From positions 21,483,806 to 21,547,805 of the forward strand of contig CM069875.1 of the NCBI GenBank assembly GCA_036172665.1: a stretch of DNA of 64,000 nt, in the 5' to 3' direction. Below are positions 1 through 64,000 of the stretch, piece after piece. Below the pieces are notes generated by a model, which was given only the letters and a program-made list of their open reading frames with translations, made no database searches and had not been told where the DNA came from. Position 1 is the stretch's first letter. Every line of letters begins with the position of its first letter. Made by a program: the position numbers and the translations under genes. The DNA comes from Prosopocoilus inquinatus. Lineage: Eukaryota > Arthropoda > Insecta > Coleoptera > Lucanidae.

Positions 1-1205
1 TTTATTATTAAATTGTTTGTTACCATTGAACATTTTTAAGTTTGAATTCATGTTGCCATTTGTTACTTTACTATTAATCGTTACTTTTGAGAAAAAAATT
101 ATTATATAATTCATTTCGAATATCATATTTTTTAACTATATATCTAAAGTCGTTATTCGCCTCTGCTTTTATGGCTTTTTTCTCAAAAACTTTCTCATGA
201 AACTATAGACTTCTTATATCCCGTAGTATAGACAAAGAATACGCTTGACAAGAATCGCTTAAAAAGAATATAAGGTGTCATTTAAAAAGAAAAGTTATCG
301 CCTATTTTGACGTACCTTATGGTAATCCTGACTTATGTAACTAATCTAATGTAGTTTTATAAGCCATTTAAAAATATGTAGGGTTTAATATAAGTAAATT
401 AAATAATCGCGAATACCAAACTGATAACCCGGCATAAGAATAAAGAGCGCTAGTAAAAAATTTCAGCACTCAATTTCTACTTCCACCACTGCTCTGTATA
501 ATCTTAAGCTTGCATGGTATAACAATTTTATTAATTTAGTTGTTTAGTGAAATTTAGTTCATTAAATAAGCTATAAAAAGAATTTAATGAAACTTCCAAA
601 TGCATAATTATTTATATTTAGAGAAGTAAGTACGACATATTTTATTTAAAAAATAGTTGAACAGTTGGACGCACAAGAAATTCGCAAAGTTCTTTGAAAA
701 GTGTACGATTTATCTTATCTTTTATCAGAAAAGTATTATTTTTTAATTGTGATTAAGCAAGAATCAATTACTTCTCTATCTTTTCCAGTTTTTGAAATAG
801 TCTAATTTATTTTAATTACTATAATCGTCAAAATTTGAATATTGTCAAGACAAGGTATTTTAGCTCTTGAAGAATATGAAAAAAAAGTAAAACTGAATTT
901 AGAATTAAAAAACTTAATAACATACGAAATATACCATTTAAAATAAAAGTTAGTACTATTAACTTTCGGTAGAACTAGAAGTACGTATACCATGAGCGAT
1001 TTTGTTAATAAAGTAATAAGGCCACTCACACTCATTATCAATACTATTCTCAGTATATTAGTTATTTTTAAAAATGCACTAAATTTGATAAGATTTTCCT
1101 AACGAGTAGCAACTTTCTTCGGATAAAACTAGTTGTATAATATATTGATTTATACTGCATTTTCCATAAATTAAAATTTAATGATAATCATTTTTCTGAT
1201 TGTAG
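1..1205 (+). other. Intron upstream of the first visible MINPP1 exon
   Basis: AT-rich sequence with only short chance reading frames. It ends in a splice acceptor at 1204-1205 immediately before the first recognisable phosphatase exon. I found no RHG-containing exon here, so the 5' exons of the gene must lie left of the window. That this is all one intron is inferred. Confidence 0.55.
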
Positions 1206-3288
1206 GTAAATTATTAAAATCAGACTTGGAACTCTTTCGTAACTGGAAGCTAAACATTGGAGAAACGGACCAGAAGAAACTGACAGTCGAGGGTGAACAT
1301 GAGATGTTGGAACTAGCAGAGCGAATGCAAGCAAGATTCCCTGAATTGTTACCTTCTGTCTACAGCAATACCTCTTATAAAGTAAACAAAAATAATCTAA
1401 GTTACTTACATTAGCACCTTTCATTATTTTCAGTTTAGATTTACAAAAACTCAACGAACTAAATTCAGTGCCAAATCATTCGCTGTTGGTCTTTTCGGAA
1501 AGAAAACTGCTAGAGACGTATACTTCCCAGAACCAGAAAAGAAAGACCTTATTTTAAGGGTAATGCACGCTATTTTTCACGTGTAAGTTCATACTTAATG
1601 GAAATTATAGTTTTATAAGCTATGTGCAAAGTGGAGGAGTTCTGTCAAAGAAAATCCAGATTCTCTTGACGAAAGAAAGAAATTCGAAGAGAGTGAACTT
1701 ATGAAGGCAACTATAAAAAAAATTGAGAACAAACTTGGATTAGGTGATGTTTTATCTTTTGGTAACTTTACAAAATGTGTATCAATATTTATTAGCTTTG
1801 AATAATAAATTTTAGACAATGTGCACTTAATGTACACAACTTGTGCATTTGAAACAGCGTGGAGTAGGAAGAAGTCTCCCTGGTGTATTCCATTTGATCT
1901 TGAAACAATAAAGGTAATTTAGATATTTTTTTAAGAGTAAATCGCCCCGCCCCACCCACTGAGATTGGGGGTGGGAGGTCGCGATTGGTGTAATTATAGG
2001 CCCTTTCGGGTCGACCAAATTGTACTCAGAACGTTTTTTGAACTGATGCATAGATTTCGAGATATTGCGTTGTCTCAAAATAAAAACTCACCCTGTATAT
2101 GAAATAGTTACTTATCGCTCCGTGAGCTAAGGGTGGAAAACTGCCACATTTGCCCCAACTTGTTGAAAAGAATCTGAATTTCTACACTAAATGAAGAAGA
2201 GTATTTACTACAATAAATTGTAAAATATGCTTTACTTTGCGTCTAAAATAGCTCGTGACAATTTATAGAAAAAATTCTTCACTTTTATGCGCACCTTAAT
2301 TGTAAATTTTCATACTCTCGTCTACATTTTTGACAGGACCTAGAGCAATAATTTCAAGCACTATTATGAATAGTCATTCAAAATGTTATAAAATGCAACG
2401 ATAGTAATAAGACTTTTATGAAACGATTAACTTAAAAAATATTACTAACTTTTAAATTAACAAAATTGTAATCTATCTTGCAACAATTTGTAAGTACTAT
2501 TCCTATATTCTAATAATACGTTAATTTTAAAGAAATTATTTTTCTTAGTGTTTTTATCTGTTAATATTTAACGTGGTTTTTATCGTGGAACAATAAGAAT
2601 CGTTAGCGAAATAAAATAAGGTTCAGAAATAACCAACTCTTTTTTTTAATTTTATAACAATTCAATGAAAATTAGTGCATATTGATAATAAATTTTATCA
2701 TTTCAGGTAATGGAATTTGCAGAAGATTTGAAATATTATTGGTTAGATGGATATGGATATAATTTAACATATCGGGTAGCATGTCCTGCATTTGGAAATA
2801 TGATAAACTTCTTCAATCAGTAAGCCATTTCTTTTTAAAATTCAAATTTTACTTGCTCTGTTTTTTTATAGCGAAGCTCCGTATCCTAAGGCTGTGATTT
2901 ACTTTACTCATTCAGGCACTTTATTAAAATTATTGGGACATCTGGGATTGTACAAAGATCTACAACATTTAACGCATACAGATTTTCACAGTACTGATAA
3001 TAGAAAATGGCGAGTCAGTAAAATCGATTCTTTTGGAAGCAACATTGCTTTCATTTTGAAACAGTAAGAATTTGAATATAGGTAAAACTAGCATTTCTTG
3101 ATTGAACTTGTAGATGTGGAAACGAAAGTGAAGTCTTAGTTTTACACAATGAAAACATCGTGAATCTTCCGAGTTGTCCAAATAGTGATTTCTGTGAACT
3201 TCAGAAAGTAAAAAAGTACTACAGTGAAAGCATAGACGGTTGTACTTTTAACAAAATGTGCGAAAATGACGTGGAACAAGATAAATAA
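1206..3288 (+). CDS. MINPP1: Multiple inositol polyphosphate phosphatase, 3' part (seven exons, 5' incomplete)
   Basis: Histidine acid phosphatase family. MINPP enzymes remove phosphates from InsP6 and lower inositol polyphosphates, usually in the ER lumen or secretory route. Exons: 1206-1381, 1434-1559, 1611-1761, 1816-1913, 2707-2819, 2872-3063, 3114-3288. All borders are GT-AG and the frame is continuous across them (split codons at 1761/1816, 2819/2872 and 3063/3114). Recognised segments include VHLMYTTCAFETAW, NLTYRVACPAFGNMI, YFTHSGTLLKLLGHLGLYKD and a Cys-rich tail. The family's N-terminal RHG catalytic motif is not in the window. In vertebrate MINPP1 the C-terminal proton-donor motif is HAE; the aligned tripeptide here is HSG. 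The protein ends NDVEQDK with no KDEL-type signal. The 3' end faces the MARCHF6 3' end only about 300 bp away. The family call is firm; whether the protein is catalytically active is uncertain. Confidence 0.9.
1936..2095. repeat. Probable repeat relic inside a MINPP1 intron
   Basis: A GC-richer block in the 793-bp intron 1914-2706. It starts with a GC/C-rich stretch and ends in a 'caccctgtata' tail typical of insect MITE ends. No matching second end was identified, so element type and limits are open. Confidence 0.3.
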
Positions 3289-3344
3289 AATCCATTTATT
3301 TATTTATTGTAGATATTTTATATTACTTTGTAATTTTTTAAAAA

Positions 3345-3350
3345 AATAAA
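3345..3350 (+). terminator. Candidate poly(A) signal of MINPP1
   Basis: AATAAA lies 57 bp past the stop codon. Another AATAAA overlaps the stop itself (3284-3289). On the other strand, TTTATT at 3366-3371 would serve MARCHF6, so the two mRNAs may overlap at their 3' ends. Confidence 0.45.
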
Positions 3351-3588
3351 ATATTTACGGAAGAATTTATTTGATAAGAAACATTAACCAACAAACTTAA
3401 CTATAATTTATAGTAGTAAATTAAGTAAACAATTAAATAAATAATCACATCTCTTTCAATATTATATACATTAGTTGTTCTCACGCAAATACAACGGTAT
3501 AACAAAAAAAAGTGAAACAATATACAGGTATAATATTCACAAGATCAGATACTTTAAAATAGAAAAATTAAACTAAAAACAATAGTAC

Positions 3589-6222
3589 TCATTGAGATGC
3601 CTGGCTTTTAGCCCGACGATGATCATAATTCACCAACCTCTGACCAACTAAATACTTATCATTCTTAATGTGCTCATAAAGTTTTTTAAACTGTCTTATT
3701 TGCAAAGTTATAACGACAACAGCAACACCGACGAGAAGCAGGAACGGATATATTCTTCGAGCGATAAAATTTCTCGTTTGAACGTTACTAATGAATAAGG
3801 GTACAATAGAATATGCGGTTACATATGGGATCGCTAATGCAAGGCCGAAGCTTATTATAACAGGAGCAGCAAGTTCCTTGAAAATAAACATTAAATGCAT
3901 CTCGCGTATTCCATCTCTATACGCTCTCTCAATAGCTGCTCTTAAAAACCAATCAGGTCCCATCATAGTAACAGCACAAGCTATTTTCGTGTACAAAACA
4001 CCTAGTGCCCAATCTTGCCATATAAAAAGCACAGGAGTTTGATGAATTGGAACTCTGAGAGGTACGATTATAACTAACTCCAAAAGTAGACCGAATAATA
4101 ATGGAATTACACCTAATAAGATTGTGCTTGCAAGAATCGTTTTGGCACCAAGAATACACCATTGCTTTAGACGTGCTAACATCGCAGCACGTCCCTGCGG
4201 TAGCCAACTTAATAACAAAGCAATCGCTCGTGCAGCAAGCCAACATAAGTAAGTCCCACAAGCTGCGGTGTATAATTCATGAACTTTAATGCCAGTTTGG
4301 GCCGCTGTAGTAATCTGTGGACTGGGAGGAGGAGCTCCTACAAGCCAAAGAGCCATCACTCGACGTCCTAACCACACAGGCAAAGTAAGTGCAATTAAGC
4401 TAGAAACAACTAAAGAAACACAGACACCTAGTAAAAGAATGATCAGACGTAGAATGAAAAAAGACGGTCTTTCATACGGTTGGAAACCCGTAGGGCCTTC
4501 TCGCATTAACAAAGCCTGATGCGCAGCCCCAAGTCCTCCGTTCGGTTCTGGGGCAGGTTGTGCTTGTTGACCTTCATTAGTTTGATTGCCATCTCCATCT
4601 CCAAGCAAATACGAGTGCATGTCCAACAACCACGCAATTATCCTACACCAAGATCGGACTAAACCCTTCAGCCACGTTCTAGTATGACTTTGCTCAAGTA
4701 AAGCAGGCAAAATCACCTGCAGAAGCAGCAATTCCAAAGATAATTCATTCACTTGAGCTTCGCTATTTAAAGTAACTGTGTAAGGAAGAAAACTAGGTAG
4801 TATAAAGCGCAAAATCCGTATGGGCAGCCACAACATCAATAACACGGCACTTCCAAATATAATTGCTGATAATAACAACCGTCTGATGTGTCTCAAAATA
4901 GGCAAATGTATCATTTCCTGAATGGGGCTGAAATCTGGGTCGTTTAAATTCCTCAAAAACCATAGGACTCCAGGACGTAAAATCTCACGTAATAACAACA
5001 CAAATGACGCAAAATAATACACATAAACCATTCCTACTAACCAATGTATGAAGATTGAAGTGCCAGGGGCTAAGCGAAAGCTATTTTCACGGTCTTTGAG
5101 GGTGGCATCGAACATTGCAAGTGAACAAATATCTAACCACCATCCACACACTAAAGGTAAAATGCCTATTTCTACCACTGAAAGCATAGATACCTTCACA
5201 ACAACATAACACAATCCTAGTACACGACGGGCTTTTGATAATCCAAATAGGGCTGCAATACGATGCAGAACAATCAGCAAAAAACCGACTAAACAATATC
5301 CCAAGAGTGTGGTAAGTAAACCCTCAAAATGACAAGCAGCTGCATACTCGCGCATATTGATAATAGATAAAAATATAAGTCCCATGTGATAGGGGCAGAA
5401 GGCAAATATAAAAATAAAAAGTGTGTTAAGTGATACTACCCAAAACACATGCTCCAGAAACGCTAGTGAACCATCAAGACCTAGAAGTCTTTCCCAAGTA
5501 ACTTCTTCTGCTGCACGGTCCCATTCCATTGGTATCCAATTATTTTCATCGTTGGCGTTATTTTCACCGTCCTCCTGAGGTTCTGGAACGTTCTCTGGTT
5601 GTGGTTCGGCGACGATGTTCTGATTTTCTGCATTTTCGTCTTGTTCAGGAATGTTGTTACCTGCAGGTTCTTGTACAGGTGCTATGTTATCACGTTCGAG
5701 CCAATCTGGACCTCCTCCATGCAAAACTTGTTCTCGCAGCCAAACTAACCCAATGAACGTAAACAACGTACATGTAACCACGAAGCAGCCGTGAAATATA
5801 TCAGATGCAAGATTTTCCGTTGATAGAATATCCGTTATGATTGTGTCTATGCTGCCAGAAAACACAATGCGATAAATTCGGCAAGCTGTTAAGGGAACCA
5901 CACCGAGCCAAGCAATCGCAACCAAAGTATAATGAAGCCAATATTTTACAGCAGTTGCTATTGATGACAATAGTCCTCCTGCTAAGTCCCTTAAAGGTAA
6001 ACGTCTTGGCATGTCTGGAGAGTAGATTGGAGTGAAAGAGAAACGGTGTCCGCATAGTTCGCAATACTCTTTGCGTGAGTAACGCATCCACTGTACCAGA
6101 CATTCTTGGTGAATAAACTTGATAGTTCCTGTGCAGATGCAGGGATGAAACAGAGGGCGATCCGGAACTTCTTCAGAGCGGCAGACTCTGCAGATGTTCT
6201 CTGTGCATTCAGTGTCCGTCAT
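3589..6222 (-). CDS. MARCHF6: MARCHF6/TEB4/Doa10 ER-membrane E3 ubiquitin ligase
   Basis: 877 residues in a single uninterrupted frame, close to the roughly 910 of the human protein. The N-terminal RING-CH finger is visible as C11-x2-C14, C28, C30, H38, C41, C54, C57 (C4HC3). It is followed by about 14 hydrophobic membrane segments, an acidic Glu/Asn/Pro-rich loop near residues 190-245, and a Gln/Pro/Gly-rich loop near residues 560-590. The C-terminus carries KYLVGQRLVNYDHRR, matching the conserved C-terminal element that Doa10/MARCHF6 proteins need for substrate degradation. Known role: ubiquitinates misfolded and short-lived proteins and sterol-pathway enzymes in ER-associated degradation. 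I chose the start at 6222 because the finger begins just after it, and the frame extending to 6267 crosses a good splice acceptor (6238-6239) that would put those 15 residues in an intron. A coding region without introns is notable for this gene. Confidence 0.95.
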   Translation of the reverse strand: MTDTECTENICRVCRSEEVPDRPLFHPCICTGTIKFIHQECLVQWMRYSRKEYCELCGHRFSFTPIYSPDMPRRLPLRDLAGGLLSSIATAVKYWLHYTLVAIAWLGVVPLTACRIYRIVFSGSIDTIITDILSTENLASDIFHGCFVVTCTLFTFIGLVWLREQVLHGGGPDWLERDNIAPVQEPAGNNIPEQDENAENQNIVAEPQPENVPEPQEDGENNANDENNWIPMEWDRAAEEVTWERLLGLDGSLAFLEHVFWVVSLNTLFIFIFAFCPYHMGLIFLSIINMREYAAACHFEGLLTTLLGYCLVGFLLIVLHRIAALFGLSKARRVLGLCYVVVKVSMLSVVEIGILPLVCGWWLDICSLAMFDATLKDRENSFRLAPGTSIFIHWLVGMVYVYYFASFVLLLREILRPGVLWFLRNLNDPDFSPIQEMIHLPILRHIRRLLLSAIIFGSAVLLMLWLPIRILRFILPSFLPYTVTLNSEAQVNELSLELLLLQVILPALLEQSHTRTWLKGLVRSWCRIIAWLLDMHSYLLGDGDGNQTNEGQQAQPAPEPNGGLGAAHQALLMREGPTGFQPYERPSFFILRLIILLLGVCVSLVVSSLIALTLPVWLGRRVMALWLVGAPPPSPQITTAAQTGIKVHELYTAACGTYLCWLAARAIALLLSWLPQGRAAMLARLKQWCILGAKTILASTILLGVIPLLFGLLLELVIIVPLRVPIHQTPVLFIWQDWALGVLYTKIACAVTMMGPDWFLRAAIERAYRDGIREMHLMFIFKELAAPVIISFGLALAIPYVTAYSIVPLFISNVQTRNFIARRIYPFLLLVGVAVVVITLQIRQFKKLYEHIKNDKYLVGQRLVNYDHRRAKSQASQ

Positions 6223-6237
6223 TTTCGGTTTTATTAT

Positions 6238-6434
6238 CTGAAAGTAAAAGGACGTGTATGAAATCAAATGAAAACAAATAGGAATAAGGTCATAATATTT
6301 AGTATCTACAAATTTTAAATTGCAGCCTGCTGTCCTGTGACCATTATAATTGGTAAACAGACAAACAAATCAGCAAGTAGGTAAACAAATACAAAATGAA
6401 TTCATGAAATAAAAATCAAAATGTGTTTGTTTAC
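6238..6434 (-). other. Probable 5'UTR intron of MARCHF6
   Basis: On the minus strand a CAG|GTAAAC donor ends an exon at 6435, and a pyrimidine-rich CTTTCAG acceptor lies 16 bp upstream of the start codon. The sites and spacing fit a short untranslated-leader intron of 197 bp. Inferred from splice signals only. Confidence 0.45.
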
Positions 6435-6453
6435 CTGTCAGATAGCGACATAG

Positions 6454-6585
6454 GGGCCTATTCAATAATAAAAGCGTTAATTTTAAAGGGCTGTTAAATT
6501 TTGTTGCTACGGTAACAACCAATCATAGAACTGTATTTTAAATTTTAAAGGACTTCTAAATTTTAACGGTCTATTAATAAGTTAC
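6454..6585. repeat. Small fold-back MITE upstream of MARCHF6
   Basis: Imperfect inverted arms (TTAATTTTAAAGGGC near 6478 against AAATTTTAACGG near 6559), with internal repeats of TTTAAAGG-type sequence. It sits near the likely MARCHF6 promoter. Limits approximate. Confidence 0.4.
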
Positions 6586-6660
6586 AGAATACGTCCCATA
6601 CAGTTTTATTGGAGAGACGTTCACATACGTTTAATTATGACTGTACATTTTTTTAAAACG

Positions 6661-6766
6661 TATGCTATATCCATTTACGTTAAACATAAGGTGCTGTTAT
6701 CTTTTTTTGAAATAGGAATTTGAACGTAAACTCCTCGATAACGTCAACGTAAATGGATACAGCATA
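6661..6766. repeat. Palindromic MITE next to ribozyme copy 1
   Basis: The inverted ends (TATGCTATATCCATTTACGT at 6661-6680 and its near-complement at 6747-6766) surround about 65 bp. No coding content. Confidence 0.6.
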
Positions 6767-6825
6767 AAGGCGTTTATATGATAAAAATATAGTAAACTCG
6801 TGATATAGTGAATACTGCTTTAAAT

Positions 6826-7083
6826 GAACGACTCGAGCTACGTCTCTGCTGACGAAGCCCCAAGCAGGGCTGAAACAGCTGTACAGAGGCTGCTCGAGGT
6901 TTTCACTGCAATCAAAAACGATTTGCACATTTTTTTTTTAAACTTTCATTATGCTTTGACAGCAAGCATGGCCGCCTTGCATGGGGGACTTATTAGGAGC
7001 AAATCTGCTTCAATTTGTCTATCCTATTCATCACTCTTACATCGCATTTGCGAATAAATTGGACAAGTCGTTTTTGTTTGCAG
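6826..7083 (+). mobile_element. Hammerhead-ribozyme repeat, copy 1 (circularly permuted monomer)
   Basis: About 260 bp homologous to the elements at 22394-22860 and 52881-53143. Here the order is ribozyme, then a unique segment containing CATGGCCGCCTTGCATGGGG (6967-6986), then the segment around 7028-7075 that in the other copies lies just upstream of the ribozyme. The copy therefore starts at the ribozyme and stops just before where the next ribozyme would begin. That is what one unit of a tandem array, or a reverse transcript of a circular RNA, would look like. No target-site duplication was found. Short reading frames across it are not convincing. Confidence 0.7.
6832..6898 (+). ncRNA. Type I hammerhead ribozyme, copy 1
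   Basis: Stem I outer helix CTCGAG 6832-6837 with 6893-6898; inner helix GTCTCTG 6842-6848 with CAGAGGC 6884-6890 (one G-U pair). Core C3-A9 is CTGACGA 6849-6855 (position 7 is free in the consensus). Stem II AGCCC 6856-6860 with GGGCT 6867-6871, loop CAAGCA. GAA at 6872-6874. Stem III is the palindrome ACAGCTGT 6875-6882. The predicted cut follows A6883, giving a GUA triplet, allowed by the NUH rule. Stem III is very short, as in retroelement hammerheads that work best as dimers. Fold made by hand; self-cleavage not tested. Confidence 0.85.
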
Positions 7084-9944
7084 CCTGTTTAGGTTGCTAT
7101 GTAGATACTTTATCTGTCGACAGCTAAAGTTTTGAGAAACGGCCATTAGAAGTTATAGTTTATCTCTACATAAAGTTATGCATCGTTTTAGAATTACCGG
7201 GCATAAGAGAATTAAGTTCCCGCAATGTTGGGACCCTTATCAAAGTCAAAGATAAATTCTTAAAGTTTTTAAGAAACTTTTCTGTAAGAGGAGTGTACGT
7301 CAATATTTATGAGAGACTTCGGGTCAGTTATATAAAACGTAACTTAACCACAGATCAAGCTAATTATGCAGTCAAAAATTTCTACCCATGACATTGCTTA
7401 ACAAGATTAACTTGACTATGTAGTGAACTAAATGCGTTTATACAACTGACCCTTAAGGTTAAGATTTATTCATTATTGTTCATTTGTTCAAATCACCAAC
7501 CAATGAATTTTCAGATGAAGCAATAAGATAAATATTGAGAAATTGAAACTTAGTGCACCCCTCATTATGCACAAGTCACCTCTGGAGAATAGAAGAATAT
7601 AAACTGCATCCATTATATGTTATGATTAAAGGCGATGTAAAAAAATGAAGACAATAAATTAAATCGTGATGGTTCTTGACTTCCCAATATATCAGAAAAC
7701 AAATTTTGCTACATGGCTAAACACTTAAAATGACACTAGATATAATCTTCAGTGCAATGAGGGAAATTTAAAGCTTTTTGGAGAAAATAGAAATTTCTTG
7801 TAGTATAAACTTAATCTATGAAATATTTCTCAAAACATATTTATATAATTTTAAAGACAAAATATCAAAAAAGCGATGTTAAGTTCCTCCCAGTAGGGCA
7901 CCTTGCAAGATTTATTACAATTGCTTGCGCAAAGTGACAACCAACCGTTTTAACTGTGGCAGCCTATCTCTCTCATTTTCTACAAGATTTTATATAATTT
8001 TATATCAAATCTTGCGTGGTGTCACACGGGCCTAACAGAAAAGGAAAATGTACAAAACATTGTGATAATGACAAATTTGATAAGAAAATTAAAATTGAAT
8101 AAATCTCTTGGTGAACTGTTCTTGTTACTGCTTGTTTCCAAACCTGTCAAACCTACCAAATAAGTTTGTGTGTTCATTAAGTTCTACATGTATGCAATGC
8201 AAGGAAAATGCACACAAAATTTCCGAATGCATGTATAGATCGTCTAGAAAATATCCGGAATTTGGAAATGTTTATTAATTTTTTCCAATATATGGCTTCC
8301 CAGCAGCTGAGGAGCGTAGTATTTTGTCAGAATCATTTTTCCAATCAAATAAAAAAATAAGTGACATTAAGTGAATTCTAACAAATTTAAATAAACGAGG
8401 AGATTTGAGCAAGGTATGGCAAATTTAAGAAAAGAGAAAGAATATGGACCATTATTTCAACGGGGGTCATAAATTTCGTATACTTTGTGAAGTTAGTTGA
8501 CGAGGACGTCAAATGTCGCAGGTAAGGCCGAATTGTAGTAATCAAGTATAGTTTTAAGTTGGCAACACTACTAGGGACTAACTTCATTACGCTCGATAAG
8601 GCAGTGTACGGTAACAAGTCGTAAAGGCAAGTCATGGCGTTGTTGTAATGAACGTGTACCAAACTTTGAAATAAATCTAAATCATCCTGCACATTGTTTA
8701 TCCATCCTGAAGGATTACCGCATAAGTTAGTATCTTGTACGTTGTATTGGAAAATTGCTGACAAACTCATTGCATGCTTTTCCAGAGACATTTTTTTTAT
8801 TTTGTTTGTTATTTTGAAGTTCAAGTTATTTTTTACAATGTGGAAGAAAATTAAGAAACTAATTCAATATCTACGAAAATATTTTGTTCTCGGAAAAACG
8901 GTCGGACAAGTCGATTTAGAATTTTTAATGGGTATCTTTTAGCCGCAATTATTGTTTTTTTATAGTGACCTACCCCAAAATTGTGATGCCAACAATTGTT
9001 TTGTTTTTGATGCACCATCTTGTTGATACTCATCATTAAAAATATCTGATTGAACTGGATGTAGAAATAATTTTACTAACGCAGGGACTAGTTTAAATTG
9101 TATTCTAAATATATTTCCTCAGTTAAATTTCCATTAAAGAATACTGGTCCCAATATCCGATCTCTCAATATCATTAACTCTTGAAGATGCTGCATAGTTT
9201 TCCCTTCAACCACAGTTTCGATTTTTTGCTGCCCAGTTACTGTTTTGTTTATTTAAGGTACCTATCGTTTAAACTTTAAACAGGGAGATTCAGGCAACTC
9301 TTTCTTTAAAAGTTTACGGACTTCTCCTTTGAACCAGAAAAATTATAATTTTTGAAGTCATCCGTCTCGTAGGATTAAAAAAAAACACAATTTAATCGCT
9401 ACGAAGAACCAAAAAATAAATATTCAAACACACATATTAAATGCTTTGATGATAAAAAACCAACAATTCAAGTTAATAAAAAAAATTGTTATATCGAGGA
9501 AAATATGTTATTACTGAGACACAATAAAGAGTTATTACTAATAAATAATAGCTGAGAACCACTTAGAGCCAATATTATAACCAACAATTTGTGTATTATT
9601 TTCAATATTTTTGATTTATTTATTAGTTTTCATAAAATGTTGTTGTCTTTGTAAATATGTAAAAAGTCATACCAAGAATTCTAATACATACGGCATATGT
9701 AAATAAAAAATCAGATGATACATATGTATTTAAATATTATTTTTAAAATGAAAATGAAATTAGTATTTAAAAAATCTCATTTTGTAAAATTTTCATAGTA
9801 TACTATTTAGGAGTAACAGTAAAAAGTGAAAAAAATTATGTCAAAGAGAAAATCACGAATAAAAAGAGAAAGGTAGGAGATGGGTATAGGGAATGCTAAT
9901 GCAGTTCGAAAGAACATTTAATTGTGATGCTTATGGTATAAAAA
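7084..9944. other. No gene recognised
   Basis: AT-rich sequence with scattered short frames on both strands, the longest 145 codons at 8387-8824 on -, with no recognisable motif. No clear inverted repeats or splice-bounded exon found. Confidence 0.5.
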
Positions 9945-10440
9945 TATACTGGCTGTTCTATTTAAAAAACATGACTTTTCGACAGTTGAAATCAGTTCAA
10001 CCAGCCCGTAAATAATTTTGTTTAAAATTAGGTATCACCTGAAAGCCTATGATTATAGCCTGCTACAGACCAAAAATTGAAATTGTGACTTATGTTACAC
10101 AAAGATGGCAAGATCATAAACAAGGTACTGCAACGTTGAACTTTAAAAAAAAAAATGGAAATATATCTAAAACGGCTATTTTTTCTTGTATCACATGTTA
10201 CACAAAATAATTTTAGAATTTCATGAGCATTTCGAAAATGCAATAAAAAATGGGGTATTCTATTTAAAATAAGAAAGTTGACAGCAAGTTCCGGTACAAG
10301 CGGAAGTGCCCGAAAATTGGAAATATTACATTTTAATAGATCATTATCGCTAACTTATAACCGTAAAATATGAAATAGAAATTCAAAAAGGTCTGTAAAC
10401 TTTTAATGAATGAGTTGCTTGAATCTCCCTGTATACTCTA
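9945..10440. repeat. Dispersed repeat A, copy 1
   Basis: Shares long stretches with 17278-17660 in the same orientation, e.g. TTTAAAATAAGAAAGTTGACAG-like text at 10264 against 17463, and TGAAATAGAAATTCAAAA at 10371 against 17589. It ends in TCTCCCTGTATA. A short module matches 60414-60600 in reverse. Probably a non-autonomous transposon family. Confidence 0.65.
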
Positions 10441-12824
10441 CGCATTTCCTCACAGAATTGTAGACGACAGTCAAGATCATCCCCTGAAAGTTCATGAACC
10501 AGTCTGACTTTGTATAGGTAAAATTTTTCCTTGTAAAAATCCATTTACCAGAATATATGTTAATCTTTCATTGTAATTATTTACACCATTTTTTTTTTCT
10601 GTGGGAGTGAGTACTTTACATTTTTACATTCAGTAATAAATAGGCAGATAAGTACAAACATTTAAAAAGACATGAAAAAGTTGAGCGACATTTGCAAAAA
10701 TAATTGCCAATAACTGCAACATTTGCAAGTAATTGCTATAATTACAGACAATTATTGCAAATTTACAGACAATTGCAAAAATTACAAACAATTACAAATT
10801 TATACACATTGTACACCAAAATTGCAGGGTGGTCAGTCCCTCGATTACTCTTATGCCTTAACAGCAAATAAGACACTTGTATAATAAATAGCTATAATTT
10901 GTTTGGTTTGTCTTTCGTAAATAACGGTTCATAATTGCTGCTATCCAGCAAAAGTTATTAAATTTACTTTAAGAAGAGTGTCCATTTTTTTTTTGGCGGT
11001 GCCAGTATGTGTAAACAACCCTTAAGCACAGCCTTAAGGTAGGTTCGAGGATCGGTTTCTGATTAGTTCTTTCAAAAAAAAAAAACCGCCCACCAGAAGT
11101 AATCAAATGTTTTGCATATCTAAAATACATGTGAACTTAGCTTTACTCAGGCAAGAACAAGAAAGAAGAATTGAATTTAAAACTAGGAGGGAAACTCACA
11201 AGCTTTTATTTCATTGAGGATTAGACTGACTAAATTTAAAAACAATACATAAAAAAAATAGAAATAATTAACAAAGTGTTAATTATCACCAATTATTGCT
11301 TAAGTTGGTTTTACACAGTTCAAATTTATCGATTTAAAAAAAATTGATAAAGTTGACCTTCAATTTATTTTAAACATCTGAAGCGACAAAATTAACATCA
11401 GTTTCCTAATTACAATAAATTGAGCAAATTGAACATGTAACAGTAACACAGCCAAGGGTTTTGTAACACATCAAAATAACACAGCACTAAACATTCCAAT
11501 ATTCTAATGTGTCACAAAATCTTCAGCTGTGATAGACTAGCCTAGCCAAGCAAGTCTTAAGGTTGTTCTTTCGTATAAAACTTTTCACTTTATAACTCAA
11601 ATTTAAAAATGTTATTTTTTCTACGACCTCAGTGAAAGTTTGATTTCCGTAACTAGTGAAGAAAAATCTCATAACATTAACTTTCATCTTTAGACAAGAA
11701 TCTTACTCTATCTCGTCGCCTTGTGTCCACTTGTGTCACAATATCGCTTCATTAGCAAATATGAGGTTCTGTTGTTCACCAGACCTTTATCATAATTTTT
11801 GATTCAGAAAGAGATTTAGATCTTCCTAATACTCCACCAGAAAAAGAAAGTCAAGTGGTAGAAAAACTGTAGTATTTGATGAAGTATGATCATGACTGGT
11901 CAATTAAGGAATCAATTCTATAACTGGGCTGCAGCCCAGTTATAGCATTTAACTCGTCTATAACATTTTCTTAAAAATTAACTCAGATAAGTTTTGAGTT
12001 TGAAGAACATTGAAAATATTTGGTTTTTAATAAATGTGTGTCATGTCTACGGTATCGTAAATTACAAGATCCGTAATAATGTGAATTGAAGCATTGTTTA
12101 AAGACAGAACTTAAAATTCCACCATTATTTTATTCTGCAGTTTATTATTCAGTATGTTTGAGATTAACTCAATCCCTATTGAATTGATTACATAAATCTA
12201 GGGACAAGTCTGGTGGATAAAATATCAAGCACTGTTTGTATGCATGTAAACTTTGAGTCCAAGATCTGTGTAGTTCACATACTGTGAAACCAAAGTATTG
12301 AATTACTTCTGTTATCACGTAAAACACGAAGATTAAATTTACCAAAATGAAGTATTACTTACCCGTTACAACAAAGAATCAAAACGTAGCGTGCATCATG
12401 GACATCAACCTCTTACACTTCCTCAAGCAGCACAGATATCCGCCATTTTAATGTATCTTTTCGAAAGTCTCGCACCTTTTAAATATACTTTTTAATGCAA
12501 AACAGTCTTTTTGTGGTCAAAACTTATGACAGTTTTGTCCGAAGATATTTGACATACGCAAAACCAACCATGTAAAACAAAAATTCCTAAATGAAGCACA
12601 GTATCAGCAACTGAAACTCTTGTTTATGTTACAAGCCTGGTTACAAGTTACATTCATGTTACAGTAACGTTTCAATTTTCAACCAGAGAATTTCCAGTAT
12701 TTTCGAGTAATTATCTGCTGATTTAACTAATAGCTTTTTTAATTCGCTTGCACTGTTTGCACTCAAGAGTATTTGCATCTTGTTTTAACCTTATGTAACA
12801 ACAAATGATGGAGATACTCGGGGT
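10441..12824. other. No gene; AT-rich with an (AATTGCA)-like simple block
   Basis: Nothing coding was recognised. Around 10690-10805 the words AATTGCA, ATTACAGACAATT and TTGCAA recur at short intervals, a degenerate simple repeat. The remainder is unremarkable. Confidence 0.5.
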
Positions 12825-12825
12825 G

Positions 12826-13010
12826 CGTTTTATTTGCTCGCTTATACGCCGTATATGAGCGCTTGTAAGCATTGCTTAACCTGTTCCTTTTGGCTTTGCA
12901 AACGCTCACAAAGCGCTAGGTGACGATATGGAAACGTCATTGTGACGTCATAGCCTGCGCGTTTCGTTTGCGCGCTCATACGCTTCAAGCGCTTACGCTT
13001 ACAAGCACTA
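12826..13010. repeat. Inverted partner of the 13605-13760 block
   Basis: About 145 bp, rich in AGCGCTT and GCGCTCA words, matches 13610-13755 in reverse orientation (for example the stretch CAAAGCGCTAGGTGACGA at 12909-12926). It is part of a nested fold-back structure that continues to 13965. Confidence 0.7.
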
Positions 13011-13399
13011 TTTTCTGCTGTTTCCTTTGACGCTTAGTCGCATCAGGCGTTATAAGCAAAAGTGTTTCTTTTGGCTGTTGTGTGCACAATAAATTCATAA
13101 CCTTCACAACTTGTGCGGTGCTGCAGTACTACAATTAATTATCTTCCTAAAGACGCTAAAGACCAACGCCTTTTAAAATATACATAGTTAAATTTCACAA
13201 AAAAATGAATGACAGCAATATTTCAAAAGTAAATTTTGCAAACCTGTGCCAGTTTAAGTTTTATATCATTTGATCAATAATGGATATACAAGACAGGATC
13301 ATTAGAATATATGGACACCTAAGATATCTGCTTGTCAGTATTTTGAAACAAAAATATAGTATGTCAGAAATAAGGTGCACAGTTTTTTTAAAATCTGCC

Positions 13400-13965
13400 C
13401 CATAAAATCATTTTCTATTATAACCATGAAAATTAACTTCAAGTGAAATTAAACCAAACATAAATAGCTGCAACGCAATATTTATAACCAACCGCTACTA
13501 GACTGCTACCTGTGTGAGGATGATCAGCTGATTCCCTCATACGTTCCATTTGTGGCATAAGCGCCATTAAGCGCTCACGCTTTTGCTGCTCTACCTCGAT
13601 GGAATAAGCGATTGTGAGCACAGACTATGACGTCACAATGACGTTTCCATGTCGTCACCTAGCGCTTTGTGAGCGTTTGCAAAGCCAAAAAGAACAGGTT
13701 AAGCAATGCTTACAATCGCTCAAAGCGAATAAGCGCGCAAATGAAACGCACCCCGAGGTAGGACAGCAAAAGCGTGAGCGCTTAATGGCGCTTATGCCAC
13801 AAATGGAACGTATGAAGAAATCAGCTGATCATCGTCAGACAGATAGCTGAATGGTAGCGGTAAGTTATAAAAGTTGCGTTGCAGCTATTTATGTTTGGTT
13901 TAATTTAACTAATGAAGTTAATTTTCATGGTTATAATAATAGAAAATGATTTTATGTGGCACCCT
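13400..13965. mobile_element. Large palindromic (fold-back) element
   Basis: Left arm 13405-13605 is mirrored by right arm 13765-13960; both include the GTGAGCGCTTAATGGCGC-type core and the flanking TAACCATGAAAATTAACTTC. The spacer between the arms is itself an inverted copy of 12826-12975. The mirrored frames encode the same peptide twice (RERLMALMPQMERM), a by-product of the palindrome, not two genes. Confidence 0.75.
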
Positions 13966-13979
13966 CGTAGTGCAGACTA

Positions 13980-14562
13980 TAGGTATATTCGTTTTAGAAA
14001 TGCTGGGTTTGCCAAAGTAGCGTCATCGTCAAGTAGCCGATGCCCATCTGTCAAGTTATGGTTGCATCAGAAATTGATCTAAAACGAATAGTTTGGATGG
14101 GCAAGTTGGTGCCTAGAGAAAAGAAAAATGTTAAATCAACATAATTTTCGTTTGGGTACGTTCAATGCATTCATTTATTTAAAAGAAAAGCCATTATGTA
14201 TTCTATTCAAGTAAAAAAAAATGTTTGAATCAAAAGAAACTGCTTGAATTAACGTAAAGTGTGCATCATTCAAATAAATAAATGCATCGACTATATTCAA
14301 ACAAAGAGTTTTCTGTGTGATGAACACCGACGTTTCAGAAAAATAACTAAATTAAGGTTAAGTAAACAACACTTTGGTGTTGACGCAACTAAACCCTACT
14401 CTGGAGTAGGTGCACATTGCGTCAACACCAGCACTGCCGCAGTGGCAATTAAAACGAATATGCCAATGTCAAATACAGCATGCCGAAAATCTAAAACGAA
14501 TACACATTTCGTTGACGCAGGTGACTTGCGGCAACCTAAGTCATCTAAAACGAATATACCTA
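13980..14562. mobile_element. Non-autonomous TA-flanked DNA transposon
   Basis: Perfect 19-bp terminal inverted repeats: taggtatattcgttttaga at 13980-13998 and its complement at 14544-14562. If the outer TA is the target duplication, this fits a Tc1/mariner-type MITE. The motif CTAAAACGAAT recurs inside near 14080 and 14490. An internal palindrome (GTGTTGACGCAA / TTGCGTCAACAC) lies at 14377-14428. No transposase. Confidence 0.7.
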
Positions 14563-15838
14563 ATATTAGCTTACGTTAGTCATACAGATAAGGCAAAAAT
14601 AGACTATTATCTTTAAAAAAGGTAATTTTTTTGTCATTCGTAGATAACAGTTCATAATGGACCCTTTTCGTTATTCACGAAATCGTGGAACGACATGCGC
14701 ATTGCCGAACTCAGCTACGGTTGAAAGCGTGGGGGAATATTAACTGGAGAGAAAGTATAGTTAAATTTATGGTCATCCCGCCTTTTCTACCAGGGTTGTA
14801 AAAGGTCGTTGCAGAACAGCTGCTATCGTAGAGGGAGTACTCCCTCCACGGCTGTTATTACACGCTGCTAATGCAAAATCATACAAGGTACAAAGGCGCG
14901 TAGTTTAAAATGGGTTGTAAAAGGTTTCTGCAGCAGCAAAACCGGTCCCGCGTATTATGCATTGCTAGTATAGGGTATACTTCATCCAATTAATACTCCA
15001 TCCACGGTTGAAAACGAAAAAAGTTACAATTTCCTGTAATTTTTCTTTAGTGCTGTGACTCGCTAAAATTACCACGTTACCTTATCGGTAAAGTAACATT
15101 TATTTATTACCGTGTCTTACCTCAGTTGTCAAGATAACGTAATTTCGAGTTACACACTTGCAAAATTCAAGTAAACCAATGAAATAAATGGTCAAGGAAT
15201 ATTTTTTATTATCTAGGAAAAACGTAAATACTAAAAAAAGAAAATACATATTTCATAACCTAAAATGATTTTCGTTCACACATCAATTTATTTAATGTAA
15301 ATACATAACAGGAGTATTAAATATTTTAAACTTTATTTTTTACAAAAGCCAAAAATGTAATGCGTATTCGGTATCAAATTAATCAGAAAATTGAGTAAAA
15401 ATCACATTTTTATTTAAAGGTAACTGTGCCGTGAGATGTCGCCACTTGAGCTCTAAGGTAAGGTAACATTAAAAATAAATTACGGGTAATTTAACAACAC
15501 TATTATTCTTCATCAAAATGTCATATATTAAAGACGAGTTCACAGATTTTTAAATTTTAAACTCGTTAATTTTGAAAGCTTTTAAATTATTTAAATGTTA
15601 TCTGTAAAGTCGTCTTCAATCACTACCATTTTCAGAAAGAATAATTATAGGAAACTGTAATTTGTCTATTTTTTTTAATTTCCAACAGTATTACCGCGAG
15701 TTGTGAACAGAATAATTTATTGGTGAAAATACCTTCATTCCTTTCGTTAGAATTTCAGTTCTGAACCATTAAAAGCCTTACTGAGCAAGCGCAATACACG
15801 AATTTAGATATAATTTCATCATTGCGCATGATTTAGAA
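14563..15838. other. No gene recognised
   Basis: Mixed AT-rich sequence. There are mirrored words around the repeated 'ggttgtaaaaggt' (14787 and 14913) but no clear element limits and no coding signal. Confidence 0.45.
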
Positions 15839-15839
15839 T

Positions 15840-16075
15840 AGATGCTTTCTGTCGCTTATAAAAACGTGGGCCAAATGCATTTAGATTCAAAGACGAACGT
15901 TCTTTTGCAATTCCTACTCTCCTTGAAAATTCAGTCCCGATCGATAATCCCTTTTCCCTTTCGAATCAAACTATTTTTATGTTTTGCATTGAATTGCAGT
16001 TATTTACAGGCGAGCTGCCAATCAATAATTCAAATCTAAAGTGTTTTATTGCAGCAACTACGGAATCTAGCAAAA
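15840..16075 (+). repeat. Dispersed repeat B, copy 1
   Basis: About 230 bp align in the same direction with 49490-49693. Shared anchors are GAATTGCAGTTATTTAC-like text (15988-16004), the TCAATCAATAT-type segment and CAACTACGGAATC (16055-16067). No coding potential was kept in either copy. Element class unknown. Confidence 0.6.
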
Positions 16076-16547
16076 GAAGGCAGCTAATGTTTCGAACTTG
16101 AAGTTCAGGGTTCAGAGTCATGTTCTGGTAAAAGGAACAGCCTACTTCCTTTGCTACTGCCGGAAAGGAAAAAAAAGTAGAAAGAAAACAGTTTCCTGTA
16201 ATTATTCTTTTTCAAAACGGTGTTGATTAAAGATGACTTCACAGATAACATTTAAAAAATTTAATAGCTTTTAGACTTAACAAGTTTAAACCTTTGATAA
16301 AATCTGTGAATTTGTCTATAATCAATAACATTTTAAGAAACAATGGAACTGCTTTTTGCCAACTTCTTTTTTGCTTTCAACTGTTGTTATCTCTGACTGA
16401 AGGTACTTTATTTTCCCCATGTTTGATTGGCAACTTCGTCTTGCATGTTCTGTGTTTGGCATCATTGGTGTGTGGCGCCATTTTCGTCAAACCGTTGAAA
16501 GTTCGTTAGTTTCTGTGTTTTCAATATTTTAAAGAATTGTTTAAATT

Positions 16548-16960
16548 ATGCCGAAAAATAAGTCAAAGAAGAAGGAAGAATCTTCCGATTCAGATTCAGG
16601 TCCCGATGATGTAAGTAAAGCAATTTGTATTGATTCTAACCTGACTTTTTTTCTACATTTTATTAACATATTTTATCTTGCTCACACTAGAGATTGCCTG
16701 CAAAAAAGGCGAAGCCCGCGCCGAAGACATCAAAAAGTAGTGGAGATAACGATGAACTGTCTTGGGATTTAGGAAAAAATCGTTTCGTCAAATTGACCGA
16801 GTTCAAAGGAAAATGGTATGTTAACATCAGGGAGTTTTATATGGCTGATGACGGGGAGCTAAAGCCTGGGAAGAAGGGTATAATGCTGACAATGGAGCAG
16901 TGGCAAAAATTTAAGGGTGTGTTCGACGATTTAGAAGAGGCGATTAAGAGAAATGTTTAA
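16548..16960 (+). CDS. SUB1: PC4/SUB1 RNA polymerase II transcriptional coactivator
   Basis: Two exons, 16548-16610 and 16691-16960, joined in frame by a GT-AG intron of 80 bp; 110 residues, the size of the Drosophila orthologue (Ssb-c31a). The N-terminal 40 residues are Lys- and Ser/Asp-rich (MPKNKSKKKEESSDSDSG), the regulatory region that casein kinase II phosphorylates in PC4. Residues about 45-108 form the single-stranded-DNA-binding domain: WDLGKNRFVKLTEFKGKWYV, then REFYMADDGELKPGKKGI and MTMEQW-like MLTMEQWQKF helix entry. Known role: binds melted DNA and links activators with TFIIA/TFIID, and helps in DNA repair. The start context is AAATTATG and no upstream in-frame alternative is convincing. 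AATAAA follows at 17082-17087. Confidence 0.96.
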
Positions 16961-17081
16961 TAACTCTTTCGTTTGTGTTCTAAGTACTTTGCAAATTTTA
17001 GGTTGTTTTAAATCCTTTGATTCTTAGTTTTAAGTTTCCACAGGAATACATTTGTAAGCATAAGGCTGAATATGTCTATTT

Positions 17082-17087
17082 AATAAA
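17082..17087 (+). terminator. Poly(A) signal of the PC4/SUB1 gene
   Basis: Canonical AATAAA 122 bp after the stop codon, followed by T/G-containing sequence. Confidence 0.6.
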
Positions 17088-17185
17088 AGTGGTAATGTAA
17101 AAAACCTTTGATTTTAATATAAAAATAAGTAAGTAGATATTAAGGAAAGGAGCTCATCTAATTAAAAGTTACTTTTGGTCTCTAT

Positions 17186-17277
17186 CAGGGTAGAGCACCA
17201 GGCTTTCAGATCATGCTCAATTTTACATCTAATTAGGTATAAAATTGGGCACGATTTGAAAGCCTGGTGCCCTACTG
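17186..17277. repeat. Palindromic MITE
   Basis: CAGGGTAGAGCACCAGGCTT at 17186-17205 is mirrored by AAGCCTGGTGCCCTACTG at 17260-17277. The arms are about 40 bp with a short spacer. It directly abuts repeat A copy 2. Confidence 0.75.
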
Positions 17278-17660
17278 TGCTAAAAATTGACATGGGCTTT
17301 CTTGTACAAACGTCGCAGTACTATAAATAAGGTGTTGCAAATCTGATATTTTTCAGAAAAATGGAAATACCACCGAAACAGCTAATTTTTTGTATTACAT
17401 GTATAAAATGTTTTTAGAATTAAATGAGAAATTCAAAAATGTGCTAAAAAATAAGGCATTCCATTTAAAATATGAAAGTTGACAGCAACTTCCAGTATGA
17501 AATGTCCAAAAGTTGGAAATATTTTTTAATAATCGTTATTGTTAACAATAGATAAAGCAGCGACAATCGTTAACCTATGACTGCAAAATATGAAATAGAA
17601 ATTCAAAACGTCCGTAAATTTTTTAATGAATTGGTTGCCTGAATCTCTGTATAGTTCAAT
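17278..17660. repeat. Dispersed repeat A, copy 2
   Basis: Matches 9945-10440 in the same orientation over most of its length with scattered substitutions and small gaps. Also ends close to a CTGTATAG word. Confidence 0.65.
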
Positions 17661-18206
17661 AGGTTGCCTGTATGCCCTGTATAGATCCAATTGTTTCAGT
17701 AATACATATGTATTCTGCAGAATTTTTAAATGGTATAGTTCAAATTACATGAGAGTAGTGCAGAGATGCAAAATGTCAAGAAAAGTCTGACTTGTCTTGT
17801 AAAGTTGCAATTAATATACCTTTAACTAGAGATGTAACTTTTCAAGACTACAACTAGTACAGTTGTAACTTTATGTACAGGATACGCCAACAATGGCCGA
17901 TTATAGTGTTAATATTGAATATTTTTAAAATATGTGTGCGCACTAACATACACATCGGTTAGCCATTAGATGCACAATAAAAAATTATTCAGACGTATGT
18001 TCCGTAAGAATTGGACGACCCAAACATATATTTTTTTTTAATGGAACACCCTATACATTGCATGATTAGTTAGCTCGTTATGAGTGGTTGAAAATAATAA
18101 AAGGTTTTATTGACCTGATCCAACGTTTATGGATCTCGAGATCTTAGGTGCTTTTTTTCACTCACAAAATCGTGATCTAAACGTGTTTTGACAATTTACG
18201 GGGAAG

Positions 18207-18695
18207 AATTTGTTAGAGGAGAACGGGGTAGGTTCGGATAGGAGGCACCACTGGACCTTTCAAATTGATTTGATTTTGGAGCAACACCAATTGTTGCCTT
18301 AAAGAAGTGCCAATGCAATGTGTTTAACGCATCAAGTTTAAAAAGAAAAAAAAAATTTTTTTTGGTGTAATGAAATATTTTTTTGAGTTAACTGCACAAG
18401 GTTTCACGTTAATAAAATTTCTTAGAATTCTTTATTAATATCTGTCTCAATTGTTTATTACTCCTATATTACTTTTCTTACGACATAATGCAGTGTAATA
18501 GAGTTCATTATTTAATACAGAATTTTTTAAAAGGTGGGGCAGGTTCGGACAACTCTCATTTTTCAGATTTGTTGTAAATTTTCGACATACAAATATGTAA
18601 TAAATTTGTTCCATTTATGAAGCAGTATGTTTTATGCTCCTTTTTAACCCAAAGTTAAGTGTCTCAACGTACCCCTCTTTCCCCTACTTTGTAGA
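18207..18695. repeat. Possible MITE with GGGGTAGGTTCGG-type ends
   Basis: AACGGGGTAGGTTCGGA near 18222 and an internal GGGGCAGGTTCGGAC near 18536 are mirrored by CGTACCCCTCTTTCCCCTAC near 18667-18688. Limits uncertain. Confidence 0.35.
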
Positions 18696-19455
18696 CTAGT
18701 TATTTTTAAACATTTTTCTTTGAATCTTGGTAGATATATTATTTAACTATTGGGAAACAGAAATGCCAGATCAATTCGAAATTCCTTCGGATATGTTTAT
18801 GTAATGACTGAACTCGTAATTTTTATACCGGGTGCGAGATAAAAATGCAACTCTATCACTGTTGAGATGGGTAGGGCTTTATTTTTACGGACTTTTGTTA
18901 TTCAATAATTTCTACTCTATTATTTTAAATTTGAATTTTCTACTTGAATTGGGTTGACTTTGGTTAGTAGGACGTAATTTTGGTTTGGGATGACCTTGAG
19001 ATACGCAGGACTTTAATATTCGCGAAAATCAGCGACCAACAGATGGCGCTCTTAATAAGCACGACAAATGACGTCATAAATATAACCTGTTCTATTTGAT
19101 TTTTCAGCGTTTGTAATGCTCCCGAGTAGTTCCGGAGTTTAAAATTTTACCTGGAAAACGCCTAGAAACTGCAACAAGATATGGACGTTCTTAATGAAAT
19201 TTTGGAGAACTATTTGGCTATCGAAAAGTAACAATCGATTAAAAAAAGGAAAAACAATAAAGAGTTTATTAAATTTTATTAAAAATATGCGAAGACATAA
19301 AGTTCTACTGGTTCCTTAACATAACGTTGAGCTGTTATTTTGTCTTGGAGAAACACCAAAGAAGACCAGTTACCATGTGCAATGGCACCTCACATCATAA
19401 CACCGATAGTTCAATGAATATGCCTCTCAACAAAAATTCAACATTTCGCTGTTCA

Positions 19456-19585
19456 CTAAGGTCCAGTTTTACAAATGCGGTTCAACTTTGAGCTGAGGCT
19501 TAAACCCTTAGCAACGATTATTTCAACTATTGTTGTGAAGGATTTAAGCTTCGCCTCAAACCATCATTGTAAAACTGGTCCTTAG
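19456..19585. repeat. Palindromic MITE, CTAAGGTCCAGTTTTACA ends
   Basis: CTAAGGTCCAGTTTTACA at 19456-19473 is mirrored by its near-complement ending at 19585; inner parts (GCTTAAA / TTTAAGC) also pair. It belongs to the same structural type as those at 23486, 27270 and 39181. Confidence 0.75.
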
Positions 19586-20419
19586 TCTTTGTTGGACGTT
19601 CTGCCTACCGTCAGCCATCCTCAAATAGAAACGGGACACTTGCTACACGTTATTTTTTTCCATTTGATATTCCAGTAGAGTTTTTTCCTGCTCTAGTTCA
19701 AACGTTGCTGACAGTGTCAAAGTTAAGATAAGATGTAGGCGATAAGAATGCCAATATCTATGACACAAACATAGATCGTCCACATTGGTACCAGAGAACC
19801 TTCTTCATCTTCATTGATCAGAAATTAATTTGGTGATAGAAAAGTTTAGATTATAAGGACCCTATTAGTGCTGTTGAGCAACTTCACAATCGCATTTTAG
19901 CCGCGGTACAAATAATAGGAAAGAATATGAATCGTACCTGCTTGCGTCAATAGTTCGACTAATATCGTACAAAGTTCGTATCGAACACCTGTTATAAAAT
20001 CATAAGAAACATTACACTTTGACTTTTTGGTGCTTTGTTTAAGCAGTTAAGTAACACAATTCAGAACATAAACAGTTTTTCATGTTCGGTAGTTGTACTT
20101 ATGTGCTATTGAAACGGTTTCAATTTAAAAATTTAGAAGAGATTAATTTTTGATATTCTCTGATAAATTTATTTCTCGCAATTTCGTACTTGAATGACCT
20201 TATCATTTAAGCCTCTAGCGAGTCTTGCACTTACTTTGAATTACCCCATATTTTATAAATTCTATAAATTTGTGACAGAATGTTTGGCTTATTTTGATGA
20301 CTTCAGATTGCATTAACGAAATAAACGCATTTAAGAAATATGGAATTAAATTTTCAATAATCTTGAACCGTACCCACCACATTAATTTTATCTTCATGCA
20401 CTGTTTCCCTCTTTTTCAG

Positions 20420-20568
20420 ATCCCATCGAGACGTCGACGTGTTCGTTCTCTACAATTTCGGTAATGGCCCAGCCGAAGCACTTCAATGTGCAACGTCCGT
20501 TTATTTCGGAGCAAATATATCGACTCAATTTTATACCTGCTGAGTTTTATAACGTAGAGCGGCCACAG
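20420..20568 (+). CDS. Candidate coding exon of an unrecognised gene
   Basis: A strong pyrimidine tract and CAG acceptor (20402-20419) precede a stop-free stretch that ends at a CAG|GTAGAG donor. From the ATG at 20464 it reads 35 residues beginning MAQPKHFNVQRPFISEQIYR and ending FYNVERPQ, in phase 0 at the donor. Base composition is richer in GC than the surroundings, and no inverted partner was found, unlike most nearby frames. The frame is also open back to the acceptor, so the exon could be internal or a 5'UTR/start exon. I do not recognise the protein and found no convincing next exon. It could be chance. Confidence 0.35.
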
Positions 20569-20640
20569 GTAGAGCAAGAAAAATATTATTTACCTGCGAT
20601 ATTTTTCTGTAACGTAAATTAGATTTCTGATGACATAAAT

Positions 20641-21414
20641 GTAGTCAGTTGTTTAAAATTTGTTCTTGCACTTGCCATTTACTGTTTTAGTTTTATTCTT
20701 ATTTTTGAGTTTAGCTCTCAGTTTATTTTATTGTTTCTAAAGGATATATAGAAACCCAGGCACGTGCAACCTTAAGTATTCTGCAGGAACTCCGTTTGAC
20801 ATTTTTAATACTAACAATTATAAAGATTGTTTAATTAATCAAAACATAATTTAATTTATTATTTTAGAGACAAAATAGAAAACCTTATACTGACCTTTCG
20901 TTTTACATTAACATTCTAAAGGCTATCAATCAAGTTTTTTTGATAGATACATTACTATTACGAAATTTGTTTACTGAACAGATTCAAAAATTAAAGTTCT
21001 TCTTAATGTTAACGATTGTAATTTTAATCCGATCAAAAAAGTTAAGGATTAAAAGCAGTTAAATATGCAACGTTATCACATTGGGTGCAGACAATCCATT
21101 TTCATAACAATGCCTTCAGGACTACAGTAGATGCGTATCCACCTTTACGAACTTACCCCTAATCGATCTTGCATAATTTGCACAAATTAGCTGCAGGATT
21201 TTATACGATTTCGCAGCTGGCCTAATCTGCTGTTCAATTAAATGCCCTAGTTAATTACAGATTAATTATTTACTGCAAGCTTGTTACAAGGTTTCTCTAT
21301 GTACGCGTAAATCAAATGCAATAAGGGTAGATTAATCAAATACATATTAAATTCTTTACAAAATAAGGAAGATTAAATCTAATGTAAGTAAAAATTATAT
21401 ATTTTAGGCCTGAT
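20641..21414. other. No gene recognised
   Basis: AT-rich; no repeat or coding signal that I can support. If the exon at 20420-20568 is real, this is intronic. Confidence 0.4.
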
Positions 21415-21650
21415 ATTATAAACGTAAGAGAAACTTATGCTGTAATTCTGAGTTCGATCGTAAGAATAGGAAGGTACTTATGGCCTGTGTATTTAAATGG
21501 CTGGATTATACGGATCATTACGATGCTTACGATAGAGCTTAGAATTGCAGCATTACTTTACAGCTTAATGCCTTAGTAATCATCTTTACAATTGTTACTG
21601 AGGCATTAAATTGTAAAGTAAATTTATTTTGCGTTTATAATACATACCGG
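21415..21650. repeat. Fold-back element with a smaller palindrome nested in its right arm
   Basis: Left arm text around 21430-21475 is mirrored at 21527-21553, with the outermost part (TTATAAACGTAAG-like) resuming near 21632. Between them sits an independent palindrome: TTTACAGCTTAATGCCT (21556-21572) against AGGCATTAAATTGTAAAG (21601-21618). Confidence 0.6.
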
Positions 21651-22017
21651 GATTTAGAGTTATAGCATTTTTCGGTTGGTTTGTATGGTTACACTTTCTT
21701 GCACTCACTGCAAAAGTTATATTTCTCTGATAATTTACAATTGCACTATTTTTAGTGTTTTATTTTCCGCTGGCGCACGAGTACTCATAAATGTCGCACT
21801 GATTGTGAGTGAACAAAAAGTAGCCGTCGCTATAGATGTCGGTGCACCAAATATGGCGGCAAATCATACAGACTTTATTATGTTCTTTTTAGTTCAAAAG
21901 TAATTTTATAAATATATTCACATAAAATCCTACTAAATAAATTCTCAGTTTCGAAGTTGTTTATGAAATGTATTTAAATAATTAAATTCACGTTTGTTTC
22001 CTTTTGAGGTTAGATAT

Positions 22018-22118
22018 TAAGGCGCTGGGAGTGCAGTTCATTTGCCTGAAATAAGAGCCAGCTTGCACTAAAGTCGAATATTAAAAACCTCAGTGCAGGC
22101 CAGCGGAAAACGCCTTAG
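22018..22118. repeat. Palindromic MITE, TAAGGCGCTGGG ends
   Basis: TAAGGCG at 22018 and CGCCTTA at 22111-22117 bracket mirrored CTGGGAGTGCAG / CAGTGCAGGCCAG arms. Confidence 0.6.
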
Positions 22119-22575
22119 TAATCGTTAAAACATGAAACAAAATCATGAGTAATTAAAGTACATTAGCAAAATAGGTATGTCAAATAGCTATTTATAACAC
22201 AAGTGTCTTCTAAGGAAAATAAGTAACGAAAGTAATGTTTAGACAGGAGAGCTTGCTCGAGTGGGCTAATTTTTCTTGAATGACTTATTTGCTGTAAAGG
22301 CACGAGTGTAATACATAGTTTTATCCAACACCTGTGTATTATGAAGTCATAATAATGCCGATTTTTAATAGCAGTTTAACTATAATTTCATAAACATATA
22401 AAATAGCGACATCTTACTATCGCTTTTTGACTTAACATTGCAGTACAATAGACAAATTGAAGCGGGATTTGCTCCTAATGAGTCCCCCATGCAAGGCGGC
22501 CATGCTTGCTGTCAAAGCATAATGAAAGATTTTAGAAAAATTTTGTGCAAATCGTTCTTGATTGCAGTGAGAACC

Positions 22576-22640
22576 TCGAGGAGCCTCTGGACAGCTGTTT
22601 CAGCCCTGCTTGGGGCTTCTTCAGCAGAAACGTAGCTCGA
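22576..22640 (-). ncRNA. Type I hammerhead ribozyme, copy 2 left arm
   Basis: Mirror image of the right-arm ribozyme. Minus-strand core CTGAAGA, stem II AGCCC/GGGCT with loop CAAGCA, GAAA, palindromic stem III ACAGCTGT, GUC cleavage triplet with the cut between 22590 and 22589, stem I GTTTCTG/CAGAGGC (two G-U pairs) and outer TCGAG/CTCGA helix. Confidence 0.85.
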
Positions 22641-22754
22641 CATTCCCACTGCAGACCAAAAACGACTTGCCCAATTTATTCGCAAATGTTCATCATTCTT
22701 ATATCGCATTTGCGAATAAATTGGGCAAGTCGTTTTTGGTCTGCAGTGGGAATG

Positions 22755-22819
22755 TCGAGCTACGTTTCTGCTGAAGAAGCCCCAAGCAGGGCTGAAACAG
22801 CTGTCCAGAGGCTGCTCGA
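22755..22819 (+). ncRNA. Type I hammerhead ribozyme, copy 2 right arm
   Basis: Outer helix TCGAG 22755-22759 with CTCGA 22815-22819; stem I GTTTCTG 22764-22770 with CAGAGGC 22806-22812; core CTGAAGA 22771-22777; stem II AGCCC 22778-22782 with GGGCT 22789-22793; GAAA 22794-22797; stem III ACAGCTGT 22797-22804; cleavage predicted after C22805 in a canonical GUC triplet. A transcript through both arms would favour a long hairpin over two active ribozymes. Confidence 0.88.
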
Positions 22820-23485
22820 GGTTCTCACTGCAATCAAGAACGATTTCCACAAAATTTTTCTATAATTTCATAATTCAATAAACGTATATAAAAAAGTATA
22901 TTCAAAATTAGCATTATTATGACTTCATAATAAACAGGTGTTGGATAAATTAATTTACAGTGATATTATTTTATTATGCAACATAGTCCTAAGTTGCTGT
23001 TACATCAAGGCATGGCAATCATAGGCAACTAATTCAAACAATTTGAACACTTTGAAATAAAACTTTCCATATAAATTTAAGATTAACTCACGTTTCATCC
23101 ATTTTTAAACGGATACTGAGAGCAAAAAAACTTACTTTATTAAATTGCACCCGCACGCAGCTCAAGAGATAAAATAAACGTCTACTTAGGCATAATAAAT
23201 AATACACTGACTGGTTCATTTAAATAATAATACACTGATCCGTCCATTTTGACGGCACTTTAAAGTTTCCTTCTTATTTAAATCTTCGTAGCTCCATCAC
23301 ACTCCACGATGTGATACTTAATACCTACAGTAATTATTGAATAATAAGATGGACCAGTCAGAAACTTTACAAATAAATATTATTAAGTTAAGTAAATTTA
23401 CTTAATTTCTCGTAGGCTTCACGGTAATATCTGTCACATGAGACAGTCATCTTGACAGATTGAGAGTAAACATGTGTAAACAACT

Positions 23486-23617
23486 AAGGGCCATTTGCAC
23501 CACTTTCAGTTAAAATTTAAGCTCCACTTAATTCCATAGAAACGTTTGTTGCAACAATGGTTTCTATGGAGTTAAGTGGAGCTTAAATTTTAACTGAAAG
23601 TGGTGCAAATGGCCCTA
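23486..23617. repeat. Near-perfect palindromic MITE, AGGGCCATTTGCACCAC ends
   Basis: The whole 132 bp is one palindrome with only a few bases at the centre (GTTGCAACAA near 23550). Very few mismatches between arms indicate a young copy. Confidence 0.85.
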
Positions 23618-24264
23618 AGAATATTATGTTGGTTGCCTAGATTTAAAATGCTTTGCTATGATTATTTTAAAATGCAACATAGAAATATATTGCACAAAAA
23701 ATAAAAGCACTGTGCACTACTCATAAATGAGTAGGGATATTGCTGTATCAACCTTGCTGAATTAATATTATTGAACACTGCGATCAAAAAAGAAAAGAAT
23801 AAAAGTAATCGAAATACTGATTTTATCTAATTAATTAAAAAAATTATAATATTAGCTAAAAAATGTTCAAAGCAAGTTATGAAGTAACAGAACTACAGGT
23901 TAACTTTAAATGAAGTTGCTTTTTCTCTCTCGTATTTTCAAATTAATTCTGCACATATTCTTTCTTGAACAAATGCAGAATGAATTCAAAATTCGACAAA
24001 GAAAACGCGACTATAAAAATCGAAAATTGTTGTGATTAAACAAATAGACGACATGAAGAATCATTAGCATTACTCGCTACTGAAATTGCTGTTACTAGTG
24101 CTATTAATAGTACAGAAGGTAATGATTGGAGAAAGCAATCTACTTGGAAACCAAGAGTCTTATAATTTGGAAACCAAGAGTCTTATAATGAACGCCACTT
24201 GTTGTTACAAGTTCTCCTGGCCAAGTTGTAGGTTGTCGTATTGTTTTACGCAAACAAATATAAT

Positions 24265-24960
24265 TCGGATTGTGCGGTAGAAAGCAAAAAGACACGAGTA
24301 GTTGCAAAAGGTTTTTCACAGCGTGCTGGATTAGATTTTCAAGTGACTTTTGCTCCAGCGCAGCGGCAAGAATGAACTCTTTCAGAACTATTATTGCATT
24401 AGCAGTTATTAGATGTTACGATTCTTATGGAGAAAACAGAACTTCTGGAAGAAATGTTGATAAGGTTGAAGCATGAAGAACGTAAGAAGGAATCGGGAAG
24501 AAAAGCACGTGAAATGTTGAAATTACTGAAACGAGGAGATTACGTCTGCAGACTTAAAAAGTCTATTTATGGACTGAAATAAACTGGTCGACTGTGGAAT
24601 ATTAGGTTAGACAAAGCTCTTCGGAAAATAGGATTGAAATCATTAGAAGCAGATCCTTGTGTCTATACTGACGACGAAGTTCTAATATATGTAACCGATA
24701 TATTCTTAGCCTACCAGGATTTTGAGAAAACTGAATGTCTTAAAAATAACTTAAATAAAGAATTTCTTATTAAGCCAAATTCTGTTTAGGAATGGAAATG
24801 TTTCAAAGAGAAGAGGGAATTTATTTATCTCAAAAAGTTTATAACCGGAACTCTTAAAAAAGTTCGGGATGAATGACTGTAAGGCTGTAAGTATATTATC
24901 TATCGGGGAGAAAAAATTAAAAGAAGACATGAATCCGTATCGTGAACTAATTGTAGGACT
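24265..24960 (+). pseudogene. Dead Ty1/copia reverse-transcriptase fragment
   Basis: Successive frames give copia pol motifs: VVAKGFSQRAGLDFQVTFAP (about 24299-24358), then YVCRLKKSIYGLK-stop-TGRLWN (24541-24600), then DPCVYTDDEVLIYVTDIFLA. The catalytic YVDD reads YVTD, several stops and frame changes interrupt the frame, and no LTRs were found. A 23-bp direct repeat lies just upstream (24144-24189). Confidence 0.85.
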
Positions 24961-25009
24961 GATGTAATTTGTTTTGTTAATAGTATCACGTGTGTGTAAT
25001 AAGTGATCA

Positions 25010-25147
25010 GGGAACAGAAATATACATTTTGTTCGATTAAATACAAACGAAGCGGCAAACGTATAACGCTGCAGTTATGCGTCAACGCACACACGCTTTC
25101 GTTGCGCTTCGTTCGAAGTAAACGGAACAAAATATATAATTCCGTCC
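25010..25147. repeat. Palindromic MITE
   Basis: GGGAACAGAAATATACATTT at 25010 is mirrored by ATATATAATTCCGTCC at 25132-25147, and inner AACGAAGCG / CGCTTCGTT also pair. Confidence 0.6.
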
Positions 25148-25149
25148 TG

Positions 25150-26375
25150 TAGTAATGACAGTCATTATGTAGAAACTTGAAGAATAGATTTTGTGATTTC
25201 TGACCAAATATATCAGTTTGTGGAATTTTTGCGTTTCCTTTTTGCACTCCACCCAACAGTTTCATTTTCCAACATTTACTGAGAAATATTACTATTTCGG
25301 TTATAAAATATGTTTTCTGGCAACTTTCCCATTTTTCCTTATAATTTTTTTACGTACACTGTTGAAGAGAATGAGATTAAAAATACTGTTACAAATTTAC
25401 GGTTCGAATAGTTTTTACTTTTAATGAAAATAACACATGCAATAACTCAGTTTATTTATAACACTTTATAACATTAATATCTTTACCATGTGCCGAACAT
25501 AATTTGTTTACTGTCGTTTTCCATCATTTGTCTCCCATATTCCCCAGCGAGGGTCATAACCCCTATTTTTCAATCAATGTAACATTTGTGCATAGTGAAA
25601 TTTTCGAAATTTGTCTTTAATAAAATTCATAAGAAACTCGAACTTTCCATTTAATTATTCACTAATATTAATTATGAATAATCTCTTTAAGTTTTTGTAA
25701 TATTCAAAATTCTGGCAATAATTACAAGACAAATACAACAGATTAATTTCTAAATGAATACTTTGATTATATATAATATAAAAATGTTTTCAATAATACT
25801 TATTTGATAGAAATACATTTCTTACTTTTTAACGAATATGTCGAAAATTAGCTGATGCAGTGCGGCGTTGTTAATTGAGCATGTGAGGGTAAACAGGGAA
25901 TTTGCAAGTCTTCAGCTAAAATTTGAGGCAAAAATGCTTAATTGCAAAATTTTATTTTAACATTAAAGAAAAATTTAAGGAACGTTACTAGTTCTTACAA
26001 ATGGAAACGAATTATTTTATGTTTTATTAATCGTAAATAACGAGGACCGAGCAAATAAAAAAAAAATACATCATGACATATTTAGAGTATTAATAGTAGT
26101 TTTTTTTTTGCAATGAATGATTAAAAGAGTGAAAATAAAATTAACAAATTTATATTACTAAATGGCTGAAGGTTTTGAATCAGTAGTTTAAGACGTGATG
26201 CTCAAGTGCTCTGCCTTCAGAATCTTTTTTAAATTTAAAATTTAGAACATATAAGAAACAAATGTTAACTCCACAAATTGAAAGATTAAATTCAAACTAA
26301 ATCAAACTAAAAGTAACAAGAAGAGGAATAATATTAGTATTTAATTAAAAAGGTAGTTGTAATTTAATACACTCA
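25150..26375. other. No gene recognised
   Basis: AT-rich sequence without splice-bounded frames or clear repeats. Confidence 0.45.
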
Positions 26376-26480
26376 GGCTGATTTGCACCGACGTCGTTGT
26401 TAGCTAATCCTTGATTAAACATAGGATTTTCTATGCTTTAATTCGATATTAACTTTAATCAATGTCGGTGCAATTGGACA
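26376..26480. repeat. Palindromic MITE, GATTTGCACCGAC ends
   Basis: GATTTGCACCGAC near 26380 is mirrored by GTCGGTGCAATTGGAC near 26463-26478. Resembles the 23486 family at its ends. Confidence 0.6.
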
Positions 26481-26490
26481 TAAGACTCAT

Positions 26491-26651
26491 GCTGGGTTTC
26501 CACACCTCTGGCACACGGCATCCGGCTATCGGACTCCTCTTCGTGATTGGTTGATTTAAAATTTCTGAATATTTCAACGTTCAGAAATTTTAAATCAATC
26601 AATCACGAAGAGGATGTCGGATGCCTTATGCCGCAGGTGTGAAAACTCAGC
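26491..26651. repeat. Palindromic MITE
   Basis: TTCCACACCTC...GCATCCGG is mirrored by ATGCC...GCAGGTGTGAAAAC, with a near-perfect inner pair GAAATTTTAAATCAA / TTGATTTAAAATTTC around 26550-26598. Confidence 0.75.
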
Positions 26652-26729
26652 AATCTGAATTTTGAACGTTTGAAATAGAATCACATCGGCTATCACTAGG
26701 TTAAACATTATGTAACCAAATAGAATAGC

Positions 26730-27003
26730 CCGCCACACACCCAGATACTTTGCGACGCTCTTTGCACGTACATAGCGCGTGTGTTTAGGAGAAAAACCTT
26801 CGCTCCAAGTAAGTCGGTCAAAATGTGTGTCCTGGCTCGCGACGCTAAATTGTGGTTTCAAAGTTTTTGTTCAAATTTGCCTTCAATTTGGTTCGCTGAT
26901 TTGTGCGCAACAGCGTGCTCGGTTCGTCGCGAATTTGGCCTGCGTGCCAAGTTTGCCACGAGCCAAGAGTGTCGGAAAGCATTTGCGTTTGTGGCGGCGT
27001 ATT
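26730..27003. repeat. Fold-back element with GC-rich arms
   Basis: CCCGCCACACACCCAGATAC (26729-26748) is mirrored by GCGTTTGTGGCGGCG (26987-27001); the inner GACGCTCTTTG / GAGTGTCGG parts also pair. Short frames across it are products of the palindrome and its higher GC. Confidence 0.55.
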
Positions 27004-27004
27004 G

Positions 27005-28465
27005 GACATGATTTTAACAAATTAAGACTAGAATATTTTTTATTATAGAACTTAGCAATATTGGAAGAAGATGATATTTGGAAACTAGATGTACGACGTG
27101 AAGCAGAAGTTAGCAAACCTTTATTTCTAATATTGTGCACATCAGTTCTATAAGTAAGCTTCCTGTAGAAATTCTGTGGTGTCTTGTTATTTGGTCTGTT
27201 CATTTGTTGCACTAGTATACATTTAGAGTATTTTAATCGCATGTATTAAAACGAGATGAAGATACTCTTAGGATCAGTTTTACAAAGGAGGTTTAAACTA
27301 ATGCCCAACTGAACCAGGTTTAATATAAACAAATTCGCATAAAATCTTGAGGACAAATGGCAATTAATGTGTTCATAAATAAAATCTGATGCGATTTTGT
27401 TAACTTTGAACCTGATTCAGTTGAGCGTCAGCTTAAACCTCCTTTATATAACTGACCCTACGTGCAGATAGTGCAACAAATGAACATGCGCATAGATAAT
27501 AAAAAAAATACTGCAGAATAAAGTTCACGTTTCTTGATCGTCTTTAACCAGCGAGCTTTATCGATATTGTGTGAATTATGATCACCGCCCTTGAGTTCAT
27601 AGATAAAACGTAAGCGCGAAAATTCTGTGTTAGTTGAATTTTATGGAATCCAGAAAAGGATCATAAATCACATCACAATAATTAAATTGCCGTAATACAA
27701 GAGAGTCACAAAGCATTTTGGTTAAATTATCATTTAAGAAACCCTTGCTGCCATCTAATAATTTAAGTCTACCATATGTTTCTTGATGTAATTTAGTAAG
27801 ATGTTCCTGGAATCTTAAATCTATATCACAGTGACGGTCAAGATTTTTACAACAGTCTACCAGTTCCAGTGGAGAGTTATTTATTTGTAAGTCATAGTCG
27901 TTAGGAAAAAAATAGACGAGTTTTTTTTCTGACAAAGATCAAAACATGAGATTTGTCGGGATTGATTGAAAACCAGTTTCCTGAAGCAACCCTAAACAGT
28001 TTTTGTAAATCCGAATTGACTTCTGCCACGCCATTGACAATATTTGATTGATCAAAGCAGTGATTCTGTTGAGTATCGTCGGGTACACATGGCATTTGCG
28101 AAACTGAATAATTTGAAAGATAAAAATAAATAAATATAAATATAAATACGAAAACCAAAGGCCCAAGAATATTGCCCTGTGCGACACTCGAACGAATGGT
28201 TAGCGTCTCTGAAACATTGTTGTTCAGCATAAATCTTTGTCGTCTTCCAAAGAAGTAATTCCCAAAAAAGAATATAGCATTATTATTAAAGTCAATGTAT
28301 TGTAAGGGAGAGTAATAATTCGTGACTGAGGGCGTCCAGTGCTTTAGAAAAGTCTAATAATACCAAGATAAACATTTTATTTTCATCAATTGCCCTAAAA
28401 ATATTGTCAAATGTTAAGGATAACGCAGTAGCACAACTAAAGTCAGGATGGAAACCAGACTGAAA
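27005..28465 (-). pseudogene. LINE reverse-transcriptase relic, interrupted by a MITE
   Basis: Minus-strand frames run through RT landmarks in order: QSGFHPDFSCATAL and VLLDFSKALDALSHELL (28450-28270), then SVAQGNILGPLVF (about 28150-28190) and a decayed ADDT region (CVPDDTQQNH), then the C-terminal PLELVDCCKNLDRHCDI and the end segment KLTYRTDVHNIRNKG (about 27130-27175). This is the family of the + copy at 51454-52878. A T/A-rich expansion (about 28110-28145) and several frameshifts mark it as dead. Confidence 0.85.
27270..27459. mobile_element. Palindromic MITE nested in the LINE relic
   Basis: GATCAGTTTTACAAAGGAGG (27272-27291) is mirrored by CCTCCTTTATATAACTGA (27438-27455). The LINE protein resumes on both sides, so the MITE landed after the LINE. 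Confidence 0.8.
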
Positions 28466-29639
28466 TGTCGGTAATAAATTAAATTAATATTTAAAAATTT
28501 CAAAATATGTATGTTGCATTACCTTGTCAGTTTGTCATGCACTTTAATAATTAATCATTATAAAATAATATATTAATGATGAAGAAAATAATTTTTATTG
28601 CGTTTCGTGGAGCGATGAGTGCGGATGAGGCGACATCTTTAATTGTCATAATCAACATTTTTGGGCCCAAGAAAACCCTTATCCAACAAGAGAACTTGAA
28701 CGCTAAAAGCGCTCAAAAGCTGGTGCTACACGTTGCGTCGAATGTTCGTTCGGACGTTGGACCAAACGTTTGAACCAAATGAGTTCGATAATTAGTATGA
28801 ACAACTGTTTGTGTTACAGAGTGCGGCGAATGTTACAAACGTTGTCTGTAGCTTACAGTAGGCACACGAAGGATCCGTAGGCGTGTCAAGTCATATTTTG
28901 CAATATTAAAGCAGAACATTTTTTGAAATTCTTCTATTTACTCCTCTTTATTTTTCCTTAAAGCTTTACGGTAAAATTAAAATATTAAAATATAATAATA
29001 TTAAAAACTTACCTATAATAATTCAAATCACATTAAATCTTCTTAAAGAAAATGGTCTAAAGTTCATAATTACTTGCGCAACCTTTTTTTGGAAAAGGAT
29101 TAGATAACTTTGGTAAATACCTCACCGATAAATTCTGCTAAAAGAGTACATGTCGCTGAGACGTCTTTGACTATGTAAAAAGATATATCGTCAACATCTT
29201 TTGATATCTTAGCTTTAAATTAATGACCTTTATCTACACTTTCGCAAATTGTATTTCAAAATTTTATGTTTTTATGTTTTTCATTTTGTTATATAGGCTG
29301 TTTCAACAGTACGTTCTCGGATAAAATCTCGTTAATTACTGAAGATACAAAAAATAAGTTATTTTTGTCTTTAGTTTTAAAGGTCTACGAGTACAATACA
29401 AGATTAGTTTCAACTGTACCTACAGGATGAATCAAAACAGTGGTGATGGATGACATTTTTTATTTCAATTTATATTGCAAGAATAAATTGTAGATAAAAT
29501 AGTACGAGATGACCACGAAACTACATATACTCTTATAACATTAAGCCAGACCATTTGCCTTTAACACAGGGAAGGAAGTTGTATGTGCGTTTAGGTACAG
29601 ATTAGTATTTTTTATGCTTATCGGATTAATCTGAGTTCC
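28466..29639. other. No gene recognised
   Basis: A short GC-richer patch at 28600-28870 contains a frame at 28576-28773 with no motif I recognise. The rest is AT-rich. Confidence 0.4.
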
Positions 29640-30010
29640 GACTGCAAGTCCAAGTTCCAAGAAAGATAAAAACAGAGCTATATAAAAGTTCTTAAATGTC
29701 TGAATTGACTTACACCATATACCACAAAGGTACGGGTTGATGTCCAACAGCGTGCGTTTTGAGTTCGCAGATTTTATGAATTAAATAATTCTTACATCGC
29801 AGTTCGGCGTTAGTTTCGTGCTCGTTAAGCACCTAGTACCGATCTAATGAAGTCCTGGGTACAGAAATGTGAAAAAAAGGGGTTCGACTGAAAACAACAC
29901 GGTCAATATTTTGATTTGGATTTGCAGGAGTCCGAATACTTTCAGAACGCACTTAGTTGGACATCAAACCATACCTTTGTGACATATGCCAATTCAGACA
30001 ATAAATTTCC
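29640..30010. repeat. Imperfect fold-back element
   Basis: CACAAAGGTACGGGTTGATG (29722-29741) and neighbouring bases to 29760 are mirrored at 29945-29984. The mirrored match extends outward to TGTCTGAATTGACTT / CCAATTCAGACA. The apparent exon at 29928-30068 lies partly in the right arm. Confidence 0.6.
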
Positions 30011-30589
30011 AGTATTTGCTTTACTCATTGCAAACAATTATACAATTATATCTCAACAGACTTTAAAGGTATATGTAGATAAAATAAAAGTGCAAAACTA
30101 TGGGTGTAGCCAAGGTGGGGGCAAATAGCTCACGAAGCAATAAAAAACTACTTCAATTCTCTATCTGTAAATACACTGTCAAATAAAAAAAGTTGGGGTG
30201 TTGATTGGAAGACAAAAGAAAAGCCGAAACAAATGGATACAATCGAAAAAGAAATGAGAGAAATGAGGCGATGGTAGAGAAGAGACGAAAAGAAAAGTGC
30301 AAAAGGAATTCAAAAGAAAAAACAACAAATGGATATATTTTTGTTTAAATGCAGAAGAAAGTAAGAAAAGATGAAGGACGCAGAAGATGAGCAAAAAAAA
30401 TACGCGATCCAAAAACAATAGAAAAGCTCTTGTAATAGTTCTGAAAACAATTCTTAAAGGAGGAAGATGGTATCTTCTTCAACGAATGAAATTCTAGAAA
30501 TTTCTCCGTCTATATTCAAATTAACTATCTCTTTCTTAGAGTTAAACAAGTTATTAAAATGGTTGGGCTTCTTTTTAATTAATTTTTAA

Positions 30590-31640
30590 TATTTTTTGTT
30601 TCAATGTTCAAAATTTTTTATTTTTACAATTTTTAATATTTATTGTTTTCCGATTCTTAATAATTAATAATAATGAAATTAACCAAATGTAAAATTCTTA
30701 CTTTTTTTCAATTTCGAATTTTTACAGTTTTTTCGAATTTCCTTAAAATTTTTAATATTTTTGTTGCGATTTTTGATAATTTCTTACTTTCTTATCTTTT
30801 GTAAAGTTCCTTTCTTGGGTTGGATTCACTGAAATTCCGTTTAATTGGATTGGTTTGACCTTGAAACGTTTTTAATGTTCACATTTTGTGTTTAAAAGAA
30901 GTTGGATTCATTTAGTTTTAGTTCAGTAGGGCTAGGTTTAGTTCGCCTAACTTCGATTTAGTTGAGTTAATTTAACTTCAATTTAGTTCAGTTGACCTTG
31001 AAACATTTGTTTTCTAATTAAATTTTTTTTTATTTTTGATATTTTTGTTTCGATTTTTGATAACTTCTTACATTTTTTCTTTTGCAAAATTCTTTTCTTG
31101 GTTTGGATTCGCTTAAGTTCATCTTAATTGGGTTGGTTTGATCTTGAAACGTTTTTAAAGCTTTACATTTTGTTTTAGTTCACTATGGTTAGGGTTAATT
31201 CGCTTAGCTTCGATTTAGTTAGGTTGGGTTCACTTAATTTCTGTTTAGTCCATTTGACCATGAAATATTTTTAATTTTTCTTTAAAGATAATGGCCGATA
31301 TTCTCACCTCGTCTTTAATTTAACAACGCCGTGATTAAATTCTCTCTCACTCTCTTACTTATTAAATTTGCATCAAACTATATCGTTTATGTTTATTTTA
31401 ATCATGTCTTTAGTTAGAAACGTCTCTAATCATGAGATGAGAATATGGATCATTGTGTTTAATTGACTACGATTTTTAATTTTTTAGATTTCTTGTTTTA
31501 ATCTCCTGTAGTTTAATTTTCGATAATTGATAATTTCTTACGTTTTTTATCTACCGTAAAATTCCTTTCTTGGGTTGAATTCACTAAGGGTCAGTTCAGT
31601 TGGTTTGGGTTGACCTTGAATTTTTTATTTATTTTTGAAT
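30590..31640. repeat. Degenerate tandem repeat, T-rich
   Basis: Three diverged copies of a roughly 100-bp core begin near 30770, 31050 and 31510. Each runs CGATTTTTGATAATTTCTTAC, a CTTTTGTAAAATTCCTTTCTTGGGTTGG-like stretch, then GGTTTGACCTTGAAACG. Intervening text repeats TTTAGTT and TTCGCTTA words. No coding signal. Confidence 0.55.
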
Positions 31641-33586
31641 TTCCTTAAGATTTTCTTAATTTTTATCATTTTTTACTTCGATAAGATTTGATCTAATTTT
31701 GCCTTCCCATACACAAGAGAATATTAAAATCTTTTGTCTAATAATTCATTTTATTTGACACAAGAGCTCTTGCTGACATTTGGTAACACTCGACTACAAG
31801 TTCACATCTCTAATTAGATTTTCTTGAATTTTTTTATTGTATTTTGTTACTCATGTTTTTTACGTTCTATTCTTACTTAAATTATTTAATTGTTGTTTTT
31901 TTTGTCTTCGACAACTTGACTAACCACACACGTTTAAAAATCCCAACAAAATTTTTGATATCACAACTAATTTTTTAGTGAAAATAATCCTAGCTGATGG
32001 TGTGTTAGTTGTGGAAACAGTGTATATATTCGTGATGATTTTTGTTTTCAGCAACAAAATAAAAGTTGCAAAAATTAATTCTGATATTTCTTAACAATAA
32101 AAAAAGTAATAACTTATAAAACGCTAGAACTAAATAAATTTTTATTTTATACAACTAAACACCTACAACTAATTTGTCTTATTTGTCGCAAGCACAATGG
32201 AATTTCTAAAACGGTATTTATAACTATAGGCGTCAAGGATTCTGACTAAAAAGTAAGTTACAGTAGCATAAACAATACATAAAAACAAATTATAGTTGAA
32301 ATTACCATGTAATTTTTAAGCGTGTATGTAGAGTATTGTGTTCTATTGCTATTGACGTGGTAAAAAATTAAATACAATACAAATACAGTACAATACAATT
32401 CTCTTTCTCAACAAATCCCTGGCTTTGGCAAGAAAAATATCCTCCAGTTATATCAGCTATGAAAAGTTTACTTGTGTGCTGAGGATGACAGCTTAATTGT
32501 TGAAATACGCATCTATGTTAAAAATTAGATTGTGGACTGAAACGTTTGTAAGTTTAATTAATAAACAAACCAGTCACAGTAAATCGTTCAGATTATACGG
32601 ACAACATCTGATAAACAAGGGAAACAAATCTTGAAGAAGAATTTCGCGTCCCGGATTAACTGAGAAAACATTGAATTGAAAACGAAGTATCTGTGAAAGA
32701 AATGGCCTCTGTTTACATAGTTAGTAAGAAGAACAGAAATAACTGGCGGCGAGTTCAGTGAGTTAATTTTTATCAGGCGGATTACACATCGTTTCTTTCA
32801 GATATTCACCATGACATGAAGTTAACAAAATTCAATCTCAATCTCCATCCCTTGCGTCTCTTGCGTCTGGTCAATGTTTGCAGAGACATCCAGAAACGCA
32901 AACATAGTTTCTTGTACTCCGTTTCACAAACAGGTGACAAAGACTGATTTTTCTTTGAGAAACACAAAACAAGTTCTGCAAACAGCTTGCAAACATGATG
33001 TAAAATGTTTCTGAAAAATATTTTTGAAGCAAGAGCACTATTATTTGCATATTCAGCAAGATTTGAAAGAAATATTTATAAATTGTATGTAGGCGACATG
33101 ACACTGTTACATTTGATATCAATTTTGTTGCAAAGTGAGAGAGACAGACTGGCACGAATGTGTATTGGTTGATTTGATATTTCTTTCGTAGTTTTTAATA
33201 AATTGTAGATATTTAACTTGTCGTCGCACAGTGGTCGAAACGTATAATCTAGCTGTGCAAAATTCAAAGCATAAAAGTTTATTGGTTTTAACGATTTGAA
33301 AAATAGTTTTTAAATAAAATTTATCCATTTACACTCTCAGATTCGGTTTTCCCCATACCATAAAAATTTGTTTAAGATTTTGTTTCAATTTCGGTGTTCC
33401 AAAACTTTCCTCTACAGGTAATTGAACATTGAAGACACCATGATGTTAAATTTGAATTCTTCTTTTAAATCAACTCGCACGCTGTTGAAGTCCATTAATA
33501 ACCACATATCCGTTGCTTTTCGAGTTCAGATATGTTTGTGTAAAATCACTATTAAATTAATGTATACAAGAAAATGCAAATCAATA
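31641..33586. other. No gene recognised
   Basis: AT-rich sequence. Short minus-strand frames at 32871-33328 lack motifs or convincing splice sites. Confidence 0.45.
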
Positions 33587-34125
33587 TACAGTGTGAATAA
33601 AAATAAGGAATTTGTGGTCGCTATTATAGGTTTTCCAAAAAATGTTTTAAATAACAGTTAAAAGGGCTTATTTGCCATAAACTGGCGTTTTTAATTTTTT
33701 TCCTGTGACGCCCTAATTTTGAACTTTGACGTCATCAATAATTTTCTTTAGAATCTATATTTTTGTAAATTTTTTTCTTCACGCTTTTATAAAATATTAT
33801 TTATACAGATAAGGAAAACTTTACTTTATTTTGTGAGTCTGTAGACTTCTCAAAATTTTCCTATAATGTTTTTATACAATACGGCACACCCCCAGATTAT
33901 GACGTCACAGTCACAGATTATAAAGTCACAGTCCCAGATTATGACGTCATAGTCCAAGATTTTGACGTCAGAGTCCAAGATTATGATGTCACAAGAAGAA
34001 ATGAAAAATGCCAATTTATAGTAAATAAATAATAATTTAACTTTTATTTGAAATATTTTTTTGTAAAACCTATAATAGCGGCTCTATCATCACATCAACC
34101 TTCTTTACTTTTTATTCACTCTGTA
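33587..34125. mobile_element. TA-flanked MITE carrying tandem TGACGTCA motifs
   Basis: Ends TACAGTGTGAATAAAAA (33587) and TTTTTATTCACTCTGTA (ending 34125) form terminal inverted repeats. The arms extend to the mirrored CTATTATAGGTTTT / AAAACCTATAATAG. Between them, at 33886-33992, about five copies of a 21-bp unit repeat (AGATTATGACGTCACAGTCC type), several with the full palindrome TGACGTCA, the CREB/ATF binding site. A TA duplication fits the Tc1/mariner type. Confidence 0.75.
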
Positions 34126-34925
34126 TATTTGTTTGCAATTTCTTGCACATACTTTTTTATTAATTAAATACAAACATTTTTTGTGGTTGTGCACAAACAC
34201 ATTTCAACTCGAATATCAGCGGATATGAAAGATTACTACATCATAAATTTCAACAGCGTGTCAGTTGACACAAAAGAATCGATCAAATTGAAAATAATGG
34301 TTATTCAATGCTCATGTTATCTGTAGGAGAATTATCCATAGTTTTGGAAAATACAAATCATAACAAAATCTTAAAAACAAGGTGCACCCTTTTAGGCTTA
34401 AGAAAAGACGAGCATGAGCGTTTCGTTTACTGTTTTGTATATTTGGGTTTGAAAGCCCCGCGTAACTAGAAATCTTTTGATGTCGTCGTAACTACCGAAG
34501 TATATTACACAAAATAAACATCGAATTTTTTAAATTGGTACTGCTTACTTTTATATTTTTGCACAGCTAGATTATGCATTTCGACCACTGTGCATCGTGT
34601 CAAACAGACATAAAGTTAATGCAAATGTAGGTTTCTTATTGCTTTTTGCATTTATTTGATGGAATACCTTAGCATTGTCATTGTCATATTGCTTTTTCCT
34701 AGTGAGTGTTTCTTAATTAAAGGTAGATGATAAATAACTAGTAATTGAAGCAACGTATTTATTATTTTCCTCTGCTTTTTACAAAGAAAGATTCTGTAAT
34801 ATATTTTCTGTTCTTTGGTGTACTATGAAGAGCTTATACAACAAATTACATAACAAACTGAAATGTCAGAGATATCCTCGTAATTTCTTTACCTGGCAGT
34901 AAATTTTTCATTTGTACAGTTGTAG

Positions 34926-35345
34926 ATGTCGCGTCGCATCGCATCTACTGTCAGTTACAGTGAGGTGTCGCATCGGAAATCTCCGGTAATTTTCTGTTAC
35001 GTGAAAAGGCAGTTCCTAAATTTCGTTACGTTTTACCAATGTTTTCCTGCAGCGAGCGTCGTCATAACTTGTCGATTTGCGGCTCGAGAGTGGGTCATGT
35101 ATAATACATCTAGTAGGCCAGGTTGGTCCAGAAAATCGATCAGATCGCGCAAGCGGGCGCGGTTCCCGGACTCACATCGCCAACCCGGAGCCGCAGTTTC
35201 ATTCGACAGTTCTACCGAAAGCACCGATCGTCATGCGGACTGGTCTTGCTTGCTGTTGCTGTTGCGTCGCGTGGTGTATACCGCAAGGACAGTAGCGGTC
35301 CGCGTTATGTGCAACAACGAACGCAACGCATCTAGCGTGCCGTGA
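34926..35345. promoter_or_regulatory. GC/CpG-rich island, possible promoter or first exon
   Basis: About 300 bp (35050-35360) stand out from the AT-rich surroundings by high GC and many CpG. Frames are open on both strands because stops are rare in GC-rich DNA, and none has a known motif; one gives MRTGLACCCCCVAWC from 35233. It could be the start exon of a gene with long introns, or an unrecognised element. No inverted partner seen. Confidence 0.3.
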
Positions 35346-35399
35346 TTGCTGCGCACCGGTCACTTGATCTAATCAGAATTGTCGTGAACTCCTCAACTT

Positions 35400-36450
35400 G
35401 AATTGGATTGCCACTTTAATATAGGTCTGCTATAAAACATGTACCAATGCTGTTTTTAATTTTTTGCGAGGGTATTATTAAGAAGAATAATATTACACAT
35501 AGGGGGAAAGGGAGCATACGTACGTTCTTTGTTTTATTTTAATAGAATTGTTGATTACGCCGCCGCTGGAATAATGTTTTTGTTCCTGGTGCGAGGGAAT
35601 TTTTGGTGCGTGCTTGGCATTTTCACTGTTGCGTTTTCCCCCCGACTAGGTTAAATTCAATTTAATTTGGCCCGTTCTAATTCACTCCCAGCTTTTGTTT
35701 CACGTATCATTTGTTTTCATTGTATTCATACCATGTTGTTAAAAATTAAAATTTGAGTGCCGAGAGAGGTTTAAAAAGCTGCAAATTAAAAGTAGGTTTT
35801 ATTAAATGAGAATATGAGAAATACTATATTAGAATCCAGGTGATATGATGGTTTATCGTTGAACTGCATCTGTATATTTATTTAAATTTGAAAATTGAAA
35901 TTTGAAGAACGTCACAACATTAAAATTAAAACACGATAATATTTATAAAAACTTCATTAGAAATTTTGCATTAGTGAAAAATATTAAGATACGGGGTACT
36001 TCAATCCTTTTTGAAAGTTTGGAAAACAATATAATTAACATAGTTTCTGGATTTCTGAATATTTATGCATCAAAATTATAAATATCACAAAGTTTTTAGA
36101 ACGAATAGACCTAAATATTTTAACTCTGAAAAATCCTAGCGTATCCTACACCTTCTTAAGGTTGTGTATTGTCAATATTAGGTTGACAACCTTTAAACAA
36201 TTTTTTTATTATAATAAATTGAAATTTGTAAATTGGTAGCAGATAACAAAAATATATTGCAAAAAAGAGTGCTTTATAAAATTTGAAAAATATCGTGTTA
36301 TTAAAATTTTTAAATTAGGATAATTTATTATTAAGACCCTTTCAAATTTTATTTACTCGTGTTTTGGCAATTGCATTTACTGACAGTAATTGAATGTACC
36401 TGATTCAAGTTGTTGTTCTTTAATTAAATTTTGTTTCAACAATTATTATA
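35400..36450. other. No gene recognised
   Basis: AT-rich, nothing supported. Confidence 0.45.
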
Positions 36451-38451
36451 CAGTGCCTTTCATAAAGTTCGTAACAAATGGGAAAAATTTTTATTCTTGA
36501 TTTTTATGAAAATATTTTATTGCAGTTAGTTCGTGCATCAATCAAAATAAAAAACAACACAGTCACATCCAACTAATCATTTAAAATATGGTTGAAAATT
36601 TGAAAAAAAGATTATCTCAAAAATTAAAAATTGCGATAATTCAGAATATATTAATGCACTTCTTCTAGAATCAATGTACTCAGGTAAAATTAAGTGTACT
36701 CAACAGTCTACAGTGTCTAATTATAATATTTTGCTAAAATCAAAAGCCAACAGCACCTTTTTTTGAATTTCATTTTATGTAGTTTTAAAATTAAGATGCT
36801 TTTTTAAATCTTTCAGAAACAAATATCATCTCTTTCATTCATCTATGCTTATTAAGACAAATACCACTAATATGAAAATATTACTTTAGATAGGTCGCTC
36901 TTTACGAAAAATAAAAAGTTATTCCTAAAAAACATGTTTTTGTTGAGTTTTGAACAATTAAAAAAAGAAATATTCACAATTATTTCTTGCATAATAGAAA
37001 GACAATATGTGAATATGTTCTTTTTTTCAAAATATTCTTTACAGCATATTAAATGCGTTCCTATGGTCTTTTGAAAAGTTTGGAAATTTTGAACAATACT
37101 TCGTAAAATAGTATTAGCCGTGAATTTAACTTTATACAAAATCAGTCGGTTTGTAAAGTAGTGTTTGCCGTGAACTTAATGTCATGTCAAAACATCAGTC
37201 GGTTCGTTGATATTAAAAATTAACTTAACGAGAAAAAATCGAAATAATTTTAATTGGAGAGGATAATTATAAATCTTTTAGAGATACCGCTCAAATTTTT
37301 AATCGTAAGTATCCCAACAAGATTATTTCACTTGTGACGACGGTAAGCAGAATTGTTCCTAAATTTAAAAAGATTGGGGGGGGGGGGGGTAATTCACGAA
37401 ACATGATAAGCGTCTGCAACCGTTTGCAATTTGCAAATTCAGGTAACTTAAATCATTAAACTCTCAACCAAATGAGAACATTGTTAGTGTAACCATGGGA
37501 ACAAGTAAACACCGATAAGGTAATTCTTCAAAAAGATTTGCAAGGTGTCGTTAACGGTTTGTAAATTGCACCTGATCTCGACGTCCTGCCACGACATTTG
37601 TATGACATAGATATAGGCCATATTCTGTTTAATTTTATTTAAAAAGTATTTTTATATAATAATTAATACTAGTAAATCTGGTAAGTGTTAATTTGCGTGA
37701 AAATTTTTATACAAACAAAAATATTTTTTTAAGAAAACTAAACAGAATTACGATTTTATAGTAAAAGGTTTTGATTGAAAATGATGTGACAAGAAGAACA
37801 AGACTCTCGAAACCTATTATCGTCGATGCTCCATTATATTTAGCTCTTTCCCTTCAGTCTGATTTGCAAAAATCGCCCAAAAACTGTTTTGACCGTGTAG
37901 TTACCATGAAAACGTCACTGCATTGCAAATGATTTGCAATTTGCAGCGTCGGTAACGACTTGCAAGTCCTGTTTCACGAATGATCCCCTGGGTCTATTTA
38001 AAATAATTGTAAAAAACCACATGAGCATTGTATTACCAACGAGGAAGCTGAATTTGATTTGAAATAAACTGCAACTGAAACTCCAAAAACTTCAATTTCG
38101 AAAATAGCTGAGAAACGAAATTTATCCTCTAGTTCAGTCCAAAGACTGCTCAAGAAAAATAAATTCAAACCTTATAAACCTAAATTTATTCATACACTTA
38201 AGGACAGAGACAATGACCTCAGCATGTATTTTTCTTTCTGGCTACAAGGAAAAATTGAGGAAGATATGCAATTTTCCGGTTTTAAGAATTTCGATTTTCC
38301 TTGTTTACCGCCAAATTTTAAATGATAGATTAGATGTAGTTGTGTTGTTTTTTGTTTTCTTAGAAGCACACACTGATCTTAGTAAAAAGTTTTCGCAAAC
38401 TTCAATAATAAACTTTTTTCTCATAAGTTACGAACTTTATGAAAGACACTG
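36451..38451 (+). pseudogene. Tc1/mariner-superfamily transposon relic
   Basis: Terminal inverted repeats of 25 bp with one mismatch: CAGTGCCTTTCATAAAGTTC at 36451-36470 and its complement ending at 38451, with a TA just left. Plus-strand coding remnants match the N-terminal helix-turn-helix half of a mariner-like transposase: GEDNYKSFRDTAQIFNRKYP near 37258-37320, then KIAEKRNLSSSSVQRLLKKN and KFKPYKPKFIHTLKDRDNDL near 38100-38220. The coding stops near 38331 before any catalytic DDE/D residues, so the C-terminal half is deleted. A nested MITE interrupts it. Confidence 0.8.
37380..37988. mobile_element. MITE nested inside the mariner relic
   Basis: TAATTCACGAAACATGATAA (37391) and TTCACGAATGATCCCC (about 37972-37987) are inverted ends. 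Inner words CAACCGTTTGCAATTTGCAA and TTGCAATTTGCAGCGTCGG also mirror each other. A run of 13-14 G sits at its left border (37376-37390). Confidence 0.65.
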
Positions 38452-39180
38452 AATGTATATATATATTTTTTGATAATGAATATAATTTAATTTACGCGCC
38501 TTATATTTGTATCTTTAAAGTATACAGTATTTGCGACACACAAGAATTTTTTGCGTTAATTTTATTTTAAGTAAAAAGGCTGCTCCTTACAACAAATTAT
38601 TTCGCGGCAGGTAAATGTACTATGAATATGGTGGCCGTAAGGATTTTGTCCTGCGTAAACTTATGTTCTGCTCAAAATTTTAAATAAATGTCAGTTTCTA
38701 ATATAATCAGTTAGATAATTTATTACAGGCATTACCAGAATAACAGGTGTGCCATTTAATTATTTTAATATTAAATGCTGAAATTATTAATGAGCAAATA
38801 TTAATCGAGTAGATTAAAGTCAAATGTTTGATTTGCTATGCTAATTTACAAGAATTAGATGTAAGACGTCAGTGGCTGCTTAAGACTAGAGAGTAGGCTA
38901 ACATTGCGGTGTGAAAACACAATAAACACTTTAAAATGTCGTCAGAAAAACAAGTACAAGATACATTAAAACATTTACAATAGATTAAAAAAAACTATTT
39001 GTAATACGTAAACATAATTCGTGCCAAAAACTGTTAAACACATAATAGAAAGCATTGACGCGTGCTAATTTACAAAGATCAGAAGTGATAAGTTGGTTGT
39101 TTAAAGAAATAAGGTAATTACAAAATAGTGAGTGCTTTAACATAAATAATGAAAAATGTGTGAACAGGAGTAACACATTA
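38452..39180. other. No gene recognised
   Basis: AT-rich; nothing supported. Confidence 0.45.
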
Positions 39181-39370
39181 AGGGCCAGTTGTACCAAGGG
39201 AGTTCAAGGGGACGTTCAATTGAATTAGGTTCAAAGTGAACAAAATCGTATCAAATTTTATTTAGGAATGCATTAATTGCCATATGTCCTTAAAAGCCTA
39301 TGCGAATTTGTTTATTTTCAACTTGCTTCAGTTGAACGACCCCTTGAATCGCTTTGGTGCAAATGGCCCT
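39181..39370. repeat. Palindromic MITE, AGGGCC ends
   Basis: AGGGCCAGTTGTACCAAGGG (39181-39200) is mirrored by GCTTTGGTGCAAATGGCCCT (39351-39370). The inner region (39230-39310) closely resembles the inner part of the element at 27270-27459, so both are one family. Confidence 0.75.
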
Positions 39371-42300
39371 AAGTTGCCATTAGGAAAAAAATGCTTAACG
39401 CATTAAAAAATTACAATAGATTAAAGAAACTGTTTGTAATTCAAAACATTAATATTGAAAGAACTGTTGCTCAGAAGTATTTATATCAAGTAAGAGTAAC
39501 CTAGTTTCTATTTTAAAGGCGACATCATCTTTTATATTTTGAATATTTAGCAATGTAGCCGTAACTTATTCTACAATTTTTAGCCAATATATGCAGGAGA
39601 ATTTTCGAATAAAGCAGTACTATGTTTTGTTGCTATATATAATCTACGGTTTCTAGTATTGTGCCCGTGTACATCATAGTTTTTCATAAATTTACTTTTT
39701 ATTTCTGAACACCCATAGCACACACAAATAGATAATTATAATTTGATGCAAAAGTCAAAATTCCTTCAATAAATATGCTTTTACAGATGTGTTTTGAACT
39801 TATATTAAATATTAGTCTTATATTAATAACTCATTTAATTAATTAATTCGTTACACATTTTTAGATGGCATGGTAGGAGTAATTATTTTTTTATGTTGAC
39901 CTATTGGATTAATATTTGCTCGTTAATAATTTCAACTTTTAATATTACAATAATTAAATTAATGACGCACCTGTCATTCTCGTAATTAGCAATTTGTAAT
40001 AAATTTTGTAACTGATGGATTAAAAACTTAAATTTGCTTAATTTATTTTTAGCAGAGCAAACGTTAACACGAGGAAAAATTTTTACCATGTGAACCCTTG
40101 TAGTTACAGTTACTGTGATTCAGAAAAGTTTTTTTAGCAGATCAAAAGTTAACATGAGGCAAAATTTTTACCATGTAAAGCCTTGTGGCCTTCCCGATAA
40201 TTACATAAAAAACTGTAAAAAATAAGCTTACCTTTTTATACATTTTTTTTCGAAAATTGAAAAATAAGAAGTTGGTAATAATGTAGGGATTAACAGTGCA
40301 TAACAGTTGTGTATGAGAGAATCTCTTTCGTGTCAAATAATCTAAAGAACATTTCAATCACAATTTTTTTAATGAAATATGTAAAAAATAAAAAGTTACT
40401 CCTACAAAACTACCACTGGTGGGAGGATTTAACAAATATGTTAATAATATGTAGTTAGGTGTCTTATATTTGTGTTTAAGATATTAGTTTGATAACTGAA
40501 AGGATCCGGAAGATATTGTCAGAAAACAATAATTTTCACCCTTCTTTGAGGGTTTATAAGTCTCTTATTATTCGGTTTTGGAAAAAAAAATTATATAAAA
40601 TGGTGACCTTCTTGTTTGATGTTCTTTTCCCTTGAAAATCTCAGGAGACATTCCTGAATCACTAATTTCTTTTTAAGTTTTTTTAAATTTCTTTTTAAAT
40701 TTTTCTGCACAGAAAACTGTAAATAAAATCTGCAAGTGCAAATGAATGAAATAATACGTGGTTTGTTGAAGTTGATGTAAAAATAATCTTGAAAAAATCA
40801 ATGCCAATAACAATTTTTCATTAGTAAGTTAACGGTAAAATTTTATACAGTAATAAATATGTATCTCGCAAGTACTTGTTTAAAAAAAATTATCTTCCCA
40901 CTAAAAACTTTAAAACGGTATAAAATACGGAAATTAAGGGTTCTATTAAACTACTTATCTACATAATGACTTGTGTGAACAGGGAAAGAATATTACTACA
41001 ATATCTTTTTAGTGTTATCTTCTTTTGATGTTTACAGTTCGCTGCTGTTTCCCGGTGTTCAGTTGAATGTGTTTTCATAATAGAACTAGTAAATACATAC
41101 ATACAGTGTGTGCCTAAATTTACTTAACACAGAAAGTTTTCTTTATTTTGCTAGTTTCGCAACTTCTGTATTAGAAAAATCAAGAGGAAGAATAAATTTT
41201 AAGTAACCCTTACAATTATTAATTTTCAATTAGGTATGTATTTTTACAATAAATAAATTCTTTCTATCAAAAATCAGAACTATTCTAAGATAATCAAATT
41301 AATAAAAGTTACGAATACAAATTTGATAATTCAAAAGCAAAACTTTTCTACTGGGTTCTTATAACGTATGGACAAGATTAAAAGAGTAATTCAGGAATAT
41401 CGAATAAAAGATTTTTTCTTAATAATTTTTTAAATCAAAAACTAAAAAGTTACAGGAAGTTAAAGTGAAATTTCTTCTTCTTAACCAACGAACAATATCA
41501 TACCCTACAACAATTCATTAATTGTCAGACAAATAAATAAATTGCTGTAGTTATCTGAGACAAACGTGTGTTTCCCGTAGCCTACCTAAATCAAAAATTT
41601 ATTTGGTCATATGGTCGTAACGATTGCTTGTGTAAGGAACGGGTGTTTAAATGATAACTGAATTATCACTTTAGAAGGGCTCGTCCATTTCAAATATACG
41701 CATATCTGGAACTTATGACGAGAGCGAAAAAGATTTAAAAATAAAGTACACATTACATAAAATTCAACCACTCCTCACCATTTCTTCTCACTGTTTTTTC
41801 CAAAATTTTAATTGACCATTAACGAGCCAAAGAGCAATTTCCTTCTTTGAGCGTTTGTGGTTTAAACTTATAAATAGCAAGGAATCGCTTGAATTGAATT
41901 ACTCTGAATCATTTTTTAATGATTCAGAGAAAGACACAGACGTTGATTAAATCAAATCTTAGAGATTGACTACGTAGCTTCACGATGATAAATCGATGAT
42001 GTGATCTTAAATATTGATCAGACACATTCCACGTCAATTCTTCTTAGAGACTAACGACTTAGCTTAATGCTCTCTGGTGATGTGATGATTATTATTATTA
42101 AAATTTCGTGTCCTTTTTAAAAGGTTACAAAACCGAATTTTCCGAATTGTAAATCTTCATAAATGATGTCTTTCACTAACTTTGCATCAAATTACCAATG
42201 CATATGCACGTGTGAATGCCTAAAGTATGACTAATTCTAATTAGCTACTTACGCAACGAAAAACATGTTTAAACTTGCTTGTTTTAAATTTGCTTTCAAT

Positions 42301-45300
42301 GTAAAAAACTTGAGGGTTAGAAATTTTTGGGCACATACAAAATCTCTGTTCCTTATGCTTGTTTTGAGTAATTTTATGTTTTTTTTTCGAAAATTTACAA
42401 AGAAAAAACTTTGATTTAAATAACCAGTAGAAAAGTTTTGTCACTTGAATGCACATGTTACGTTGTACCTTTCACTACTTGATTACTTTAGAATAGTTCT
42501 GATCTTTGGGAGAAAGAATTTATTCATCGTAAAAGTACCTATGTATTAAAGATAAAATTATTGTTTGTATTGCTTACAATTTATTCTTTGTCTTGAATTT
42601 TTCCACAGAATCATTTTGTTTTGAAAAACGAGGAAAAGAAACTTCCATATGTTAAGTAAATCTGGTCACACATTGTTTATCAAGTAATTAGGGGTTGCTA
42701 GTATTTACTCCAGTGTTTTATACATGACTATAATTATAATAAGCGATGAATTTAGCTAACAGATTTAATGAATCTAAAATAATTTTTATGCAAAATGAAA
42801 TGCATAAAAATGTAAAAACACGCACCGCAATAATTATATGAATTGAAATGATAAAATTTGAAGAAAAAAAATTGTTGCAAATAAATATCTTTTAAATTTG
42901 CTGTAAGGTCAACACTTTCTTCCGCTTTATCTAATTTAATGATTGTGATTTTCATAGAAGAGTAGCTTTGAAGAAAACGAGTTTTACTTATAATTTGTAA
43001 AAAAAATTATTTTCTTGTGAAAATTATATGAAATTTATTAATTTTAATTCAACTGACTGGCTGTAAGTTCGATATAAAAGTCTAAGCTTTAAGTTCAGGA
43101 CTGTTAGAGAATAACAGATTTTATATTAAATTTACTAATAATAAATTTGGTAATACAATAGATGTATTTTTATGTAACTTTTCGAATGTATTCCTTTTGG
43201 TGACACAAATTAAAAAATAAATGATCACACTTCACAGTTTCGTCCCTCATGTAATTAATGTTTTGCATGTAACTTTACAAATACGAAAAGTTTCAAACAC
43301 ATTTGCCAGACCGAGATTATTTTGTATTTCCCAGTACGTAGCTAGTCTCTTTAAATGTTAATATACATATATATACATTTTAAATCACTTATTTCGAAAT
43401 TATCATTCGATCAATCAACTTGTGATCATGCCCAATTTAGGGAGAAAGAGAGAGAGAGAGACAGAATCTCCTAGGCAGGGAAAGCTTAAATACTCTTCTA
43501 TTTTGTCTCTACTGAGTGACACAAGAGAAAAAACTTTTTTATTATCAACTTTACGCAAAAATGTTATTCTTTAAAAAAAGGTCTGCTTCTCGGGAAACTT
43601 CAGAAACAATGCTTAAGTTTAAATTTGGAATTACAGTCTGCCAAAAAATATCCAAAATGTTTCCATTATGGATTTTAGGCAAAACATGTATTCTTTAAAG
43701 AAATTTTCTTGTCTAAGCAACTCCAAAAATCACATATACATTTAACTTTTTTATTAAAGGGTGTCTAAGATATTCAAATATCTGAATTTATAGAAAGAAT
43801 AAAACTTTATTATTATTAGCAAATTATCCATGAGAGTAATAACTAATTAAAATTTTCAATAAAATTCGTCGAAAATGAAGTCTGGAATCACTATAATTTT
43901 TCTTTTTTTTTGTAGTAACTAGAGGCTTCTCCTTCAACGAATTTTACAAAATTATTAGTAAGAACATTCATCCAATACTATTCAGATTTAATCAATTTTT
44001 TTAAAGTACCTAATCGGAATGGTTTACGTGTAGTCCCGGGAAACTTTTCTTGAAAAAGATCAATCGTATATTTTTTGGAGGAGATATTCCAATTCCATAA
44101 CATTTTACCAAATGAACGGGTTCTTCCTTAGTCAACATTCTTGCTAATAATCGTACTAAATGTTAAAACTTATCTGATAAAAATGTCAATTGTTTGTTCT
44201 CTAAGAACATCCGATTTGATATAAAATTTTTCAATGTAATAAGTTTTTTTTTGCGTAAAGTTGATATTAAGAAAGTTTTTTTTTTTCTTGTCAAATCTAT
44301 CTGCAGAGAATTTTGTCATAGTTTCTGATAACAAGTCATTTGGTTTCACGATGTCAATGTGCCGAGCTGCAATGTTGTTCCTTCTAGTTTAAAAGTAATC
44401 TATAATGCTTAAATGTTTTGGCACATTTTTGAATAAAATAATGAAAAAGAATGAATAATTTCTAAAAGCATTTTGCTTTTAACCTTGATAACACCTACTG
44501 ACGCCGATTTCTTTTCAGAGCTTGAGCTGTTCGGAAGAGCTCAGGGTTAATATTTACGTTGTTCTTTTCAGGAGAGAGTCAAGCTCCTGAGGTTCTGAGT
44601 AGTTCTAATGATCTGTTTCCCCTTTCCCCTCGAGCGTCATCATTTCGTTTGAGCGTGACGCCCTTTGTGTCAAATTGAGGTTAGATTTAACAAAAAAGAA
44701 ATGGAAAATTCGCTATGGTTATTGCTTATGGATGGGGAGACAAATAGTACAAACTAATTATAAATTTAAAATAATTTCCATTTAATTTAAAGTGACAGTG
44801 TTATAGTCGTTACAAACGCAGCGATGTATTTTTTGAGGTTATCTTGTCACATTTATTGCCCAAGTTCTGGCCCAAGTTAAGAATTTTAAGTTCTTTTCAG
44901 GATCGTTTCCTAACAGCTCCGTTTGTCAAGTCCCAAGGGCGTCACATTCTTGAAAAGAAAGCAGCTTTAAAAGACGGCTAAAGTTAAACGACTGACGCTT
45001 CATTTTTTGTAAACAGAGTATATTGTAGATTTTTTTTCTGTAGAATCATTAAATCTTAAATTTTAGTCTGTGCAGTAGGTACTATAAAAATATTAAAAGA
45101 TTCACTTTTTGATTCTGTTTTCAAAGAGCTATTTATGTATCATTTATTTATTGTTTGTAATCGCAATACACCCTGAAAGTCTAGTGAGAACATGGTATTC
45201 ATGTCTGTAACAAAATTTTGACAATAAATGTAATTTCATTTTGGGCTTTAAAGTTACTCCCAACTAGGTAATGTTGCAAAAATGTTTTTTTCATCACGAT

Positions 45301-46668
45301 ATGTATTCACGTCCAAATTTATATAATTGACAACACCGCTTCATTATTCAACCTAATAACATAAAATCACGGCTTACTGTGATTACAAATAAATAAGGAA
45401 TAAAGTTAATTGAGGTCCCCTAAAACTATTATGCGTTTCTGTTGCACATAACATTTTTTGCATGAGTAACCTAAGTACTAGAATTATTAAAAAATTTGTT
45501 TGAATATGTTGACATAGCACATATGTGAACATTTCATAGTTAACTTTGACTTGGATGTAAATATGCAACAATTCGAAACATGCGGCAAAATGGAACTTTA
45601 CGGGATCAGTGCGCTGAAGTTACTATGGCATTAACTTTAATGTGCTATACTCTGTTTTTAATTCGGAGAAGTACTTTCAAATTTTGATGTCAAAAATGAG
45701 CTATGTCATTGGTAGCTGGCCGGAATTGACCAATGACAAAGCTCGTTTAACCAATGACAGAGCTGTATTTTAACGCCAAAATTTTAATTCACAAAATACT
45801 CATTTTCGAGAGTGAATGCAAAAGAAATACATGAAATGAATTTCTTCTGGTTGCCTTATCTACGACAAAAATGGTTTGTTACTGATGTACCTTTTTGTTA
45901 ATCGTCAATGATTATCCGTTTCTTGCTTCATTAGAAAAAAATCCATGTTCGGTCATAAGTGAAATCGGACTCTGGACACGTTGCAGTTAACAACAAACCG
46001 GAAGTGCAGCCTCGTTAGAGCAATAATGAAATTACAGCAGCCGGTAACGAGCAAATGCGCTCTAGTTCTCCGAGGTTTTCCTGAACATTGTTCCTCCGGA
46101 AAATAGCCTTGCATGTACAACACAATCAAATCAAAGTGTATATTTTATTTTGTCTACTCTGAATTTAAGTGAAACGTTTTAAGTTATCACTTCATTTTTT
46201 CAGCTGCAGGTTCATGTAAAATGTATCAAGCAAATTAAAATCGTTCAAAAAATTACTTCATTCGTAATTAAATATCGTAATATACTTATTTTCCTTTGAA
46301 ATGAAGTAATTAATGCACTTGCGTACTACTGATTTAATTTCTAAAAACGACGTACACGAAAATAAATTAGTTCATTGTGGCACGCACGATTTATTATTTC
46401 TGGTCACGCGAAAAAAGCGAGGCTTGGCAACGTTAGTTAACGTTGTTAAACATTACTTCAATGTTTTAATAAGGTTTTTGTGCTCGCGTGCTAATATTTA
46501 TCATTTCATTACGAAGTTCGTCGGTACTTTTTGTTTTTGCTGTATAACTTCCAGATTCGTGATGACGTGAAAATTTATCTTCATTTGATGAAAAAAATTA
46601 ATAATGAAGATCATAATTAAGCCAAAATATTTGGTGTACATTTAAATGAGAACACTGCTTAGGACTAA
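39371..46668. other. Long stretch without recognised genes
   Basis: 7.3 kb of AT-rich sequence. Frames are short and unremarkable. I saw only minor features: a 12-bp hairpin at 41902-41930 (CTCTGAATCATT / AATGATTCAGAG), a GA-rich simple run at 43444-43464, and paired pyrimidine-rich TTCTTTTCAGGA words at 44563 and 44894 that look like splice acceptors but open no convincing exon. Confidence 0.45.
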
Positions 46669-46673
46669 TGTAA

Positions 46674-47072
46674 TGTTACGACTTCGGGGGTTCGTAAATA
46701 ATACTTGTCGACTAATCTTAAACACTTTATTAAAAACTTAATCGTCTAGATAATACACTAGAAATACTCTATAACACTTATTTTAACATATCGCATTTTT
46801 ATTATCTCGCAGTTTATACCTCTGTGATACTCGCATCTTCGCTCACTAAATAAAAATTGTCCCGGCAGTCCCCAATATTTGTTTTTATAGTAGCGCGCTC
46901 GCTTCCGCTTCTAGATTCGTACAGAAAAGTGCAGTCTTCGCGTATGCACGGGAATGCTTCGTAGCTCTCTCGAAACTTTCTGCGGTATTAATTGCGAGCG
47001 CCCCCGGCAACCCTTCTCACAAAGGCCGGCGACGTACCTGGGTGCCCCGAACCCAAAGCTGTAACTGTAACA
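46674..47072 (-). mobile_element. Solo LTR, gypsy-like
   Basis: 399 bp with TGTTAC...GTAACA ends, flanked by TGTAA and TGTAG (4 of 5 bases identical). Read on the minus strand it has LTR architecture: a CpG-rich upstream part, TATAAAAAC near 46891-46899, then AATAAAG near 46726-46732. No internal coding region or second LTR nearby, so it is a solo LTR left by recombination. Clade inferred from layout only. Confidence 0.75.
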
Positions 47073-47813
47073 TGTAGTCATAAAGTCACAGCACCCTGAT
47101 AGGTCTTGGAAGTGTAAGCGCACGTCATTTTTTTAAACCAATTGATTAATGAGAATAATATTTCTGTTTATTTAATCTGTATAATAAGTCAAAACTTTGC
47201 AGGTTAGAGAGAAGTGATTTGATTATTAATGAAATTAGAAGATCTGGATATTAAAACGTTTTCGTAAAAATTGCTGAAAATGTTGCGCATGTTACGGCTA
47301 AGAATTACACGTCGCTTCATATTATGGAATACATTTTTAAATGAAGCGTGGATATCGGCTTCGGTAATACCGAAAAACCGGAATACGGAAACCTTTTTTA
47401 GTTTTAGACTATTTACGACAAGCAGAAACTATGCTTATTATTTTCAATAATTTTCGTTTTTCTTGCCTGGCAGTTACCAGTGAAATTTTCTTTAGATTTT
47501 AGTTACTTATTTTATTCATTATCTTTTATGTTATTATTTAACGAAATTGTATATTATTTTGAAAATAAATATACCATTATTAACTTTCGTTTTAATACAC
47601 TCGTATTAAAAAAATTCCAGACATCTTTTTTTCTGCTGCATTTCAAAAAACAAGACATTTTAGCTCATTTTGGTTACGATATTATTTGTTGTCTTATTAA
47701 CACAATGTTGTACTTTTCTCAAGAGAATAAGTATTATGAGGGAAAATTAGTAGAATGGCAATTGTAGTTAAAGGTTTATTGATATAGAACTTTTTAATAC
47801 AACTGAAAGTCGT

Positions 47814-47895
47814 AAAATAATCGACGTTCTGTACTAACGGAGTAAATAGGGCAGACACCTCATAATAGGATGTCGATTATTTTATACGACTTTGA
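47814..47895. repeat. Palindromic MITE
   Basis: TGAAAGTCGTAAAATAATCG (47814) is mirrored by CGATTATTTTATACGACTTT (47874-47893) around a 40-bp spacer. Confidence 0.75.
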
Positions 47896-49489
47896 ATTGA
47901 ATTGAAAATATCTCTCTTGTTACATCTAAGCTCTTCTAAAAATTCGGTTATTAAAATCCATAATTGTGCGCAGGAATTAAAAATATTCAATAAATAATTT
48001 ACTACAATTTTGTCTTCATCAATTACATTTATTACAATTTTTTGGGGTTTTATGTTCTTACTGGAAAAGATACAAATTGTGCAACCTATTGTACCATTGC
48101 TTCTCTCTTTCATATTATATGAGAGTTATATGTTTCAATATGAAAAAATATCGAAATCCTGGTATTTTAAAAGTAAGTATCAAATAAATCGATCTCCAAA
48201 GTGGGAAAACTAGTACAAAGGGGGGTGCGAATAATGCTACAGAAATGTAACTTTCCTAACAAAAATATACAGAGCGAATCCTTAAAGTAGATATATGTAA
48301 GTGCGAAACCGTATTTGTCTTGAGAGAGTGGGGTGAATTATTAAGCGAAAGTGCGTTCAGCTCCCCTGCCTATACATACCTATACATAAAAATATACTTC
48401 TGTATTATTTGATGAAAAAACGGGAGGGGGAAGCGGGGGGGAAGCAACAGTAACTTAAAGTTTGGAAATCACTGCTCTAAGGTATGACTTTCTGAAAACA
48501 CGAACGTTACCAGCAATGCCAGGTGTGGGGATTTTTCCCCAATTTTGGGAATTTTGTAGGCAGTGGAGAAGCAGGTGGAGATTTTTTTAAAAGTGGGGAA
48601 TTGTTGGGAGAAAATAATAATAACTTAATAACAAATAAATCCCTTTCTTTTCAATTTGAATATAAATGTTTCAAACTGAATACTATTTTTCGATGTCATA
48701 TGATGTTCCTTGTCAACTGATTGGACAATGGCAATGAATGAGGGAATTGAAATAATACGTTTATCTCTGATTTATCAGACAGCTGAAAGCGCTCTTGTAA
48801 AAAATTTTACTCCCATTAAATATTATGCAGCTGAAATTGGAATAGCAACAATTGACGGTCTATAGAAAGCGGTTTAAATTGAGAGGATGTGTAACATAAT
48901 TTTTACTGTCACTGTCTTTTACAGTGAAAAAAATCCGGGTCATTTATCAGTGGTCTTTTCAATATTCTACAAAAAGAACAAAAATGTTCAAAAATGAAAA
49001 TCAATTTTGATGGTTTTGTGTGGTTTTGTTGTGCTATGAGTTGTCAATAAGAATATAAAGGTGTTTTCTTTCGCGCACAAAATGCCAAATGCATCATTAC
49101 GTTCATTGATCACAAACCGAAGCAAATTGATGTAAATTGTGTGTGTAACAGAATTGCCTTCATAGTTTCTTTCAAATTAATAATTATGAAAACATTATAA
49201 TTCTTTAATGTAACTTTTAAAAAGACAGGCATAATACATTTAATTCATATCAATTATAACGTCGTCAGTGCAAAAAGAATGCGAGTTCATTTGGGAATGA
49301 TGTGGTTATGTAAACAAGTTTTTATATCTAGTCGACCAGAACTGTAGTGGTTACTGCGTGCCACATAGACTTCTCGGGCTTCGATTGGTTTTTACAGGGG
49401 ACACGTCCGACTATGATCGCTTCATTATATTAGTAGTTCCTCGTATATTTAACGAAACCTTCCGCCTAAAATGCGCCTAGGTCTGCTGC
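47896..49489. other. No gene recognised
   Basis: AT-rich sequence with small G-rich runs (48420-48445). Nothing coding supported. Confidence 0.45.
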
Positions 49490-49693
49490 TTATGCGTTTA
49501 CATTCAAAGACAAACTTGCAAACGGATTAATACCCACTCCCTGTAATATTTCAATCCTGATCGGTAATGCCCTTTGCTCTTTCAATTTTTCTATTTTTAA
49601 ATTTTGTTTGGATTGAACTGCAGTTATTTACTGATAAAATGTCAATCAATATTTCAAATCATAGACGTTCTGTTGAAACAACTACGGAATCCA
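49490..49693 (+). repeat. Dispersed repeat B, copy 2
   Basis: Aligns with 15840-16075 in the same direction (shared GAACTGCAGTTATTTACTG, CAACTACGGAATCC). See copy 1. Confidence 0.6.
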
Positions 49694-50175
49694 CATTCAA
49701 ACTATTCGAATTACGATTTAAACTTTTAAGCGGAAGAAAGTAGCTTTTAATCTAAATTCCCGTATCTGCAACTAGTGGGGATTTTATCTTCTCTGTTGGC
49801 ACGATTTTAAGGTCCACCTGGGGGAAAAATCTTTTACAGCCGACATCTCTGGTTGTTACATAGGAGAGTTCGTGTGTTCGTGTGTTCGTGTCCTTTCTGA
49901 GAATAATTTATAAGATGCATATAATTGACGGGACTTTTTGTTTAGGGATCTTGCAGAATTTTCGTGCATTAAATTACTTGCATCGTCAGTTCTTACTGTA
50001 GGATATACAGTAAGGATATAGTAATGATTTTGTCAGTGCAACCATCTTCGTGTTGGTGACCGTGTCAAGGTGTGTGTATCAATTTACAGAAATTTAGTAA
50101 AATTAGTGTGTTTTAAGATACCTGCCACGGTGGAATACTGCAATGGAAAATATTTGAGTAATGTGCTCTTAATGC

Positions 50176-50259
50176 CAACCGTGTCCTTTTAGGATTTCTC
50201 TTAATTCAACGGATTACCAACCGTGTCCTTTTAGGATTTCTCTTAATTGAACGGGTTAC
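50176..50259. repeat. Two-copy 42-bp tandem repeat
   Basis: CAACCGTGTCCTTTTAGGAT at 50176 recurs at 50218. The two units differ at two or three bases. Confidence 0.8.
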
Positions 50260-51068
50260 CACAGTGTGAAGAATTAATCGAATTAAAGTGAAGAAAATGT
50301 TGTTTATTCAAACATTACAACTGATAAATTCAGCGTATGAAAACTGCATTAAACACGGTTGAGGAACTTCAAATTGCGTTTTTGTTGAAGCAAGAAAAAA
50401 AAATTAAAACAACAAATCACTGCCGCGCGCACGTGAGTCATTAGGCTGGCATTCACACAGAACTTTCGAACGCTCTTGGCTCATGATATACTTGGCACGG
50501 AGATTATCTTGTGCTTTTAGGGAAAAAAAATTGCGCTTCAAGTAGGCGAGTCAAAACCTTCCCTGAGACATTTTCTGTATGGCGGCCTATTCATCAATCA
50601 TGTGGCTAGGCATATAACAAGGTCTTACTGAATATCTTACAAAAGTCGTAAGTTACATAATATAACATTTACTTTCTGTTGACACATTAGGGACATTCAA
50701 TGCATACGGTTCAACGTTCAACGAATCTCAATCGATACAACATCGGTCGTGAAATTCTCAATCGCAAAAATTTTCGATTCAACTGCGATTAAATATGGTG
50801 CTGAAGTGTCATTAGACAAGGAGTGGTGAGTGTTACGTGCGCCAGTTGTTTATTTCAGAAGTAAGTAAAAGTAAAAAGAGACTCACATTCTTTAATAAAA
50901 TGGACCTCGGGAATCAGGAATTAAAAAATAAAAAATAAACTGACTACTTCGATGACTTGTTGCCGCTCAGAAGACATCAGCCTCGTTAGAGTAATGAATA
51001 AATTGTGAAATTATACCTTGTGTAAATGATTATATTTGTACCTTATGAAGAAATATATATATATATAT

Positions 51069-51381
51069 TGTTACGTTTCTAGGGTTTAAATTTATTTATT
51101 TAAACGAATAAGGTAAAAACTTAACCGTAATTTAATAATGCTTACGAACTAATTTATTTGTAACAATTTATTTACACACTAAAATCTAACTTCGACGATC
51201 GCTGTTAGAATTCGACTGCCTCCTGAGTCAACTCCGGCCGATTTTATATGCTTTGCTGCCGTCTCGTCCATCGCTGGAAAATTCGAGTTAGTTCGATGGT
51301 GGCGTGACGACCGATGACGCATAATAATGAACCGACTTCTTGACGCCATCAGTGTGACGTAGTGCTGAGTGGCTCGCCACA
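51069..51381 (-). mobile_element. Solo LTR inserted in an AT microsatellite
   Basis: 313 bp with TGTTACG...GCCACA ends, flanked on both sides by ATAT runs (51053-51068 and 51382-51390), consistent with a 4-bp ATAT target duplication as used by gypsy-type integrases. On the minus strand a TATA-like GCATATAAAAT (about 51244-51254) and AATAAATTGTTACAAATAAA (51155-51174) give the usual promoter and poly(A) order. Different family from the LTR at 46674 except for the TGTTAC start. Confidence 0.8.
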
Positions 51382-51453
51382 ATATATATAGATATACCTA
51401 TATACCTATATACATATATTTGTACCTTATGAGGAGAGTCTTTAATAACACCT

Positions 51454-52878
51454 GTGCCGAAAGTTAAGCAACCTAAAGGATATATCGACCTTCGCCCAAT
51501 TAGCATTTTACCAAAGCTTTCTAAATTATTTGAGAAAATCATAGCTAAGCAATTGCATTATCATCTATCAACTATGAATATACTTCTTGTGTATCAGTTC
51601 GGCTTTCGGCCTGGATTCAGTTGTACTAGTGCGTTATTAGATGTTACTGATCATATATTTAAGGCACTCGATAATAATTGTGTAACGATATTAATTGCTG
51701 TCGATTATTCAAAAGCTTTCGATACTTTGAATCATGAAATTTTGATATCCTTGCTTAACTACATAGGGCTGGCGAAAGATGCAGTGGAACTACTCCGTAG
51801 TTATATCTTAAATCGTAAACAACGTGTAGATAAAATTTCTGCGGAAGGACCGGTAAATTCTGACGTGCCTCAAGGCTCGATTTTAAGTCTAATACTATAC
51901 GTCATTTATGCCAGCTGTTTGCTTGACGCTCTTCAATATTGTAAGTATCATTTATATGCTGACGATACACTCATATATTATTATTTCCCTTATGAACATT
52001 TAAACGAAGCTTTAACTAAAATAAACGCGAATCTTCAAAATTTGCGAGAAGACATCGGAATCACATTTTTAAAAATAAATCCGTCATATCTAATATTATT
52101 GTTATCAGAAAAAAAAATGTAAATCAAGATCTGAATATAAAAATTGGAGGTTTTTGATGACGAATGCAGACGATTTGCATTGCCCGAGACCTTATAAGTC
52201 GTTGAATGAATGTATATATAATATAAAATAAATTTAGTTACAAGATTCCTTAAAAATAATTTTAATATAATAATTACGGTTTGAATAACCTTAAGTAAAA
52301 CCTCAGGTCATCCGCTCCTTGCTGTTCACGTGTCTTATATTCTCCAAAAAGCTTATGGAATATTAAGGAGACTTTTCTAGCAGACATATACTGAATAACA
52401 AAGTTAAACTTTTACTACGTGACTCATTAATTTTATCCTTTTGGCAGTATACCACTCATGCTTAAAAAACTTAGATGCTAATATAATTCAGCGTTTACAG
52501 AACTCGTGTTTGCGGTTTACTTACGGAATAAGAAAATTTCAGAGAATATTTCACACATTGGAATGGGACAACTAGTTGAATATGTCACAGAGAAGATCTT
52601 TGCATTCAGCGTGCTTTTATTATAAAACTGTAAGATTCAATACACCGGCATATCTATGCTTAAGAATAAAATTTAGAACTGATGTTCATAATATTAATAT
52701 CAGACGCAAAAATCTAATAGGTGTTCTTAAACATAATTCTGAGCTTTTTAAAAAATCAATTTCGTACAATAATGGTCACTGTTTGAATACTATATTATTT
52801 GATTGGACATCAGTCTCATTAAGGTCGTTTAAATATCAATTCAGGAGGTTTCTGCTTGGCGAAACGACGTACTAATTA
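51454..52878 (+). pseudogene. LINE (Jockey/CR1-like) reverse transcriptase and C-terminal region
   Basis: The 222-codon open segment from 51454 contains RT blocks: LRPISILPKLSKLFEKII, QFGFRPGFSCTSALLDVTDH, AVDYSKAFDTLNHEIL, DVPQGSILSLILYVIYASCL and catalytic YADDTLIYY. After a stop at 52122 the family's C-terminal region continues in other frames (QKAYGILRRLF near 52350; QRLQNSCLRFTYGIRKF near 52492-52542; then an open stretch 52576-52878 ending FLLGETTY-stop). Upstream endonuclease and ORF1 are absent, so it is 5'-truncated, the usual LINE outcome. The same family as 27005-28465. Ribozyme element copy 3 is inserted at its stop codon. Confidence 0.9.
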
Positions 52879-52880
52879 TA

Positions 52881-53143
52881 TTTTAGAAAAATTTTGTGCA
52901 AATCGTTTTTGATTGCAGTGAAAACCTCGAGCAGCCTCTGGACAGCTGTTTCAGCTCTGCTTGGAGCTTCTTCAGCAGAGACGTAGCTCGACATTTCCAC
53001 TCTAAACAAAAACGACTTGTCCAATTTATTCGCAATTGCGATGTAAGAGTGATGAACAGATAAAATAGCGACATCTTACGATCGCTTTTTGACCTTTGTC
53101 AGGTCAAAAAGCGATCGTAAGATGTCGCTATTTTATCTGTTCA
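52881..53143 (-). mobile_element. Hammerhead-ribozyme repeat, copy 3, with exact target-site duplication
   Basis: 263 bp bracketed by a perfect 12-bp direct repeat GTACTAATTATA (52869-52880 and 53144-53155). Sense (minus) order: a perfect terminal hairpin, 43-bp stem with 5-nt loop (53053-53095 / 53101-53143), reaching exactly to the duplication; then the conserved region with the hammerhead; then an AAAATTTTTCTAAAA end. It lacks the B segment found in copies 1 and 2. It encodes nothing convincing. The duplication length argues for LINE- or Penelope-type reverse transcription rather than a cut-and-paste transposase. Confidence 0.85.
52926..52991 (-). ncRNA. Type I hammerhead ribozyme, copy 3
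   Basis: Minus strand: outer helix CTCGA/TCGAG (52987-52991 with 52926-52930), stem I GTCTCTG 52982-52976 with CAGAGGC 52940-52934, core CTGAAGA 52975-52969, stem II AGCTC 52968-52964 with GAGCT 52957-52953, GAAA, stem III ACAGCTGT 52949-52942, GUC triplet, cut predicted between 52941 and 52940. Compared with the other copies stem II has changed both partners of one pair (C-G to U-A), so pairing is kept. Confidence 0.9.
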
Positions 53144-53155
53144 GTACTAATTATA

Positions 53156-54370
53156 GTTTCATTCTAATTAGTTTAAGGTTATTTATAATGGTGCATATTA
53201 ATTTCTCTAAATTATATTTTTTTTTAATTTTCTCGATTTTGTTTTTCTTCTTCTTTTGTTGAAGGGATACAAGGAGGAACAGACAACTCTGTGGGTTAGT
53301 ATGATTGTATTCCTTTTGAATAGAATAATTTCTAACTTTTTATATATGTATGTCATTGTATACAAGTTTATCTTTTTGTCAATGTAATCATTATTATTAT
53401 TATTAAATACATCATTTTTTGTTTTGTTCGCGCTCATTTTGCTAATTTCTAAGTTAATTACAGTTGGAACTATTCTTTGGACAAATACAGAGAACCATGG
53501 GTTAGGTGTTGTTGACAATTCAACCCCTGAGCTATTTGTCAGCCCTCAAAAGAAGATAATTTTGAAATGTCTCTAATAAACTTGTTTTTTTACAATGTAG
53601 CACTTGCATAACCTTAGTAAATACGCCCTCAACTGATCGGACATTTATTACAAATCACTCTGCATTTTCATTTCTTACAAAAATAAACTTTATCAATTAC
53701 GTTCCTTTGCATATGACTGCAAGTTAATTTTCAGAATAAATTTTGTGTTATTCCTGTAATTATATTCTTATAAAAACATTTTAGAACTTATTTTTTTTAA
53801 TATTCTAAGAATGTAGCTCTTTTAAATAATTGTTGGCATTTTTAAGTATCAATTTTGTGATATCTAAAAGGACAAAATACAAACATTTAATAAGAAAATA
53901 TGCGAAATAATAATTCAATCAGTTTTATTCGATTTATTATTTACTTATTTGTTTTGTGTTATTGTTTTTTTCTTTTGCTCTTCTTCATAAATGGATTTTT
54001 TAATCAACGCAAATCTAAGCTTTAGAAGCTTACTGGAGCTAAATTTGGCTATGATCATCTTATCAGTAAAATTTCTTTTTGGTCTAAAAAAAGATCTAAA
54101 AGAGAAGAAAACAGAAGGAATGATAAGATTTACAAGTCGTTTCTCTTTTGACTTTTGTGTTTGAAATGCAACTAAGATAACTTAACTCTTTTGTTAATTA
54201 CCGCAAAACTTTTTAAATGTATGAAGTTTTCACTTTTGTTTTAGATAACCTAGTCATACCCACAATGATTGTAGTAACATCATTTGACAAAGACGAAGGT
54301 CCTGTACTTCGTCCGTGTTTACTATTAATAATTTTAATGATGATGATTATTGTTACTAATAAATAAATAA
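53156..54370. other. No gene recognised
   Basis: AT-rich. A short GC-richer hairpin (GACGAAGGTCCTGTACTTCGTC at 54291-54312, 8-bp stem) is present, but no coding exon is supported. Confidence 0.45.
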
Positions 54371-55995
54371 CACTAGCCTGCGAAAAAAATATTTTTTTTT
54401 GCGTATGAGATAAGACTAGGTGTTATTCAATGATTTAGGCATTACAAAAAAGAATCTGTTAGTAGTTTTTTTCTATCACGTCACAGGATTTCAAAGAAAT
54501 TAAAGAAATTATGTACAGGGTTTTTGTTTGTATTTTGAACGGCACCTACACATTTTGTTATTAGATATATAAAAAAATGGTAATTGCAAAAGTTTTAGGG
54601 ATTTACCTGAACCCCCAGAATTTACTAAAAAAAAAAAACATGACGATCGGAATCCTACCAAATGAGAACCAGCTCGTAATTTTCCGGTAACCTGAAGTTT
54701 GAGTTACGGAGGTTCGACTGTAGTTTGTTTGTATTTTAAGTTTGAAATTAAAAAATTAATTTACTTTGATTAATAAGAATTTTGTTATGTGTGACAAGTG
54801 TTAACTACAAAATTAAAAGACTGCTCATCTGAGTCATTTTATAATACAAAACGCTGACAGCTAAGGCAATGTTATATAACATAAATTTGTAAAAACATTT
54901 CAAAACAAAAATAAATTTCAAATATCGCAAAAAGGACCAAACGTAAACAAACTATATATATTTATAATTATAAAAACAATCTTTCTTAATTCGTAAAAAT
55001 ATACTGAGTGTTTTTGTTTTATATTTTGCACCCTATCTAGAGGGTTTATTTAAGAAGCTACTGGAAAACTTTAAATACAAAAGTTGTAGCGTTTTATGGC
55101 TATTATCTTTTAGAGTTATCAGAAGAATCAAGAGCGCATCGGAAATTGGAGAAAAAAATTAAATTTTTGTTTTTTTAAATGGAATATCCTATACCGGTTT
55201 CAAATTGGGTGTGCACTGAAGGGATCTCCTAAACCGTAAGAGATACAAATTCGGTTAAATGGAAGAAAAGTTGCATGAATCAATGCCTAATTCGTATCCA
55301 TTGAGAGAATGATTTTTTTTCTTATTTCTTTTTGAGTTATTGATAAAAATGTGAAAAAATCGATTTTCTTTTTCTCTCTGTATCTCTTTTATTATACATA
55401 ATTTTCAAATTCTGGTTTAACTTTCTACAGGCACTTTTTGATTCTGCTTCGAATAGAGGTAGCAGAATTTAAGTCAAACGTTTCCTCTTTCCACGACCAT
55501 CATCAGTTTCGATTTTTTAAACACAACTTATGTCCTTTTATTATTCCATTCGATAGCATTTTTTCTCCTAATTACAATGATATATCACACTTAATAGTTG
55601 ATATTAATTTGAAGCTTAAATAATTCAGATTTTATATGAAAATTTTATTTAATACATAATTTCAAATTTTGTGTTCCTTTTCTTATCTTTTTATTATTCT
55701 AGTCGAAAGCATTTTTTCTTTTGATTTCAGTAAGTATAATACTTAATACCTTTTTTTCAAGTAAAGTTGGAATATGACAATAAAACTGATATCATTTCGT
55801 CATGTTTTTCTTAATAAGTAAATTTATTCCTAACCTCTTTTTTATTTCTTAAGTATTAGCAACAACATTCAGTTGTCGGAAGAGGAAACGTCAATAAATA
55901 TTGACTAAATGATATGAGGTAGTTAACACAAACCAGATAAACATCAGTATAAACATATTAAATTACAAGAACAGAATAAATAAGTTGAATAAAAA

Positions 55996-56226
55996 TTATA
56001 GACGAAGAACATGACTCTGTGAAATAAATAAAGTGAAATAAATAAATTTAAGTAAATCCTCGAAATGTCCTCCACTGCTTTCAAGACACAGATTCGTTCT
56101 TAATCCTATGTGTTGTCTAGCGTGTCGAACATGAATTCGCGAAACATTTCTGTAATAATCTAATATTCGCCATCTTAGTTCCTCCTTATTATTTGTCTTA
56201 ATGCTAGTCACTGTTTCAATGTCCAA
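55996..56226 (-). pseudogene. Transposase C-terminal remnant
   Basis: 76 codons. ETVTSIKTNNKEELRWRILD then NVSRIHVRHARQHIGLRTN and ESSGGHFEDLLK resemble the tail of mariner/IS630-type transposases, where a Cys-rich 'ENGGGHFEHLL' end is common. No catalytic part found next to it. Recognised from family pattern, not by alignment. Confidence 0.5.
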
Positions 56227-57201
56227 AATATAAAGCCTACTTTATCCTGTTTAAATTATAGATGGTGGTTCCGATATAACGTGCCAAACTTCAACTGGTT
56301 AAAACGAATGAACTTAACCATATTTAAAAAAAAATAAAGATAGTCAAGTGTTGAGAGCCACTGAGTGCTAAAGAAATTTAAAAAAATATATTGTTATAGA
56401 AAGAATCTTTCAAATTTATTACAAAAATATTCGTTTTAGCTACCAATGTATTTGTAGAAGGCACTATTCAGTAATATCTAAATATTTTTAGTATAATTAG
56501 TATTCACTTTGTCTTTTAATCCAACAGTGCGAGTTAAAATTAAAAACTAGGCTTTTTCATTCCTATACTAAAGCTGAGATACTGATCTAGCAAGTTATAT
56601 TAGAACCACTAGATATTTTTCGGTAAAAATTCATTTTTGTAAGCGCAGTGCATTATTAAAATAACGATACAGAAAAACTTTAAATAGTTTATTATAATTT
56701 ACTCTAAAGCTAAGAAAATGAACTAAAAATTTGAAATTATGCATTAAATAAAATTTTCACATAAAAGTCTGTATTATTTAAGCTTCAGATTAATATCAAA
56801 TATTAAGTGTGATATACCGTTACAATCAGGAGAAAAAATGCTATCGATTAGACAATAAAAAGACATAAGTTATATTTAAAAAATCGAAACTGATGTGGTC
56901 GTGGAAAGACGAAACGTTTGACTTAAATTCTGCTACCTCTATTCGAAGCAGAATGAAAAACTGTCTCAGAAAGTTAAATCAGAATTTCAAAATTAAGTAT
57001 AATAAAAGAGATACAGAGAGAAAAAGAAAATCGATTTTTTCACATTTTCATTAATATCTCAAGCAGAAATAAGAAAAAAATCATTCTCTCAATGGATACG
57101 AATTAGGCATTGATTTGTGCAACTTTTCTTCCATTTAACCGAATTTGTATCTCTTACGGTTTAGGAGATCCCTTCAGTGCACACCCAATTTGAAACAGCC
57201 G

Positions 57202-57588
57202 GTATATTGTTTGCTAAGATGAAAGGCCATATTTTTCTGATTTCAAAAATATGTAATGTGTTGATATTTGGAAGAGCCGCTTATGAGATATTCGAGGTTA
57301 GAATATCAGTGAATTAATGTTTAAAATATTAAGGCGACCTGGAATTTTGTTTTCTATTATTAATTCATTGTATAGTTTCCAGCAGCCGAATTTTTGTTAT
57401 TTTTGCTAACTATAACAGCCATTTAGAACTTTTCTAAGCACCTTTCCAGACCGTCTTGATTTCTAAACGTCATTACTAGGCTGATATTTTAAATTTAATT
57501 ATATTAGAAACGACCCCTTCAAATTTGAACATATTATATATTTTTCAAATCAGAGAAATATGATCTCTCATCTTAGCAGGCAGGTTAT
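57202..57588. mobile_element. MITE nested in the right arm of the fold-back element
   Basis: GCTAAGATGAAAGGCCATAT (57213-57232) is mirrored by ATGATCTCTCATCTTAGC (57562-57579), with mirrored TTCTGATTT / AAATCAGAG. It interrupts the arm between segments that are contiguous in the left arm near 55185-55205. Confidence 0.7.
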
Positions 57589-58707
57589 TCCATTTAAAAA
57601 AACAAAAATTTTATTTTTTTTTCTGCAATTTGCGATGCGCTTTTGTTTCTTCTGATAACTCTGAAGGATAATAGGCATAAAACAATACAAACTTTTGTAT
57701 TTAAAGTTTTCCTCTAGCTCCTAAAATAAACCCTCTAGATAGGGTGCAAAATATAAAAAAAAACTGTACTTTGAAATATTATATTTAAAAAAATGGTACG
57801 TGATGAAAAAATTATTATATTTTCCTCGAACTCGGGAACAGCAAATGTACGAGTACTACATACACCTAGTTTTATGTCATCCGCAAAACCTTCGCAGGCT
57901 AGTATAATTAGACTTATTAATACTGAAGCTGCAATGCAATAAGGAATTTGTTACTTCTCAAAATTTTAGAAAAAGATTTGAATTTTTTTGACTACGTTAT
58001 CGAATGGACCAAATAAAAATTTTATCAGAATGAAAATATTACGATGAAATGTTGCGAGATTTTCCGACTTTTATAAACAGAAGCTAAACGTTCAAAATAA
58101 TAATGGATGTATTTGTTGACACCTAATAGACGAATTAAATTAAATTTCAATAAAAAATTAACATTTTCATTTCTAGCAGCAAACATTTTAGCGCATGAGC
58201 ATTACAGCCGAAATCATAACTGGCTCGATAGCGTTACATAACGCGGTCAAGGACAAAACGTAGAGGACGAAAAATACGTGGATCAAAATAAGTTTGTTTG
58301 GTAACACGAACACGTAACGAAAGATGATTGGAGTTCATGTTTCAAGCTTTTAATGGAGCCAAGCATGTAGAAACAAATAATAATTGTAAGTGTGTGGAGC
58401 TAACAAACTGGAATATTATTCATAAAGCAAAATCGTACATTTGAATTGGTGAATTTCACCAATTATTTCGATATTTAAACGCTTGTTTATATAATTACAC
58501 ACATAGCGTTCAGTATCGCGTAAATTGCTGGAGTCTTGTTATATTTGCCTGGTAAGCATGAACTTCTTGTATTCAATATGAGTTGGTGATGAAGGTATCC
58601 CACCATTTCTATTTGAGTATGTACTCTTGCAACTTGCAAAACTTGCAAAACATTTTATACAAAACGTCTATTGGAAGACCTATTTAAATACTCCTCTTCA
58701 TTTATTC

Positions 58708-59850
58708 TACAGGGTAGGGCAAAAGTATGGCTTAATATTTCGAAAACTGTTTGACGTATCTATTTGAAATTTGGTGTGTGATTCAGAGTCAATAGGACCT
58801 ACATTACCAATTTGTTTCAATTGTTTATCTGCTCTTGTTTCTGAGATCCAATCCCTACTTGATTTTTCTTAAATGACAACCTGCTGATTTTTTTCCTCTA
58901 TTTAGTAGTTCGTTTAATTCTTTACACGACCACATAAAAATATTTATCTATTGCATAAGAAAATTTCTAGAAAATAATATTTGATATTTTAAGGCAATTT
59001 TTATTAAAATTTTCTTTACTTCTATCTTAAAAACAGCCCATAATCTTGTGGTTTTATAGTTTTTTGTTAAAACTAGAATTTTTGTGGAATATAAACAATA
59101 AACCATTTTTCCTAACTTTTTCATTCAAACGTTTTTTGCTCGAAAATTTTCTTATGTAATTGATAATTATTTTTATGTGGTCGTTTAGATAATCAAACGA
59201 ACTGTTAAATAAAGGAAAAAAATCAGCAGGTTGTCATTTAAAAAAATCAAGTAAGCGTTGGATCTCAGAAACAAGAGCCGATAGACAACTGAAATAAATT
59301 GATGATGTAGGTCTTATTGACTCTAAATCACACGCCAAATTTTAAATAGATTCGTCCAACAGTTTTCGAAATATTAAGCCGGTTCCATACTTTTGTCCTT
59401 CCCCGTATTTGTTTTCATGTTTTTAAAGCAACTTTTATTGAAGCTTGCTTTAGTTCTATCTTAAGAACAACTCATAATCTTGTGGCCTTCTAGTTTTTTT
59501 TATTAAAACTAATATTTTTGTCGAATATCAAACAATAAACCATTTTTCTTAACTTTTTCATCAAACGTTATTTTCTCGAAAATTTTCTTATGTAATAGAT
59601 AAATATTTTTAAGTAGTCGTTTAGAGAATTAAACGAGGAGCTATTACATACAGGAAAAAAATCAGCAGATTGTCATTTAAAAAAATCAAGTAGGCGTTTG
59701 ATCTCAGAAACAAGAGCAGATAAACAATTGAAACAAATTGGTAATATAGGTTTTATTGACTCTAAATCACATACCAAATTTCAAGTAGATGCGTCAAACA
59801 GTTTTGGAAATATTAAGCCGGTTCCATACTTTTGTCCTTCCCTGTATGTT
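58708..59850. mobile_element. Fold-back element with a tandemly duplicated right half
   Basis: Left arm 58708-58990 starts TACAGGGTAGGGCAAAAGTA and is mirrored by right arm 59150-59400, ending CCATACTTTTGTCCTTCCCC. The spacer plus right arm (about 58975-59400) is repeated head-to-tail at about 59420-59847 with roughly 10% differences. A frame at 59698-59883 is part of the arm, not a gene. Confidence 0.8.
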
Positions 59851-60413
59851 CTTCTAAAGTTTAAATCTAAGCGTCGTATATAATAGAAAGAGAGATCCTT
59901 TAATATTATTAGTCAATCACATAACAAAATCTAGAAATTATAACCAATAGTATTCATCGGTGATCTATCTTTTTATATCATTTCTAGGACCGTAAACAGC
60001 GCTCTCTTTTCTGGAATTAATTGAAACGAGCGATGGGAGCATAAAGATGTAAATTTTTTTGTTGGCTGCCAGTTTCCTTTGTGAAGCACAAAATTGTAGA
60101 ACTACGCCTTTACAAAATACGTCGAAGTATACTTAAGCTACACAGAGTGGTGGACATCGTTGCGAAACTAAGAAAAAACCACGAATTAATTAATAAATTT
60201 GAAAAACAAAGTTAAAAGTTCTGTTGTGTTTAAATCGATTTAAATAAATTTACGCGGCGTTTCTTGCAAGATCAGTTAATTCCGCCAACATTTAGACCAT
60301 TATTGAATAATAGAGTTGTTTCCTGATTTATTTTGAGACTAACAGTTTTTACAAATTTAAATTCAAAAAATTTCAAAGCGCTTTAAATTTTTTTAAATAA
60401 TCTAATTTAATAT

Positions 60414-60600
60414 ACCGGGTGTTCCACGCCATGTGCTCACCCTTCTAGAATCTTTACTTATTAACCGATTAACCTGAATTTTGGAGAGAATAAATTAATC
60501 AAAGAATGGAATTTCTCGACATACCGCTAGTCGTCATAGGACTTCCGGTTTCGCCGAAAGTGATATCAACTTTCTTATTTTAAAAGGAACACCCTATATA
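60414..60600. repeat. Small transposon with GGGTGTTCC ends, related to repeat A
   Basis: GGGTGTTCCACGCC (60417) and AGGAACACCCTATA (60585-60598) are inverted ends. Read in reverse, the inner TTTTAAAATAAGAAAGTTGA matches the module in repeat A at 10264 and 17463. Confidence 0.55.
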
Positions 60601-61028
60601 TTTTTACATATTTGAAATTTATGGATCATTGCGAGTCCGAATACGTATCAATTGTTAATTTTGGTTTCCATGACAACGAAAAAAAAACTTTTTTATTTTT
60701 CAATCTAGAAAGCTTTGAATCGTATTTTTTCGATCTAATACGATCAAGTGTTTCGAGAAAATCATTCCTTTGATTGTATTTTGATTTTTAACATTTTTAC
60801 ACTATTTGAAATTTACATTAGGTCGTAACTAATTTTTTTCGATAGAACCTCATATGTTTCTTAGTTTAGTTCAACAGAACTTTCTTTTCTGACTACGTTA
60901 ATACCAAATACGTCATATTTTCTTTAAAAATAATTTAAATTTAAAATAGAGTATGTCTTATTGAAATTTTACACTCCCTTTATTTCAAATAACTTCAAAG
61001 AAAGTACACGTATTACCTTACAATTACA

Positions 61029-61896
61029 CAGTGTTGTTAAAGATACATTTGTAATAGTATCTAGATACAGATTCTTTCAAAAATATGTATCTAGATGCAG
61101 ATACAGATACTTTTTTCGGAAAATATTGAGATACAGATAAGATACAAAAAAGGTGTCTGCAGTTTATCAAGATACTTGCAAGAGTAAAATTCAATAACCT
61201 ATGCAGTAGTGGAGATATTATTTGCTATCCAAATCGAGCTTTTTTGTGAGAATTGACGGATTTTCGTATGAATATGTGAATAATATACTCGCTACAACCT
61301 GTGAAAACGTTCTCAATCGACCGCAAATAACATTTTTTTCAGCAGTGTACCTACTACTTTTTAAATAGAAAATTATCTTTTGTAGTTGATTAATAAGTTG
61401 ATGAGTAATCACCTGGTTTCGTAAGAAACCAAATTAGATCAACGTAAAATATAAATTTATCAACAGAAATGACTCTACTTCCCTATCAGACAAGTTAAAT
61501 GTAAAATAAATCTCGGATCCTTTGTTGTAGCCTTGTTGTAGCTAAGAGAATCTTCTCGTAATCAAAAAATGCCGATGAAATCAGCAATACAGTTTTTTCT
61601 TTTGATTTCTTCCTTTTGTCAATTATGTTTCCCAATTTGTCAAATCATTTTCAAGTTTCTGTAAAAACTGTAAAATCGGAAGTTGCATTTCCGCCAAGGT
61701 CTGCTGTCTTTTTTGGACGTTCAAGATGTATCTAAAATGTATCTTAGTATCTCAAATGAATAGATACTTTTGTAATTGTATCTAGATGCAGATACGGATA
61801 AATTTTTCTAGTAGTATCTGAGATACGTATCTAGATACTCAAAATGTATTTCGATACTGTATCTAGATACTTGTATCTAAATACTTAACAACACTG
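61029..61896. mobile_element. hAT-like MITE packed with TATCTAGATA palindromes
   Basis: Ends CAGTGTTGTTAA (61029-61040) and TTAACAACACTG (61885-61896). At least ten variants of GTATCTAGATAC or GTATCTGAGATAC lie in two clusters, near 61070-61160 and 61720-61880, and the clusters are inverted relative to each other. No clear 8-bp target duplication (CAATTACA against GCACTGGT), so the superfamily is inferred only from the CAGTGTTG-type end. A frame at 61218-61412 has no motif. Confidence 0.7.
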
Positions 61897-61998
61897 GCAC
61901 TGGTATACACCACTATAGTTCAATAGCTCAATTCATGAAAAATTACATGCACGTCATATACAATAATAAATTAAATTGGCGTCCTGTTTATTAAATTT

Positions 61999-62064
61999 TG
62001 AAAAACGTGGTAGTCGATCGGGTTTTTAGGACAAAAAAAGCCCGATCAACTACCATGTTTTTCA
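61999..62064. repeat. Strong hairpin
   Basis: GAAAAACGTGGTAGTCGATC (from 61999) pairs with GATCAACTACCATGTTTTTC (to 62064); the stem is about 28 bp with two mismatches and a short loop. Confidence 0.75.
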
Positions 62065-62699
62065 AAAGTCATATACAATACTCGTCTGTATCAAATAACT
62101 AGACTAGTTAATCAACACTATACGAATTTTTACATACGTAATAATACCAGAAGATTACAAATAATGTCAGCAATTCTCAGATTGATTACATAATAAAGTA
62201 AAAGTAAACAGTATAAAAATTCGAACAGAATAAGAAGAAGGGACTAATATTACAACAACAGTGTGAGAGTGATATAGACAACTACTAACGCAAGTGATAA
62301 AAGACAAAGATCAAAGATCATCTAATACATTAATTCCGAAAAAGATATTCATCAAGCGTATAGTAAGAATTTTCTACAAAATGTTCTTTAATTGGTTTTT
62401 GAAGTTTTAATAGCGTAAATTTGTGGGGTAGTGACTGTAGAGTTTTGGAGTCAAAGAGAACATACTGTTATGAAACATTGATGTACGATGTTGAGGCAAA
62501 TAAAGATACTGTTTATCTTGGGAACGAGCGGTTACGTATCTCCGATTCTTTGGCTAGCAAAGATTCATTCCATTTTACATACAAAAGGCAACTGTAAATG
62601 TACAAGGACGGAAGAGTGAGAATCCCTAATTCTTTAGAAAGAATTTTGCAACTATTTCGTGCACTTATATTCAAGAATGTCATGCTCTAATTTTCACTG

Positions 62700-63480
62700 C
62701 ACACAACAAAATAATACAGTCTCATTATGTCAATAGACGCAATTCTGTTCAATTTTCTTAGTGTACAGCATGTAGTAGTTAACAGTTTTGCTAAAATGGG
62801 GCAATAGTTATTTCATTTTAGGCCGGAATCAAATGTTAGTCCTAGAAATTTTAAAGTTTTTTGAAAAGGAATTTCATATTCCAAATCAATTAGCTTAGTG
62901 TTTATGGAAGGGAGAGTATTAATACTTAAAGTATTATAGGAAAGTAAAAAGTTCACATTTAACATGATAGATTGTTTCGTCAGCACCAATCTGTCATGCA
63001 CGTAAAGAATAAACTAAGCCGCTCTGAAAGTTATTCGTCAGTTTTATAATGTAAAATTAAGTAGTGAAGTATCATCTGCAAAATGAATGTCATCACCTAA
63101 TTTAATGAACGAGTTTCATGTATATGATAAAGAAAAGTGGTTTGAGTATACTGCCCTGTAGAACCTCATAATGTACTTGAGTTAATCCCGACTTTGCAGA
63201 TAGTCAGGAGACAATCAGCAAAAGATTTTTTAAAAACTAGCAATGCAGTTCAAGGTAGGGCCACGTACACCATATTGGTTTATTTTGTGCAGAAGTGTGT
63301 TGTAATGTATGGTGCTAAAAGCATTGGTCAAATCAAAATAAATTCCAACCCCCTTTTCTCTGAATTCGATATTTCGCAGAATAATTTTGTATGCCAAATA
63401 AAGGGCATCATTTTGCGATGGACCCTTTCTAAAGCCGTTTGGCATCGAATAAATTAATTAATCTAGCCAACATAGCTTTT
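62700..63480 (-). pseudogene. LINE reverse-transcriptase relic (second family)
   Basis: Minus-strand frames: MPNGFRKGPSQNDALYLAYK and VGIYFDLTNAFSTIHYNTLL (63445-63230), then VLQGSILKPLFFIIY (about 63165-63121), FADDTSL (about 63083-63063, the catalytic block), and the downstream segment of 62 codons at 63001-62813 containing LIDLEYEIPFQKTLKFLGLT. At least two frame breaks. Different from the 27005 and 51454 family (DLTNAFSTI against DYSKAFDTL). Its 3' part probably extends toward 62340. Confidence 0.85.
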
Positions 63481-64000
63481 TCAAAAACTATTGAAAAGAT
63501 GAACCAGACAGAAATAGGTCTGTAATTTCTTATATCTGTCTTTTTTACCTGCATTATATAGAGGAATTATTTTAGCTGCAATCATTACTTTTTATACTGG
63601 GTGATTCAAAATAAGTGTCCGAATCGTCAACCACAGATAGTACATGGAAAAAAACAAAAAGTCTGTAGGTATAGGGAGGTCTAATATCCATAGTTTTTTA
63701 AGATTAAATGCATTGAAGATTCAGGTACAAATTGTAGGGGCACTAGTACAGCTGCATTGCGTGACAAGAGCAATGACCTCGCGTGGAATAGAACGAAACA
63801 CTAGTTTACCTTCAAATGAAATGATAAAAGGTTTTTATTTAAAAAAATGTATACAACGCAATCCACTCATTCGAATTTCGGACTTGCGTATGTATACGTA
63901 AGAAATGAATCATGATTTCCATTTTGGATTCAAGGTTGATTTTTGAAATACCTCTGATAGATTTAATTCTGGCAATTTCGCACTTACATAATCTTAGTGA
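63481..64000. other. No gene recognised; repeat end at 63598
   Basis: A CTGGGTGATTCAAAATAAG word at 63597-63615 is a common form of insect MITE end, but its partner would lie outside the window. The frame at 63644-63901 carries no known motif. Confidence 0.4.

Follow-up and report, generated by a model that had tools for sequence, protein, structure and literature searches.

Retrozyme-like insertions with hammerhead motifs and paired inverted arms in the genome of Prosopocoilus inquinatus

A stretch of 64,000 nucleotides from the genome of the beetle Prosopocoilus inquinatus (the window; C7:21483806-21547805 of a 650-Mb, 173-contig assembly, which was also the genome searched) holds a repeat family in which an initial annotation, made from the letters alone, drew four intact hammerhead self-cleaving ribozymes, proposing a retrozyme/SINE-like element processed by its own ribozyme. 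This locus raises the question of what kind of element carries these motifs and how its copies come to be written into the chromosome. We found that the four hammerheads sit in three insertions of one 312-bp retrozyme-like element (Table 1), and that most of the copies examined pair two arms head-to-head, with a different fixed end on each, a feature that the annotation had missed.

Hammerhead motifs and insertions in the window

A script run over the window located the core CTGANGA...GAAA inside all four of the claimed spans and recovered the remainder of the drawing, namely a stem II of 5 bp with the loop CAAGCA and, after GAAA, the palindromic CAGCTG/ACAGCTGT as stem III in all four hammerheads, with the cleavage triplet GUC in three and GUA in copy A. 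In stem I, an internal loop separates 7 bp from an outer helix. The core CUGANGA/GAA, the pair A15.1-U16.1, an NUH triplet and three stems with stem I open are all present, as in a type I hammerhead. A structural descriptor made of stems I, II and III plus the core gave 4 matches per window strand and 0 in 200 dinucleotide-shuffled windows, and since two stem II lengths fit, we read the 4+4 matches as four loci each counted twice. Three more loose-core matches (32479, 55488 and 49960) lack family sequence and are not counted by the descriptor.

The word intact thus holds for the core and the stems; the Rfam scores lie below gathering, which is a library cut-off and not part of the hammerhead structure, and activity is a prediction. 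The covariance-model comparison proposed in the annotation gave no match at gathering score anywhere in the window, and the scan of the whole window at E<=10 returned no hammerhead. Among the single-copy scans, which covered A, C and D and not B, the best score was that of copy C (201 bases scanned; Hammerhead_1, 23.8 bits where 34 are required for gathering, E=0.0008); copy D matched only HH9, below gathering (17.6 bits, gathering 52, E=0.056), and copy A had no match at E<=1. Matches to miRNA-precursor models were rejected, being below their gathering scores and on long hairpins such as the inverted arms. Another long hairpin, at 26489-26653, is likewise matched by several miRNA models below gathering and resembles a separate inverted repeat. 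The pair 10.1-11.1 after the core, usually G-C in hammerheads, is A-U in all four window copies. Support from covariation is thin: among the four copies stem II has one double change (C-G to U-A in copy D), equalled in 108 of 500 shuffles, the extended helix also has one, and across 128 genomic copies stem II has 5 non-pairing cells against 3 changed pairing cells, just one of them a double change.

Table 1. The element and its flanks in the window. Positions are those of the window; u positions are counted from the cleavage site in the reference unit, one natural 312-bp unit from locus L030.
Feature	Span	Strand	Remarks
Type I hammerhead of A	6832..6898	+	core 6849-6875; GUA; H17 predicted at 6883, with predicted cleavage after it
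Copy A	6833..7083	+	about one unit, circularly permuted relative to the other copies, without about 49 nt (u147-195); row wA
Left target site duplication of B/C	22380..22393	.	CTATAATTTCATAA; exact 14-bp match to 22860-22873
Head-to-head insertion B/C	22395..22859	.	arm B inverted, arm C direct; 14-bp repeat on both flanks
Arm B	22395..22688	-	reaches farther than arm C, to about u196-200 (site 2); row L001
Type I hammerhead of arm B	22576..22640	-	core 22598-22624; GUC; H17 predicted at 22590, with predicted cleavage after it
Arm C	22689..22859	+	ends at site 1, 54 nt past the predicted cleavage site
Type I hammerhead of arm C	22755..22819	+	core 22771-22797; GUC; H17 predicted at 22805, with predicted cleavage after it
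Right target site duplication of B/C	22860..22873	.	exact 14-bp match to 22380-22393
Low-side target site duplication of D	52869..52880	.	GTACTAATTATA; 12 bp
Copy D, head-to-head insertion	52881..53143	.	long minus arm with hammerhead and plus arm of about 47 nt; row wD
Type I hammerhead of D	52926..52991	-	core 52949-52975; GUC; H17 predicted at 52941, with predicted cleavage after it
High-side target site duplication of D	53144..53155	.	12 bp

The sequence surrounding the hammerhead folds as a rod, about 45 bp long, that carries the hammerhead at the tip. Folded as circles, copy A and arm B, neither of them a full 312-nt unit, lie about 5 SD below shuffled energies, and 0 of 100 shuffles reach either. 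By nearest-neighbour energies, which exclude tertiary contacts, the core CUG of the monomer pairs with the CAG of stem III, 4.4-4.9 kcal/mol below the best fold with an open core; in dimer folding both cores are open in 4 of 4 cases, and the dimers of C and D each form a double hammerhead held together by 8 base pairs of stem III. The models predict a hammerhead active as a dimer, an activity published for axolotl relatives (PMC7229834, in the part of the text compared), and we infer self-processing of the element by its own ribozyme.

The span 22394-22860 is a single insertion and not two, which the annotation had missed, with the same 14 bp on both flanks. Its arms B and C are identical at 151 of 154 aligned positions and about 90% identical to copy D, at whose arm junction there is a short hairpin loop. 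A target duplication was looked for in the flanks of copy A and not found. The boundaries of one copy are spanned by another, copy A being permuted, so the unit closes on itself. The joined flanks of the three insertions, as empty sites, have no second copy in the window.

Around the B/C insertion, 22320-22404 and 22865-22949 form 85-nt inverted repeats, 78% complementary. We considered these as the ends of the element and rejected them, since the 14-bp duplication suggests that an older element was hit; the inverted repeat 22320-22949 is probably an older palindromic (MITE-like) element with the retrozyme inserted in its middle. Two other neighbours were recognised in the window. At 3589-6369 (-) lies a MARCHF6 E3 ligase in one long open reading frame (926 aa stop to stop), for which the best named among the 120 listed of 1704 matches are from beetles: Tribolium madens at 78%, Popillia japonica at 85% over 92%, and Trypoxylus dichotomus at 89% over 63%. 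At 51433-52122 (+), about 760 bp from copy D, lies a reverse transcriptase fragment (RVT_1, E=4.4e-25), LINE-like as judged by eye.

A 312-bp unit repeated across the genome

The beetle genome carries thousands of copies of this small mobile element built on the hammerhead motif. A 35-place motif searched genome-wide gave 7,199 forward and 7,242 reverse matches (14,441 together) and 0 with the reversed-pattern control, while exact hammerhead or unit patterns had 0 matches in a viral contig collection and a genome contig collection. The unit has a GC content of 0.429 (43%), and its longest ATG frame, sought in three tandem units, is 96 aa. Tandem units at 312-bp steps occur elsewhere in the genome, outside the window, with ten hammerheads in a row in L030.

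Metazoan retrozymes are recognised by a GC content below 50%, target duplications longer than 4 bp and tandem direct units of about 150-450 bp, and all three are found here. In the parts of PMC7229834 and PMC7761336 compared, metazoan non-LTR retrozymes further resemble the beetle element in their type I hammerhead, a unit within about 170-400 nt, tandem multimers, a self-paired circle (here a predicted fold) and a weak stem III suited to dimers. The ribozyme motif, the unit and the tandem arrays support placing the element within the retrozyme kind. Of the proposed name, the sequence bears out the retrozyme half as far as it can (type I motif, 312-bp unit, multimers, target duplications, and strong self-pairing of two copies folded as circles), and the SINE-like half applies only loosely: as a test for a SINE head, a Pol III promoter of tRNA, 5S or 7SL origin, the window was found to hold no tRNA gene, and no 5S or 7SL appeared among the Rfam matches. 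Another insect repeat with a hammerhead is pDo500 of Dolichopoda cave crickets, described as satellite DNA in the part of PMC2837043 compared; the likeness is one of description and not of insertion ends.

In a set of 128 genomic copies, which includes eight loci picked for an intact hammerhead, the share of cells that differ from the reference copy is 0.36% at core positions and 1.9% outside the hammerhead, and the core is changed in 5 of the 128. Some insertions lie in duplicated DNA: in the pairs L014/L023 and L018/L038 the same insertion and flanks occur at two genomic places, 99.8% identical over 2.6 kb, which may reflect segmental duplication or unmerged haplotypes. L046 and L047 are 98% identical over a shared stretch of 432 bp, within which lies an old diverged unit.

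Ends and orientation of the insertions

The 312-bp unit served as reference for mapping 41 fetched loci together with two stretches of the window. The 44 mapped clusters were reduced to 37 complete distinct insertions by dropping four clusters cut by a locus edge and two duplicates (L023 of L014, L038 of L018) and by merging two L030 rows, since the 312 bp that separate them contain a hammerhead of that array. Each drop and the merge were decided on by reading the rows. Copy A and clusters shorter than 100 nt (one of them in L034, also with unlike ends) were left out of the ends table, and L008 and L041 repeat L006. End classes were set at u48-76 (site 1) and u186-212 (site 2), and the narrower ranges u52-68 and u188-199 are those of the 25 rows with both edges fixed by a duplication of at least 10 bp. 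Anatomy, ends, orientation, duplications and arm similarity can be read directly in the copies examined.

Among the 37 insertions, found with a palindromic query and hence biased towards palindromes, 33 have inverted arms in head-to-head arrangement, each arm made of one or more units. One outer end falls at site 1 (u52-68) and the other at site 2 (u188-199) in 29 of these 33, pairs of the same site (1/1 or 2/2) occur in 0 of 33, and the remaining four (L013, L020, L021 and L028) have one end off-site. Were ends independent at even odds, 29 mixed pairs out of 29 would have a chance of 2^-29, a figure that serves as a guide and not a test given the palindromic query. Four insertions are of single orientation (L016, L019, the first cluster of L039, and L040); in L040 both ends lie in the site 2 range, but one of them is the start of the plus copy and not an outward end. 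The two sites are about 138 nt apart and lie near the two feet of the rod, site 1 just past the 3' foot and site 2 just before the 5' foot.

Target duplications of at least 10 bp flank 25 of the 30 rows with unlike ends (two of the 25 being duplicates). They range from 10 to 17 bp, measure 12 bp in 15 of the 25, and A or T predominates in their first eight bases. The other five rows (L007, L017, L022, L029 and L035) have a duplication of at most 9 bp or none.

The head-to-head arrangement is also seen in a list that is neutral as to orientation, the first 100 genome motif matches, chosen for an intact hammerhead. Within 1 kb its neighbours are minus-plus (head-to-head) in 18 cases, plus-minus (tail-to-tail) in 0 and on the same strand in 4, the last spaced by 311, 312 or 624 bp; widening the range to 5 kb leaves the minus-plus count at 18 and raises plus-minus to 3. 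Eight further orientation-neutral loci taken in genome order (L042-L049), again chosen for an intact hammerhead and with ends scored without a duplication check, gave five clean two-site examples (L042, L044, L045, L048 and L049), one with one end off-site (L046) and two with one arm only (L043 and L047).

Opposite arms of one locus diverge by 1.0% on average and tandem neighbours by 0.7%, against 2.8% (median 2.0%) between the first copies of different loci; the arm comparison includes the duplicate pair L014/L023. In 27 of 27 loci the divergence within the locus is below its mean divergence from other loci. Given this low divergence, a single source RNA for both arms of an insertion is probable; conversion between the arms of palindromes could likewise keep them alike, and likeness alone is no proof of one template. 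The arms of one insertion can differ in their number of units, as in L030 with 10 hammerheads in one arm and 1 in the other. Most inner junctions join unlike unit positions, and 29 of 37 have an overlap of -2 to 10 nt with a median of 2, computed without the eight whose overlap is -3 or less or above 10 and with both L014 and L023 counted. Position u214, at the 5' foot of the rod, recurs as inner junction in eight loci (L001, L004, L005, L006, L009, L013, L022 and L026) and is perhaps a reverse transcriptase stop.

A possible route of insertion and its alternatives

Inverted arms with unlike ends, the architecture of Penelope-type inserts, are found in 29 of the 37 complete distinct insertions, most with a target duplication, and suggest that the element is copied in from both sides of a chromosomal cut, giving a clue to the enzyme that spreads such elements. 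Taken as a whole, we think it reasonably probable that this is an element of metazoan retrozyme type, inserted by two-strand target-primed copying of its RNA from two internal starts, with an enzyme that is most likely Penelope-like. Tandem templates would be transcribed, and the palindromic stem III would pair two hammerheads as a dimer, by which the RNA may be cut into 312-nt monomers that would then be closed into circles. At an AT-rich target the two DNA strands would receive cuts staggered by about 12 bp. Each 3' end so freed would prime reverse transcription within the retrozyme RNA, the one at site 1, immediately beyond the 3' foot of the rod, and the other at site 2, immediately ahead of the 5' foot. 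Both copies would run along circular or multimeric RNA, sometimes round it many times, and the joining of their inner ends would leave a head-to-head insert with a target duplication.

In the parts of the sources compared, Penelope-like elements are named a strong candidate for moving animal retrozymes (PMC7229834), and the sequence of animal retrozymes is said to hold no motif telling which machinery moves them (PMC7761336). The purified Anolis Penelope protein cuts and extends both target strands in vitro, and it starts internally at two sites that bound a "tail" of 30-40 nt (PMC11167929, part of the text); in the beetle the two starts and the use of both strands would be read from the insertion ends. 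Rotifer Penelope inserts often have inverted pLTRs, mostly head-to-head, with an optional tail on one and duplications of 8-10 bp (PMC3846280, part of the text). The beetle insertions are thus like Penelope-like elements, as described in the compared parts of PMC11167929 and PMC3846280, in having inverted arms mostly head-to-head, a tail on one, duplications and AT-rich targets. By our own count on the RNA printed in PMC11167929, of which part was compared, 82-89 nt separate the hammerhead cut from the main Anolis start downstream of it. As arithmetic and not data, the 54-60 nt between cut and site 1 would agree with a start that precedes the Anolis start by one tail-length. Hammerhead mutants left insertion in vitro unchanged (PMC11167929, same part), so the ribozyme need not take part in priming.

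Several observations stand against the route proposed here. The Rfam scores are below gathering and the monomer fold closes the core; the spacing of about 138 nt between starts differs from the 30-40 nt of the Penelope tail, the match being close in kind; five of the 30 rows with unlike ends lack a 10-bp duplication; and the four single-orientation and four off-site insertions, together with copy A, L043, L046 and L047, fit it poorly.

A LINE-type reverse transcriptase could instead mobilise the element in trans, the inverted arms then being ordinary twin priming. Twin priming uses both target strands, and it normally splits one RNA into two non-repeating parts. A reverse transcriptase fragment that looks LINE-like is indeed present in the window, but in the beetle insertions both arms can repeat the same stretch, a poly-A tail is absent at the ends of C and D, and no repeat common to the element and the fragment was found in the window, and we judge this reading unlikely.

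That the unit is instead a terminal-repeat (pLTR) fragment of a Penelope-like element, and not an independent retrozyme, we hold to be quite unlikely. Such a fragment would have the same insert architecture, and Penelope pLTRs bear type I hammerheads (PMC7761336 and PMC11167929, in the parts compared). These hammerheads are however minimal, without helix III or loop contacts (PMC7761336, part of the text), whereas the beetle hammerhead is canonical: in its stem III, 2 bp capped by a tetraloop can form, and its stem I has an internal loop. Penelope-like elements also encode a reverse transcriptase and an endonuclease, unlike the beetle unit, in which no ATG frame above 96 aa was found over three tandem units; arm B and copy D have no BLAST match to the printed Anolis Penelope template; and closed 312-bp tandem units exist.

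For rotifer Penelope it was proposed that the first cDNA folds back and copies itself, yielding the inverted arm by self-priming, and an antisense template was put forward (PMC3846280, part of the text). The same route here, from cDNA or antisense RNA, would be compatible with the hairpin loop at the junction of copy D, but a copied arm should not outreach its template arm. In the 29 clean insertions the ends lie about 138 nt apart, and the arms may also differ in unit number, as in L030. Neither arm stops at the point where its partner stops, which counts against self-priming, and we consider this route very improbable for these insertions. Lastly, we give scarcely any credence to the reading in which the hammerhead is a dead fossil within a satellite or foldback DNA repeat propagated by DNA recombination: tandem arrays and palindromes do exist, some insertions lie in duplicated DNA, the 10.1-11.1 pair is A-U and ribozyme activity is a prediction, but dispersed inserts have 10-17 bp duplications and fixed ends, and the core has fewer substitutions than the sequence outside the hammerhead.

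The head-to-head insertion with two fixed ends differs from what is described for metazoan retrozymes, being unmentioned in the parts of PMC7229834 and PMC7761336 compared. Open-access literature, searched by titles and abstract openings with supplements excluded, gave no report of a head-to-head retrozyme, and in the same literature no paper joining retrozymes with Coleoptera was found. The texts compared do not describe this architecture for retrozymes.

On the two-strand reading, the insertion ends are a physical record of the priming step and offer a direct, copy-rich test of what moves animal retrozymes. They also bear on how Penelope itself inserts, where a self-priming proposal (PMC3846280) stands beside two-strand extension in vitro (PMC11167929), both as given in the parts compared. 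We put forward, with confidence evenly divided for and against, a two-site rule for circular ribozyme RNA: two start sites at the feet of the rod, one for each cut target strand, would make the typical insertion a head-to-head rolling-circle pair with one end of each kind, and this would be a Penelope-type signature. If the rule is true, retrozymes would be parasites of Penelope-type enzymes, and the inverted arms and optional tail of Penelope could be accounted for without self-priming.
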